The position numbers and the translations under genes were made by a program. A stretch of 64,000 nt of DNA from Gracilariopsis chorda. Taxonomy: Eukaryota; Rhodophyta; Florideophyceae; Gracilariales; Gracilariaceae. This document shows, one piece after another, positions 1 through 64,000 of the stretch. A model generated the notes under the pieces. It was not told where the DNA came from. It did not search any database and saw only the letters and a list, made by a program, of their open reading frames with translations. Numbering within the stretch: the stretch's first letter is position 1; each line of letters starts with the position of its first letter. Location: positions 1 to 64,000 of the forward strand of contig NBIV01000039.1 of NCBI GenBank assembly GCA_003194525.1, in the 5' to 3' direction.

Positions 1-812
1 ACTTTGCATACCTCAGTTACATGTACCACCCGCTAAACATTCATGCACGAAGGAAACAAGGACCACCAATTTGCCGAAGATCATCTGTTAAGTTACCAGT
101 CAGCTCTTCAGACACTCTACGCTGAACCTTAACCGGACTGTTTGGCGGGGAGGGTTTTCTGAGAAACGCAGGCGGTCCAATCTAGAGCACAATTTGTGGC
201 TCATTCGGTCGTTATCCCCGCGTCAACGTTGGTACCACAAAAACACGCGTTGAAGCTAAGCTCGTCTCCTGCTGTAGGGAATGGTATCCTGAAGAGAAAT
301 AGGAATGAAGATTCACCTGCGAGGCTAATAACGGTAGGATTGCTAACCCTTACCGTTGGTACGGTGCGAGAGAAGTGCTCTTCTTGAAAGATTGCGAACA
401 AGCATAACCTTACAGGGTAAGAGTTACTTCAGTGCAGCTTCTTTTCAGGGAAGAACATGATGTTGTCGATGCCCTGGCAGCGGCGCAACTTAAAGACGTT
501 TTTTCGGAGTGAATGAAAGCTCTTTTCTAAGAGATATTCGAACAAATTGCTGCGTATGAGCTTACCCGCAACAGCTCCGTTTTTGAGTCAACACTTTTGG
601 CGCCACATATCTCCGTCGTGGTTAGATAATGTTCTCAAAAAGTATCTCACCCGTTTATGAAACAGATCGGCAAGCACGGATATCTAACACAAAAAAATCA
701 AATTCTGGAAATCCTTGAACTTACGTACGGATGCTTTGCAGCTGGAGCGTCTCCGGAGTCTGGAGTCCAGACACGTTATCCAAGGTCCGATGCCAAGTTG
801 TCGTATCCTCCA
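1..812. other. no recognisable gene
   Basis: I see no protein family, RNA gene or clear repeat boundary here. The open frames are short and overlap on both strands. It may be decayed transposon flank, because the dispersed repeat at 813 follows directly. Confidence 0.5.
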
Positions 813-960
813 CCAATGAAGAGATCGGCGGCCTCCTTTTTTCCCTTTCGGGGAGTTGAGGCTGGTGAAACCGCAGGCTGCGCTTTTACAGTGCACAGTA
901 AAGAGTAACGGGTGGACAGCACTGCGCGTGCCAATGTATGGCTCAAATTGCGTCATTCAC
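813..960. repeat. dispersed repeat, copy A (empty site)
   Basis: About 148 bp closely match 18755-18878 joined to 19943-19967. In this copy the pentamer GTATG (936-940) occurs once and the sequence runs straight through. In copy B the pentamer flanks a 1064 bp insertion. Copy A therefore shows the pre-insertion state. Similarity stops abruptly after 960. The nature of the repeat itself is unknown. Confidence 0.8.
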
Positions 961-1111
961 ACCGTCCCTCGCAAACATGCTCGATAGCGATGATTTGCGT
1001 ACTAGACTAACAATACATGAAAGCGTAATATCTACCGTTAAAAACATTTAGAAGCAGCAAAATCCAGTAGGAAAATTCTGCGTCATGAAGGAAAAGGTAT
1101 AGTACTCTCCC

Positions 1112-1800
1112 TTAATATAGGAGACCGTTTTTACCAATACGTAAGACAAAAACCAAACAATCATCTACAATAAGATTCAAAAGAAAACAAATAAAAACAA
1201 GGTAAACAATGGTCAGATGATTTAACAGACCTAATAAAAAAAAGCAAGTATGGTCAAAAACTTTTTGCAAATTGTTCGGTTGCAAAGAATTTGTAAACAA
1301 GTCTGCAGGTTGCACATAAGTTTGAATCTCTTGCACATTCACCAAGCCAGACTTCATCAGCTCTCTACCATGATGATACTTTAGAGCTATATGATTTTTA
1401 CTTTCCAAAGCCTTGGTATTTGAAAAACTCGACAAAGCAGTCTAGCTGACCGTTAATATAGAGACCGGGTACATTTTTGGTTCATCATGTAGAACCTCAT
1501 CTGTGTGTAGCTCCCAGAAGAGCCTTCAAAGCCATACAAGCATCTTCCCATTATATGGGAGTGCAATGTATTCTGCCTCGCTGGAAGAAAAAGCGACAAG
1601 TGTCTGATTTTTCGTCATCCACATTACTGGCGCTTCATTAACTTTCACCAGAATTCTAGTCGTAGTCTTTCTTTTCACACCACAAACAGCCCAGTCTGCA
1701 TCACAGTGTGGTTTCAATGGTTCCGCATTGGTAGCGGGAAAGAACAAACTAAGAACCTTCGTACCCTTCAAGTACCATAGTACTCTCTTTCCAAGTCTCA
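1112..1800 (-). pseudogene. Ty1/copia RNase H remnant
   Basis: On the minus strand, residues such as RVLWYLKGTK, CDADWAV and FSSSEAEYIAL match the conserved start, DADWA box and SSTEAEY box of copia RNase H. Past a stop, SKNHIALKYHHGRELM and ADLFTNSLQ match the end of that domain. It is the downstream end of the copia element whose gag, integrase and early reverse transcriptase lie at 12418-17223. The gypsy element separates the two parts. About 200 residues of reverse transcriptase and early RNase H are missing between them, so a deletion accompanied or followed the insertion. No copia LTR was identified downstream. Confidence 0.75.
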
Positions 1801-2619
1801 TGTGGCGCAATGCCCCAAAGGGGAAAAACACCGAAAGAAGTTCGGGATCTTCCTCTCACGAGGTGAACCCAGTTGGGTAGAGCCCTCCCAGAGGTGTCAC
1901 GGCGAAGCCGGTTTGTAAGACCAGGGACACCTGTCGCGACTCGCGCAGGGAGGTGAAGGCGAAGAATCGGTATCCGCGTGAGCGGGTGTGATCCTCAGTA
2001 GAGGTATGTTTCCACGTAAGTGGGGGTGTGTGAGCGGATGCGCACACGGGGCCGCGGATAGCGGGAGGTGCTACCCTAAAAAGGGGAAAAGGAAGGGCGA
2101 AGAGGAGAAAAAGAGGGCGAAGTGAGTCGCGAGAGCGACGGGGACGAACGGCGATGCCGGTAACAATATCCCTATACAGGGCGAAACACCAATGCAATTG
2201 GAACAATTATACTCCCAGTGATGGGTCCCTTTAGATGTGCAAGGGGTTAGATGTCCCGTGGTTTACGGCGTTTCCCTCCAAGGAGGAGTAGAGTACGCGC
2301 GCAAGCGGCAACAACTAGAGCCAATTCCCCAGGTTGGGTCCTTGTTGGGGAAGGTTTACTGGTGCGACGGCAGTGCGCCGTCGCACTAAGTACTAGCTTC
2401 CCAGAAATGGGTGTGAAAATAATAAATAAATATTAACTAAAATACTCCACATTTCGTGGCAACATCCACTACTGTGGCCAACCGCCAATTGACCCAAAAC
2501 CGTGTCCCACGTGTCCATATCCACCATAGTGGGGCGTATTCATATACACAATACACAACCGATAATATCGTGAAAGTGTTCAAGTACCTAGAATCCCTCC
2601 TTGCGGGCGTTGCACTACA
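1801..2619 (-). repeat. gypsy 3' LTR
   Basis: On the plus strand it starts TGTGGCGCAA and ends TTGCACTACA, giving TG..CA ends with near-matching terminal inverted repeats. It is about 819 bp and aligns end to end with 11593-12417. It holds a 10-bp-stem hairpin at 2362-2386 and many short GC hairpins. Confidence 0.9.
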
Positions 2620-2633
2620 TATCCCCCCCCTAA
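2620..2633 (-). other. polypurine tract of the gypsy element
   Basis: Minus strand TTAGGGGGGGGATA directly precedes the 3' LTR. This is the expected place for the plus-strand primer of an LTR retrotransposon. Confidence 0.8.
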
Positions 2634-4655
2634 GACGGGAAAACGACCGTGGACGCGGAGGTTCCCAGACGAAAATGGGTGATAAAAGCGCGTGCGCCGT
2701 CTCCGCTTCTCCGGTAATTTCCTCTGCATCAGAGTCACTAGCCCTGATACCGCAGCCGTTGTTTGCTAGTTCTTCTTTCCTGGCAATAGCCATCAGTGTA
2801 GTATAGTGTTGTGGGGAGCTAGCTGCTCCCTTGAATAAACTTTCCCGTTTAGAACGGTGATTCTCGTTTGAGTTCCCCGTCTTCCACGGACCTTGCCTTG
2901 TTATCCTTTCTATCGCCCTCCGTTCGCGCGGGCAACATTACCCACTTGGGCATTTACCAAGCGTGGCTGGAGCTGCAGTTCCGTTTGACGGTGGTATCGC
3001 AGGACCTGCGACCGTGGGAGGTGTTCAATTGGCTCCCGCGTATCCCACTGGGGTCGTACCCGTACCAGCGGACGCAGTATTGTAGAATACCATCCTGGTC
3101 CAGGTGTGTCCGACAAGTGGGTCTACTACGAAACTCTCGTTCGTAGACCTGCCGGCCGTGCCGGGTGGTGGTTGTAACTTCCTTGCGGGGCTGCCCGCTG
3201 TGCGGTATAATGTCTCTTAGCAGGGTGTTCGGCCGATAACTCCGGCGTTGCCGTGCGCTGTGATAGCGGCCGCTGCTCATGCGGGAAGATATCCCTCAAG
3301 AGGGTGTGTGGTGCCACGGTTTTCACCGGCAAGTCATTCCCCATTGGGGCAGGTTCATTTCCGCTTTCGCGGTATTGCGGGCGAACCGCCAGTCGGCGGG
3401 GGACTTGGGCTCCGCCTTCGCGGTTGAGCTCACGAACCGCGAGTTTGCGGGAAGATGACCGCTCCTGCGGGATCGGCATTTACACAATCCCCTGGGGGTC
3501 CCGTGCGACACGGTGATTGGGTGGCAAACCGCCTCCCTGCCAGGCGCACGAGCGCTCTGCACCATACGTTCCGGCGATGCCGTGGTGTCCCGGCTACTGA
3601 CGGGTTGCCTGGGGCTAACTCCGGTACACCGGTATTTTGGTCAAAATTCCCCTTTGGGGGGTGCCGGGCAGGTGCCGATGACACCCTTTTCAGGGGAATT
3701 GCCGCTAAGCGCGGTGCACCATCTCCATGAGGAGGAGCAGCGTCCGGTACGACCGGTTTCGAGCGTGCGATGGCGCGGCGTTTTTCCCGAGTTCCTCGGT
3801 TCTTCGCCGCAGCGTTGCGGGGGTTGGCGCAAATTATTCCCCGTAGCGGGGGTTCGATTCCGTCAACGACGGGAGGCCGTTTCCGGTGCTTGCGAGCCGG
3901 GCTTAAAGCTTCGACTGCGGCTTGGGTGCCTTTTTCCCCAGGTTGGGTGTGGGGATTTCCCAGCGGCGCTGGTGTATCTGGGCGCCTCTTCTCCGCAGGG
4001 CGGGTCTGAATCGACCTGATTGAACCGCTTCGCGGGGACTTCCGCCAACGGCGGCTTCGAGGCATCGCCCTGCTCAGGGGATTGGGGGCAATCGTCCCAT
4101 ACTCCTTATCGGGGATCCTTCCTGACAGGGGTGTGCGGTAGTTGCGCTTCAACTTCCCGTGTAGCACGGTATGTTTTCCGGTTTGGTGGCGAATGTTTCC
4201 GGGGATGGATGGGCGATTGCCTTTCCGCTGCTGCGGTATTGGAGTGAGGCTTCTCGTTTTCCCGTGACAAACGGTGTATTTGCCGCTTTTGCAGGGCCTG
4301 CGCGTCTGGTTCCTGTTGCACAGCACTGCCCGGGAACGGGGATTAGTGTCGCGTGACATACTCCGTGCTCCACGGTCAGTGTTCCGTATGTTACGGTGTG
4401 TTTCCCGTTGCGAACGGCGATATCGTCCTCGAAACGAGTGTTCTCCACGTCCTCGAAACCATTTCTCCTCCCCTCCTTAGACGGAGCGGCGGGATAAGGG
4501 ATAACATTCCCCGCTGGCGGTATAGATGCGCGCCAGTGGGGGCAGACGTGGTAGGGGCGGGCGCTGAGGGGCCCGAATTACCCGGCTGAGCCGGTGAGTC
4601 CGACAGAAGTCGGTAGGTATGAGAGTCCCGGCTGGGGTGTGGTAGTACCGTAGGT
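2634..4655 (-). other. long hairpin-rich 3' internal region of the gypsy element
   Basis: About 2 kb between integrase and the 3' LTR with no recognisable domain. A Pro/Arg-rich open frame of 309 codons (4359 to 3430, ATG start) is probably a by-product of GC-rich sequence without stops, since equally long frames run on the other strand. Short perfect hairpins recur throughout: CCCC-att-GGGG at 3339-3349, CCGC-tttc-GCGG at 3361-3372, CCGCC-agtc-GGCGG at 3386-3399, CCGC-tcct-GCGG at 3459-3470. An accessory gene cannot be excluded. Confidence 0.6.
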
Positions 4656-5653
4656 CTAGTACTCCCGGATGTTCCGGTGTTGCAGAGTCCGTAGAAACGG
4701 GGTTGCCTGGATCAGGAACCTCTGACGAGGGAGGAGGGGCAACGATAACACGATCACGGGAGATCCGTTCGTGCGTGTCGCCCTCTCTACCACGACAGTG
4801 TCGGTGTTAACAGAGATGACCTTGAAGGGTCCATCCGCCACAGGCGAGAGTTTGTGACGCTTCTCCCGTCGGGTTGTAGTACTCCTTCCTGATGAAGACG
4901 TAATCATTTGCCCGAATCGGGGGGTCTTCCTCGCAAGTGAGCGTCAAAATCCCGCTTGTAAGCGGCTTGGGCCCGTGCCATAGACTTCCGCGCAGCGGGG
5001 ACCAGCTTGGAAAGCCATTGCTTCCATTGCTGCCGGTAGATACCCACAGATGGAAAATTGTCCAAGGTAGCTTGGGGTTCCAGCGCCACAGGCGGGGGTG
5101 TTCTAGATAGAACAACTCGAATGGCGAAACTCCGGTAGTCGGTGTACCTGCGTATTGTACGCGTAGGTTACCGCATCAGCGTAGAGATCCAATTCTTTGG
5201 GTGGTCAGCGACGTAGGAACGTAACGCCGCGAGTAAACGTCCGGTTAAACCGTTCAACTTGCCCATTACACTGGGGGTGGTAGGTAGTCGTGAACAAGTT
5301 CTTGACATCCAGGATGCGACAAACATCCTGGAAGAACTTGCTCACGAACTGTTTTCGGTTATCGGAGAGCACCTCCACAGGGGCACCGTAGACAAAAATC
5401 CATTGCGTCACCAGAGCCTGGGCCACCGTGAGAGCGGTTATCCTCCGAAGAGGGACAGTCCGTACCAGCTTAGAAAAAGCGGTCGGTGATGACAAGTAGA
5501 AAACTTGTTTCCACGTTTTGTGGTGAGTAGTGGTCCGAGAAGATCAATTGCAATAAACTCGAGTGGCGCCCTTTGCGGGGAATAGTTTCATCTTCTTCGC
5601 ATTTTTGCGGAGTTTGACGCGATTCTTCGCACATTCGCTACAGAACCGCACAG
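4656..5653 (-). pseudogene. gypsy integrase, 3' part of pol
   Basis: Reading down the minus strand: the second half of the zinc-binding domain (FCSECAKNR), then the catalytic core with FLLVITDRFSKLVRTVPL, LSDNRKQFVSKFF and TTTYHPQCNGQVERFNRT. The last contains the conserved glutamate of the DDE triad. A C-terminal module follows, around FIRKEYYNP and KLSPVADGPFKV. The reading is split over several frames by small indels. The N-terminal HH half of the zinc finger is cut off by the LTR at 5654-6463. Confidence 0.85.
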
Positions 5654-6463
5654 TGTGGTGCAATCCCGGTGTGGAAAGGCACCAAGGCGCTCGAAGCCTT
5701 GCTCTCTTGGAGAGGTAGGCCAGCTGGGTAGAGCCCTCCGTGTCCCGTATGACGGGTGTAACTCCGTCGGGAGCCTGGATGTACCCTCGGAGGTTTAGGG
5801 GTTAGAACGGTCGGAACCACGGCTGTCCGGAAGTAGCCTGCGAACAGTGGAACAAAAGAGGGAAAGGGACCACCCGACGGGGGGGTGCGGAAAGCGGGAA
5901 CAGACCCGGAGGGGGGGGTGCCGATACACACACACACGAACACGCACCGCGCGGCGGTTAGGGGATATGAGGGGAAGGGATGGGTCTCACGGTCTCACGA
6001 CACACGTCGGTAATATCAATACCAAAACTGGGGCGGAGATAGGGCCTGTACGGGCGGTCACACGACAACAACGAATACCACGAGTGGTCACAACCCACTG
6101 GTACGCGAGCACGGTCTCCTCGGTGGTGCGAGTCGGGTGAAAACTATCGGGCAAGCGGTGGTAACTCGCGAGGATTAAACACTTCGCATGGCGAATAGAG
6201 TCAGAGCCGAACTCTTGTACTTTTCTTGGTGAGCTCGCCGCCGTGCGGCCGACGCTCAAGTAACTAGCTCAGTGCAGTACAGTAGGTAGTGCACTAGCCT
6301 AAGTAAAATTAACCCCTAAACTATACTAAAATAAGTAGCCGTTTTGGGCTCCTGGCCGGGCTGTAGCCACGTGTCCACCACCCTTGCCAGGCAAGTACCA
6401 CAAAATATGAAGTTCCCATAACCACCTGGGTTAACCCGACCGCTAATTAGCCCGGTTGCATCA
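5654..6463 (-). repeat. diverged LTR of the same broad family, nested in the gypsy pol
   Basis: It begins TGTGGTGCAATCCC on the plus strand like the host LTRs and shares the block CTGGGTAGAGCCCTCC. It ends near GGTTGCATCA and is 810 bp, close to the family length. It lies between the RNase H tail and integrase zinc finger. Sequence identity to the host LTRs is low, so it belongs to another subfamily. No target duplication is visible (CACAG and ATCGT), which leaves the boundaries uncertain by a few bases. Confidence 0.65.
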
Positions 6464-6501
6464 ATCGTTCGTCGACGGCATCGAATTCTCGTACCGAATG
6501 G

Positions 6502-6517
6502 CTACGGCGAATCCGCG

Positions 6518-6579
<62 letters not shown>

Positions 6580-7289
6580 GCCGAATTGTTCTCGGATCAT
6601 TTCTTCCGGTGATACCGGTACAAAGTTTCCCGGTAACGGGTTCTCAGATTCATCTCGCGATGCGAGTAGTTCGTCAAAATCAGCATCCTCGTCCCAGGTT
6701 TCTGGCCTAGCCTCGACGGCACATTCCGGATCATCCGGGTCTATAGCCATGAAGCATGGGACTTCATCATCCTCGGTTGGGAGTGCTTCCCCACTTGTGG
6801 GTAACCGCGACAAAGCGTCGGCCTGGGTGTTCTGCGCACCCTTTTTATAAATGACTTGAAAGTCATATTCCGCGAGGCGGAGTCTCCAGCGCATGAGGCG
6901 TCCCGACGGGTCGGAGATATTCATCAACCACCTCAATGAGGAATGATCCGTGTACACGGTGAAGTGAATTCCCATAAGGTAGGGGCGCAGAGTGGTCATC
7001 GCCCATACGACGGCGAGGCACTCTTTCTCCGATACGGAGTAGTTCCGCTCATGAACATTGAGCGAGCGCGACCAATAACCAATTGGATGTCGTTCCCCTC
7101 GGGGGTGGTTTGAAAAAGAGCACACCCGACTTGGTAGTCGCTCGAGTCCGTATCTACGGAGTATGGCAACCCAAGTTTTGGGAGATGTAGGATTGGTGCT
7201 GATGTGACAGCCTCCTTTAAGGAGTTAAAAGCTTCCGATTGCTCGGGCGTAAATGTTCCCAGTTTTGGGGGGTTCCCCTTTCGCAACAA
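6502..7289 (-). pseudogene. gypsy RNase H with polyproline tail
   Basis: Two overlapping frames encode a Ty3-type RNase H: LRKGNPPKLGTFTPEQSEAF, then YSVDTDSSDYQVGCAL, and after a frameshift near 7110, PIGYWSRSLN, RNYSVSEKECLAVVWA, FTVYTDHSSLRWL and AQNTQADALSR. The reading then enters a spacer that translates the 60-nt homopolymer at 6519-6578 as a run of prolines. It is part of the pol of the 1801-12417 element and is not functional as it stands. Confidence 0.85.
6519..6578 (+). repeat. uninterrupted 60-nt poly-G tract
   Basis: Sixty consecutive G on the plus strand (C on the coding strand) lie inside pol, between RNase H and integrase. The exact length may be set by polymerase slippage or assembly. 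The tract could form G-quadruplexes. Confidence 0.9.
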
Positions 7290-7294
7290 CGCGT

Positions 7295-9319
7295 TCAGGG
7301 ACGCCGCAGTATCCGAAAAGTTCGGGATAAACCGTCGATAGACGTTGACCAGCCCCAGAAAGGAGCGCAGTTCCGTTTGAGTACGGGTTCTTTCGCCTCA
7401 ACGAGGGATTTGACTCGAGCTTTCTCGATCGCTAACCGTCCAGGACGGATAATGTGACCCAGATACTTCACAGTATCTGTGAAAAACTCGCATTTCCTCA
7501 AATTGAGGGTAATTCCCGCATCGCGGAGTACGGTCAGCACGTCTCGGACGTGAGTGAGATGGTCGTCCAACGAGTTGGAGAAGATGATAATATCATCAAG
7601 GTAGACCAGACAACTCCGCCACTTAAAGCGGTTGAGTAGAATATCTACTGCACGCTGAAAGGTGGCGGGGGCGTTGGTCAACCCAAATGGCATCCGCTTG
7701 AAGCGGTACGTTCCTGCGTGGCAGGTGAATGCGGTTTTGTCGCGATCCTCCTGTCTGACAGGTACTTGCCAATATCCCCAATTGGCATCAAGGGCCGTGA
7801 ACACGGTGGCGTCTCCAAGGGAGTCAATTCACTCGTCCATACGAGGGATGGGGTACGTGTCCCTAACAGTCACGGTATTGAGCCGGCGGTAGTCGACACA
7901 GAACCTCCAGGTTCCGTCGGCCTTTAAAGCCAGTACGACTGGGGATGCCCAGGGTGATTGAGCGGGCTCAATCACACCTGCGCGGAGCATCTTGTCCACT
8001 TGGGACTGCTCCTCTTCCCGAGCTTTCGGACCTGCCCTGTAAGGGGGTTGTGCAACCGGTCGCGCACCGGGGATTAAATCGATCCGGTGTTCCGTTGCAT
8101 TAATCTCGCCAAGCGAGCCATCCCACATTGTGGTGAATTACGGTAACATAGTACGGAGTTTGTCGCGGTGCGACTCTGGCACGTGGCTGAAGTCCAGCGC
8201 TTCAAGTGCTTTTTCCGGATCAATCCGGTCGTTGCTCGATGGAGCATTGTCCTGTGGAACAGGTGTGGTTCGCAATTCCGAGTTACTCGGTATGTTCGAC
8301 GCTGAAGTAGCGGTTTCCTCCCCCTCCTTAGACTTGACGTCTTCGGACCACGGGGCGAACTCCTCAGAAGAGGTGGTAACTCCAAGTACATCGGCGGCTG
8401 TCATCTTTGTTGGCAGCATTCCCATAGGATGGGGGGTTATACTCCCAATTACTTGGTGTTTTACCAGATACTGGGGGTGTTTGCCAAGGTTGGCAACCAA
8501 TATCCGGAAAGGGACATCCGGGGAAATGGAGACAATTCCATTAGCCAGTGCCAGCTGGGATTTCTCGTACAAAGAGGCGAGGGGTTGTATAACCCGAAGA
8601 CCGTGTTGACGGGAATTTACCTGCACCCAGACTTGGGACTCAGCCGGTATAGAAACCGAGGCAGCGACGCAGAGCTTGGTGGACTCGCGGGACGCGGACG
8701 GTGGTTCCTGCGCAGCAGGGAGCGGAACTTGTTTCCAAGAGGACCGCTTTAGCGGGCGGCGAACAATCGGAACCGACGATCCGTCGTCAAGTTCTACACG
8801 CCTGAGGCGGGGCCTGATTGCGTCGACAAATCTGTCGCAGTAATCACATCCCAGTATGACTGGTGCTGCCAATGAACGGCAAACGATGAAGTCCAACTTC
8901 ACCACAGAGGTACCAAGTCTCACGACGAGGTCCACTGTGCCCACCGTTTGTAATGGATTGTTATTCGCATCCGAAATGTCGGGGACCGCTTCAGAGCGGA
9001 TACGAGACCGCACAAGCGGGGGTAACAATGATTTCACAACAAAGTTGGGGCCTGCACCTGTATCCAGGACGGTGAGAAACCTCACCATAAACTGGGGATC
9101 AAGGCCAAGGTCGTCATAGACCTTATAATTACGCTTGGCCAAGACCAAAACTGTACCGGGGATCTGGGGATTTTTACTCCGTATCCACGGGCGACGCAAC
9201 ACACCGAGGTGCGCAGAGTCCGCGTCAGCGGTGTCTTTCCTCGAGAGGACTTTCACCGGGGAGCGAGGCGAGGACGCCTCGGGCGCCAACAGCCTCGTTC
9301 TTGAGGACGCCTCTCCCAA
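7295..9319 (-). pseudogene. gypsy protease and reverse transcriptase
   Basis: The protease has the retropepsin active site in FLTVLDTGAGPNFV and a later VILGCDYCDRF. After an in-frame TAA at 8138-8140 the same frame continues into reverse transcriptase: GVIEPAQSPWASPVVLAL, WRFCVDYRRLN and, past a second stop near 7829, FTALDANWGYWQVPV, MPFGLTNAPATFQRA and the catalytic YLDD box in LVYLDDIIIFS. The frame is lost near 7390, where the tail of RT moves into another frame. This frame differs from gag, as is usual for gypsy elements that need a frameshift. The product would be a cytoplasmic replication enzyme, but the copy is broken. Confidence 0.9.
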
Positions 9320-9336
9320 AGGGGAGACTCCCTCAG

Positions 9337-10950
9337 TTAGTTTCCCGCCTTCGGCGGTGGGTTGGTTTCCTCGACAACGAGTGCTTCATCCCGTTGACGG
9401 GGGTTTCTATCCGCATAAGCGGGGGTTGCAACGGATGGTTGCGTGATCTCCCGAATCGGGGTGTATGAAGCTTGCCGCGCACGCGGGGTCTGTGGTAGGG
9501 CATGGGAAAAGTCCGTTTTAGCACGGAGGTAGGAAGCCGTCGGGACGGAACGTTTCTCCTCTGGAGTGAGGGCCTCATAATTTGCCACCACCTTGGCCAT
9601 ATCCTTCAGTGAACAAATACACTGAGGGGAGGTATGGCCATGGGCATAGCACAGGTGGCAAATGAGAGCCAGCACCGCGACACGCGGATTATTATTCCGA
9701 GTATCGGAGAAGCGAACCGCAGGGCGGGTGTCAGTCCATCCAGGCCGTTGATAACGGGATTGACCGTTTGAAAACGGGAGTCGTTGGGGTTGAACCCGAC
9801 TGTTACCACTGTACAAAACGGGGTCTTCCGTTCCCGTATCACGGGTCATCTCCGTCGTTGACGGCAAATCACTGGTGGGTATCGACAAACCATCCCCCTG
9901 CACTAAATGCACGGTATCAAATCCCTGTCCAGGGTTCCCATCTGCGGCGAGCGGGAGAGAGGAAGCTTCGCTTTCCAGCAACAACGCCTTGGCGGATTTA
10001 GACCGATTGTTCGGAGTTCTTGCACGAAGTGCATCCCCTTCCGCTCGGGCGTGTTGGACCAGCTCGAGGTAGGTGATCCTCCGCTTGTCCTCCCGATAAC
10101 GGGGAACTGAACTCCGGATTGCCGGGTCAAGACCATCAATGAACATGGTACTGCGCTCCCCAGCGGGGTATACGTTACCACATCTGTGGAAAGCCTTGTT
10201 AAGGCGCACCGAGTAATCGGTCTCAGTCTCTCCAGCACGCTGGCGTGTATCTCGCAAAGCGAGGATAGCCTGCTGAATAGCGGTGTTGGTGGCGTAGGAG
10301 CGCAGAAGATACTGCACAGCCTCCGGCCAGCAAGTAACTCCTCCCTCGGAGGCGCGAGAAGATCCTCTGACAGAGGTGTATTGGTCCTCCGCCACTCCCC
10401 GTAAGAAAAACTTTAGAGCCAAGTAGGCTTGTCCCTCATTCATACCGAGGATATCGGCCTCCGCTACAAAGCGGGATAGGAAATCCAGTACTAGGAATGG
10501 GTCCTCTCCAGTAAAATACTGGTTGCGGAGCGAGAGCTGCATTCGCTTAATGCATTCTCGCACCTTTCCCGTACCACGGGGCGTACGTCCAAGTGACGAG
10601 TCTTCGAGCCGGTAGTACCGGTATGATAAAAGTTTCCGGTAATCCGGGTTTGTCGGTTTCAATCCCCGGAGACCGGGGTGTCTTCTCCCCTTCTGGCGGG
10701 TTCGGACCACACCTTCAGTGGCCGATGACCGCTTCGAGCGGGAGGAGTAGCCTCGCTTCTCGTCCTCCGAGTCGGAGTCCGAGGAGCTCGAGCTAACCGA
10801 ATGGTTTCGGGATGAGTCCGAGGATGTCGAAGAATCGGAGTCCGAATATTTTCGGTGGTGTTTCCGTCGATGACGGCGTTTCTTCTTCCCAGCAAGCTGG
10901 TCGTTGTGCGATACCTCGTTCACCGGATCATCCGGGGATGGTTTGTCCAT
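9337..10950 (-). CDS. gypsy Gag (capsid-nucleocapsid)
   Basis: An open frame of 537 codons from the ATG at 10950. A Lys/Ser-rich start (HRRKHHRKYSDSDSS) is followed by a Retrotrans_gag-like capsid domain around ADILGMNEGQAYLALKF and TETDYSVRLNKAFHRCG. A CCHC zinc knuckle follows, C-HL-C-YAHG-H-TSPQ-C, exactly CX2CX4HX4C. The preceding frame at 10920-11564 looks like its original N-terminus, so the true gag may be longer and frameshifted. Short hairpins persist inside the codons, for example five between 9345 and 9460. Confidence 0.85.
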   Translation of the reverse strand: MDKPSPDDPVNEVSHNDQLAGKKKRRHRRKHHRKYSDSDSSTSSDSSRNHSVSSSSSDSDSEDEKRGYSSRSKRSSATEGVVRTRQKGRRHPGLRGLKPTNPDYRKLLSYRYYRLEDSSLGRTPRGTGKVRECIKRMQLSLRNQYFTGEDPFLVLDFLSRFVAEADILGMNEGQAYLALKFFLRGVAEDQYTSVRGSSRASEGGVTCWPEAVQYLLRSYATNTAIQQAILALRDTRQRAGETETDYSVRLNKAFHRCGNVYPAGERSTMFIDGLDPAIRSSVPRYREDKRRITYLELVQHARAEGDALRARTPNNRSKSAKALLLESEASSLPLAADGNPGQGFDTVHLVQGDGLSIPTSDLPSTTEMTRDTGTEDPVLYSGNSRVQPQRLPFSNGQSRYQRPGWTDTRPAVRFSDTRNNNPRVAVLALICHLCYAHGHTSPQCICSLKDMAKVVANYEALTPEEKRSVPTASYLRAKTDFSHALPQTPRARQASYTPIREITQPSVATPAYADRNPRQRDEALVVEETNPPPKAGN

Positions 10951-11564
10951 GAGGACGAACTGCTCCAGCGTCCCCAGGCGGGCACCAATCCGATCAAATC
11001 GGCGGGTTGTCCCAAACTCTCCAACACGGAGTTGACGTCAGACCGTAAAATACGGAGTTCCTCGGCGACCTCCTTTACGGGGGTTGCCCAGACCACCTCT
11101 TGGAGGGATTTTAGTTCCCCTACAAGGGTGTCATGGGCGGTCCACAGAGCGCGGACCTGGGATTCCAGGGAAGTCCCCTGGTGGGTGTTATTGCCCGTTC
11201 CACGGGGACTTGAAGCCGCGACAGCGGGAGCAGGCTGGGGTGCCTGGGGCACTGCGGCAACAGCCGGAGTCGATGCTGCATTCCCCTGCGGGGGTGATAA
11301 CGAGGGCAAAAGGAGGTTCCGGGGTTCCCGGTAGGGGGTATCATTCCGCGATGAAGCGGCGCCAGCACGGCTGGAACTTCTCCGTGTAGGGATACGGGGT
11401 ACGAACCGAACTTCCGGAAGTGTCCGCGTTGTCGCGGGAGCGACTACGCGTAACCACTGGCTCCGCGTCGGAGGGATTTCTCGACATGAGAAAATACCGT
11501 TACGACGGGAAACGATCACGGAACTTCCGGTAAATAAAAACAAACCTCGTAAGAGAGAAAACAA
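10920..11564 (-). pseudogene. probable N-terminal part of gag in another frame
   Basis: A 214-codon frame begins just inside the primer binding site. Its Ala/Pro-rich segment leads to a coiled-coil-like stretch (TLVGELKSLQEVV, EELRILRSDVNSVLE). In the gag frame, directly upstream of the 10950 ATG, one reads FDRIGARLGTLEQFVL, which continues the helix. A single indel near 10980 would fuse this frame to gag. Confidence 0.55.
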
Positions 11565-11570
11565 AAACCG

Positions 11571-11589
11571 ATTCTAGGTCGGGAGACCA
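11571..11589 (-). other. primer binding site of the gypsy element
   Basis: Three nt after the 5' LTR the minus strand reads TGGTCTCCCGACCTAGAAT. Its complement ends in CCA and has the form of a tRNA 3' end: T-loop tail, CTAGG stem, 7-nt acceptor strand TCGGGAG, discriminator A, CCA. The matching tRNA was not identified. Confidence 0.7.
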
Positions 11590-11592
11590 CTT

Positions 11593-12417
11593 TGTGGTGC
11601 AATGCCCCAAAGGGGAAAAACACCGAAAGAGGTTCGGGATCTTCCTCTCACGAGGTGAACCCAGTTGGGTAGAGCCCTCCCAGAGGTGTCACGGCGAAGC
11701 CGGTTTGTAAGACCTGGGACACCTGTCGCGACTCGCGCAGGGAGGTGAAGGCGAAGAATCGGTATCCGCGTGAGCGGGGTGTGGTCCTCACTAGAGGTAT
11801 GTTTCCACGTAAGTGGGGGCGTGTGGGCGGATGCGCACACGAGGGCCGCGGATAGCGGGAGGTGCTACCCTAGAAAGGGGAAAAAGGAAGGGCGAAGAGG
11901 AGGAAGAGAGGACGAAGTGAGTCGCGAGAGCGACGGGGACGAACGGCGATGCCGGTAACAATATCCCTATACAGGGCGAAACACCAATGCAATTGGAACA
12001 ATTATACTCCCAGTGATGGGTCCCTTTAGATGTGCAAGAGGGTTAGATGTCCCGTGGTTTACGGCGTTTCCCTCCAAGGAGGAGTAGAGTACGCGCGCAA
12101 GCGGCAACAACTAGAGCCAATTCCCCAGGTTGGGGTCCGTTGTTGGGGCAGGTTTACTGGTGCGACGGCAGTGCGCCGTCGCACTAAGTACTAGCTTCCC
12201 AGAAATGGGTGTGAAAATAATAAATAATATTAACTAAAATACTCCACATTTCGTGGCAACATCCACTACTGTGGCCAACCGCCAATTGACCCAAAACCGT
12301 GTCCCACGTGTCCATATCCACCATAGTGGGGCGTAGTTCATATACACACTACACAACCGATAATATCGGGAAAGTGTTCAAGTACCAAGAATCCCTCCCT
12401 GAGGGCGTTGCACTACA
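11593..12417 (-). repeat. gypsy 5' LTR
   Basis: 825 bp, starting TGTGGTGCAA and ending TTGCACTACA on the plus strand. Ten short hairpins fall within 11605-11858: CCCC-aaa-GGGG, CCTC-tcac-GAGG, ACCC-agtt-GGGT, CCTC-cca-GAGG, CGGC-gaa-GCCG, CGCG-act-CGCG, CCGC-gtga-GCGG, CCTC-acta-GAGG, CCAC-gtaa-GTGG, CCGC-ggata-GCGG. A 10-bp-stem hairpin lies at 12160-12184. Frames inside the LTR are not genes. Confidence 0.9.
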
Positions 12418-12940
12418 CAAAATGTCATCGAACACGACGACCACGTTCAAAATGCCACTTTCAGACCTGTAAAGGTAAGAGAGCTGTCGGTTCTTGACTT
12501 TCTGAAGTCATGGCGCAGTAATTCGTCATGTAGCACTGATCCCCAGATTTTCCAGCTTGCCTTGCTTCGTAAATTGACTTCTGCAAATGACAACCCTCTC
12601 CGGGAACGTACGAAGAGCCTGAAGAGTTTGTCGGCTGTTCCATGATTAGAGGTTCTTCCAGATCACCATATAGGTATGCATTACTGATATCCATCGTTTC
12701 CAGTATGAGACCTTGGGCTGCTGCTTATACAATTGTAATTCGAATAGTTTCCAAGCGAGCCACTGGTGCATACAGATTCTCGGGATCGAAGTCTAAGTAC
12801 GGGCGTTGCATATCACCTCGTACTACACATCGTACCTTGGGCAGGATCCTTGGTGGTGTGGAGCAACGCTTTCCCGTCGGTTGGGAGTTGTTCCTATTCA
12901 TATGAGTATCCAATGGTGGATTGGTTCGATACCTCATTTA
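12418..12940 (-). pseudogene. Ty1/copia reverse transcriptase fragment
   Basis: The minus strand gives CVVRGDMQRPYLDFDP, LYAPVARLETIRI and MDISNAYLYGDLEEPLIMEQ, the early RT blocks of copia. A shifted frame ends in VVVVFDDIL, the copy of the YVDD box, just at the gypsy boundary. The RT is interrupted upstream by LTR-like sequence (12941-13808) and downstream by the gypsy element. It is not functional. Confidence 0.8.
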
Positions 12941-13808
12941 TGAGTTGATCCCTCGCGGGATAGCGATGAGCTGGCACTTGAGGGACCTGGACAGGTATTA
13001 ATGGTGGCATTCTCGTGACAGATGGTACGCTGTACGCGTGTGGTAGTTTCGGTTCCAATTTTGGATATTTTATGGTTATCGCCACTTGTGGCCCAGAAAG
13101 TGGGAAATCCACGTGTATGGACCTCAAGAGGTGTGCACCAAATTAGTTAATTTATTTAGTTTATTGTGGTGCAAACCTACTTATCTAATCACGGCTTCGC
13201 CGTCAGCACCACCAGTAAATGGTAACCTTGGTTCTCTTTCGAGATATACTCTTTGCAGAGTAAGGCTCTGGTAGGAATGGCCCTCGTAGGGATTACGACT
13301 CCTCGCGGAGATTATCCACGAGTGGATTCCGTCTACCATCCCCTTGGGAACATTCAGGGGTCACTACTGCTACAGTATCACCGTGTTCGGTATTGGTTAT
13401 TTGTTCCACTGTCAGTCTTGGATTCCGCCCCAGTATTGGGTTCTTCGTCGTGGTGTTTACCACATTCCCGTTTGGGATTCGTTCTTTTTTTTGGTTCGCC
13501 CCGTCGCCGGGTCTGTTGCCGCCTGTTGCACGCCCCGTCGCCACTTCTCTTGGGTTTTCCCTTTTTCCTTTTGCTTTCCTTCACAGGATATCGTATCATT
13601 ATACACTCACGTGTGTACCATCCGTTCCTGGAGTTTACCCTTTTTTTGGGCCATTCCCGAACCTCTGCAGATATAGCCAGAACCACGTTGGTCTTACAAG
13701 CCAGCCTTTACGTGGCGCAGAGGGCTCTCTCAACTGAGACACCATCCCATAGGGAGCGAGGTCTCGAACACCTTGAGGGTATTTCCCGCTTCCGGGTTTT
13801 GCTCTACA
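12941..13808 (+). repeat. strongly diverged LTR relic of the gypsy family
   Basis: It begins TGAGTTGATCCC and ends TTTTGCTCTACA. Blocks in between match the family in order: TAGTTAATTTATTTAG, CACCAGTAAA, and GGTCTTACAAGCCAGCCTTT near the end. Family-style hairpins remain (CCCTcgtAGGG, CTCCtcgcGGAG, TCCAcgagTGGA). It splits copia RT between TWILV and KVRCVVRG. No target duplication is seen, and both ends are approximate. Confidence 0.5.
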
Positions 13809-15079
13809 GGTGGATCTGAGCTTAAGTGTTTGGCTAGGGAGGTCCACAAAAATGGTAATGGCCTCATGCCAGGCCTTCTATTCACCAATATCCAAGTTTC
13901 CTTTGCACGAGCGCGTTGTACTCTCTGTCAATCGCCTTTGCCCATCCACGCATAACTCTGGCTTCCTCAAAGTTCTTTGGGACTTTGTTAGGACCCATAA
14001 GATCTTTGAAGTGCGAGTGGGCGACCATACCGTGAGAAAGAGCAGCGTCGAGGTGTTCCTCGTCCTCTTCATTGATGTTCCTCTCGGCCTTCTTCCGTTG
14101 CAGAGAGGAGAAGTCCATTATTTCACCAATGGATGGGAGTTGTTCCCTACCCACGTTGAAGTCTTGTTCCCGGCACTTAATAACTTTCCGCATGGAAGGT
14201 ATGTAGATCCTGTATAGAGTTCTTGGGCTGTGCATGCCGACGCAGTGTCCAGGTACTGCTCGGGGTAACAACTTCTTGTTTGGTACGGTTTCGGATCTGT
14301 ATATAAATGCGTGACCTCTCTGTCCGAACTTCAATAAGTTGGAGAGGTCAGGCTTCTGCCCAAACCAGAGAGTAAACGGTATCCTCATTCCTACTCTGGA
14401 GTTAGGCAGCCGGTTGCGCAAGTAGTTCGAGTGAGAGATGGCTTCCTCCCATAGTTCGAGTGGGAGTTGAGAGGCGTGCAGGAGAGTTCGTGCCGTTCTC
14501 CACAAGTCCTGAATGATCTTCTGGGCAGCTCCATGTGATTGGTGTGCGTATAGAGGAGTATATTCGAGCATCATTCCGTTTTCCATTGCATACGTAATGA
14601 TGTCATCCGAATGGTTTTCACCCGCCCCATCAAGGCGAACGCGGTAAACTCGGTTAGGAGATACTTCGTTTTATGCGCAAGCCTTGTACCACCTGACTGA
14701 TTGAAAGACTTGGGCCTTCTGATCCAGGAGCTAAACGGAGCATACTCGGGTATTATCGTCCAAGAGAACCTGGATGTAGCGGGAGCCTTGTAATGAAGGC
14801 TCATTGATGGGACCTGTGAGATCCGTGTGAGTCACTTCCGGAGTGTGTCGGCTGTAGAAGTAGATTGCTGAAGAGGTGGGCGTCTCGAACCCGTTTCAAT
14901 GCACGGAGAGCAGTAAACATTATTGACTTCGGTTGGGGAGAGTTGAGGGAGACCTTCGCATAGTTCATGGCATGACAGCAGTCTATCCTTTCCCGTATAT
15001 CGGAGTTTATCGTGCCAATCTTTGACCGTTTGTCCTGGGGATTGCAGTAAATTTTGTGCACGTAGTGGGGGAACGGCAT
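13809..15079 (-). pseudogene. Ty1/copia integrase and start of RT
   Basis: In order down the minus strand: the integrase zinc/core junction (YCSPCIETG, HTDLTGPINEPS, YIQVLLDDNTR), then EYTPLYAHQSHGAAQ, which holds the catalytic Glu region equivalent, ISHSNYLRNRLP and TLWFGQKPDL from the GKK-type C-terminal half. The linker follows, then WAKAIDREYNALV and TWILV, the first RT block. Several frame changes occur, so it is a pseudogene. It continues the element from 15300-15855. Confidence 0.8.
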
Positions 15080-15299
15080 TTTGGTAAGGGATATAGTCCG
15101 TCCCTCACTGAGGTCTGTTAAAGTAGTGCAGTAGAAGTGGGGTCTTTCAATGTGAGTCCTATGAAGTCCTTTCGTGTTTCGAATTGCATTTTCACATGGC
15201 CAGAGAGAATTAAGAGCGAGACCAGGTTCGAGTCAAACGAGGGTGTGTGTTTTGCCAGAAGAGCTAACCTGTCACCTAAAGGTAGATGGGTAGTTCAGT

Positions 15300-15855
15300 A
15301 GCGGTGAATTTCGGATTCCCTATCACACGTTCTAACGGTTTGGTTCCGTGTCGGGTGATAGTCCTAAAATAGGGATGTGTCTTTCACGAAAACGAGTGTC
15401 GCTCCGCAGTCCAACCATGTCCGAGTGTCAAGAGTAATGGAGGACTTCGCTTGTGTAATGGCGATGAAGCCACGCGGTTGCTGATCGTAATTTTTGATGT
15501 TCCGGTTATTTCGCTGAGCGTCGTTGCGGGTGTTGTGGTAATTAGAACCTTTTTGTGATACTCATTTCCTGTTGTTGGGGAAATTGTGGTTGTTCTGATG
15601 TCCGTTTTGTTCACCACCATTTCTGGAGTTCCCGTTGGATTGATTGTTGTTGGACTTTCTCTTCGACCAACATTCGGCACGGGTATGTCCGATTTTGCCG
15701 CAGTTACAACACTCAACGCCTTTCTTCTTCTTACGTGAGCGCTGATTTCTTGAGACAGATTTACGTGCGGATGGATATGTGTTCGATTGGTCCTTCTTAC
15801 CGCCCGTCTTTTTCTCGTTGTTTGCAGAAGCGGAAGTGCGATGGTTTCTCCTCTC
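15300..15855 (-). pseudogene. Ty1/copia nucleocapsid and protease
   Basis: A CCHC knuckle, C-CN-C-GKIG-H-TRAE-C, lies at 15671-15710 and is followed by an Asn-rich spacer. The protease site near 15401-15420 reads TWLDCGATLVFVKD, matching the copia pattern D-S/T-G-A but with Cys at the second place. It is separated from the gag start by the LTR at 15856-16652. Confidence 0.7.
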
Positions 15856-16652
15856 TGAATTGCAATACCCTCAGAAAGGGAGTCTTGGTACTTGGTTGAT
15901 TTCCCGAATGTTTCGGTAATGTAGTCATTGCATGAACTACGACCACTAATAGTGGATTTGACACGTGGGACACGGAACAGTCAGTTGGCGGTTGGCCATA
16001 GTAGTGGGCATGAACCACCAAAGTGGAGTAATTTAGTTAATTCTATTTATTATTTTTACACCCATTTCTGGGATGGTTAGTACTTAGTGTGCCGGCTATT
16101 TGCCTTCCCACCAGTAAACCTTCCCCAAACAAGGGAGCCCAACCTGAGGAATTTGCTCTAGACCTCACCGCCTTCGCGTGTTCTCTACTCCTCTTTGGAG
16201 AGAAGCACCGTCGCGTACGGGAAGTCTAACCCCCTTGCCTATCTAAAGGACCCGAGTATTCGGATTGTTATTCCAGCTGTCTTGGTGTTCGCCTCGTATA
16301 AGGTTTATTTACCGGTACTGCCGTTATTCTTCGTCACGACACTCGTGACTCCACACCCCCTTATTTTTCCCTTCATAGGGTGGCTTTCCCGCTACCCACG
16401 GCTCGTGTTCGCGCGTGCCACCAACGTGGAAACCTCACCTCTCTAGAGGACGACCACCCCCATACGCCGCTCCTGCGGATACCCGATTCTTGCCTCAACC
16501 TCCCTGCACAAGTCGCGACGGGTGGCCTCGGCCTTACAACCAGACATAGTCGTGCCACTCCTGGGAGGGCTCTACCCAACTGGGCTCACCTCTAACGAGG
16601 AAAGATCCCGAACGTCTTTCAGTGCACTCCCGCTTCCGGGCATTGCACTACA
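15856..16652 (+). repeat. old solo LTR of the gypsy family in copia gag
   Basis: 797 bp with TG..CA ends (TGAATTGCAATACCC to GGCATTGCACTACA). It is clearly homologous to 17276-18100 along its length but much diverged. Flanking pentamers CTCTC (15851-15855) and CTATC (16653-16657) look like a target duplication with one mutation. It interrupts the copia gag reading. Confidence 0.75.
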
Positions 16653-17223
16653 CTATCCATCTCCGAACAGACAAGGGAAACGCCTTGATTGTACTCAAGT
16701 TTTTCGCGTCGTATATAAGAGTGACTGCCAGAAGTGAACCGGGCTAGCTTTGCAGTAAGGTGACAGTACGATCGCAATCAGTCAGTGTGTCCACAAGAGG
16801 TGTGAGCTCCAGGAACGTATTTCCCAGCTCAATTACATATTGTTGGATGTCTTCGCCGTCCTTGAATAAAAAGGTACTAAGCTTCTGCCTGAGGTTCATT
16901 TTGGACTGGATGTTGTCTTTTTTATACGTTGTTTCAAATTTCGTCCATACTTAAAGAGCAGAACAGTGTCCTCGATCTAACAGTTCAGTGAAAGCCACAA
17001 TTCATTGATTCCATAGGTTTCGCACAATCGCAGATCTGGCTTTGCAGTCTGCGTCGTCCCAACGACGAAATTCGTGTGCGGGTTGAGGGCGCGGTTCCGT
17101 CAGGACGAAAAGAGATTTTAGAGAATTCATTAGATCTCTTACATATATTCGCCAAATGTAGTATTCCGCACTTCCCTTTAATCGCGAGATACGCTTAGAG
17201 TCGTCTTCTTTGTCGGCATCCAT
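16653..17223 (-). pseudogene. Ty1/copia Gag N-terminal part
   Basis: From the ATG at 17223, ISRLKGSAEYYIWRIYVRDL matches the start of copia gag (UBN2-type), where LKGxxNYxxW is typical. A stop follows at 17002, after which the frame continues with LNLRQKLSTFLFKDG-like gag helices. It is the 5' coding end of the copia element. Confidence 0.7.
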
Positions 17224-17275
17224 CGAGGAGTATGCTCAACTTGAGATGACAAAGTTTCAATTAGATGGCCTCTAC

Positions 17276-18100
17276 TGTAGTGCAACGGCCTCAGGGAGGG
17301 ATTCTTGGTACTTGAACACTTTCCCGATATTATCGGTTGTGTAGTGTGTATATGAACTACGCCCCACTATGGTGGATATGGACACGTGGGACACGGTTTT
17401 GGGTCAATTGGCGGTTGGCCACAGTAGTGGATGTTGCCACGAAATGTGGAGTATTTTAGTTAATATTATTTATTATTTTCACACCCATTTCTGGGAAGCT
17501 AGTACTTAGGGCGACGGCGCACTGCCGTCACACCAGTAAACCTGCCCCAACAACGGACCCCAACCTGGGGAATTGGCTCTAGTTGTTGCCGCTTGCGCGC
17601 GTACTCTACTCCTCCTTGGAGGGAAACGCCGTAAACCACGGGACATCTAACCCTCTTGCACATCTAAAGGGACCCATCACTGGGAGTATAATTGTTCCAA
17701 TTGCATTGGTGTTTCGCCCTGTATAGGGATATTGTTACCGGCATCGCCGTTCGTCCCCGTCGCTCTCGCGACTCACTTCGTCCTCTCTTCCTCCTCTTCG
17801 CCCTTCCTTTTTCCCCTTTCTAGGGTAGCACCTCCCGCTATCCGCGGCCCTCGTGTGCGCATCCGCCCACACGCCCCCACTTACGTGGAAACATACCTCT
17901 AGTGAGGACCACACCCCGCTCACGCGGATACCGATTCTTCGCCTTCACCTCCCTGCGCGAGTCGCGACAGGTGTCCCAGGTCTTACAAACCGGCTTCGCC
18001 GTGACACCTCTGGGAGGGCTCTACCCAACTGGGTTCACCTCGTGAGAGGAAGATCCCGAACGTCTTTCGGTGTTTTTCCCCTTTGGGGCATTGCACCACA
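17276..18100 (+). mobile_element. solo LTR of the gypsy family with intact target duplication
   Basis: 825 bp, TGTAGTGCAAC to ATTGCACCACA, nearly the reverse complement of 11593-12417. TCTAC at 17271-17275 is repeated at 18101-18105, a perfect 5-bp target duplication. It most likely arose by LTR-LTR recombination. It lies just upstream of the copia gag, in the former copia leader. Confidence 0.92.
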
Positions 18101-18754
18101 TCTACCAGTCACCAAACAGGTGAGGGGTTTTCTTTGACTTCTGTACTTCAATGGTAAGACCCTTGGTTTCGAGTCAGACTCTCTCGGTGATACCCGATTT
18201 CCGTCCTTCTACCTTACCACATGCGAACCAGGGCTTGGTACTTATATGTCCTTAGGGGTGGTCCAGAGGAGGTTACTAACCAACAGATGTATGTTCACCG
18301 GTTAAACCTCTCTACACCCTTCCAGAACCCAAAACGATTTCAAATAGATGTTACTATTGTTGACCCCAAATGTTGTTGTAGTTTGAGGACCGAACTCCCA
18401 GTCCAGTGTGTCAACTTCGTTACATAGTCGCGTAGTGTCGTTGCGCTTCTACGAAATGCACCTGTATGATGAGTGGTGCACCGCCTCTTAAACGCAATAA
18501 TACCTGACGTAGACTGGGTCCAGACAGAGTTTCGCAATAGAGAATGATTCCAAGGGCGACGGACACTGGTGGCGTGGCGCTTGCTTGACTTTGAGCAGCT
18601 ATGTGTGGCGGTGCAGCACATTGCGTGCGCGAAGAGGCGGAACGGAGTCACAAGGTTCAGTGGAGGCGGAGTAATGCCCGGGAGATGGATAGGAAGGCCA
18701 AGATGTCGCCAAGTGGAAGGGCAGTCAAAGGGGTCGGCTAGGCAATTGCTACCA
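18101..18754. other. copia leader and unclassified DNA
   Basis: No coding domain is recognised. On the minus strand near 18177-18200, GGGTATCACCGAGAG recalls the GGTATCA start of initiator-Met-type primer sites, so the copia leader may begin here. I could not delimit a copia LTR. Confidence 0.3.
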
Positions 18755-18878
18755 TGAAGAGATTGGCGGCCTCCTTCTTCCCATTTCGGGGAGTCCAGGC
18801 TGGTGGAACCACCTGCTGCGCTTTTACAGTGCACAGTGGAGAGTAACGGGTGGACAGCACTGCGTGTGCCAACGTATG
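18755..18878. repeat. dispersed repeat, copy B, left part
   Basis: This matches 813-940 with scattered substitutions. It ends in GTATG, where the solo LTR starts. The right part resumes at 19943 (GTATGGCTCAAATTGCGTCA) and ends by 19967. Confidence 0.8.
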
Positions 18879-19942
18879 TGGGAAAGTGGACGTATGCCAT
18901 TGCCATGATGGCAGGGCATGCCTCCGAAATTTACATGCTCTGCCATCACGGCAAGGGCATTCTCAGGCATAAATATGCATGCCACCCGCTTGTCCGTACG
19001 CCATCCGCGCCGCCACGCAACCACGCGCACCACCATCTGTCGCCCACGCTGTCGCGTAGCCTGGTGCCTTTAGCGCGTCGCAGTAACCGCACCCGCCGCC
19101 ACCAATGTCGCCGAACTCCCAGCTTCGATCCTGTGCTGCTCATTGGCTCCATCTCCATTCTCCTGGCGCACCTGCAAACGTCGCGTTGCCGGCGGTGTCG
19201 TCCACTCAAAGGCACAAAAAGAAATACCCTACTAGGTATAATAACTTTTGCCAAGCTGGTCCGTCATGGCAAGAATGTGTCCCCTGACAGATTGTTATGA
19301 GTTATTACCTAGACCTAATATGCATAACTAGAGATTATGTGCCTAGCCTAATTGCCTATAAAAGCCCGAGTTCGGCAACCTCCAAGCCAACTCGGGCCAG
19401 ACCACTTCTCCTCTTTTCGGCAACACCCACCTTCTCTTAGAGAAGTCTGCCTCTCCTTGCCATCAACCACACTTTTCCCAACTTACCCTCTCACTTGGTG
19501 CGGCTTAATCTCCCGCACCTTTATACGTGCTTGTATTAACATTGCCCTTGTTTGGGCTCATCATCTGTGGCATGGTGCACTTCGGTTGCATACCAGACCT
19601 AAAGCTTTGGTCGTGCGTGTTGGCCATGGTGCTATATTAGGAGTGGTCGTCAGCACTACGCTAGATCTAAGGTTTTGATCGCGTAGGTTATCCACTGGTG
19701 CAGTCTCTTCGCTACATTGTCCCAAGCTTGTTCGCTGGTTATAAAATCACTACCTGGTTCCTTTGTTACGTAATACATTGGTTATTTGACGCAGTTTGTT
19801 TCTGTTTACTACATTGGCATTGCACGACTGTGCTGGTACTCTCGAGCTACGATTCCATTTCTGACCTGCCCTCCAGTGAACAAGGGTACAAAAAGGACTG
19901 TCATCGTCCGGTGTCGTGACATCGTGCAACATGTCACTCACA
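18879..19942 (+). mobile_element. 1064 bp solo LTR (second family)
   Basis: It starts TGGGAAAGTGG and ends CACTCACA, flanked by GTATG on both sides (18874-18878 and 19943-19947). The uninterrupted paralog at 813-960 confirms the insertion point. A TATA box in CCTATAAAAGCC near 19352 fits an LTR promoter on the plus strand. It has no similarity to the gypsy LTR family and lacks its dense hairpins. Confidence 0.88.
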
Positions 19943-20268
19943 GTATGGCTCAAATTGCGTCATTCACAACCAATCGTTGGTGCAAAGGTAACAACGGTAC
20001 ACTGTATGGAACTCAAACCATTGATAATACTGGCCAAATCATTTTCGATGGCTTCATGATGAAGCTGTATGAACGATTAGCCAATCGGTAGCCGAGATTG
20101 CGCTCGGTAGAAGGTTAACCTTCGAAAAGCCAGCTCTCCGCACTCTTTTATGGAACTTGCTGTCAACGCCGCGTTGAAGTCCAGCAATAGGGATTCTGGC
20201 TCACCCTGTCCTCGCTTGATGACTCCAGAATACCTTGCGACGGTGTGCGGCGTGCAGACTATCTTTGC

Positions 20269-20278
20269 TATATAGTGG
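20269..20278 (+). promoter_or_regulatory. TATA-like box of the ABC transporter gene
   Basis: GCTATATAGT lies about 95 bp before the chosen ATG at 20365, a normal distance for a short 5' leader. Confidence 0.4.
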
Positions 20279-20364
20279 CTTAATGCTCTTCGTTGTTTGA
20301 CATCTTCCCTAGCCTCCATACTACGCTTTCCACTGCTCGGGTTAAACGAAACCCATTGAACGAC

Positions 20365-23300
20365 ATGCCGCCGCACTTTCATCCGGCATTGTCGGCGACT
20401 GTCTGGGATAACAAGAAACGAGTAGAGTCTCTTTACAATGACTTTCCCGACATCAATGTCTCTGCACCGGACTTTGACATCAAAAAGTATGTCGGTCTTT
20501 TGCGCGAGATACTCCACGCCGCAGATGTTCCGCTTCATCCAATCGCCACTACATGGGAGAGTCTGAGGTGTACTGTTCCGATTTCCACCAGTGGAGCCAT
20601 TGACACTGTCGTGTCATGTTTTACTGGCTTGGCTTCCGCGGTTTCGCATGGCTGCGCTCGTATCATGACTCCACATACATCTGGAAAACCGCCTTCAGCT
20701 AGTGTGCTACACGACGTATCTGGTTATCTACTTCCTGGACAGCTCTGCCTAGTTCTCGGCTCATCTGGTTCTGGAACAAGTCTTCTCCTCTCCCGTATAG
20801 CCGGTAGAGAAATGCCGAAAATCATACAAACGAGTGGGGATGTCTCATACCAAACTGTTTTCAATCCTGGGCAGGCCAAACCGGCTCATTTTACGAGATA
20901 CATTGGCCAGCATGACGTTCATATCCCCCAACTTACTGTTCGCCAAACCCTCGAGTTTGCAGCTGAATGCATCTGGCCGGCATGGATTCCACACGTCGAT
21001 GCGATTCGTAGAAACGAAGTCATCCTCACCGCTCGAGGTTTGGGTATTGAGCGCACGCTTGATACCATTGTTGGATCTGATATTTTACGTGGTGTCAGTG
21101 GTGGTGAGCGGAAGCGTGTGACCATCGCTGAGATGCAAATTGGAGGTGTTGCAGGTACTCTGATTATGGATAATTGGTCGAAGGGCCTTGATAGCGGCAC
21201 TACTTTGAGCATAACACAAGCTGTTCGTAGTTTTGCTGACGTTCTGAAAGGCTCTGCTTTGTTGTCTATGCAGGCACCTGGATCTGAGGTGTATTCATTA
21301 TTTGACACCTTGTGTCTTCTAGACCAGGGCCAGCTGTTGTACTTCGGACCCACGGGCGATGCTGAGGGCTACTTCAATAGCTTGGGCCTCTATCGCCCTC
21401 AACACCGATCTCTTCCAGATTTTCTTTCCACTATTGCAGATCCCCTCATCCAAACAGAATACCTCGATGGCCCGAATTCTCTGTTACAAGAACAAACCAC
21501 TGCACGTTTGGACACAGACAATCTTGCGACAAAGTTTCGGGAGAGCGAACATTTTGCCAAACTGCAAGATACTATAGCATCTGTGAAGGCTCAGCCTCGT
21601 GATGATACATTACGTCCCAAAGAACACATTGAGAAGATTGGTGCGAAACGTGTATTGCAGAGCCCGCGTTATCAGATTGCGGCACTTGCTCGGCGTCAGT
21701 GGCGTCACATTATGTCAATTCGAAGGAGTTTTCTTGCTGAAGTTTTACAGAACCTCGTCCTGGGCCTCTTGCTTGGTTCTATTTTCTGGCAATTGCCAGA
21801 CACGGCAGGCGGTGCCAACAGCAGAGGTGGTATACTTTTCCTGATACTCTTGTTGATAGGCCTCAGTTCGCTAGCAAAGATACCTGTCAGGTTTGAAGAG
21901 AAGGAAGTATTTGCAAAGCAAAAAGCAGCTTCCTTCTTTGACGCATGGCCATACCTCTTGACACAGGCCATCTTTGATTTCTGTCAGGAGCTTATCAAGA
22001 CAGCCGCACTTGTCATTCCAGTATATCTCATGGCAGGTCTGAACCTGGGTGGAAGCGCTCAGCGATTGCTTTATTGTTTGCTTATCATTGTTATGGTATC
22101 GCTGACGATGATCTCCATGACTAGATTTGTTGTAGCAATTTTTGATGATGCTGAATCGGCGAGCGGGTTTGCTGGGGTACTTACTATCGTTCTGGTACTT
22201 CTCAATGGATATTTGAAGACGCCGACAGAGATACAGGGCTATCTGATATGGATCTACTGGATTGACCCACTTCATTACGCGTTTGAGGCGCTTCTTATCA
22301 ATGAGTACGATGGTCTTAACTTCAAATGCACTCTGGAAGAACGAATTCCAGCCAACTCGAATATTCCAGCGGAGTTCCGCGTCTGTCCGGTAAGTACTGG
22401 GGAACAATACTTGGAAGATACGTTTGGTATCACCAATGACAAGATATTCCGACTTTACTTCTTTCTGGTGCTTCTGGGTTTCCAGGTTTTGTTCTTCTTG
22501 CTGTCCGCGTACACAACGGCACGGACGAAACCAAAGGGGCACCCGCAAAGAGAAATAAGTCAATCGAGTGCGAGCTCGGTGCGACCCAATGACAAAGACG
22601 CAGTGGCGATCGATGTCCAAAATAGTCCGTCACAAGGCCCTCATAAGAACCGGTTCACATTTACAGACATGAGCTATTCAGTTGATGATGGACGTAAAGT
22701 GTTACTGAACAAAGTGACTGGGAATGCGGTCGGTGGTAAGGTAGTTCTGCTGATGGGCGAATCCGGGGCGGGGAAGACTACGCTACTAGACGTGTGCGCG
22801 ATGCGGAAAACTCTGGGCAAAGGAACATCAGTTAGTGGGGAAGTGCGTCTGAATGGTCGAGTGTTGGATAAAAAGGCACTCGCTCACCTGTCAGGGTACT
22901 GTGAACAAAGCGACCTTCATGTGGAAGAAGCGACGGTGCGAGAAGCTTTGTTATTCAGCGCGAAACTTCGTCTTCCGAAGTCAATCACATTGAAAGAGAA
23001 AATGGACAAGGTTGAAAATGTTCTTGCAATGCTCCGTTTGGAACCTTACCAACATGTGCTGGTAAAGGCTTTGGGGGCCGGGGAAAAGAAATTGTTGACA
23101 ATGGGTGTGGAAGTTGTGACTGAACCGAAAGTGCTTTTCCTTGACGAACCGACCAGCGGAATCTCAAGCTCGAGTGCGATGACTGTTGCAAGAGCATTGC
23201 GGAGGATCGCTGAGACTGGGACATGCGTGGTGTGTACGGTTCATCAGCCCAGTGCGGAAGTTTTTGATATGTTTGACATGTTGCTGCTGTTGAAGCGAGG

Positions 23301-24492
23301 GGGGAAGGTTGTGTATTTTGGAGACATTGGGGAGCATGGAGCAACTCTGCGATCGTACTTTGAAGCTCGCGGGGCTGAACAAATGAACGAAGATGCGAAT
23401 GCTGCGGCGTGGATGTTGGACGTGATTTCGGATGAGAAAACAGACTGGGCGGAAGAGTGGCTACAAAGCAAAGAGAAGGAAGAGCAGGGCAAACAAACTG
23501 CAGAGCTTGCCGAAGGAGATGAGGACAGCAGCAACGGGTGGGGTGAAGACTTTGACACTCCTTCGTTTCCACGTCAGACGGTTGAAATGATCCGCCGTCA
23601 ATTCTGGCGCTACTGGCGTCTTCCGGAATACAACACGACGAGAGTTATGCTGTTGTTGATGATTGCGCTGATGATTGGACTACTGTTTCTTCGCGAGTTA
23701 TCTAACACGCAAACGGGGGCAATGCTAAGCTTTGCGGCGTTGTTTTTGACAGTTATTCCGAGCAATCTGTCGGCGCAGAATGTGATTCCGCCGACAACGA
23801 GCGGTCGGGCTGTGTTCTACCGCGAAATTGCAAGCGGGACTTACGAGACGACGGCGCATCACGTGGCGGTGGGACTTGTGGAACTGCCGTTTACGGTTGT
23901 GGCGACAACGGTTTTCGTGGTAGTATTCTACTTCATGGTAGGATTGACACCTGGTCGATTTGGATACTTCTTTTTGGCGTCGCAGTTGCTGTACTTGTTT
24001 ACTGTTGTGTTGGGGGTGATGCTTGCCAGCGTGACACCGACTGCTGCTTTTGCTGAGAATCTGGCTAATTCGATATTATCGTTGTTCAATGTGGTGAGCG
24101 GCTTTTTCATTCGGAAGGATGAGATGCCGTCTTGGTGGAGGTGGAGCGTGTGGGTGAACCCGTTTAGCTACTATTTGTCTGGACTTGTGCAGAACGAGAT
24201 GGAGAATAAGACGTTCATTTGCGAGGCTGGGGAGTTTGGATTGTTCAGAATCCCGGATGGGGTTTCGGATTGCGCAAGTATTGCTGGCGGGGTTTATGAG
24301 AATGTTGTGGAGAATGGGGTAATTACTGCGTGCCGTTTCTGCCCTGTTCCTACTGGACAGACTTTAATCGATTTGTACGCGGCCGACGAGGTGAACAAAT
24401 GGCTGTCGTTGGTTGCGGTTGTAGTAGCGATTGTGATATGTCGACTTGTTACGGGCTTCGGGTTTGCGAAGCTGCGCTTCATGACGCGCTAG
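20365..24492 (+). CDS. PDR-type full-size ABC transporter (ABCG)
   Basis: 1375 residues in one exon, a full NBD-TMD-NBD-TMD export pump, usually in the plasma membrane and exporting lipophilic compounds. NBD1 has a degenerate Walker A, GSSGSGTS (132-139, Lys replaced by Thr138), Walker B-like IMDNWSKGLDS, a canonical signature VSGGERKR (from 244), and Gln in place of the H-loop His (SMQAPGSE). NBD2 has canonical Walker A GESGAGKTT (798-806), Walker B VLFLDEPTSG and H-loop TVHQPSAE, but its signature is degenerate (LGAGEKK, 903-909). Only one composite ATP site is complete, as in fungal Pdr5. Membrane segments follow each NBD. The open frame extends upstream to a TTG; the first ATG was chosen. 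Confidence 0.93.
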   Translation: MPPHFHPALSATVWDNKKRVESLYNDFPDINVSAPDFDIKKYVGLLREILHAADVPLHPIATTWESLRCTVPISTSGAIDTVVSCFTGLASAVSHGCARIMTPHTSGKPPSASVLHDVSGYLLPGQLCLVLGSSGSGTSLLLSRIAGREMPKIIQTSGDVSYQTVFNPGQAKPAHFTRYIGQHDVHIPQLTVRQTLEFAAECIWPAWIPHVDAIRRNEVILTARGLGIERTLDTIVGSDILRGVSGGERKRVTIAEMQIGGVAGTLIMDNWSKGLDSGTTLSITQAVRSFADVLKGSALLSMQAPGSEVYSLFDTLCLLDQGQLLYFGPTGDAEGYFNSLGLYRPQHRSLPDFLSTIADPLIQTEYLDGPNSLLQEQTTARLDTDNLATKFRESEHFAKLQDTIASVKAQPRDDTLRPKEHIEKIGAKRVLQSPRYQIAALARRQWRHIMSIRRSFLAEVLQNLVLGLLLGSIFWQLPDTAGGANSRGGILFLILLLIGLSSLAKIPVRFEEKEVFAKQKAASFFDAWPYLLTQAIFDFCQELIKTAALVIPVYLMAGLNLGGSAQRLLYCLLIIVMVSLTMISMTRFVVAIFDDAESASGFAGVLTIVLVLLNGYLKTPTEIQGYLIWIYWIDPLHYAFEALLINEYDGLNFKCTLEERIPANSNIPAEFRVCPVSTGEQYLEDTFGITNDKIFRLYFFLVLLGFQVLFFLLSAYTTARTKPKGHPQREISQSSASSVRPNDKDAVAIDVQNSPSQGPHKNRFTFTDMSYSVDDGRKVLLNKVTGNAVGGKVVLLMGESGAGKTTLLDVCAMRKTLGKGTSVSGEVRLNGRVLDKKALAHLSGYCEQSDLHVEEATVREALLFSAKLRLPKSITLKEKMDKVENVLAMLRLEPYQHVLVKALGAGEKKLLTMGVEVVTEPKVLFLDEPTSGISSSSAMTVARALRRIAETGTCVVCTVHQPSAEVFDMFDMLLLLKRGGKVVYFGDIGEHGATLRSYFEARGAEQMNEDANAAAWMLDVISDEKTDWAEEWLQSKEKEEQGKQTAELAEGDEDSSNGWGEDFDTPSFPRQTVEMIRRQFWRYWRLPEYNTTRVMLLLMIALMIGLLFLRELSNTQTGAMLSFAALFLTVIPSNLSAQNVIPPTTSGRAVFYREIASGTYETTAHHVAVGLVELPFTVVATTVFVVVFYFMVGLTPGRFGYFFLASQLLYLFTVVLGVMLASVTPTAAFAENLANSILSLFNVVSGFFIRKDEMPSWWRWSVWVNPFSYYLSGLVQNEMENKTFICEAGEFGLFRIPDGVSDCASIAGGVYENVVENGVITACRFCPVPTGQTLIDLYAADEVNKWLSLVAVVVAIVICRLVTGFGFAKLRFMTR

Positions 24493-24948
24493 TGTCTAGC
24501 TAGCTAGTAGAGAGATAAAATGCCTGCGGTGAAGGGGAAGGTTACATGTTTTACACATTGTGTCCACGCGTACAGAGCGACGGCGTGGCAGGTTTATGCA
24601 AGAGCTCAAGTGTGACGCGGTGCAATTACACCAGAACGGATGTACGGTTGTCATACCGTCGGTTGTATGTACGACGGTAGTGCGTAGCCGTAGGAAAGAG
24701 ATAGATAGGATACATACGTAGTTGTACAGTGCGGTGGATATCACTGCCCTGTAGCCTCCTACCTTCGTAATATGGTTATGTACAATACGGGCTAGATATA
24801 TAATCAGTGTGATCGGTGAGAGGGCGCGGCTTGCGCTGCCAATGCGGGCGAGATTGCGCTACTTAGAGAACCAAGGGTAGCATACGGGGAGATGCAGGTT
24901 CCGATGCCGTTGTCGAATCCGAAATAATAGAGCTGAAAGAGGGCGGCG
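24493..24948. other. intergenic, convergent
   Basis: The tail-to-tail gap between the ABC transporter and the next minus-strand gene. No gene or repeat is seen. Confidence 0.5.
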
Positions 24949-25425
24949 TCACCTCAGTCGTAACACCGCCACCAGAATGCAGAATATCACCAGTAGAAAC
25001 AAGCCCATCGACCGTCCGTAGCGAAAGAAGCGGCTGTCCAAAGGCGGCAAATGAGAGTCTACCCATTGTTTTGCACAAAGTCTCACCAAAATGATCGGCG
25101 GAAAGACCCCCACCAAAACACCCATCGCGAAACACATCAAGGCTTCACGCTTCTTGCCGCGCTCATCGCTGCCGCCTTTTCGCTGGATTGGAATGCGGTC
25201 CGTCTTCACCTCGCGGAGCTTGGCATCGTCGCTGACGTGGGCGCTTCCCGACGCGCTGGCCGGGTCGGAAGAAGAGCGAGTCGCCACGTCCTCATCGGCG
25301 GACGGCTTGTACACCGGCGGCGGCTTGCGGGGCGGCTGAGAACCGGACGTGCGTGGACGGTCGTCCACCTCAAAGGAAACGGATTCAAGCGCGTGCATTA
25401 GCTGTAGCGACGACGATGTCGCCAT
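24949..25425 (-). CDS. small membrane protein of unknown function
   Basis: 158 residues from the ATG at 25425. The frame is open further upstream but only to a GTG. The first ~90 residues are Ser/Pro/Asp-rich and look disordered. A basic stretch (KGGSDERGKKRE) precedes two hydrophobic helices, AMGVLVGVFPPIILVRL and GLFLLVIFCILVAVL, so it probably inserts with a cytosolic N-terminus. I do not recognise a family. It is convergent with the ABC transporter. Its long clean frame and ordered layout favour a real gene. Confidence 0.6.
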   Translation of the reverse strand: MATSSSLQLMHALESVSFEVDDRPRTSGSQPPRKPPPVYKPSADEDVATRSSSDPASASGSAHVSDDAKLREVKTDRIPIQRKGGSDERGKKREALMCFAMGVLVGVFPPIILVRLCAKQWVDSHLPPLDSRFFRYGRSMGLFLLVIFCILVAVLRLR

Positions 25426-25834
25426 GGCAGAGAAGCGCGGAAGAGCGCTGCCGTCGCAGCGCGCCCAACTTGAATGGCGGTTGCGGTAATTTGAGTTCTC
25501 GACGCGGTAAGCAGCCGCCGTATCTATCGCTGCCGCGGCTTCAAGCGTTTTCGACGACCAATCAAAACGCCCTATGTGCGCCACTTGCCGCCCACCATTC
25601 CCAGCTCCGCCTCAGGTGCACGGCGCGTGGCACGCGTTCGTCGCACTCGACAATCTCTCGCGTCAAACCTAAAACTTTACGTTCATGGGCGACCAACCCA
25701 TTTGCAAAGTTGCAAGTTACATCTAAGAAGTTATCTATTAACATCATGTGATTCTTCCCCTCATCTCCATCTCAACCTTCTTATGACGTTCGTCTTCATC
25801 TCTCATAACTTTACATTTCCATAGACTTCATCCC
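25426..25834. other. intergenic
   Basis: This gap lies between the 5' end of the membrane protein and the 3' end of the kelch gene on the same strand. Overlapping short frames show no family features. It should hold the promoter of the membrane-protein gene. Confidence 0.4.
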
Positions 25835-27502
25835 TTACACGCACGTGCGAATGACACCATCCGCAGTCCAAACATCCATCGTGTCAACTTCCGGACCGCC
25901 GCCCAATCCGGCCGAACCGGACGGAACGTATATATGTCCGCATTCACAAGAAGTGATTGCAAGACCACTTCCATGTCGTCGACTAGTCATGTAACTCGCT
26001 TCTTCAAACGTATTACTCTCCTCCCTGAACAAGTCCACCCGATCAAACGCCTGGCCCACAGTGTTTTCAACCGTCTTTCCCTCCCCGCCAGCAACCATCA
26101 GCAACCCATCACAAGTCGCACCAACCATCGTGCCGCCCCGTGGTACGGGCAGCGGCGCTTTCACTTCCCACGCATTCGTCTTGAAGTTATAGCAGTCTAT
26201 CGGACCTACATTCGCGTTCCAAAAGTCCGCTTGTCCCCCGTCACGACCTCCTGCAACGCACAACTTGCCGTTCACAATCGCGCCTGCAGTATGGTCCCTT
26301 GCGTTTGGAGCCGGATTCAAAGCCGTCCACCTGTCTGTAGCAGGGTCGTATACATCGAACAAACCAGTTGACACAGCGTGAGGACCATGGCCACCAATAG
26401 CACCATGCGACAAGTACATCTTATCTTCATACAGCACAAAAGCGCCTCCGCCGCGACGACGTCCTTCAGCAAGCCCCGTTTTCTGCAACCAAGAGTCAGA
26501 GCTGATATCATACACCCACATGACTTCTTGTTCCTTTTCCATGGGGAACTTTCCATACCAGCTTCCGCCCACCCAGATCTGCGACTTGTAGTACACACAT
26601 TGCATATGATTCAATTCCACAGGAGGTCCACTTCTCGTGCCCCACGTCTTTGTCATAGGGTTGTACACGCTTGTCTCCTTCATTCCGCGTCCTCCGATGT
26701 TGTACACAAGCCCCTCTGCAAACACTGCGCACGCTTCGTGACGCGGGATTGGGAATCCGGAGCCGTACCGTACGTCACTCCATACCCCAGATGCGCTGCC
26801 TGCTACATTGCTCGCTGCCGCTGTCGTCGGTACTGGAGTAGCCGTCGGCGTTACTGTGGGCAGTTCTATCACGGGAGCTGCGACAGGTGCTGCCTCGCCT
26901 CCCGCCGCTGGAGAAGGCGTTGGCGTAGCGCCATTAACAGTGTTCCACAGAATGCTGGAAGCTCCGGCACCCTCAACAACAATGCCAGACAGCATGGGAT
27001 TCTCAACAACAGGATCCAGCGTAATGGTGATGAAGCCGTCAACAGGTGAAATGTCAAGCTTCTGAAGAAAGTAAGGTTCGAACAACTTTCCCCCAGCAAG
27101 TGACCATACGTCGATACCTTTGTCCAGAGGCTGTCCGTTGATGAAGAGGTCCATTACACGTCCGCCCGCCCTGCCTGCTCCATCGAATTGCTCCATGAAC
27201 ATCAGTCCCACCTTGTACGCTCCATTCGGTACGGGGAATTTGTACGTCAATGAACCGCCTTCCGCGTAGCGGTGCGTACGGTATATCTCACCCCAAAGCG
27301 AAGGCGGTACATCGAATTCCGGAGCTGTGTACGCTTGTACCGCGCCACTACTCTCCGCGAAGAAGTAGTCCTCGTCCGCTAAGAAGCCAATGTCAAGCAG
27401 CTCCGGTCCACCTACGTTAACTTTGATGAAGTTATCGCCATCGGTACCGAAAGCAACCGTAAAGAGCGCTACGGAAAATAGCACCAGAAAAGATTTCAGC
27501 AT
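25835..27502 (-). CDS. secreted malectin-kelch protein
   Basis: 555 residues from the ATG at 27502. A signal peptide (MLKSFLVLFSVALFTVAFG) leads into a malectin-like beta domain at about 25-175, with KVNVGG, YRTHRYAEG, YKVGLMFMEQFDGAG and GRVMDLFING. A Thr/Pro/Ala linker spans about 190-235. Six or so kelch blades follow, with YNIGGRG, VWVYDISSDSW, FDVYDPATDRWTAL and LCVAGGRDGG. The protein should be secreted and bind carbohydrate in the cell wall or matrix. The galactose-oxidase copper ligands (paired Tyr/His) were not recognised, so I call no oxidase activity. A minus-strand TTTATAAG near 27757-27766 could be its TATA box. Confidence 0.85.
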   Translation of the reverse strand: MLKSFLVLFSVALFTVAFGTDGDNFIKVNVGGPELLDIGFLADEDYFFAESSGAVQAYTAPEFDVPPSLWGEIYRTHRYAEGGSLTYKFPVPNGAYKVGLMFMEQFDGAGRAGGRVMDLFINGQPLDKGIDVWSLAGGKLFEPYFLQKLDISPVDGFITITLDPVVENPMLSGIVVEGAGASSILWNTVNGATPTPSPAAGGEAAPVAAPVIELPTVTPTATPVPTTAAASNVAGSASGVWSDVRYGSGFPIPRHEACAVFAEGLVYNIGGRGMKETSVYNPMTKTWGTRSGPPVELNHMQCVYYKSQIWVGGSWYGKFPMEKEQEVMWVYDISSDSWLQKTGLAEGRRRGGGAFVLYEDKMYLSHGAIGGHGPHAVSTGLFDVYDPATDRWTALNPAPNARDHTAGAIVNGKLCVAGGRDGGQADFWNANVGPIDCYNFKTNAWEVKAPLPVPRGGTMVGATCDGLLMVAGGEGKTVENTVGQAFDRVDLFREESNTFEEASYMTSRRHGSGLAITSCECGHIYVPSGSAGLGGGPEVDTMDVWTADGVIRTCV

Positions 27503-30090
27503 GGTTTAGTCGTGATGATGTGCAGAACAACTTAGAAAGATGTGCGCTTAGCACACCCCTTCGCACTTTGCAAAAAGGTCTGTACCAAGTCGCTCGCAAG
27601 TATTAACGTATGCTTTGTGCAGTGTGCATATTGCATCCTGAAACCGTTACCCCAGCTCTCCCTTGACTCCCCCGTGGGCGGGACAGCCTCTCTGGAAGCT
27701 GTGTCCCTGCGTGCACCCACACGGGCCTACATGCGCGCAAACACGGTTCCCATACTTATAAACTCCCCGAGAAAGGTAAAAGGGACAGGCCTTTGGAGAT
27801 AAAACCTCATGCCACGTGAACCGTTCTGGTGGATGCAGGAGCTGGAACATGGTACGAGACCCTATGAAGGGGCCAATAACTTCTGTACGGGATGCACCGT
27901 AATGTCCATACCCGGATAGTGAACCTTTACTGTCATTCGATGTCCCCTACTTTGGCCTGGCAACTTCATGGGCCCGTGGACGATAACTTCTGTGCGGTGG
28001 TACAGAGTTTGGTGAAGGCTCATTTGCCGAGACCATTTCATCCATCATGTTGACAAGAATGTTTACTACACTGGCAATTGCCCCTTCATTACGCTCACTT
28101 CATCAACTTGACTGGGGCCCAGATTGTTGAAGTGCAAGTTCGCAATGAGTCTGAAGGTAACAAAGTTAAAAACGCTGCCCTAGTCCACTATCACATGCTT
28201 GATCAAGATATATCTCTGCACCGGGGCGGCTAGGAATCCACTCACTCGCGCTACCAGCACGCAATACCGTGGTCAACAACGAAAGCTCACGTTCTTCATC
28301 CCATTTTCCACCCTTCAGAACACCAATTCCTTGCAATAGGGACCAGAACATACGGAGAGGTAGAGAGTTACTGTCGCAAATCGAGATATTTTTGTCTACA
28401 AACAACTTAGACACGATAGCCATTCCCTTGACAGAGAACCTTTCTGATCGCCATCCTAGCTTGTATCGACAGACCCTATTGAACCATTGGAGTATGCCGT
28501 AGGATATTGTCAGCGGCGGGTGCTGTGTTTCCCTTGGTGACATGACATTCTAAGCAGTGTTCCCATTCTCTTTCATCCCAAACACTCCACATGAACCAAA
28601 GATGTCGGAAAGGTCTAGAATCCAGATTCACGTAGCACATCGTTTACGTAGGGACATATTACCCTAATCAAACTCTCGAACGGTCGAAAACACTAAAGAA
28701 ATCTAGCTAGCACCTTCTTCTTGTAGCTCAGTAAGTACAGTACAGCTATTGATTAGTAGCTAGGGGCTGCAATATTGAGGAGTTGTAGGTTGTTCGGTCT
28801 TTAGCAAACCAATGCGAACGAGGAATCAACGCACGCGTTTTCAAAACCCGAGAGAGAAGAGAAACTCCTGAACGCACGTGTACCTAGTCTCTTGAAAGTG
28901 TGAAAGCATTCGCTTTTGCTTCCGAGGATACAACCATTTTCCAGCAGCCACCAAAGAAAAAAGGGCCGAATTCACCAAATTTCCCAGGGGTCCTAGAGAC
29001 TTGTTGGGTCCCGGACAGTCTCATTTCAGAACTCCGATAGGAAGTAGTCTTCAGAAAACTTCTCCCTCGGTGAAGTCACAGAACTTAGCTGGATTACAAC
29101 ATACTCGAAAGGTAAAACAGGAACGGTTCGCCTGATTTCTCCAGATGTGATTATTGCTTCTGCGTGTCCAGGCTCTCCCCATATTGTTCCTGTGCTGTAG
29201 GCCACACAAGGTGTAGTTTCCCGATATCCACCTGGACTTCGGGTCTTGTGGCAGCTTGTAAACCATTAACGTCCGCGTGTAGAGTTCACAGTGCTCGGAG
29301 GCGATGATTTGCCCATGTCGTGAATGCTTGTAAAGTTACCAAGGAAACGCTTTAACGTTTGATCCCTAGTACGAGAATGGCGCGTACCAATGGTACGACG
29401 GTGTGCTCGGTGGAATGCCTCCTCGCCGCGGAGTCAAGTATATCCTCGAATGTGGACAGGTGTAAGAGCTCACCCCGCATTGCTCACCAACATCGCTTTT
29501 GACGTATTCACGTTGGCAGCATTAAGATGGTTTTTATACCTTGCTTTGTTAACCGAATGGTGTTCATTGCACGTGTACCTTTGGTAGCAATCATACAGGC
29601 TCTATTTGAGAAATGGGCCAATTTGAGAGATTTGTTCCACATTCTCTTTGGCAGAAACAAAGCTCAGGGAAGAAGCCTCAGAAGCCCTGGGCTTTCGTGA
29701 AAATGCATGCAACCTCAAACTCATGTATAGCCTTTTGATTCTGTGTACTTGCGGGTTCAGGAGCGCCCAGTATCTACCTTGCTGTATCATGTTTCCAAGG
29801 TTGCACGTGTCTCATTTCATATTTTGCGCATATGCCACGGCAATCATAATTCGCTTTGCAAAGCGAAGAAGAGCAACTTGGCAACAGTTGCTCTTGCAGG
29901 CACTTAGACCCTGCTTGCAATTGTTCCAGGCACAGGATCCAAGCGCCCGCAGAAGCATGGGTTTAGCGTTATGTTTTCTCCTTTCACCAGCGTTGCATTT
30001 GAATGTCCTGCGGAATCGACGTCGAAACTATCGCTCACATGTCACATTGCAACATGTGTAGTAGCGAAACATAACCTGATGGATGAGGTC
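27503..30090. other. gene-poor region
   Basis: No confident gene. Near 27840-28060, blocks resembling GGCC-AATAACTTCTGT occur twice and may be decayed coding repeats. A 125-codon minus frame (28166-28543, ATG start) contains AEIYLDQACDSGLG, loosely like an RNase H strand with its Asp, but nothing else supports it. The remaining frames are short. Confidence 0.4.
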
Positions 30091-30093
30091 AAG

Positions 30094-30101
30094 TATAAAA
30101 G
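30094..30101 (+). promoter_or_regulatory. TATA box
   Basis: TATAAAAG about 115 bp upstream of the small secreted-protein ATG at 30209, followed by a pyrimidine-rich stretch suited to a start site. Confidence 0.6.
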
Positions 30102-30208
30102 CCTCTCCTTTGCCCTTCACTTCACTTCGCACGTACTAGCTTACCCACAGCACCAAACCAAACGCCCTCTCGATGCTGCACACGACAATACGAAACACAC
30201 AAACCATC

Positions 30209-30610
30209 ATGGCTTTCTTGCGAAACTTGACTCTTGCATTCGTCAGTCTCTTCTTCATTTTGCGTACTTCTCACGGGGCGGCCCTTGAAACCACTATTGA
30301 GAAAGAAGCGCATCAAGCGGCCATCAAGCCCACCGATCGCTTCGTTGGCTTCTGCAGTATTGGCAATATGCGTCGGATTGCCAACTGTGGTTGCTATCAT
30401 CGGTACACATTCATCACACGAAGCCGTTCTGATCGACTTATTTCGCTTTGTTTCAGATTCATATCAAGTCCACTGTCGAGTTTGGGAGGATACTGCAAAC
30501 AATACAGAAAAGGACGTTCTAGTTCTATTGATACCGGCAGACTCAACCCTGATCTCCACAGGGCGAATCAATGCTTGAGAAACTTTGGAATATCGCCGAT
30601 TGCACTATAG
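30209..30610 (+). CDS. small secreted cysteine-containing protein
   Basis: 133 residues. The first ATG in good position after the TATA box gives a textbook signal peptide, MAFLRNLTLAFVSLFFILRT, with cleavage likely after SHG. The mature part is basic with Cys residues in FCSIG, NCGCYHRY, LCFRF, YCKQY and QCLRNF. An even set of cysteines suggests disulfides. I recognise no family. The 3' half overlaps a longer frame in another phase, so the end is less sure than the start. It stands alone in gene-poor DNA. Confidence 0.5.
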   Translation: MAFLRNLTLAFVSLFFILRTSHGAALETTIEKEAHQAAIKPTDRFVGFCSIGNMRRIANCGCYHRYTFITRSRSDRLISLCFRFISSPLSSLGGYCKQYRKGRSSSIDTGRLNPDLHRANQCLRNFGISPIAL

Positions 30611-32635
30611 ACCTTTGCTTTGCTCTGTCCCTTTCAAGGCATGTTTCTACTCCAGCACCAATACAGTCACACCATGATCTCCTTTTCTTAAAAACTAGAA
30701 CGTTGAAACCCGATTGTTAAAGGCTCTCTTCATCATCCTTGCTTAAGACAAGAATCCCTACCAGAGGCGTCATGTTTTATTTGCAGCAGTTGGGAACGAG
30801 CTCGCTAGATTCGAAACGTATGCCGTGAAGAAACTTCACTGAATCCGAGTCAGACCGCGTTATATAGTCAGGAAGAGAAAAATAAAGATGAAAGGGAAGA
30901 AAAGGAATCTTGCATCGTGTGCAAAAGTGTTAACTTGGGAAGGACAACGAAGGAAAAAAAGCTACACCCCGTTCCCCAAAAGCAAAATACTCTTTCTGTT
31001 TAGAAACAGGACACTTTGACGGGGCGCTGTATGAAAAGTAGCAGTTGGCCTTACAAACGCGAATTGACAACCAGAGAAACTGTCCCAATTGGAATCATAT
31101 CAAATACGGAAATCAGCAAGATCTCGTAGATCGTCACATAAACGTACTCGTAGAAGCTCGTGCATAAATGTCATAGAGCTGTTACTGTACGTGTTAGAAT
31201 ATCTGGGTGTTCTTTCCACTCAGTCCAACAAGAAGAACGTTCTTCTAGTCCCAATTCTTAACACTCACTTGGAGTAGGGGTATCTCACGCCGATGAAAAT
31301 GAAACATGTAGTAGCTCAAAAGATAGAACGAGTATGGCGACATCTGCATTCCAGGACACTTTTCGTTGCTCGCAATATCAATATATTCTTTTTATCCATT
31401 CGCCTAACTTGGTGCTACAGAACTGAATGCTTAGAGGCGTGATTACTCATGTCGGAAAAAAGAGGGCGTCTTCCTAGAAACATATGAGGATTGATGTAGG
31501 GTGATCGGCACACAATGCCGAGCTTGTTTGCGTCATAACTGTTCCTGAGCTCATGTGGTATTCTGCGGCGCTGCTCTTCCCTATCCTCCACTTTTGCAGT
31601 ATGGTGGTGTGTATGCCCACAAGAAGAAGAGCAAATGCAGCACTTTGTCACGTAGCAAACGATCTCTGTCATGTTTCGGGCCTGTTCAAGAAGCAAATAA
31701 CCGTTGCAACTTGTATGCAAATTCTCTGATCTCCTTTTCTTCACGATCTAGTACCCTTGCACGTTGTTGCTTTCGACAGAACATGGCAATTTGAAGGTCC
31801 CACGCAATCTAGTCTGAAGTTAGTCTACATCCCTCGTCTAAATGATTCTAGAAAGCTGCGTTTTACCATTGAATGCTTGTGGAGATGATTGCCTCGCGCT
31901 TTCAAGTAGAGTATCTTTGTGATGTGTTCAATGCCTGGGCTCCAAACCACGAAGCACTAAATCAGTCACGTTCAGCAGCAGCAAAATTACTTCTAAGAAA
32001 CAAATTACAAAACCCCGCCCAGAGCTGGGCCTTAGCTCGTTTTCTAATTTGAAGTTTCTCTTCATAGCTATGCTGAACGTTATAGCAACTTACAATATGA
32101 GTGTGTTGAGTAGTAATTCGAGACAAGTACAATAATTCGAAGTACCAGGCACGTAATATGCAAACCTAAAGATCAATACGACGATAGCACATCTGCCGAT
32201 GAAGCACTGGAACGGGAGCCAGGTACCACGCATTATTGTTTGAACTGTTCAATTTCTGTTTAGTAATTTGACACGCAGATGCCGGAATCTATTTCAATTT
32301 AACACTGAAGTGATGAATAGTAAGTAGAGCTGACGCCAAATTTGTGGATCCCTGCATATTCACGTCAACCCAAACCAGCTGGTGTCATTACGACTGCTAA
32401 AGTCTTTAAGGAAAATCTGGTATCCAATTCCGTGAAGACTACTTAACAACAAAGAGTGACAACCAGTGGGAGGAAACTAGCCCTTCGATGTCACGGTTTG
32501 GTCCAATAATCTTCGACTATAATCCAATCACGGCCACGAAAATGGGTGATGCTTCAATTAAATGGCACGGCACCCCGTCATCTAAATTGAAGGAGAGATA
32601 AAGCCCGCATCGATCCACTATGAACGTGATGAGTA
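30611..32635. other. gene-poor region
   Basis: AT-rich DNA with only short frames. No RNA gene, repeat or protein domain was recognised. Confidence 0.4.
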
Positions 32636-32645
32636 TTATAAAGGG
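32636..32645 (+). promoter_or_regulatory. TATA-like box before the coiled-coil gene
   Basis: TATTATAAAG lies here, and the next plus-strand ATG is at 32950, where a plausible N-terminus begins. Confidence 0.4.
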
Positions 32646-32949
32646 TGGATCGAAACGAAGGAATCGCTACCCTTGGTCTCCTCAGTTCATTGTCGTTCTT
32701 TCGCATATACATCTATTCTCACGACTACTGTGACCTCGAGACCTGAAAAGCTTCCCCCTCTCGCTTTTTAGTGACTACTGGGATCAGGTTTCTGTCTTTC
32801 GCCCATCCCATCCGCACTCTTGAGCGTATCCCGTTCTTTAAAACTGGACTTGACACTAGCTGCCTCGCCAACAGGACTGCGATCTTTTGTTCACTGGCTG
32901 GTTTGAACCTGTGTTTCTTTCTCGGCACATTGATATTCTATTACTCTTC

Positions 32950-34993
32950 ATGATGGTGTTTTCAGAATTCATTGCGGAACTTCTCCAAAGCTTTCAAACT
33001 CGCACGAATTCATATTCTGGCAGAAAACCCTCGAGTCCCCAGGCAAACAATGTGCCGGGACAGACCCTTCTTTCAGAGACCAAAGATGATATAGAAGTGG
33101 AAATGGTCCCCAGTAAGGCATGGGCACAATTTGTGTCTTATGCGCAGCAAAATTCTTTTTGGAACTATACATTACGAAGAAATTGAAACATCACACATAT
33201 CTTTCACGGACCACAGCCAAGAGGTGGCTCCGCCACACCCAAAATACAAAGGGGATAGGAAAACGGGAGACATGGAAACTGGTTTGGGTCCGCATTCGAT
33301 GCGTGAGGACTATCAGAGCTCAAACAAGCTTACCCAGTCTTTCATTGAAGTCAAATCAAGCATTGATACCCAAAGAGCTCAGAAGAATGGGGACATGTTA
33401 AACCTTGTTCTGAAACAATTCTCTGTCATCTTAAGTGAAAGAGAAAGCGCTGTAGCTGAACTCAAGGCCGATAATCATCAACTACGACAACAGGCCACAG
33501 CTGCAGGAATTCGAGCCAAAAGGGCAGAATCAGAACTATGGCACCTTGCTGCTGAGACGGTTTCCCTTATATCGAGAATAGAAGCTCTCAAGAGGGAGGA
33601 TCGCCGAGCCTAGCATGACCTTAAACAGGCGCATATAAAGGAAAAGGAGCTGGAAGCAAAAGTCGAAGAACAAAGATGTCGACTTGATGAGAGGAAATGG
33701 ACAGCGGACAGGCTCATCTAAGCCTACCGTATACGTATGGTGTGCTCAAACAATAAAGCCTAGTACCTAACGAGAATTCAGGAGCTTCAGATCCTGCAAA
33801 ACGGCATCGTGAACAAGATTGTCGATGAGGCCGCAGAATCGGATGAAATTTCGATTTGGAAAACCGTAATGCGCCTCACTGGACGGAAAGCTCGTATTGC
33901 TGATTCTCTTACCTCCGGTTTCCGTTTGAGAACATCGTCTGGCGTTATTTGTCAGAGAGAGCATCGTGATCAAAACGCGAGATCCGATGAGGCCCCTGGC
34001 AAAGTATCCCATGTTCACATTGGTCGTCCACATCTGCCAGACGATTGGCCCTGTTACGGAAGTGACCGATCAGAAATAAGACTGGGAAAGCATACGGAAT
34101 CAAGTGTTTTCGTCTGCTTAACAAAGGGGATGAATTTTCCAGAAGATGATATATGCCTATCCTCGCGGTCGCTATCCGCTGATGGAGCATCCCTTGCCAG
34201 GAGTGCCGCCTCGCTTGGCTTCCCAGACACAATCCTAGGATGGGTAGATTACCGCTCCATTCATAGAACCTGCGCTCGGATCATGAAGCTATTTGGAAGG
34301 AAAGCGGACACGGACCGCTTTACACATGAGCCACCTCGAACGCTTAGACAAAAGGCAGTCGACATGATGAGCGACATTGAGCAAGTTTGTTTTATATTGA
34401 AGCAGGACACGGAGGCACTGAGAAAGGTGATTGGAAAGAAACTCAATGAAATAGAACGGTTGGAGCAAAAGCTTGACGAGGAAACAAGAAGATCTTCAAA
34501 ATGCGAGCAAGCTCTCCTACAAGAGCGCTGGGAACGGATAGAGGAAGAGGGCGTAGGATACTCTCAAAGAAAGATACCCACGTATACGTCTTCCACGTAT
34601 GCGCAAGACCAAGCTCCATCACATGAAGAAGAGATAACACCCGTGCGAAAAGAACGAGGTGTTCAGCACCCTCATAGACCTCAATCAATGAGACCTGTGG
34701 GGAATGTAGCAAAGGGCTTTGGCCAAAGACTATTCCAGAACAACAAGAAAGCCAATTCTAGTGGGAACGAATACAAGAAGCCTACGCCCAAGCCGTTAAC
34801 GGAATGGGAGAAAATGGTAGCTAGACGGCACGAGCGTAATTCGCGCAAAGTTAGACCAAGAGAAGTTTTCAACACGCCGGGTCCCTTTGCCCCTTCCCCT
34901 TCAAGGATGGAAAGGATGTTTCAGTGGAGGAGAAACAAGCGCCGCACAAATTTTGACGGCCAACGAGATGATCCCCCGTCACTGCCGCTTTGA
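32950..34993 (+). pseudogene. coiled-coil protein, copy 1 (decayed)
   Basis: The reading starts MMVFSEFIAELLQSF at 32950 and changes frame near 33113-33224. A donor CCCCA-GTAAGG and an acceptor GCCAAG-AGG would remove 111 nt and restore frame, so this may be an intron. A coiled-coil follows (SERESAVAELKADNHQLRQ). In-frame stops fall at 33611-33613, 33719-33721 and 33761-33763, yet homology to copy 2 continues past them. From 33869 an ATG opens a long frame to 34993 with another coil (LNEIERLEQKLDEETRR) and a basic tail (RRNKRRTNFD). The downstream part could be a short gene. No known family is recognised. A 48-nt stretch at 33718-33770 is absent from copy 2. Confidence 0.55.
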
Positions 34994-36429
34994 GCCAATG
35001 CAAGCAAACAGTGTACAATTCAATACAAAAACCTTCTATTAAATATAACCAAGATTAGGAAAACATCCTCTTTAGTGTTTCTGCATTGTGAGTGCAAAGC
35101 GCATGGCAAAGTTGTCATCGTTATGGGACCGTTTAGCTAGTTTCTGCAGAAGAATTCTTGTTCGAATTATCACATGAGTTGGCACTCATCGGCACACGTT
35201 CACTATAAGAAACCGTTGACCCGGAATGCTCTTAATCTCGTCAAGGTGAAATGGGTCGAAGTTGAAGCCTTCGTAGCGCATCACTGGAACGAAATGGATT
35301 ATGCATTGGCGTGTCCCTGTAGAAGTTTTGCACCATTCTACTACGTCTTGGAATACTAGTTGGTGAGCGCAATACGGCTGCTGCAGGGTGGGAGCACGCA
35401 ACAGCTATCAACAATATTTTGAGTCGGAAGTTAATGGTGTAACGGGGTAGAGAGAACTTATCATTCACGAGGAGTAGCTAGCGGTTAACCTTAGTTGTTG
35501 AGAGATTGAGAAGGAATTATGATAAGTTCTACCACAGCGTCGCAATTAGACAATGTGCGCCCATAAAGAACAACAACAACAACTGGAGCTGTGGTGCCAA
35601 TTCGCTTTTTGCCGGATTAGTACTGCGCTGAGGGATCACGTGGAAACCGCAAGTGCCCCTTGCTTTTGACACAATCCTTTGATCCGCCCGCCTTGGTGTG
35701 CCGACCTTCCTACTGCTGCGAACCAGAAGGAAGCAAAATGGATCCGCAACAGGGTCTGCGTCGAGAACTTGGCTTCCAGGGCAGACAGAGACTAGCTTCT
35801 TAGAGAGCTGGTACGTAGAAGTAGGAATTTGGCTTCGTCCGCCCATAACCAACAACAGCAGTAACAAGAGACCGTTCTATTCAACTTATGTGGGTGTGTT
35901 TTGTTGTGCTCTTTGGAGGTACGTCTACGCTCGCCTGAGGAGGACGATATGATGAGAAGGAACAAGGAAACAGAAAGAGAGATGGTAAAAAAAGTAAAGA
36001 AATATTCGTGATGGTGCTCCGTTCTCTGCTGTAGCTTGTCCTCCCCTCATATCACTCGGGCACGCCGTAATTCTTAGGGGACATGGTGGGCCCAGACTAT
36101 CCGGGCGGGATCTAGATCGAAAGATCGAACTGGCCTAATCAAGTAACGGTAAGGAATATCTAGGATCTGCTCCGCTCTTTCTTCTCGGAGATCTTAAAAG
36201 CTTTATGGAACACTTTGATAGCGTATGCAGCCTGACCAGATGGGGAGGAGATCGGCTGGTGCCCTTTTATATTGCTCCTATCACCCTATCTTTCTGTCAA
36301 TCTGACCAAGCTACAATCCATTTAATGTCTCTTGTTAGCGTGAGCTACAAGCTGAGCAGGGAGATCAAGCACGACTTAGCTTGTAGCTCTGCGTTTGTGT
36401 TACACTTTAGCTATGAATAACTGAAATAT
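34994..36429. other. spacer between coiled-coil copies
   Basis: No gene recognised. The frames are short and inconsistent. Confidence 0.4.
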
Positions 36430-38225
36430 GGGGACCATTTTCTCGATTTGGTTCTGGCCGCAACTCCTGAAGAGTAGCAAGGCCCAAACACTCTTGCTCC
36501 GAATTCCAAGGATGTCGCATGAAACATTGATGCAAAGAGGACTCAGAAAACTGGGGTATCTCAAAACTTTTTCTAAAACTGTTTTCTATCATAGTAAGTG
36601 AACGAGAGAACACGTTTACAGAACTCAAGGCTGAGAGAGGAGTTTTTCTCATACTAGCCCCTACCTTAGTTTTGGAATTAGGGAGACGGGCCCATACAAA
36701 CACACACACACACGGCAGAAAGGTAGAAAATATAATATCAAGCTGAGCCTGCAAAAGTTCGCGCCAGAAAGGTAGAACCAGAAAATCGCGTCTTGCAGTC
36801 GATATCTTTCAGTTCTTTCCAAGAAAGAAGTTCTTGACATTGATAGCTCCCAAGCTCAACACGAATTTGAACATGCGCGGATAGCGGCAAAAAAGGCGAG
36901 AAACATAATCGAAGAACATAAATATCGGCTTGATAAGAGGAATTGGACTGTAGACAAGTTCGTACAAAGAATTCAGGAGCTTCAGATCCTGCAAAAAGAA
37001 ACCGTGGAAATTGTCGATGAAGCTACAGGATTGGATAACATTTCCAGTTGGAAAACCCTAGTACGCCTTGCGTATCGCAGATACTACTACCTCCAGTTTC
37101 CGTTTGGGAACATCGTGCTTTGGTGTGCTTTGTCGGAGAAAGCATCATGATCAAAACCGAATATCCAACCGGGGGACTAGATAGGCTACCATCTCATTCA
37201 TGCAACTTGCGCTTGGACATTAAGAACGTGTGAAAGATAGGCGATGTGGGCTGCTTTGCTCACGAACCACCTCGAATATTAAAACTGAAGGCGGTGTACA
37301 TAATGACTGATATGGATCAGATATGTTTCTACTGACGCGGGACACAGGAGTGGTGCAAAAAGGTATTCAACGTATACTGGATGAAATCGTACGGTTAGAG
37401 AAAAATCTTGACGGTGAGACTCAGAGAGCAAGAAACTATATGCAAGCTCTACAGCAAAAGCGCTGGACCGGCGAAGGAACAAGTGGAGGGAGAGTTCCAA
37501 AGCTTGAAGATGAGTCCATCTACATCTCCATGGCATTAGCGAGAGCAAATACGAAGAGATGAACTAACGAACGATGAGATGAAGACAGAATAACGCTTGT
37601 ACCAAAGGAAAAAGGAGTGTATCTTCCCTCCCCTCAGATATCACAAAAGCTTGGCGAAGACGAAAACTCCAGAACGAAGGAGAATCCAACTGAAAAAGAT
37701 GAAAACTAGAATGCCAAGTCCAAGGCTGTTAATTCCTCGGAATCGTATCCATCTTGTATCCCGCTAAAGGGCACCAGATAATGTCGCTTAATATTTGGCC
37801 TGGAGAAGTGAATAAACCGCAGGATGTATGACCTCTTTCTCCTAAAGAAACGGAAAAGGTGTTGGGTGCGCTCTGTGGGATTGGAGCCCATCGATGCAAG
37901 AAAAAGGGCGGAGTGGAAGAGCAAGAGCTAGGTAAAAGGAAAGAACAAGGCAAGAAAGGAAAGGATTCTCCTGTGAGTGCTTCTTCGTGTGGTTTCACCA
38001 GTAGTTCAGAACTCCTCAATGTGGTACTTATAGAGGCACGTGTGATCCGAGCTGGAGTATGTGGGAAGTAGTCCCCACAACTCTCGATATAGAAATATTG
38101 ATCGTCTTCCAGCGACCGTAGCGGACAGTTGCAATCATCTATAAAGCCGCAGAGCAGGGTTTCTATGGAGAAAAAACAAACGCCGTACACATTTTAATAG
38201 ACGAAGAGATGATTCTTCCTGTTTA
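36430..38225 (+). pseudogene. coiled-coil protein, copy 2 (more decayed)
   Basis: Blocks align in the same order and orientation as copy 1: ACGTTTACAGAACTCAAGG near 36620, RLDKRNWTVDKFVQRIQELQ near 36930-36990, DNISSWKTL, ILDEIVRLEKNLDGETQRA near 37380, and a tail near 38165 coding for RRKNKRRTHF-like residues. Frames are broken many times and a CA repeat lies at about 36700. It is a local direct duplicate, with starts roughly 3.4 kb apart. Confidence 0.65.
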
Positions 38226-39313
38226 CACAAGGAGGCTTAACGAGCTTACTTTCTACGATACAGTACAACTGCTGCATTACGAATAAAGTGAAATACTGAG
38301 AACTTTCTGGCTTGGTGTCTTTCTGTTCCTTTGCATTATAGAACACATATCAGTCCAATGGTCGTCAAACATCGCTTGAGAGTTAGGAACGGCAACCAAA
38401 GATTTTGCGCTTGATTTAGTGTAGAGGTTCGAAGACAAAGGTTTATGCGAGATTTTTGGTATCTTGGCATGGTTCAAACCAGTAAGCCTGCGAAAACAGA
38501 ACCAGTAGCCACCACAGCGTGCAGATTTCATTACCGTTTACTCGGGCATTGGTATATGCGAAGGACTGTAGAACGAAATCTCCAAGGAATCATTTTGTCT
38601 TTGCCCACCGCGCATTGCGTTACTGTTCCCATAGCGGCGTACGTTTTTTTCATCGATGGGTACGAAGAATAAGATTACATGAGAAAAGCTAACTGAACTC
38701 GCAGCTGGGGCGATCGTGGAAACCAGTCTTCAGTTCACTAGCTGCCAGATTTTCTTGTTAGCACCGCGCTTTGGAACTATAGGGACGACTAAGTGGTCAA
38801 GAACGAAGTAGAACAACATGTATGTTGCTTCCTAAAACAAAGAAGTCGTTAAGATTGGAATTCAATATCAACTGAAAGAAGAGGAGAGAGTTACATAGAA
38901 GGTTTTCAGCTCTAGGGAAATTGCTTGAGTAGGATTGTCTACAGAGATGTCTTAAGCAGACATCTGTGAGCCCGCAGTGAAGGTAACGGAGAAACGTTAA
39001 TTTTGTTGATGTGCTACCAAGACGCATAACTTCATGAAAATCAAAAGGACGAAAGATGGAGTGATGGCGCATGTATTCTGCACGAGCAGATCAACCGTTG
39101 CTGACAAATGTCTACCGATACGTTTTTAAAAAACTGAAATTAAAATAAATTTCTAAGAAAAAATGTGTTTCTCCACGTCTCCAGCGCATGTGCTCTGTTG
39201 GTCGGTGTGAGGGCCAAGATGCCTGCGAGACAATCGGATCAAATACGTTCTAGTCCATTGTTCGTCACGACTATTTGCCCAGCTTACGAAGGGAACGTGA
39301 AACTGTTGGTGCC
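38226..39313. other. intergenic
   Basis: No gene recognised. It should contain the promoter of the OAS-like gene; AT-rich DNA near 39120-39160 is the only suggestive stretch. Confidence 0.35.
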
Positions 39314-40771
39314 ATGGTTTCAAACACACTCCAGGAGCATTCTGCTTCTACCGAGACTTCATGGGGCCTGCCCTGGGAGGACGTTTTCGCCGCTCTTCGA
39401 CCATCGCCGGATGAGATCAACTTATACAAGTCAATCATCTCTCAAGTGGAAGATGTACTTAAAGATGCACACTTACCCCACAATCTTTTCCCCGGTGGTT
39501 CCTTCGGAAAGAAGACTCTCACAACCGGAGAAAACAAGCTGCAACTTTTTTCCATCTATGACGATTTTCAACCTGACAACTATTTCGAGGTTCATCTCAA
39601 GCCCATGATGGCTGCTTTGAAGTCCGCAAACGTTTTCTCAGACCTGAAGGAGAACGGCTTAGCTGCTGTGTTCAACAAGGATGGAATTGAAGTGCGTATC
39701 CTCGCAGCTGGGGTGTTATATGGCGGGCCCAAAGATCTGCTTCTTCCGCTTAAGGAAAACGAGAAGCAATCTGGGGAAGTATTGCCAGACATTCTCCGAG
39801 GTCAGCAAATAGCACGTGAAGTTCATGTAGAAACCACTTGTGGTGTTCTGCGCTCACAGGTTATTGCGAACCAGTGTCCTTTATATCACGATATGGTGCG
39901 TTCCGCGAAGAAATGGAGATCAACATGCGATTTTATATCGTCAGCCGATATGCCTGGAGATTATCTCATCGAGCTGCTCATGCTTGAGGCTTTCACGGGA
40001 GCCCCGTGTATGCCGCGCGGACCTGGCCTATATTCAACTACTATGCGTCGGTTTCTGTCCTTAGCTGCTGCGCAATGTGGCTCTGGTTCTGATGTAATGG
40101 CTGACGACAGCATGCCAAAGTCAATGCTGTGGTGGGACAGGTATTACAATCGAGGAACTATTGATTTGTGCATGGCTAAAGGCTTGCTTGATGTGGGGCG
40201 TAGCGATCTGTGCTCAATTATCGTCGTAGACCCAGCTGTCCCATTTGTTAATGTTGCTCGTTCCGTACCAGACTGGTCAGAAATGAGAAAGTGTGCCAGA
40301 GATAGCTTGAGCAGTTTCCAGAACACCGACCTGCTTGATAGCCTGGATCATCGTCTTCGAGCACTGAGTGAAGGCATGCTTGACACCGTCAACGGAATGC
40401 GGAACCAAATCGAAGCATTGCAGCTATTAGTGAATTCTCCAAGGCGATGGTCTGGCGCCATACAATTCAATGAAGTGCATATGAACAGTGATGCATGGAC
40501 GAAAGTCATGGAGGTTGAATTACAGACAGTTAAGTGGAGGATAAATGCGAGAAAAGCTAGAACGGAAGGTACAGGATACACCTCATGTGTTGATATAAGT
40601 TTGCAACGGATAGGAAAGAAACTTGAGCGAACGATTGATGTGGATGTGCTTTTCAGGGGTGGGACGAGCAACTTAGTGTTCGATGCGGATGTTGACCACG
40701 TACTCATCTGCAGGCGCTCCGAGATCGTGAGGAATAGAGACTACTCGATACAAGTCACCATAGTTGGCTAA
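39314..40771 (+). CDS. OAS-like nucleotidyltransferase-fold protein without catalytic aspartates
   Basis: 485 residues from the first ATG, with no intron. The P-loop-like motif GGSFGKKT (61-68) matches the GGSxGKxT motif of 2'-5' oligoadenylate synthases. A helical domain with CPLYHDMVRSAKKWR (188-202), GDYLIELLMLEAF and IIVVDPAVPFVNVAR (302-316) matches OAS1_C blocks (LIRLVKHWY, ALELLTVYAW, VILDPAxPTNxV). The catalytic Asp positions hold Lys75 and Gln77 (GENKLQLF in place of GRSDADLV), and the third holds Arg128 (IEVRILAA for VEFDVLPA). The Lys of the donor-binding AKKW is kept. The last ~120 residues form an extra, beta-rich region unknown to me. I infer a cytosolic pseudoenzyme, comparable in logic to human OASL, that may bind RNA or nucleotides. 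A divergent active enzyme is less likely. Confidence 0.75.
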   Translation: MVSNTLQEHSASTETSWGLPWEDVFAALRPSPDEINLYKSIISQVEDVLKDAHLPHNLFPGGSFGKKTLTTGENKLQLFSIYDDFQPDNYFEVHLKPMMAALKSANVFSDLKENGLAAVFNKDGIEVRILAAGVLYGGPKDLLLPLKENEKQSGEVLPDILRGQQIAREVHVETTCGVLRSQVIANQCPLYHDMVRSAKKWRSTCDFISSADMPGDYLIELLMLEAFTGAPCMPRGPGLYSTTMRRFLSLAAAQCGSGSDVMADDSMPKSMLWWDRYYNRGTIDLCMAKGLLDVGRSDLCSIIVVDPAVPFVNVARSVPDWSEMRKCARDSLSSFQNTDLLDSLDHRLRALSEGMLDTVNGMRNQIEALQLLVNSPRRWSGAIQFNEVHMNSDAWTKVMEVELQTVKWRINARKARTEGTGYTSCVDISLQRIGKKLERTIDVDVLFRGGTSNLVFDADVDHVLICRRSEIVRNRDYSIQVTIVG

Positions 40772-41552
40772 CACTATGAACGAAAGAGTGAGGATGGTAA
40801 AACCCATCAAGAGGGATATCAAAGATATTATATTTCCCACAGGAAACATCGTTTCGCCGATTGAACTGCGGATGCTATGTTTACAAGTGAGGTTTCAGAT
40901 GCCCTTGGTGGATGTACACTCGCGCGTTTTCGCAGCTTAGCAAACTTCAACAAAATAGGAACCAACCGTTATCACAGACAGGAAGATTGCGCTGTCTTGT
41001 TATGATGACTCACCGGAGAGACCAATAGGAGCGACACTTCCGTTCACTATGGGAGTTCGATTGTTTGCGTCCCTTGCAGGACGTGTCAAAAAGCATAGCT
41101 TCTGATCGTAGCGGAGTCAAATTGTTACATGTTGATCCTGACCTGGAAAAGTCATGTTCAGTGGAGCAAACAGAGCAAGATCGAGCCTCGCTGGTACGGG
41201 TAGTTAATGATACATCGCTTGGATTTCGAAAGACCCGGAAACACGTTTAAGACAGAAAGTCAGTTGCTGCATCGAAGAGTAAGCCATAGGGCGATCCTCA
41301 CACGAGCCTCAGAAAAGCCGAACGCGAAGATGCTGTACGGAACAAAAGTACGGAAAAGCGAAGTGACCATCCAAAATACTTTGAAAAGCCCATTAGTCAA
41401 GTTCTACTTCGATAAGGGCGAACAGATTGCCAACTTCGAAGTGGAAAGGTATTGGGACGCAAAAGGCTGCCACCAGATAAAATTATGAACGCATGAGTTG
41501 CCCTTATCGGTATACAGAGGTGGATTGTGCTGAACGATATTCTTGCGTTGAG
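40772..41552. other. intergenic, convergent
   Basis: The tail-to-tail gap between the OAS-like gene and the RING gene. No gene recognised. Confidence 0.4.
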
Positions 41553-42258
41553 CTAGAATGTGGTAATGATCACGGCAATGAAGACCGTTAGCAGCAGGAA
41601 AATCTTGGCAACTGCGATAAAGAACAGAAGTGTGAACAGTTATGTTAGTCTTTTGCTTGTGCTGGCTGAATACGTCATGTTCGTAGTTAAAAAACGTACC
41701 TATATCGGGTAATCCGTCTTCCTGCTCATTTTGTTGAGGTTCCTCCCTCGGGGGTTCGTTCATATGGGGATAAGCGATTTGCATACCAAAAAGATTAGGG
41801 AAGAAACCGAAAGCTGATAATCCAACGTTTTCGTAGCCTGCGCCATATGGGTTGAAACGACCGAAGGTGGGATGATGTACTCCAAAGTGTGGCACGCCCG
41901 GCATACCTCTGGGAGGCTGCTCTCGATGCCCTGAAGGCCTCGGCGGAACTCCCTCTTCGTTTCTAGCACGAGAGCTAGAGCCCCCACGGCCGTAAATGGG
42001 GATGACTGAGCTGCGGGAAATGGCGGCTTTGCAAACTGGACATTGCGCGTTCTGGCCTTGCATCCGCAACCATCTGAAAAGGCACGGCCAGCAGTAGAGA
42101 TGTCCACAGGGGGTCACGACTGGCTCGCGAGGAGCTTCGAGGCAGACGTGACATTCGAACAGATTTTCCTCTTTCTTCTCCGTCACTTCTGAAGAAGTAG
42201 CAGTTGATGTTTGCCGCGCTTGCGTGAGATGCTCTGGGACGCTGTTATTCGTTGCCAT
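41553..42258 (-). CDS. membrane RING E3 ubiquitin ligase, RNF5/RNF185 (RMA) type
   Basis: Two exons, 42258-41700 and 41611-41553, give 205 residues. The 88-nt intron has donor GTACGT, a branch-like GACTAACATAAC and acceptor TTTATCGCAG. A C3HC4 RING (CHVCLEAP, TPCGHLYCWPCLFRWL, CPVCKAA) lies near the N-terminus, followed by SVIPIYGRG, which is typical of RMA proteins. A Pro/Gly-rich middle ends in FGFFPNLFG. Exon 2 adds a C-terminal hydrophobic anchor, IVAKIFLLLTVFIAVII, then stops, as in RNF5/RNF185 (about 180-190 residues). Such ligases work at the ER membrane in protein quality control. Read without splicing, the frame runs on for 80 unrelated residues and loses the anchor. The start is the ATG at 42258; the upstream frame begins at TTG. 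Confidence 0.85.
41612..41699 (-). other. spliceosomal intron of the RING gene
   Basis: 88 nt with GT..AG ends. Removing it turns a nonsense C-terminus into the expected membrane anchor. It is the best-supported intron in the window. Confidence 0.8.
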
Positions 42259-44674
42259 GTCGACCAAGGAAAAGTGGCGGATGAAGAGGACTTCCTTCTA
42301 CTGCTGATATGTATCACAACCACGGAATGAGAAAGTGGGCAAGCGTTCTACCCTTCGTATGTTCTGAAGCCGAAGTACCAGTCTTGCATGTATATCCGCA
42401 CTTTCGCCAGTTCGTCGCAGATATCTGGCGGAGTTGAAAAGACAGGTTTAGCAATCAAGTTCAGTGGAACGAATGGCTGCATACGATTCTGTAACATTAC
42501 AGGCCCGAAATCTGCAGTACCGTTGGTGCCAAGGGTACAACGGTACGTGTAGCGGAAATGCAAAATGTAATTACATTTGGGTCAGACCCAGCCATTGCTG
42601 TGAAGACAGCACTACTTTGCGAGATGCATTCTGCTGCATTCGAGATAGATAGGTGTCAGAGATATTTATTTTCCCGACAGTTAGTCACGAACATGGGAAG
42701 CGCATTGTCACAGCTTCATGCAGCCGTCGAATGATGAGACATGCGGGGGCTTGCGACGTATACATTTTGCAGAGGATGTGCTCATACGTCGGCTTATATT
42801 TGATAGGAGCTATATAAACGGGCCTTGATAAACTGCATTCCTCGTCAGCGTATCAAATTGCGTCTTGAGTTTAGACAGGTGTTCTTGTCCAACAGATGGG
42901 GTACGATAAAGGCAAGCAGTTGCTTGCCTCAGCTGAGAAAACGTTCAACGTAGTTTCAGGCTTACGTACTTGCGCCCAGATCGTCGATCGCGCATTAAAG
43001 CATCGGCGGCGACTGCTTGGCAGAGGCATGAGTACCGATACTCAGTAAACTCAACCCTGCCATCTCCGCGGCTGTCTGGCTCAAACTTCTCAAGTTAAGC
43101 TGTTGTCGATGCAGCGCTTCTACCAGGTTTTGGAAGGCGATTGCAATAGCTCTGATGCTACACACATACACGCACAAAACTGGAAAGAAAGAGCCAAACT
43201 CTATTTGTGTGTTTGTTTGAACGTACGTGTGTACTTGTTTGCGGAGGCTTAGACCCAAAGCGCTCCCGATTGCCACTTGTCTTTACTCGCAAATTGATGA
43301 GCACGATTAGCTGGCTTCATAATTCATAGAGTTGTGGGGAAGTAATTGAAAGAAAGTTTGAAAGAGAAAACACGCCTATAAGAAAACCACTCTGACATAT
43401 GCCAGCTTCAATTTGAGGATGCTGTATTCTTGTCTGATGGGTCATCCTGACGAAACTTTGATATGATCTCATCTCAAGAACTAAAAGAGGCTTGCACTAT
43501 CGCATCAGTTTCCAGTGTGTGTCCAAGTTGACCCGCGGCAGAAGAAGAGCTCAGGAGGTGCGCTTTGTTCGAGTATCAATCTCATGCTCTTTGTATAGAA
43601 ATCCAGTACGACATGCGAACGCCGACTGCCATCCTCATCGTCATCCTCTCCATTCATTAGTTGTTTGCAATTGGTATAAATGGCTTCTCCATCCTTCACT
43701 TGCTTCAGCTGCAGAGGCATGAATCTGAGGAGATTACATTCCTTGTAGAGATTCATGGCTGTTTTTTGTCTTAGAAGATCAAACTTCCTCGCTTTCGATG
43801 AATGGCGGTGCGAATGGCAGGGAAGACCGTAATCGCAGCTTCTACCAAAGTCCCGTGAGAGACGTCATGCCAGTCTTGGTTGACATTCGTGAAACAAGCA
43901 TATGTCAATTCCATATCGTCGGAAGCTTTCTTTGACAAAAAAAGCACATGTACCCTTCGCATGCACATATCATAATCACCTGCGGTAGTTCTACGCTCCC
44001 ATTACTGCGCAACCACAGAGGCTGCTTAAAATACGGGCCTACGACCTCCAGCCTAGCTCATTTTGGAAGCCTTACAAGGAAGAAAGCACCTCTGTTACAC
44101 CCTTTTCAATAGAAGTGTTCGTTTGCACACCGTCCACATGTCCACGACGTAGTATGTAGATTGCATCAACCAATCAACCGACTACTCTAAATAAGTTTGT
44201 TGCTTCTGTGGCCGGCAGCCGGTACCCGTGAATCCCAAATACATTCAGGACGGAACGTGGATAGGTCTGAGACCATCAGCATTGCGACTTTACATCTTAT
44301 CTCATAGCAAAACTTTGGCATATCCTCGACATCACGACAACGCCGCATGATAGATGGAAGAGTCGCGACTGAGCTAGTCGTACTCTGCAGTTCAACAATT
44401 TCGGCATGTGCTAAACAAGGTCATTCACTACAGTAATTCGTCAGTTGTTCAGTTAGCGTCTCCTCCGTTCTTTGCAGGACTCGTACCCGAAAATCGAATA
44501 TGTGATACGAGAATGCACCAATGAAGAACCCACACAGGCAGAAGGATGCTGAAGATAACGCCTTTTCTGGTGCACATGGTGGTTGAGGAATAAACCGCTT
44601 CGACGCGGTGGTTGGCGAAGAGGAGAGATAAGATCAAGAGAACATACGGGTTGTGTAATGATCATCACACTCCC
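42259..44674. other. gene-poor region
   Basis: No recognised gene over 2.4 kb. A TATA-like TATATAAAC at 42811 precedes the small frame at 42896. TATAAATGG near 43677 is followed by no credible frame. CA-type simple repeats occur near 43160. Confidence 0.4.
42896..43048 (+). CDS. possible 50-residue small ORF
   Basis: The first ATG after the TATA-like box at 42811 opens 50 codons (MGYDKGKQLLASAEKTFNVV...), basic at the end (KHRRRLLGRG). The stop TAA sits within CAGTAAAC, so this could instead be an exon 1 whose intron begins there. A possible acceptor is GTCGATGCAG near 43110. No family is known. Confidence 0.25.
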   Translation: MGYDKGKQLLASAEKTFNVVSGLRTCAQIVDRALKHRRRLLGRGMSTDTQ

Positions 44675-46042
44675 TTACTCAAAATCGGTAAATGTACCAA
44701 GGCCCAGCAAAGAGCCCAAGAAAACTCTACTGTTCCACATGGCATGGATGAGTACAGTGACGGTGAGATTTCTGGATTTCGAATAAAGAATGGCCCAGAT
44801 GAAACCAAGCATTGAGAGAGGAAGGATCATAGTGGGATTGAGATGATGAATGGCAAATAGAACCGAACTTGCCGGGATTGCTGCCCACATGGGTAAGAAA
44901 CACGCCAAAGCTGGTAGCAAGAAGCCCCTGTACAAAACCTCCTCAAATACAGGTGCCGATACGCAAGGACCTATGGAGCCGATTGCCATGGCGACACGAT
45001 CTTTGTTCTCCGGGTTTATCAACTTGCTTACGACGGTTTCTTCTTCGAAAAGGGAAGCCGGTAGGAGCAGCTGATTGAGCACATCCGCAACGTTGAAGAA
45101 CATGGCGCTGACGTAGTATCCACCGATAGCCCACCACAGCCAATTGCTCCGCCACTTCCATCGAAGCCACGTGCCCTTGGGTGGGAAGAAGGGTTTGAGT
45201 CGACGAAGTATTGCAATGCCCATGTAGACCCACATGAGATGGCCTAACAACACTTTCCAGGCGCGGGTAGTAGCTACGGTGAGCGGAACGCCAGAGCCAG
45301 CAAGAACATAAAGCACCTGCTCACTGAAGACGGCGCCGTAGCCAGAAAGCAAGTAAGCGACGACGAGCAGGATTGTAGTCTGTCCTATTCGGCGCTTTGC
45401 ATCACGCGGAACCTTCCAGGGGGGGTTGTTGACAGTAAGCACATTAGGCAGCACAGGTTGGGATTGGCCCTGAGGAAGAATGTACCTTCTCCAAAGCAAC
45501 ATGACAACAGCAACGATAGCGCCCGCAATGGATTCATAACCGATGCTTTGAAAAAGGTTTTTGCTGTTAGGAATGAGCGGTTTCTTGAACTTGAATCCCT
45601 TGGTGGAGAGAAAGAAGAGGTGGAATGCGTATAACGGGAGCAAAATGGCGAGCTGCAGCCAGGGACGTCTGCGTATATCAAGGAAGAAATCCGGGAGCCA
45701 CTCGGGGGCCCATTGTGGTCGAGAGGGCTTGGATTCGGACGGATCATCTATTGAGAGTGATGATTGCGATTGCAGCGAGGATGCAGGGGAAGGCTGGACG
45801 GGACTTTGGGAGGTTGGTGGAAACGGTTGAATGGCATCTTCGGGCCGTTTCGAAGAATCGTCTGCGGTGGCGCGATCAGCAGAAGCGAGCACGCGAAGCG
45901 GAAGCGGTGGCGCTCGCGGACGGAAAGTGATTGGCCGCCGCAGGCGCTCGGCGGTGGGACGTAGGGGGCTAGTGCGAGAGGGATTGGAAAACTGGGAGGA
46001 GGGGAGGGCGATAGGGATGAAAGCGGGGTGATACGCGGCCAT
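44675..46042 (-). CDS. plastid-type CPBP (CAAX-like) intramembrane protease
   Basis: 455 residues from the ATG at 46042; the upstream frame starts at TTG. A Ser/Pro/Arg-rich leader of about 110 residues looks like a plastid transit peptide. Eight or so hydrophobic segments follow. The three CPBP/Abi motifs are present: EExxxR in FEEVLYRGF, FxxxH in LFAIHHLNP, and HxxxN in IHAMWNSRV. It is a probable membrane metalloprotease or a related scaffold in a plastid membrane. It is divergent from the S1-domain gene with 465 bp between the ATGs. Confidence 0.85.
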   Translation of the reverse strand: MAAYHPAFIPIALPSSQFSNPSRTSPLRPTAERLRRPITFRPRAPPLPLRVLASADRATADDSSKRPEDAIQPFPPTSQSPVQPSPASSLQSQSSLSIDDPSESKPSRPQWAPEWLPDFFLDIRRRPWLQLAILLPLYAFHLFFLSTKGFKFKKPLIPNSKNLFQSIGYESIAGAIVAVVMLLWRRYILPQGQSQPVLPNVLTVNNPPWKVPRDAKRRIGQTTILLVVAYLLSGYGAVFSEQVLYVLAGSGVPLTVATTRAWKVLLGHLMWVYMGIAILRRLKPFFPPKGTWLRWKWRSNWLWWAIGGYYVSAMFFNVADVLNQLLLPASLFEEETVVSKLINPENKDRVAMAIGSIGPCVSAPVFEEVLYRGFLLPALACFLPMWAAIPASSVLFAIHHLNPTMILPLSMLGFIWAILYSKSRNLTVTVLIHAMWNSRVFLGSLLGLGTFTDFE

Positions 46043-46507
46043 GTTGGATTGGGTTGGGGAAGAAAGGGAGACCAATTGGCCTTGTCCGCACGCCGCGGAG
46101 CGCGAGCGAGCGTTTTATTAGGTTGAATGAGGGAGAGGCGGCGCTGAGTAACCTGTTGTGCTCGGAAGCGTCGCGCTTAGGCTCAAGCCACGCGTGGGGC
46201 GCCACACCGGCACCGTTCCCACGAGCTGCTGTGATGAGCGCCACCGCGCTCAAGCGCCGCTATGAGATCTGACGCGTGCCACGTGTTACAACTGTAGAAC
46301 ACGTGTCACCCGGCAACAATCTCAGTGCTGCGCTTGCTCAGATACGTATTGCTCTGCGCACTTGGCAAGATATCTGTGAGCCTCCCTGTCGACGTCGCCC
46401 AGCTCAGTTCTGCTCACCGCCGTAATCTCCGCCACCACTCCGCCCTCTCACCTCCCTCCTTGTCTAACCTTCTTGTAGGCGTTCCCGCCGCACCCCTGAT
46501 TCCCGCC

Positions 46508-47725
46508 ATGGATACCCAATTAGCCTTTTCCGCCCCACTTTCCCTCTTCCCGAACGCCGCACAAACAACACCTTTTGACTCCTCTTCACGCTGCACACAC
46601 CGCCCGCAGACAGCTCTTTCAGTTTCTCAACCATCGACACCTTCAAAGAAATCTGTCAGAAACAGAAGGACAGATGAAAGCCGCAAGAATGCTCCAAGGG
46701 GCAAGCGCGTTCCAACGTACAGGAAAATGCAAAATCGCCATCGCCAGGGACCGGCCTTTCATCGCCGCGAACAGCAGGATAGGAAACTTAGCGAAATCGC
46801 CGATGGCGCGCAATCTGAAACACAATCACAAATCCAAGAAAACCCTAACAAAACAGACGAGCAGCCGCCGCTGCCGAAGAGACCTTTCTCCGACATTCGG
46901 CTGGGTGAACGATTGTTCGGTGTAGTCCGCAACACAGTTCCGCACGGTGCCTACGTCGATGTAGGTGCAGAAAAGGACGGACTCGTGCACGTGCGTGACA
47001 TGGCCGTGGACTTCGTGCACACCCCGACCGACATTGTGCGAAGCGGCGATACCGTCACCGTTTGGGTCAAGTTCGTCAATGCTTCCAAACGTGTTTTGGG
47101 ACTTACTATGGTGAAGCCTCATTTGGGATTTGAATCTCGTATCAAGATGAAGGATATCGTTGAGGGGGGTCGGTATCAGGGCGTCATTGAACGTATTACC
47201 AACTACGGTGCGTACGTCGATATCGGCGCAGAGCGGCAGGCCTTTTTGCACGTTGCCGCACTCTGGGGAGCGCTTCCGCGTGAAACGCTAGACTTTCTTC
47301 GACTGGGACAGAAGATATGGGTACATGTTGCTGAAGTTGATACTCAAAGAAACCATATCAGGTTATGGGCTAGGGGTAAAGATGATCTTCCGCTTACGTA
47401 CACTACGGAAATCTTAACAATTCCTGTTCATTCGGAGCAACGTGTTGAAGACGCCCCTGTTCCAACACCGACATTACGTGCTTGGGACGTCAATAAGACG
47501 GGTGATTCGGATGTCAATCAAGTTGAAGAAGGCAGTGAAGAAGATGATTCAGTGCAACATGAGTACGAAGAAGATGAGTTTTCGTTTGCCGAAGATGACT
47601 CTGAATGGTTGGACGAATCAATTACTGGGAAACGAAAGCCTCATCAGACGGATAATCTCCGAGAGGTTGCTCATATGTTTGACGAGGCTACGGAGTTTAT
47701 CGATGACAACGTCCGTACCCGCTAG
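46508..47725 (+). CDS. plastid-type protein with two S1 RNA-binding domains
   Basis: 405 residues from the ATG at 46508. The frame is open upstream to a GTG but the leader fits the ATG. The Ser/Thr/Pro-rich N-terminus resembles a plastid transit peptide and precedes a basic, Gln-rich segment. S1 domain 1 starts at about residue 131 (RLFGVVRNTVPHGAYVDVGA, DGLVHVRDM) and domain 2 at about 213 (GVIERITNYGAYVDIGA, AFLHVAAL). The tail is acidic (EEGSEEDDSV). S1 pairs bind RNA. Related plastid proteins act in transcription or translation (ribosomal S1-like, pTAC10-like), but I cannot choose between them. Confidence 0.8.
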   Translation: MDTQLAFSAPLSLFPNAAQTTPFDSSSRCTHRPQTALSVSQPSTPSKKSVRNRRTDESRKNAPRGKRVPTYRKMQNRHRQGPAFHRREQQDRKLSEIADGAQSETQSQIQENPNKTDEQPPLPKRPFSDIRLGERLFGVVRNTVPHGAYVDVGAEKDGLVHVRDMAVDFVHTPTDIVRSGDTVTVWVKFVNASKRVLGLTMVKPHLGFESRIKMKDIVEGGRYQGVIERITNYGAYVDIGAERQAFLHVAALWGALPRETLDFLRLGQKIWVHVAEVDTQRNHIRLWARGKDDLPLTYTTEILTIPVHSEQRVEDAPVPTPTLRAWDVNKTGDSDVNQVEEGSEEDDSVQHEYEEDEFSFAEDDSEWLDESITGKRKPHQTDNLREVAHMFDEATEFIDDNVRTR

Positions 47726-47930
47726 ATGTTGTGTATAGTGCTTTGTTTAAAACGAGAAGGCGCTGCGTAAGGTGTTGCCATCCAAGCGCTTACAAGTATT
47801 GTGAGAAGTGTGTCAGCAAGACGGAGTGGAGATCAGTAGCAATCGTCAAAGAGTCACACGTTGCTGATAACCTATGGTTGGTCAATTGAAAGATTGTTTT
47901 GTGGTGACTTTACTAGCGTATAAAAACGGT

Positions 47931-48584
47931 CTAGGAGTAGAATGAAAGAAGCCTAGTGAAGTCGCCAGTAATTTTTTCAAACCAGTCGGCGGTTCTGTCA
48001 ATCTTCTTAGGCGTTCTTTGACCACCCTTTTTCAAAACAGCCGCGACTTCAAGTTCACTGATATCCTGAATGATTCCACGTACAATCTTATCTGTCTCAG
48101 TTTGCGATTGCTCATCAATCGCCTCGTTGACAACGTTGAGGGCGTTTCGCAGTTCGGAGATGCTGACAAGATTTCTTACAGAGGGGGTCAAATCAAGTTG
48201 TGGATTTTCCTTGAACTGGAGGTAAAGCTGAGCAATCTTTGTGTCATACTCTTTCAGTTTCTTGAGAGCGGCTTGCCCCTCCTTTGTTTCGATTACGGAT
48301 TTGTCCACTATGTTCTCGGACGGTTTTAGCGCGTCGGGGGCGTTGAAACCCACCTTGGGGAAAAGAACTTTGCTAAAGGCGCGTTCAAGACCCTTTCCGA
48401 TGTTGGCGGAGGCGGGGCTCGGAAGTGCGGCGGCGAGAAGCGCGGCTGTGACGGCTGCTGCACCGGATAGGAGGTCGCGACGAGACACGCGTTGCTGGGG
48501 TGTCGGTGGGGTTGCCGAGCACGTCACTGCGCTGTGGGCGCGACGTTGGGTGGTAGGGAGCAGCGGAACGTTGACGAATGCCAT
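47931..48584 (-). CDS. thylakoid lumen PsbQ'-like photosystem II protein
   Basis: 217 residues from the ATG at 48584. A bipartite leader has a transit part rich in Thr/Pro, then a twin-arginine signal SRRDLLSGAAAVTAALLAA ending in SPASA. The mature part (ANIGKGLERAFSKVLFPKVG...) is about 150 residues, helical and Lys-rich, with DLTPSVRNLVSISELRNALN and TADWFEKITGDFTRLL. This matches the size, targeting and helical-bundle character of the red-algal PsbQ' extrinsic subunit that stabilises the oxygen-evolving complex. Family assignment is by pattern, and another lumenal PsbQ-family protein is possible. It is convergent with the S1 gene. Confidence 0.65.
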   Translation of the reverse strand: MAFVNVPLLPTTQRRAHSAVTCSATPPTPQQRVSRRDLLSGAAAVTAALLAAALPSPASANIGKGLERAFSKVLFPKVGFNAPDALKPSENIVDKSVIETKEGQAALKKLKEYDTKIAQLYLQFKENPQLDLTPSVRNLVSISELRNALNVVNEAIDEQSQTETDKIVRGIIQDISELEVAAVLKKGGQRTPKKIDRTADWFEKITGDFTRLLSFYS

Positions 48585-49450
48585 CTTGGGTGTTGACTTA
48601 GTTAGAAGGGTTGGTCGGCACCGAAACGTGGGAGGGCAGTGAACGGGTAGCAGGGCGCTTAAAGGTTGTTGCAGTGAGGAGCTATTGGTAGACCTAGTGG
48701 GGCTTCGCTGGAAGGCGGATTGCGGGAAGATGCTGTGCGGCTTGTAAGGAGATAGGTTGCGGTCATGTGCGGGCAGTTCGATGGCGGAATGAGCCCACAG
48801 CGATTTTTGGTAGGCGGCAGGCGTTGCTGTCGGCGTCAGGCGCCAGCTCGCGGCCACTAAATGCGGATCGGGCGTGTTTTTGCACCCTAATCGATGATCT
48901 CCGTGAGCGCAGATTTGGCGCTTCGTTCATGACGTTTCGCACACCTGGCACCCAATGAATGGCCAATCTTCCGCACTTTTGCTGTTCTCTTCGCGCTTTT
49001 GGTGCCGTCCATTGGGCACTGGTTCTCACACCGGCCAATCAAATTGCTTGGAGATGCTATTAAATCTGGAATTTTTTCGAAGCTCTCGCCTTCCGGAGCT
49101 GAACGCGACATGCGGCAGATCTCGCCGTGGACCGTGCACGCCGACGCGTGTTACCAACGGTATCTTATCTTGCATCCAGATATCTACGAAGGGCAATTGT
49201 CACCTTGTTCGGCCATTTCGCATCGCTGCAGATAACTTTACGCCTTCCTATGTCGTGATTCCCTTCGCTCATCCCTCTGTCGCCTTTCCAGCGTTGTCCA
49301 TGTGACCATCTTCCCCGCTTCGTCGCCTTCCATCAGTTGAAGATACTCCCACTGCGTTTCATGCCTCCCCGGCGGTCGCCCTATCTCCCCCCTTCACTCT
49401 TATAGTGAAACGTTAATGCACTTTTTACGTCATCTAACCTTTGCAGCACC
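48585..49450. other. divergent promoter region
   Basis: An 866 bp spacer between the PsbQ'-like gene (minus) and the exoribonuclease gene (plus). The open frames here are upstream extensions without ATG support. CTTATAGTG near 49399 is a weak TATA candidate for the exoribonuclease. Confidence 0.4.
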
Positions 49451-51745
49451 ATGGGAATCCCAAAGATGTTTCGGTTCCTCACGGACCGCTATCCCCTTAT
49501 ACTGCAGCGTCTCGACGAAGACCATGTCTTCGACTACTTTTATCTCGACATGAACGGCATCATTCATCAATGCACCCATCCGAGCGATTTCGAAATTGCC
49601 ATCGAGAATCTCGATGAAATGTTTGCCAGAATATTCGAGTACACCGAGCGCCTATTCAGAATCGTGTCGCCGCGACAGCTTATGTTTCTCGCTGTAGACG
49701 GCGTCGCCCCGCGCGCGAAAATGAATCAACAAAGAAGTCGACGATTTCGATCCGCAAAAGAGGCGGAGCGCAACATGGCCGACGCAATTGCTCGCGGCGA
49801 GGAAATTCCTCCCGGAAAGCGTTTTGATTCCAACTGCATCACCCCTGGCACCCAGTTCATGTTCGACCTTTCCGAACGCTTCAGGATTTGGATCCATCAG
49901 AAAATGACCTCCGACCCGGCCTGGCAGCAGGGTTGCACAGTTGTCTTCTCCGGCTCGGAAGTCCCGGGAGAAGGCGAACATAAGATTATGGATTTCATTC
50001 GAAAGTGGAAGGTGTCACCTCAATACAGCCCTGAGGTAAGACACTGTATGTATGGACTGGATGCTGATCTCATGATGCTTGGCTTGGTCGCCCATGCACC
50101 CCATTTCACCCTTCTGCGCGAAAAGATCAAGTTCAAGAAAAGCCAGCGCAAAGTTCCAGTCATGACTGGCACCGATAGCGACGCCGATGAATTCCAGCTG
50201 CTTGAGATCGCAATGCTGAGAGATATGCTCTTCCTCGAGTTTAAACGAGATGATGGACGCGAACCGTGGACGCATTTCAAGTCACGACGCCGTCCATCTC
50301 AACTTGAAAAGAATGCCTTCATGGCCACTTTTTCGTCCAGCGAATCCACCTCGCCTTCTGAAGGGCAGCCGTCAGGCGCCTCAAAGAAGAAAGCTCCTTT
50401 CGAATATGATTCGCGACGTATTGTGGATGATTTTGTGTTCATGTGTATGCTGGTTGGAAATGACTTCATTCCTAATATTCCGCATCTTGATATTGCGGAA
50501 GGCGCCATCAATTTGATGTTTCGTATATACAAGCACATGCTTCCAACTTGGGGAGGGTATCTAACTCAGGGACATAGGTTGCACCCCGAACGCTTGGAAT
50601 CTTTTTTGGGTAGAATCTCTCAGAGCGAAACACAGTACTTTGAACATCGTTCCGAGACAGATGGCGTGCCTGAGTACAGCACTATTGACTACCGCCGCAA
50701 ATACTACGAGCTCAAATTCGGGTTCGATGTTGAAGCCGACGATAGCCATGCACAAGTCAAGTCTCTGCGTAAGATCTACATGGAAGGCTTGCACTGGGTC
50801 CTTCAGTACTATCACAACGGTGTACCGTCATGGAATTGGTTTTATCCTGATTTCTACGGAATACTTGCCAGCGATATGAAGAACCTCAGATCGATCAAGG
50901 TGACTTTTCAGAAAGGAAAACCCTTTCGGCCTCTGACACAACTAATGGCCGTGTTACCTCCCGAGTCGGCAGATCTTCTACCAAATCCGATGAAGGAGCT
51001 CATGATTAATCCCAATTCGCCAGTCTCGAGGTTCTACCCTATTGAATTTGACGTTGATCAAAATGGGAAACGCAACTCATGGGAAGCCGTTGTCGTCGTT
51101 CCATTTATTGATGAGAGGAGCCTCTTGCGAGAGGTGAACTCTATCGATAAAGAAAGGGAACTGACAGATATGGAGAAACTGCGCGACAAGACAGGGCTCG
51201 AAAACAGGTTTCATGCCAGGGACTATCCAATATCTGAGATGAAGATTATGCCAGTGCGGCCGTCTAAGTACTACATTCCGAGAGATATTCGGTCTAGGAG
51301 CCCATCGCCAAGCAGCACGCGGTCAAGGACTTCCAGATCCAGTTCGCCTCGGAGATCCCCCTCCCCGCGAGGGATGTCACGACAACGACGATCAGATACT
51401 TCAAGTTCCAAAGATCAGAGTACAAAGATACCCAGCAAGTCATCTGGAAGGTCCACATCGCCTTCAGGGGATACACTAGTCGGATCTCGGTCTTCTTCGA
51501 AAAGAACTCGTTCTTCATCCCGGACTGGAAGCGCAGATCAGCTGCAACCACGCGCAACACGAAGTAAAAGCCCAAAACCTAGTACCGCGAAGGGGCGATC
51601 AGTGCGACAGAGGAGCGGTCTTGATTCAATCCACCACAGGACAACGCCTGACGGCAAAGGAACAATGCCAAATCCTCAAAACGCACCGAAGGGGCCTGGG
51701 CGCCCTACTAAGCAAAAGTCAGGGGACCCATCCTCACGAGAATAG
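49451..51745 (+). CDS. XRN1-type 5'-3' exoribonuclease with RS-rich tail
   Basis: 764 residues in one exon. The start MGIPKMFRFLTDRYP is the XRN1 N-terminus (XRN2 starts MGVPxFFRWL). Catalytic acidic motifs are present: YLDMNGIIHQCTH, VVFSGSEVPGEGEHKIMDFI, YGLDADLMMLGL and MLVGNDFIPNIPHLD. The conserved second region follows (GLHWVLQYYHNGVPSWNWFY). After about residue 615 the protein turns into an Arg/Ser-rich tail (SRSPSPSSTRSRTSRSSSPR), then ends. The PAZ/Tudor, winged-helix and SH3-like domains of XRN1 (about 1700 residues) are absent, and no XRN2 zinc knuckle is seen. It should degrade 5'-monophosphate RNA. The RS tail hints at nuclear or speckle localisation. Confidence 0.9.
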   Translation: MGIPKMFRFLTDRYPLILQRLDEDHVFDYFYLDMNGIIHQCTHPSDFEIAIENLDEMFARIFEYTERLFRIVSPRQLMFLAVDGVAPRAKMNQQRSRRFRSAKEAERNMADAIARGEEIPPGKRFDSNCITPGTQFMFDLSERFRIWIHQKMTSDPAWQQGCTVVFSGSEVPGEGEHKIMDFIRKWKVSPQYSPEVRHCMYGLDADLMMLGLVAHAPHFTLLREKIKFKKSQRKVPVMTGTDSDADEFQLLEIAMLRDMLFLEFKRDDGREPWTHFKSRRRPSQLEKNAFMATFSSSESTSPSEGQPSGASKKKAPFEYDSRRIVDDFVFMCMLVGNDFIPNIPHLDIAEGAINLMFRIYKHMLPTWGGYLTQGHRLHPERLESFLGRISQSETQYFEHRSETDGVPEYSTIDYRRKYYELKFGFDVEADDSHAQVKSLRKIYMEGLHWVLQYYHNGVPSWNWFYPDFYGILASDMKNLRSIKVTFQKGKPFRPLTQLMAVLPPESADLLPNPMKELMINPNSPVSRFYPIEFDVDQNGKRNSWEAVVVVPFIDERSLLREVNSIDKERELTDMEKLRDKTGLENRFHARDYPISEMKIMPVRPSKYYIPRDIRSRSPSPSSTRSRTSRSSSPRRSPSPRGMSRQRRSDTSSSKDQSTKIPSKSSGRSTSPSGDTLVGSRSSSKRTRSSSRTGSADQLQPRATRSKSPKPSTAKGRSVRQRSGLDSIHHRTTPDGKGTMPNPQNAPKGPGRPTKQKSGDPSSRE

Positions 51746-52246
51746 GTGTCAGAGGGAGCTGTCGGAATCAAAGCATGTGCTAGAGAGAATACCTCTACCA
51801 TGTCCAAGCTTTTAACCAACAACAAACCGGATGGAAGGCTGCTGGTCTCCGTGAGAGACCCAATCACCTGTCCATTTCGTTTTCCTCGTTAGTGGAGCGA
51901 AGACGGGTACATCTCGTGAAGGCGGATCGGCTTGTACCCGAAAACAAACAGTTTTCTGCTTTAGAGATGATATACTCTTCAACTAACTGAGAGATAAATA
52001 GGAAACTACTAATCTAACTCTTTACAAGAGACGAACAAGAGCACGCCGTTTCGTTCTTCAGTGAGGTCAACGCTGTGAAACTAAAAGGTGACGCAAAGTT
52101 TTGCTGCGGAATATATGCTTTACACTGAATGGACAAGATTTATGTGTTTCTAGAGATGCGCCGTGGTTTCTTCCCAGAGGGAAGTACCACAAGCTTTGTA
52201 CCCAGGCTCTTGTCCTGATTAGCTGGCTATTGCAGCTGCTAAGTTT
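51746..52246. other. intergenic, convergent
   Basis: A tail-to-tail spacer between the exoribonuclease and serine hydroxymethyltransferase genes. No gene recognised. Confidence 0.4.
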
Positions 52247-53734
52247 CTACTGGTAGACCATATCTGCGCGGTCGAAGCCAATGGGTTCAAAACCCAAGGA
52301 AAATTCTTCGACTTCTTCCTTCAATGCTTTGATCTCAGAAGCACCTGCTCCGTTGTCCAGCGCTTCTCGGAAGGCAGCAATCTTTGCATCCGGGCCCAAG
52401 TCCTTCTTCACCTGAGTGGCAATAGCGATTCCGCGATCGAGATACCCTGCGATAGACTTGAAGTCTCCCTCTTCACAACCTCTTGTAGTCATTGCATGCG
52501 TGCCCATGCGAATTCCTCCTGGATTGAACGCGCTCTTGTCTCCAGGTACGGTGTTCTTGTTCAATGCAATTCCTGAAAGCTCCAAAACCCGCTCCACACG
52601 AGCTCCATCCATACCCTTGGATTTGAGGTTGACGAGCATTAGATGATTGTCTGTTCCACCAGAGACTAGTTCGTAATCCTTTGCCATTAGTTCCTTCGCG
52701 AGAACTTGAGCATTGTCCAACACTTTTTGTTGGTACGTCACAAACTCCGGTTCTTGGGCCATTTTGAGAGCCACAGCCAATGCAGCAATCGTATGGTTGT
52801 GTGGACCGCCCTGCAGGCCTGGGAAAACCGCGGAGTTGATCGGATTCTCAAGGTTGTACATGACGTTCTCGCCCTTCTTATTAACAGAGCGGACACCCTT
52901 TCGGAAGAATATGAGTGCACCTCGAGGTCCACGAAGGGCTTTGTGGGTGGTCGTGGTAATAACATCGGCGTACTCAAACGGTGATGGAACAACGCCAGCG
53001 GCTACAAGCCCAGAGATATGTGCAATATCAGCATGTAAGTATGCACCTACCTTGTCTGCAATGGCACGCATACGGGGATAGTCATAGTGTCTGGAGTAAG
53101 CACTGGCACCTGCAATGATCAGCTTCGGACGGAAAAGAACGGCGGACTCTTCCAGCTTTTCGTAGTCAATGAGGCCAGTGGCCTCATTGAGGCGGTACGG
53201 CATAGATTCGAAGAAGATGGACGTTGCACTGACGCGTTTCTTATCGGTCATGAAACCATGGCTGAGATGGCCCCCGTGCGGCAAATCCAAGCTAAGAATT
53301 CGGTCGTGCGGCTTGAGGAGAGCCGTGTATACGGCAAGATTGGAAGGACTACCCGAGAGGGCTTGAACGTTGACTCCCCACTCTTCAGGGCTGACTCGAA
53401 AAGCCTCGAGAGCTCGTTTCTGGCAGAGGCGTTCGCTCATATCAATGAACTCATTGCCTCCGTAATAGCGAGCACCAGGGTACCCCTCAGAGTATTTGTT
53501 GGTCATCACCGACCCGACCGCCTCCAAGACCGCACGGGATGTAAAGTTTTCCGAAGGAATCAGCTGAATGGACTTGATCTGACGAGCCTTCTCGCGCTCA
53601 ATGATATCGAATAATTCAGGGTCCACCTCAGATAGATGTGCATTCAACATGGATGGCGCCGAGGCAGCCGGGTTGACCGCCGGGGTAGCCAAGAAGCGGC
53701 GAGAGATGTTACGCAAAGCAGCGGCACGCAGCAT
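52247..53734 (-). CDS. SHM: serine hydroxymethyltransferase, mitochondrial type
   Basis: 495 residues from the ATG at 53734; the upstream frame begins at GTG. It interconverts serine and glycine with tetrahydrofolate, serving one-carbon metabolism and, in mitochondria, photorespiration. [30 protein letters not shown] and [12 protein letters not shown] are present, and the PLP-binding lysine is Lys265 in [13 protein letters not shown]. The N-terminus [19 protein letters not shown] is a typical mitochondrial presequence. The length fits the eukaryotic family. No intron is seen. Confidence 0.95.
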
Positions 53735-54782
53735 GGCGGGGAATAATGATAACGAACTGATAAAGGAAGCAGAGAAGTTGAACAGCCTCGGGTGAGGGCG
53801 AAGAAAGCGAAAGCAGAATGAAAGGGAGAAAGGAGCTTTATACTTCGCTCGGGAGGACGAAAGTTGCTGAAAGGCGCATGTGTGGAGACGAAGCTGTTCA
53901 ACCACAAACGGTTGTTCGTAAAAAGCAGAGGTTGTGGTTTGCCGACGGCAAACTATCTCCGTCGCCAGCACATCAATACTGATCCAGATGCAACAATTCC
54001 ATTAATTTTGAGGAACATTTTCTGGCACGTGTCATCGTCCATACTCAACTATCTCGTGGCTGAGATGCAGGCATCGGAATTTCGGTCGTTACAAAACCGG
54101 CAACATTGTGGCTGCCGGACAAGAATGTGGAATAGCAGTTGTGTGGAATGGCTTAGGAATCTGGAGAGCTATTGTCCCACAGCTCCCTAGATGTTCCCAA
54201 TAACTTCTTGTTTGTTGTGAATGTGAAAGGAATAGACGTAAGTACGTGGGGCTATAAGGGTAAAGTGTTAATGAAGGTACCGAAGAAGGGAATTCACGCT
54301 CCAAACCCTGAACTACGGGCAACCGTGTCACCCACAGCTCCCATAGACTGTCAAACTGCAACTAGCGTACGCAACCTCGAAGGTTCTGGTTGCGATATAC
54401 CGAGTATTTCGCCAGGGCTGCAACGATCCCACCCCACCTGTATACGTTTTTAGGTACGTCAAAGAGCTCTTGGATGAACACTTGATAGCGTACTTAGGCT
54501 TCTTTTAGCGAGCAAAAGTTCATGCTTCGAGGCCATATTGTGGACGAACGACGGGTCGACTCTCAGAGGACGAACTGCCGTGCACATCCTAGCGCCAAAC
54601 TCTGCTGCATGAGAACATACAGTGTGACGTATTTGATAACGCCACAAAACGAAACAGATTTCGACGGACGAACCCGAAGGAAGCCGGCTTCGAGACGTCA
54701 AAAATTATAGGATTACCGACGGTATGTTTGTACCTGTGGTAAACCAGTGGCAAAGCACATGAGAACAACATGTACCAAGACT
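53735..54782. other. intergenic
   Basis: About 1 kb between two minus-strand genes. No gene, RNA or repeat recognised. It should hold the SHMT promoter. Confidence 0.4.
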
Positions 54783-56159
54783 TCATGCGCCTTGCTTCCT
54801 CGCCGCACGTGTCTTCCGACTATGGTTTGCACCACGGCCCCGTCCTCGACCTCGCCCTCTTCCACGGCCACGGCCACGGCCTCTTCCTCCTCGCCCCAAA
54901 GCGTCGTCTCGCGGCCCCATGTCCTCTCTTTGCGCTTGAACTCGCTTTGACTGGTCTCCTGCTTTACCTCCCCTTCCCCCGAGCCCACCCCGCGACGCGC
55001 CTGCGCGCTGCTTACTCCTCGACGAAGCAGAAGGTTGGGAGTCCCGAGACTCGCGTCCACGACTGCCGGCGTATGAAAGCGGTGGAAAGTCAATGTCCAG
55101 AGACTCATGATCATCTCGAGCATAGTACGGCATAGAGAACCCTCCTTCGAGAGGTACATCATCATCAACATCCACATCAAGGCCTTGATTCTGTCTTGCA
55201 TCAATCTTCAAACCATCCGCCTCTCCTCGCTCAGTATCTGCACCAGATTGAATGGCAAGCGCGTCCATGCGTACTGCGGCTTCCCGCTCCTCCTCAGCCT
55301 GTCTGCGCGCATCTTCCCTAGCAATACGACGTTGAACTTGAACTGTATCAACTCGATCGCGATGCTGGTCCTTTTCCTTCGCTCGCTTCCCGATTTGCGG
55401 TCTCCATCCGTCTAAAAGGGCCGCAACAGCAGCATCAACGCCACCAAACTTTCGCAAAGCATCCCGAGCAAGCGAAACATTCACATGGGCGACACGAGCA
55501 ATAGACGATTCGATACGCGCATCAGAAGAGTGTAATCGCACGTATCCAACACGTTCGGAATGTGGGAGCGAGAGTAAGGCGTCCAAAAGTTGGGACGCTA
55601 GACCGACACATACTTGACGCTGTGTTAATCCATTCGGTAGTGACTCGCCCTCTGATTTGTTCGATAATTCGCGCACCCATGCTTGGACCTTGTCTGCGGC
55701 ATCTGCCGTTTGGGACCGCGTGGAAAGGGCCTCGATTACGACGGAGCGGCCTTTTTCTCCTGTAGAAGACATGGTGGCCAGGATGTGAAGGCTGTCTGCA
55801 ACGTAGTAAAGGTTATCTGTTCGTAAACGGTTTTGAAGAGATCGAACAAGGCGGTTTAGAAGAGGTGTGGCGGTTGCCAAGAAAGTTGGGATATGCTCCT
55901 CGAGGGCTGATGGGGGGAACAGAGATATGAAGTCAAGCATGTGGTGCTCCGAAAGATCGGTGAGGTGAGAAGTTAGATAGGTGAATACGAAGGAATCATA
56001 TTGTGTATATGGGGTGGTTGCAGATGGTCGGAACGGAGGTCTTGTCCGGTATTTTAGGTACGATTTGAGAAAAGGAAGTGATGGGCGTTCTGGTGGGGCG
56101 GGAGGCAAGGGATTGTAGTCCAAGACGTCATTGTCGGTTGGATGGAAGAGAACTTCCAT
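54783..56159 (-). CDS. unknown protein with UBA/CUE-like helix bundle and RG-rich tail
   Basis: 458 residues from the ATG at 56159. The N-terminal half is helical (SLFPPSALEEHIPTFLATAT, LNRLVRSLQNRLR). Around residue 215-255, ESSIARVAHVNVSLARDALR and FGGVDAAVAALLDGW resemble a CUE/UBA three-helix ubiquitin-binding domain. A charged coil (IAREDARRQAEEEREAAVRM) and an acidic part follow. The protein ends in about ten RG dipeptides and a basic tail. The order recalls ASCC2-like ribosome-rescue cofactors, but similarity is too weak to name it. RG repeats usually bind RNA and are methylated. Confidence 0.7.
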   Translation of the reverse strand: MEVLFHPTDNDVLDYNPLPPAPPERPSLPFLKSYLKYRTRPPFRPSATTPYTQYDSFVFTYLTSHLTDLSEHHMLDFISLFPPSALEEHIPTFLATATPLLNRLVRSLQNRLRTDNLYYVADSLHILATMSSTGEKGRSVVIEALSTRSQTADAADKVQAWVRELSNKSEGESLPNGLTQRQVCVGLASQLLDALLSLPHSERVGYVRLHSSDARIESSIARVAHVNVSLARDALRKFGGVDAAVAALLDGWRPQIGKRAKEKDQHRDRVDTVQVQRRIAREDARRQAEEEREAAVRMDALAIQSGADTERGEADGLKIDARQNQGLDVDVDDDVPLEGGFSMPYYARDDHESLDIDFPPLSYAGSRGRESRDSQPSASSRSKQRAGASRGGLGGRGGKAGDQSKRVQAQREDMGPRDDALGRGGRGRGRGRGRGRGRGRGRGANHSRKTRAARKQGA

Positions 56160-57578
56160 GTATTTTTTCAGTTAGTGGATATGGTGCGCTCCGATCGGAA
56201 CAAGTCGAGGAAGATGCGCTTGTGATGGTGTGGTGAGCGTGTACTCTGTGACAATCGTTGAGGAAGACGAAAAGTTTGTTTTTTGTTTGTGGCGACGAAA
56301 TTGGTTCGCGTTGCGATCCTGGAGTGCTGTGCTGGTTGGTCCGCAAATGCTTGTCCTCACAATTGAAGCCTTGCCAGTTGTATAAACTTTACTGGAAACT
56401 CTGGAAAGCGCAGTTGTAGATACAGGATGTACTGTACCACACTGCAAATGGGACACGTGCCGTGTAGTGGCGGTTCGGTGGACGCTAGACCGAGCACTGG
56501 GCAGTGGGCAGCGCCATGCGGGCAACGAGTTATGAAAAAGGTGTCTCACAAGAGTCGGTGGACCATTCTCAACAACTGTCCAAACAAGACTTTCGAGGCC
56601 GTGCCGTTCCAGCACAACTACCACAAGGACATTTTACAGATCTATGACGGAGCATGGATAAGTTAAGTCCGGCAAGGAGGATTGATGAAAGAATGAATTA
56701 TGGTAATGAGGCAGCGCGCGAAGACGAATATGATTGGTAAGCGTGAGGTTCGTATGCAAGATGCACCATTCGCAGTGCATCATTCCATCGCTCTCGATCC
56801 GTCCCATATATTGCAAACCGATGACGAAAGGAGCACACATATGTAGTGATGCGACATTATCATACAATGGCCATCGTCGACCCTGACACAGCTACGAACA
56901 CATCACCACGTCAGAGCAACAACAAGCGTTTCGCAACGCGACGCAGCCATCACGGCCACATCAAGTCCTCCTTTCGGTCTTCATTTCGCACAGCACCACA
57001 AAGAACGAGGAATTAGAGTGAACAACATGTCCCCCCGCAAAAGCGCGCCCGACAAAGACAAACCGCTCAGCACAAGCATCGGGCGCCATCAGCGCAAACG
57101 CACACCGCCAAAGCGCCACTCTCTGGCGCCGCGTCGCGCCTCCCCCGCATTCGAAGCGGCGCGGACAACGCCGGATGCAATTGTCGTCCTGCGTTCTGAT
57201 AGGCGCTCTTCGCGCGCCGTGACGCACGTATCGCCAATCGAATCTTCGGTTGCGTCGCTTTCAAACACGTGCCCACCTGGCCCGCAATGACGTAACCACC
57301 CGCCCCACTGTGACCTCACAGCTCCCGTCCCCCCCCCCCCCCCGACCTGTAACTACTCACCTGCACGCGCTCACCTTCCCCAGCGCACCATCCGACACTG
57401 CGCCCCCCTCATTTGTTTCCACACCGTTCATCCCCGTCTCATCCACGCCTACCACCCCCCGCCATACATTATTCTCCGCCACTTCTTCAACGCTCGCGTC
57501 TTGTTCGCTCGTCGTTCAATCCTCCCTCTGCTTCACTCCACTCCCCGTTCTTCCAGTCCCCGCCCTTCTCTCCCAACC
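56160..57578. other. intergenic, divergent promoter region
   Basis: A 1.4 kb spacer between the RG-rich gene (minus) and glycerol-3-phosphate dehydrogenase (plus). An 87-codon basic frame from the ATG at 57027 has no family features. A 15-nt C run lies at 57329-57343, inside the probable leader of the dehydrogenase gene. Confidence 0.4.
57329..57343 (+). repeat. poly-C tract
   Basis: Fifteen C in a row, about 235 bp before the dehydrogenase ATG. Its length is prone to sequencing error. Confidence 0.8.
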
Positions 57579-58742
57579 ATGCCTCCTATCGTTATCCGTA
57601 CCCAGCCTGATGACCCTACTCATGCAACTCCCTCCCCTACACACTCCCGTCAACATTCCTCAGAACAGCTCCTTCCCATGAAGCGTATCTGCATCGTCGG
57701 CGCTGGAAATTGGGGCAGTGCCGCTGCCATCATCATTGCCGAAAACGTCAAGAAGTACGACTACTACGACGATACCGTCAACATGTGGGTATACGAGGAG
57801 ATAATCGACGGCAAGAAACTCTCTGAAATCATCAATGAACAGCATATCAACGTCAAGTATCTCCCCGACCACAATCTGCCGGAGAACATAGTTGCCGTCC
57901 CCGACTTGCGTGACGCAGCTGCAGGCTGCAACGTCTTCATTTTTGTCATCCCCCATCAGTTCCTCATCCGAACCTGCAAGACACTAAAGGGACAAATTCC
58001 AGACGATTCCATCGCCATCTCCCTCATCAAAGGCATCGACTTCAACGAGGACGGCGTCATTCTCATGTCCGACATCATCAAAAGGGAGCTCTCCATCGAC
58101 GTCTCCGTTCTCAGTGGTGCCAACATCGCCAATGAAATCGCCGCCGGTAAATTCTGTGAATCAACCATTGGATACAACAACTCTGATAACGCCATCGTCT
58201 TCTTTGAACTTTTCAACAATCGAAACTTCCGTATCAGTCTGATCAAGGACGTCGAGGCTGTCCAAGTGTTTGGCGCTCTCAAGAACGTCATAGCTCTTGG
58301 CGCAGGTTTCTGTGACGCGCTTAACATGGGAAACAACACCAAGGCTGCCTTGATTCGCATCGGTTTGCTTGAAATGCATCGCTTTGCAAGCAAGTATTTC
58401 GGTCCCATTCACGATGCCGCAATGGTAGAATCCTGTGGTCTGGCCGATCTCATCACCACGTGTATGGGAGGTCGTAATCGCCGCGTCTCCGAAGCGTTTG
58501 CGCGCGCCGGTGGAAAACGTTCATGGGAAGAGCTGGAAGATGAGATGCTAAAGGGTCAAAAACTGCAGGGCACTTCCACCGTGCTTGAAGTGATGAAGAT
58601 CCTCAAGCGCGACAACTGTCTCAATGAATTCCCCTTCATCAAACTAATCTACCAGATTGCATACGAAGGAGCGGCCATTCCCACTATCGTCGACTTCCCT
58701 GACGAACACGCAGGCGATGCGTTGGATGCTCCCGACGACTAA
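57579..58742 (+). CDS. GPD1: NAD-dependent glycerol-3-phosphate dehydrogenase
   Basis: 387 residues from the ATG at 57579; the frame is open upstream only to a TTG. It reduces dihydroxyacetone phosphate to glycerol 3-phosphate for glycerolipids, glycerol or floridoside-type osmolytes. The Rossmann motif is in RICIVGAGNWGSAAA. FVIPHQFL and SLIKGIDFN follow, then the catalytic-lysine region GALKNVIALGAGFCDAL, the GNNTKAALIRIGLLEM block and GRNRRVSEAFA. Thirty-odd extra N-terminal residues have no clear targeting signal, so a cytosolic enzyme is most likely. Confidence 0.95.
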   Translation: MPPIVIRTQPDDPTHATPSPTHSRQHSSEQLLPMKRICIVGAGNWGSAAAIIIAENVKKYDYYDDTVNMWVYEEIIDGKKLSEIINEQHINVKYLPDHNLPENIVAVPDLRDAAAGCNVFIFVIPHQFLIRTCKTLKGQIPDDSIAISLIKGIDFNEDGVILMSDIIKRELSIDVSVLSGANIANEIAAGKFCESTIGYNNSDNAIVFFELFNNRNFRISLIKDVEAVQVFGALKNVIALGAGFCDALNMGNNTKAALIRIGLLEMHRFASKYFGPIHDAAMVESCGLADLITTCMGGRNRRVSEAFARAGGKRSWEELEDEMLKGQKLQGTSTVLEVMKILKRDNCLNEFPFIKLIYQIAYEGAAIPTIVDFPDEHAGDALDAPDD

Positions 58743-59308
58743 GTCCTTCATCTAAGTGTTTCAGAAAGACATGTTGCAAACGAAACACACCTGCGAACTC
58801 AGCTGTGCTGGAATGAATACGGCATACAAAGGTTGAACATGTTTACGTAATAGAAATGCTCCTCGCCCTCTCTTGCGTTTTGAGCACATCTTCTAGAAGC
58901 AAGTTCTGAATCTAAATGCAATACTCGTATTGGCTATTTCTATTTGAATAGGCTTTCCTTGCTGAGAACTCGCGCTCTTCAATCAGTGCGGGTGGACTCT
59001 CAGAAGGCAAAAAAACAAAAACAAAAAAAAACTGTTGCTCAGAGTTCATATCCACAACAGACCATCATCTCACCAAAGCAAACGGTGCGCACGTGCACGA
59101 TCAACTACGCGGTAGAGTTCCGTGTTCTCCTCATTAGAACTTGCGACGAAAGACGGATCCCAGCCTCTTTAGATGCCAAAACTTCGTGCTCCGGATGCGC
59201 GAGGGTGGCGACCACGATGGCCCTCAAAAACCTTCAGCTACTCCCCTACGCCCCCATTAAAGGCATTTGCAGTAAAACCGACCAGTAAGGCTCCAGTGGT
59301 AACCCTCA
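58743..59308. other. intergenic, convergent
   Basis: A tail-to-tail spacer with no recognised gene. A-rich stretches near 59010-59030 may be 3' UTR. Confidence 0.4.
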
Positions 59309-61767
59309 TCATCTCACTGAATCTGATTCAGGGTCCTCGGCTACGGCAGTCGTTTTCCCCCGTGCAGTACCATCTTCAGCTGCAACCGCCACTTGATCGG
59401 CAGGCTCGTAGATATCCTCAGTTACATCACCCGCACTGCCTACAGTGGGCACATCTTCGCTCTTCACATCACCGTCTTGCGGTATCAAGATGGGTTCTTC
59501 CTCGCTCTCGTCTTCCTCCTCAACAACTTCCCCTTCTTCTGACTCGTCCTCCACCTTCTGTGGTGAAACCGACTTCTTGAACGCAGAACCAATGCTAGCC
59601 GTGGCGCCGTCCGCAATGCCAAGTTCTGCAAGGTTCTCAGCTCTCGCCTCCTCCACTAGTGAATTCACCTCGTCCATGGGCGTACCATAATCGAGTAGTA
59701 CAGCCCCTCCCAACTGCAGAGACGCCTCCAGAAGTTCGGGCACAATAGCAGTAGCACCAGAAGCTTGAAGCAGTTTTTGATGTCTGGCATCTCGCGCTCG
59801 ACAGAACACTTTGACACCCTCAAACTCCCTGCGAATGTTCTGCACAGCACGCAGAGCCTGTTCGGGATCGTCGAGGGTAACAACCACAGCACGTGCTCTT
59901 TCTACACCCGCAGCCCTCAACACCTCAGGCCGTGACGCGTCTCCAAAGAACACGGGGAAGCCCTTGTTGCGCGCATGGATTACTCGAGTGGGCGACATGT
60001 CGAAGGCCATGTATCGCACCAGTTTGGCATCGAGCATCTCGCACACAGACTGTCCCACACGACCCCATCCCGCTACCATGACAAAATCGCGGGCATCAGC
60101 CGTATCAGCATCTTCCATACGCACACCGATGAGCCCTCTCTTCTTCTCAAGCTCGGTGGAGATGCGACGACCAATGGCAGCCAACAAGGGTGTGACAGCC
60201 ATAGAGATTGCCACAACAAGAAGGAGCAACTGACTAAGATCCGGGGGCAAAACACCAACTTTCTGGCCAAGGCCGAAAATGACAAAGGCAAATTCTCCGC
60301 CTTGGGAAAGCAGCAGGCCCGTTCGAATGGCCGATCCGACACTGAGGCCAAAGGCCACGCCTGCAGCAGCAATGACGCTGGCCTTGATAGCAAGTAAGCC
60401 GGACACGAGGGATACAACCTTGCTGAGATTGGCCCACGCGAGATTGAGATCAATCGAAAAGCCGACGGTCATGAAAAACAAGCCAAGAAGCAAACCTCGG
60501 AAGGGCTTGATATCGGCCTCTACCTGATGTCTAAACTTGGTTTCCGCAAGCATGACACCCGCCAAAAACGCACCCAGAGTATCGCTGAGGCCGAGCATTT
60601 GCGTAAGCGATGATGTTCCCAGCACGGTCAACAGAATAACGGCGATAAAGGCCTCCGGACTACGGGCGCGAGCTACGAAACGAAAGACGGGTTGCAAAGC
60701 ATTGTTGCCCATGAAGATGATGAACGCAAGCGCAAGGACGGCCTTGATGCTAGCAACACCAACGGCACGCCACACCGCAGATGCAGCGCCAGACGCAGCC
60801 AATAGCGGAATGAGAACAAGCACTGGCACGACAACGAGATCCTGAAAGAGTAGGATTCCAAAAGCGGCTCGGCCGTAGCGGGTACCGACCTCTCCGCGCT
60901 CGGAGAGCAGCTGCAGCACAAACGCACTAGAACTGAGAGCGAGGGCGGCGCCAACGACAATGGCGGCTTGCGAAGTGATACCCGCGGCGATGGCAGCAGC
61001 TGTTATAATGGCGCCCGTGACGAAAAACTGTGCGGTGCCCAGACCAAACACATCTGCGCGCAGCGAGTTGAGCTTGGAGGTGGAGAGCTCGAGGCCCATT
61101 TCAAAGAGGAAGAAAACGACGCCCAGTTCGGCCAGCGCCTTTGTGGTACGCACGTCGTTGACGAGGGCAAAGGCATTGGGGCCTAGCGCCACGCCCGCGG
61201 CCAGGAAACCCAGAATGGGAGATATTCCAAAACGACGCGCAAGCGGGATGATAAGCACGGTGGAGATGAGCAGCACCAGGGCGTCATTGACGGCGTGCTG
61301 ATGGGAGTGATCGTCGCCATGGTCGGAACGAGTCAACAAAGATTGACGAAGACGCTCTACCCGACGAAGCAGGGCGGCGGCAGGAGAGGGGGGGGGGATG
61401 GAGCGGGGGGGTGGACGGGAGCGGGTGGGTGCGGACGCTGGGTGGGGCGTTGCGGCGTGACGGCGATGGCGGCGGGACGGGAACGGCGACGCGGGTGAGT
61501 GGCCGCAAGGGCCGAGGCGGAAGAAGGCGGGGACGACGCATCGGGAAGCGCGCGCAAGGGGGCGGGGCGAAGGAGCTGAGCGGCGAAGGCGGCAATGGCA
61601 AGGGCTCGACGCCACACGGGCGGGGGGCTGCGCTTCGGGGGCGGATCGGCTGCGACGGCGCGGGGCAGCGACCGGGCGGCGAGCGGGACGCGGGGGGAGG
61701 CGCGACGAAGTCGACGAGGCGGAAGCGCGGCGACGAACAGCGCGGGACGCGCGGTGGCGGGCGGCAT
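59309..61767 (-). CDS. KEA-type K+/H+ antiporter (CPA2), plastid-targeted, with apparent frameshift
   Basis: The main frame holds about a dozen membrane helices of the CPA2 exchanger domain (FLAAGVALGPNAFALV, ELGVVFFLFEMGLELS, LSDTLGAFLAGVMLAET, LLLSQGGEFAFVIFGLG). A KTN/TrkA-N Rossmann domain follows (DFVMVAGWGRVGQSVCEML, VFFGDASRPEVLRAAGV), then a long acidic tail (EEGEVVEEEDESEEE). It should exchange K+ for H+ across a plastid membrane. This frame has no ATG before the membrane domain. The only good start, the ATG at 61767, opens another frame whose first ~75 residues (MPPATARPALFVAALPPRR) look like a transit peptide and which stops at 61357. A one- or two-base error in the G run at 61388-61397 would join them. 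A true frameshift or an intron are alternatives. Confidence 0.85.
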
Positions 61768-62062
61768 GGCGGCGACGAAGCGTAACGGAGGCGGGTGGCG
61801 GAGCGCTCTCGCCGTTGGTTAACGCTTCGCCAAACGCAATGATCGCAGCGCGTGACGCTTCGCCACCTGTTCGGCACCGGTGTAAGCACTGTAAGCGCCA
61901 TTTTGCGTTTGGTTTTTCGTTTGGCGTTTGGGCGGAGGTTTGGCGCGAGTGTGTATTGTAGATAGTGCCGAACGGCAGCTGTGGGAGCACTCGTAGATAC
62001 AGAACCGTTTATCATCAAGTCGTGGAGGGCAGCGGCGCCCTCTTTTGTTGCTGCTCTTCGTC
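61768..62062. promoter_or_regulatory. shared divergent promoter region
   Basis: Only 295 bp separate the KEA ATG (minus) from the cullin ATG (plus), so both promoters must lie or overlap here. No TATA box is evident. Confidence 0.5.
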
Positions 62063-64000
62063 ATGGACCGCACCCGCACCCGCGCCCGCGCCGCGCCGCC
62101 GCGCAAGATGCGCATCCGCGCGTATGAACGAAAGCCGGCAGCGCCGCCACAACTGTTCAGCAACGCGTGGGAACGCTTCTTGCGTCCCGCAGTAGACGCC
62201 GTTCACCAGTCGCAACCGGTTCCGCACTCCCTCGAGCTGCTGTACGGCCACGTGCATGACATCGTCTTGCACAGAAACGCACCCGCCTTGTACGATGCGC
62301 TTCGTCGTGCGTGTGATAGACATATTGCAGCGCGTATCGCTCAACTGGCCGCGCTGTCGCCTTCCTCTGAACACGTCTTTCTCGCCGCCGTCCACGCCGT
62401 GTGGCACACTTACTGCACGCACATGCTGCGCATCAGGCAGATCTTTCTCTACCTCGATCGCACTTACATAGTGCATGCCGCCCAGCCCGACGCTCGCTCC
62501 TTCTGGGATATGGGCTTGCTTCTGTTTCGCACCCACTTCTCCTCAGTTGCAACCGTGCAACAGAACACCGTGCACTGTCTCCTCACGCTCATCGATCGCG
62601 ATCGCGATGGACAAACCGTGGACGTCGCCCTCATGAAGAACCTATTACTCATGTTCACCGCAATAGGCACCTACGACGCCGCCTTCGAAAAGCCCTTTCT
62701 CGCCTCAACCGACACCTACTACCGCAACGAATCCCGCACTCTCGTCGCCTCGCAAGACGTGCCCACCTTTCTCAAACATGCAGAATCCCGCATTCACGCC
62801 GAGTCCCACAGGGCCGTGCGCGTCTTGGACCCGAGCACGCGCAACCCGCTCATATCCACCGTTGAGAAGCGTCTTGTTTCCGATCACGTCGTCACTCTCC
62901 TCGATAACGGCTTCAGTTCCATGTGTGACCAGCACCGCAAGCACGACCTGAAACGCTGTTTCGCCGTTCTCTCCCGTGCCAGCGATCACATGCCTGCCGA
63001 TTCGCGCGCTCCAAACGAGCTCATGAAATCTCGTCTCATCGACTACGTCAAGAACGTCGGTCGCGCCATCGTCATGGACAAATCAAAGGACCCTGAAATG
63101 GTTCAATCCTTGCTCACTCTCAAAGCCAGACTAGACGACCTCGTCAATTTCTCCTTCGATGGCACAGAGGCGTTTAACATGGCCGTCAATTTTGCGTTCG
63201 AGTCTTTTGTCAATGCCCGGGAAAACAAGCCTGCCGAGCTTATTGCCAAGTTTGTCGACTCCATTTTGCGCACGGGTAACAAGGGCTTTTCGGAAGAACA
63301 ACTTGAAACTACCTTGGATAACGCACTTACGCTCTTTCGCTTCATCGACGGTAAGGACGTCTTTGAGGCCTTTTACAACAAGGACCTTGCAAAGCGCCTG
63401 CTCTATGACAAGTCCGCCAGTCTTGATTTGGAAAAGAGCATGATTTCCAAACTCAAGCATGAGTGCGGGCCGCAGTTCACAGCTAAACTCGAGGCCATGT
63501 TTAGAGACGTCGACGCCAGTAAGGACCTTATGCAGAGCTTTAAGACTCACAAACTCTCCAAGACAAGTCTTAGCCACGGCATTGATCTTAACGTCTATGT
63601 CTTAGAGTCGGCCAGATGGCCGCTCAGCACTCAGCCGTCCAAGGTCAAACTTCCGCAATCCCTCATGGACTGCCAGGAAGTTTTTAAGAAGTTCTACCTT
63701 ACCAAGCATAGCGGCCGCAAGCTTGCATGGCAATACGTCAACGGCTCGTGTAGGGTCAAAGCCAATTTTCCGGAAGGCACCAAGTTTTTGGAGCTCTCAC
63801 TGTATCAAACTATTGTCATGTTGCTATTTAACGACGCCGATGAACTCTCTTACTCTGAAATTGCGGATGCGACGGGAATTGAGGAGCTGCCGTTGAAACG
63901 CACCATGCTATCGTTGGCATGTGGAAAGGCTAGAGTGCTGCTTAAAAGACCGAAAGGACCACAAGTGGACGCCAAAGACTCGTTCGTTTTCAACAAGAAG
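62063..64000 (+). CDS. CUL4: cullin-4, partial at the right edge
   Basis: 646 codons from the ATG at 62063, open to the end of the window. It is the scaffold of CRL4 (DDB1-DCAF) ubiquitin ligases in nucleus and cytosol. A basic N-terminus (MDRTRTRARAAPPRKMR) precedes cullin repeats. The cullin-homology part has FVDSILRTGNKGFSEE, FRFIDGKDVFEAFYNKDLAK, RLLYDKSASLDLEKSMI and KLKHECG. After GRKLAWQYVNGSC comes the winged-helix run DATGIEELPLKRTMLSLACG and KARVLLKRPKG, which matches CUL4 rather than CUL1 or CUL3. The neddylation site lies beyond the window. No intron is seen. Confidence 0.93.
   Translation, partial: MDRTRTRARAAPPRKMRIRAYERKPAAPPQLFSNAWERFLRPAVDAVHQSQPVPHSLELLYGHVHDIVLHRNAPALYDALRRACDRHIAARIAQLAALSPSSEHVFLAAVHAVWHTYCTHMLRIRQIFLYLDRTYIVHAAQPDARSFWDMGLLLFRTHFSSVATVQQNTVHCLLTLIDRDRDGQTVDVALMKNLLLMFTAIGTYDAAFEKPFLASTDTYYRNESRTLVASQDVPTFLKHAESRIHAESHRAVRVLDPSTRNPLISTVEKRLVSDHVVTLLDNGFSSMCDQHRKHDLKRCFAVLSRASDHMPADSRAPNELMKSRLIDYVKNVGRAIVMDKSKDPEMVQSLLTLKARLDDLVNFSFDGTEAFNMAVNFAFESFVNARENKPAELIAKFVDSILRTGNKGFSEEQLETTLDNALTLFRFIDGKDVFEAFYNKDLAKRLLYDKSASLDLEKSMISKLKHECGPQFTAKLEAMFRDVDASKDLMQSFKTHKLSKTSLSHGIDLNVYVLESARWPLSTQPSKVKLPQSLMDCQEVFKKFYLTKHSGRKLAWQYVNGSCRVKANFPEGTKFLELSLYQTIVMLLFNDADELSYSEIADATGIEELPLKRTMLSLACGKARVLLKRPKGPQVDAKDSFVFNKK

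Follow-up and report, generated by a model that had tools for sequence, protein, structure and literature searches.

Here we report that a 64,000-nucleotide stretch of the Gracilariopsis chorda genome (contig NBIV01000039.1), referred to below as the window, encodes a protein which computation places in the 2'-5' oligoadenylate synthetase (OAS) superfamily and whose OAS fold lacks a full set of metal ligands. The interpretation that it is a red-algal pseudoenzyme of the OAS superfamily, remodelled into a self-associating adaptor, is given about an even chance. The features discussed are compiled in the table.

Table. Features of the OAS-like gene and its product (positions are those of the window; residues are those of the encoded protein)
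Feature	Position	Strand	Basis
OAS-like pseudoenzyme gene, 485 aa, intronless	39314..40771	+	sole match found in own assembly
Nucleotidyltransferase (Pol-beta-like) core, residues about 14-150, P-loop GGSFGKKT at 61-68	39353..39763	+	
Codons 75-77 (Lys-Leu-Gln), first two metal-ligand positions	39536..39544	+	HMMER alignment to OAS1
Codon 128 (Arg), inferred third metal-ligand position	39695..39697	+	strand context; acidic in 0/33 family rows
OAS1_C-like helical domain, residues about 158-342, with R196/K199/W201 and DPAVPFVNV	39785..40339	+	
Single predicted helix, residues 322-374	40277..40435	+	structure prediction; coiled-coil periodicity (3.5-residue) in 336-372
TRAF/MATH-like eight-stranded beta-sandwich (predicted), residues 372-485	40427..40768	+	model, Foldseek and VIA

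The plus-strand reading frame (39314-40771) starts with ATG and remains open over 485 codons; given its base composition, the window should contain about 6e-7 such frames by chance. Full-length alignment of the window protein with P0002 (485 aa, 87% identity) and with P0003 of Agarophyton chilense (486 aa, 70% identity) requires neither an intron nor a missing exon. As the full-length family members align end to end, the gene, as read, is intact and lacks introns, which bears out the original prediction of a clean 485-codon frame. A search of 5.8 billion proteins retrieved 38 with E<=1, counting that of the window itself. Species names are attached to members from A. chilense, Gracilaria domingensis and Chondrus crispus, all three of them red seaweeds, from which we infer that the family is red-algal; the G. 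domingensis member carries the NCBI name 2'-5'-oligoadenylate synthase. A repeat search with the family alignment returned 37 proteins, each already known, and a scan of IMG/VR revealed no relative. Searches of the own assembly (91 Mb, 1081 contigs) with the window protein and with the divergent member P0030 led to a single locus.

Assignment to the OAS superfamily is based on profiles and on predicted structure. The Pfam family OAS1_C (PF10421), whose use as a check had been proposed together with a structure comparison, was detected in 36 of the 38 members (E<=1, best 8.4e-7), although by itself the window protein reached 15.1 bits, below the Pfam cut-off of 19.9. The family profile matched OAS2 with E 1.9e-15 across the full tandem chain (2.1e-4 for its best single stretch) and OAS1 with E 2.7e-8 (best stretch 2e-4), and a narrower profile of 14 members found the identical OAS chains with weaker scores. 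A PDB search with the single window sequence yielded only a chance proteasome match (E 1.5). Comparison of the predicted fold revealed an OAS-type structure with OASL and OAS1 tied as best match. The protein thus contains an OAS1_C domain and a Pol-beta-like nucleotidyltransferase core joined to the OAS helical domain, and both motifs named in the original prediction, the P-loop GGSFGKKT (61-68) and the DPA-P-NV stretch (VVDPAVPFVNV), were found. OAS1, OAS2 and OAS3 share with it the fold over residues 13-343, the P-loop and the OAS1_C features; they differ from the window protein in that the latter has an incomplete metal site, little dsRNA-groove signature and an added C-terminal part.

The original prediction had regarded such proteins as known mainly from animals, which is at odds with the reported presence of the OAS superfamily in 8 of 12 eukaryotic supergroups (PMC10732462). 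The main text of that paper contains none of the terms 'red alga', 'rhodo' and 'Chondrus'; its figures and supplements may hold red-algal sequences.

Assignment to the TUT, PAP or NF45 families instead of OAS was weaker in both Z and E values. NF45 and NF90 (DZF pseudo-nucleotidyltransferases) are examples of an OAS-related nucleotidyltransferase fold serving protein complexes, with other accessory domains. A scaffold of the NF45/NF90 kind, which would bind nucleotides or RNA ends in housekeeping RNA metabolism and use the C-terminal domain as a dimer or RNP contact, appears unlikely: the fold does match, but OAS is nearer both in structure and in sequence (E 1.3 for NF45 versus 1.9e-15 for OAS2 and 2.7e-8 for OAS1), and the DZF domain is represented by a DZF_N match in just 1 of the 38 members (E 0.21).

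The metal site was the starting point of the original prediction, which had named Lys75, Gln77 and Arg128 as substitutes for all three catalytic aspartates. HMMER alignment pairs Lys75 and Gln77 with D75 and D77 of human OAS1 and so upholds the first two assignments. Arg128 presumably corresponds to the third site, as placed by strand context from a comparison of EVRILAAG with an OAS strand. With Lys75, Gln77 and Arg128, the window protein lacks the three metal-binding carboxylates of 2'-5' oligoadenylate synthetase. Among 34 rows of the family, two have Asp and one has Glu at position 75, and at position 77 there are 17 with Asp and three with Glu (20/34 acidic). Position 128 is acidic in none of 33 rows, being occupied by Arg (26), Ser (4), His (1), Thr (1) and Phe (1). 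A complete acidic triad occurs in 0 of the 33 rows that are complete at all three columns; the remaining 5 of the 38 rows, P0004 and four fragments, are incomplete there. The replacement of all three aspartates consequently applies to the branch of the window protein, not to the family as a whole, in which only position 128 lacks an acid throughout. One member, P0008, has kept Asp75 and Asp77 and carries Arg at 128.

On a tree of 35 rows (P0039 included), 21 have an acid at position 77, with 5 changes of which at least 3 are forced by well-supported branches; when Asp alone is counted, there are 7 changes, 5 of them forced. The tree also unites the long branches P0030 and P0037, a grouping that may be false. 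Repeated change at position 77 is to be expected if function at this site has been lost, though the tree alone cannot separate gains from losses. A nucleotidyltransferase that is still active through other acidic metal ligands is considered very improbable. It would agree with the retained P-loop (Gly65 in 33/34 rows; Lys66 in 29/34, plus Arg in 3/34), with the acid at 77 in 20 of the 34 rows and with partly conserved core acids at positions 73 (D/E in 71%), 92 (88%), 113 (79%), 123 (71%) and 141 (88%). Against this stand the third ligand position, most often Arg and never acidic, the change of the acid at 77 at least 3 times on the tree and the lack of an acid at all three sites of the window protein.

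Further residues of the nucleotide site are retained, namely Arg196 in window numbering (37/37 rows) and Lys/Arg199 (36/37). Position 64, equivalent to Phe70 of OASL, is aromatic (Phe or Tyr) in 27 of 34 rows. According to PMC4446440, Phe70, which is Phe/Tyr in PAP, is tied to an RNA-independent ordering of the active-site helix N4, the equivalent residue in active OAS is Ser, and human OASL has lost the third carboxylate (Thr152). The original prediction that the OAS fold has been kept while its chemistry was lost is supported; in OASL, too, the third carboxylate is replaced. Human OASL (PDB 4xq7) resembles the window protein in its OAS fold, its incomplete triad, the P-loop Phe linked to the ordering of helix N4 and the presence of an extra C-terminal module. 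It differs in having kept its dsRNA groove and in carrying two ubiquitin-like domains in place of the coiled coil and the predicted TRAF/MATH-like domain of the algal protein. By this comparison, OASL would be a functional analogue with other C-terminal modules.

The groove residues mutated in OASL are R45, K63, K66, R196 and K200 (PMC4446440). At the five positions mapped by HMMER alignment, the window protein has K, N, P, S and A, so that the basic dsRNA-binding groove is represented by 1 of 5 residues in this sequence mapping. Among 33 rows, 0 to 4 of these positions are basic; P0008 ranks highest (4/5), followed by six others with 3. A basic residue occupies the OASL K66 position in 1 of 34 rows and the OASL R196 position in 0 of 37. 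The net charge of the window protein is -7 in the nucleotidyltransferase part and -3 in the OAS1_C part, and the corresponding family medians are -5 (30 rows) and -4 (35 rows). P0008, which retains two of the catalytic Asp, carries Arg in place of the third and has four basic groove residues, has the appearance of an intermediate state.

These results do not support the proposal of an RNA-binding sensor or decoy made in the original prediction. An OASL-like sensor, whose dead OAS domain would bind viral dsRNA and whose C-terminal module would relay the signal, is improbable in view of the single basic groove residue of the window protein, the near absence of basic residues at the K66 and R196 positions and the acidic OAS part in both the window protein and the family, even though as many as 4 of the 5 positions are retained in certain relatives. 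Judged from sequence, RNA binding in the window's lineage is doubtful; it may occur via a surface other than the OASL groove. Catalytic chemistry and the known RNA groove seem to have decayed to differing degrees in different branches.

The beta-rich C-terminal domain noted in the original prediction is real and comprises residues 372-485. Modelled alone, it gave a pLDDT of 92.4 and a pTM of 0.85. The first seven Foldseek matches and 48 among the 50 VIA matches listed were TRAF/MATH/SIAH structures, and the top matches in a viral structure library were a MATH protein and a BTB protein. The predicted structure thus has a TRAF-like beta-sandwich fold, and the original statement that no counterpart was known is not supported, as the TRAF/MATH fold is a likely one according to the model. 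In sequence, no MATH family was among the 21 Pfam families matched by any of the 38 members at E<=1, and the domain alone matched no Pfam family at E<=10. Alignment of its profile by hhalign with five MATH loci of the own genome gave probabilities of <=0.2%, a comparison in which 8 of the 10 controls pairing MATH with MATH likewise scored weakly. The TRAF-like domains of TRAF, SPOP, USP7 and SIAH share the eight-stranded sandwich predicted here; different are the shorter length of the algal domain (114 aa), the absence of detectable sequence similarity and the absence, by Pfam, of RING, BTB, zinc finger and protease domains from the chain, including the RING and zinc fingers that precede the coiled coil in a TRAF protein.

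In TRAFs, the TRAF-like domain sits after a coiled coil. In the window protein, the predicted long helix leads into the C-terminal domain, and equally strong 3.5-residue periodicity was reached by 1 of 2000 shuffles for residues 336-372 and by 10 of 2000 for 343-372, compared to 1354 of 2000 for the helix start (322-345). HSBP1 was matched by 7 of the 38 members (E<=1; best 7e-5). When the C-terminal region of P0006 served as query, 70 candidates were scored and 16 kept, comprising 15 known members and P0039, which also has an OAS part. The domain was thus not found elsewhere at the sensitivity of this search, which relied on shared 5-residue words and protein lengths of 0.55-1.75 times the query.

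Conservation is distributed unevenly along the protein. Of the 66 columns at least 97% identical, 27 fall into domain 372-485 with its 114 columns, more than in any other block; the OAS1_C blocks contain 12/90 and 11/80, the N-terminal residues 1-22 4/20, and the nucleotidyltransferase blocks 61-80 and 81-140 2/20 and 6/60, respectively. By mean share of the majority residue, the C-terminal domain (0.69) is tied with OAS1_C residues 171-260 (0.70). The window and Chondrus proteins are 71% identical over the C-terminal domain, compared to 55% for OAS1_C and 40% for the nucleotidyltransferase core. Selection thus appears strictest on the C-terminal domain and the body of OAS1_C and weakest on the catalytic groove, and protein conservation argues for purifying selection on the gene. 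One copy and strong conservation make it look unlike an arms-race gene.

A non-exhaustive six-frame, exon-by-exon search of the own genome revealed seven NTP_transf_2 loci, by eye five poly(A)/uridylyl polymerases, one Pol-X type and one frame with a cupin-like tail; as none was OAS-like by eye, no intact OAS paralog was seen. PF10421, Mab-21 and STING gave no matches in this genome, where the controls were likewise silent, and the one sub-threshold SMODS match was by eye a gag-like retroelement frame.

Several other elements were observed in the window. A RING-finger E3 ligase gene (41407-42258, minus strand; zf-C3HC4 E 1e-11; RNF5/RMA-like by eye) lies tail to tail with the OAS-like gene, about 630 bases apart. 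A PsbQ-like protein (47934-48584, minus; E 2e-4, below the Pfam cut-off) has an N-terminus that is transit-peptide-like by eye, and an XRN-type 5'-3' exoribonuclease is encoded at 49451-51742 (plus; XRN_N 7.9e-91). Upstream are an intronless PDR-type ABC transporter frame of 1375 aa (20365-24489, plus; ABC2_membrane 4.1e-85), by eye a Copia-like integrase/polyprotein fragment (13882-14586, minus) and pieces of a Ty3-like retroelement (6502-10950, minus) whose frames resemble, by eye, RNase H, protease and gag. The GC content of the Ty3-like stretch is about 0.55-0.57 compared to about 0.45-0.47 around the OAS-like gene.

As the active site has apparently been lost, and a rod-like helix and a seemingly partner-binding TRAF-type domain gained, the protein is probably a connector rather than an enzyme. 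TRAF6 MATH binds short peptides (PMC9597381). In the oligomeric adaptor proposed here as the simplest mechanism, the helix would make the protein a dimer or trimer, and the MATH-like domain would grip a short partner motif as known MATH domains do. The OAS shell would serve as a constitutively ordered platform that may bind nucleotide or protein; it would make no 2-5A, and OAS1-style dsRNA binding by it is improbable. Its likely output would be an assembled complex, which may be linked to ubiquitin or to defence, and no second messenger; the adaptor may serve defence or housekeeping. More tentatively, it is possible that red algae, independently of animal OASL, evolved a second dead OAS sensor-adaptor, composed of OAS shell, coiled coil and TRAF/MATH domain, which acts in stress or antiviral responses with no nucleotide messenger; a CD-NTase-type sensor fold would then be coupled directly to a recruiting domain of the TRAF type. 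Among the literature matches listed, mostly non-subscription, there was no paper on a red-algal OAS or an OAS-MATH/TRAF fusion.

OAS proteins are usually viewed as enzymes. In this family the OAS fold persists although its metal site is incomplete, and it is linked to a TRAF/MATH-like module, much as a dead OAS was fused to ubiquitin-like domains in a separate event in animals. Should the adaptor role be borne out, antiviral or stress signalling of red seaweeds, farmed Gracilaria included, would become directly testable via one gene.
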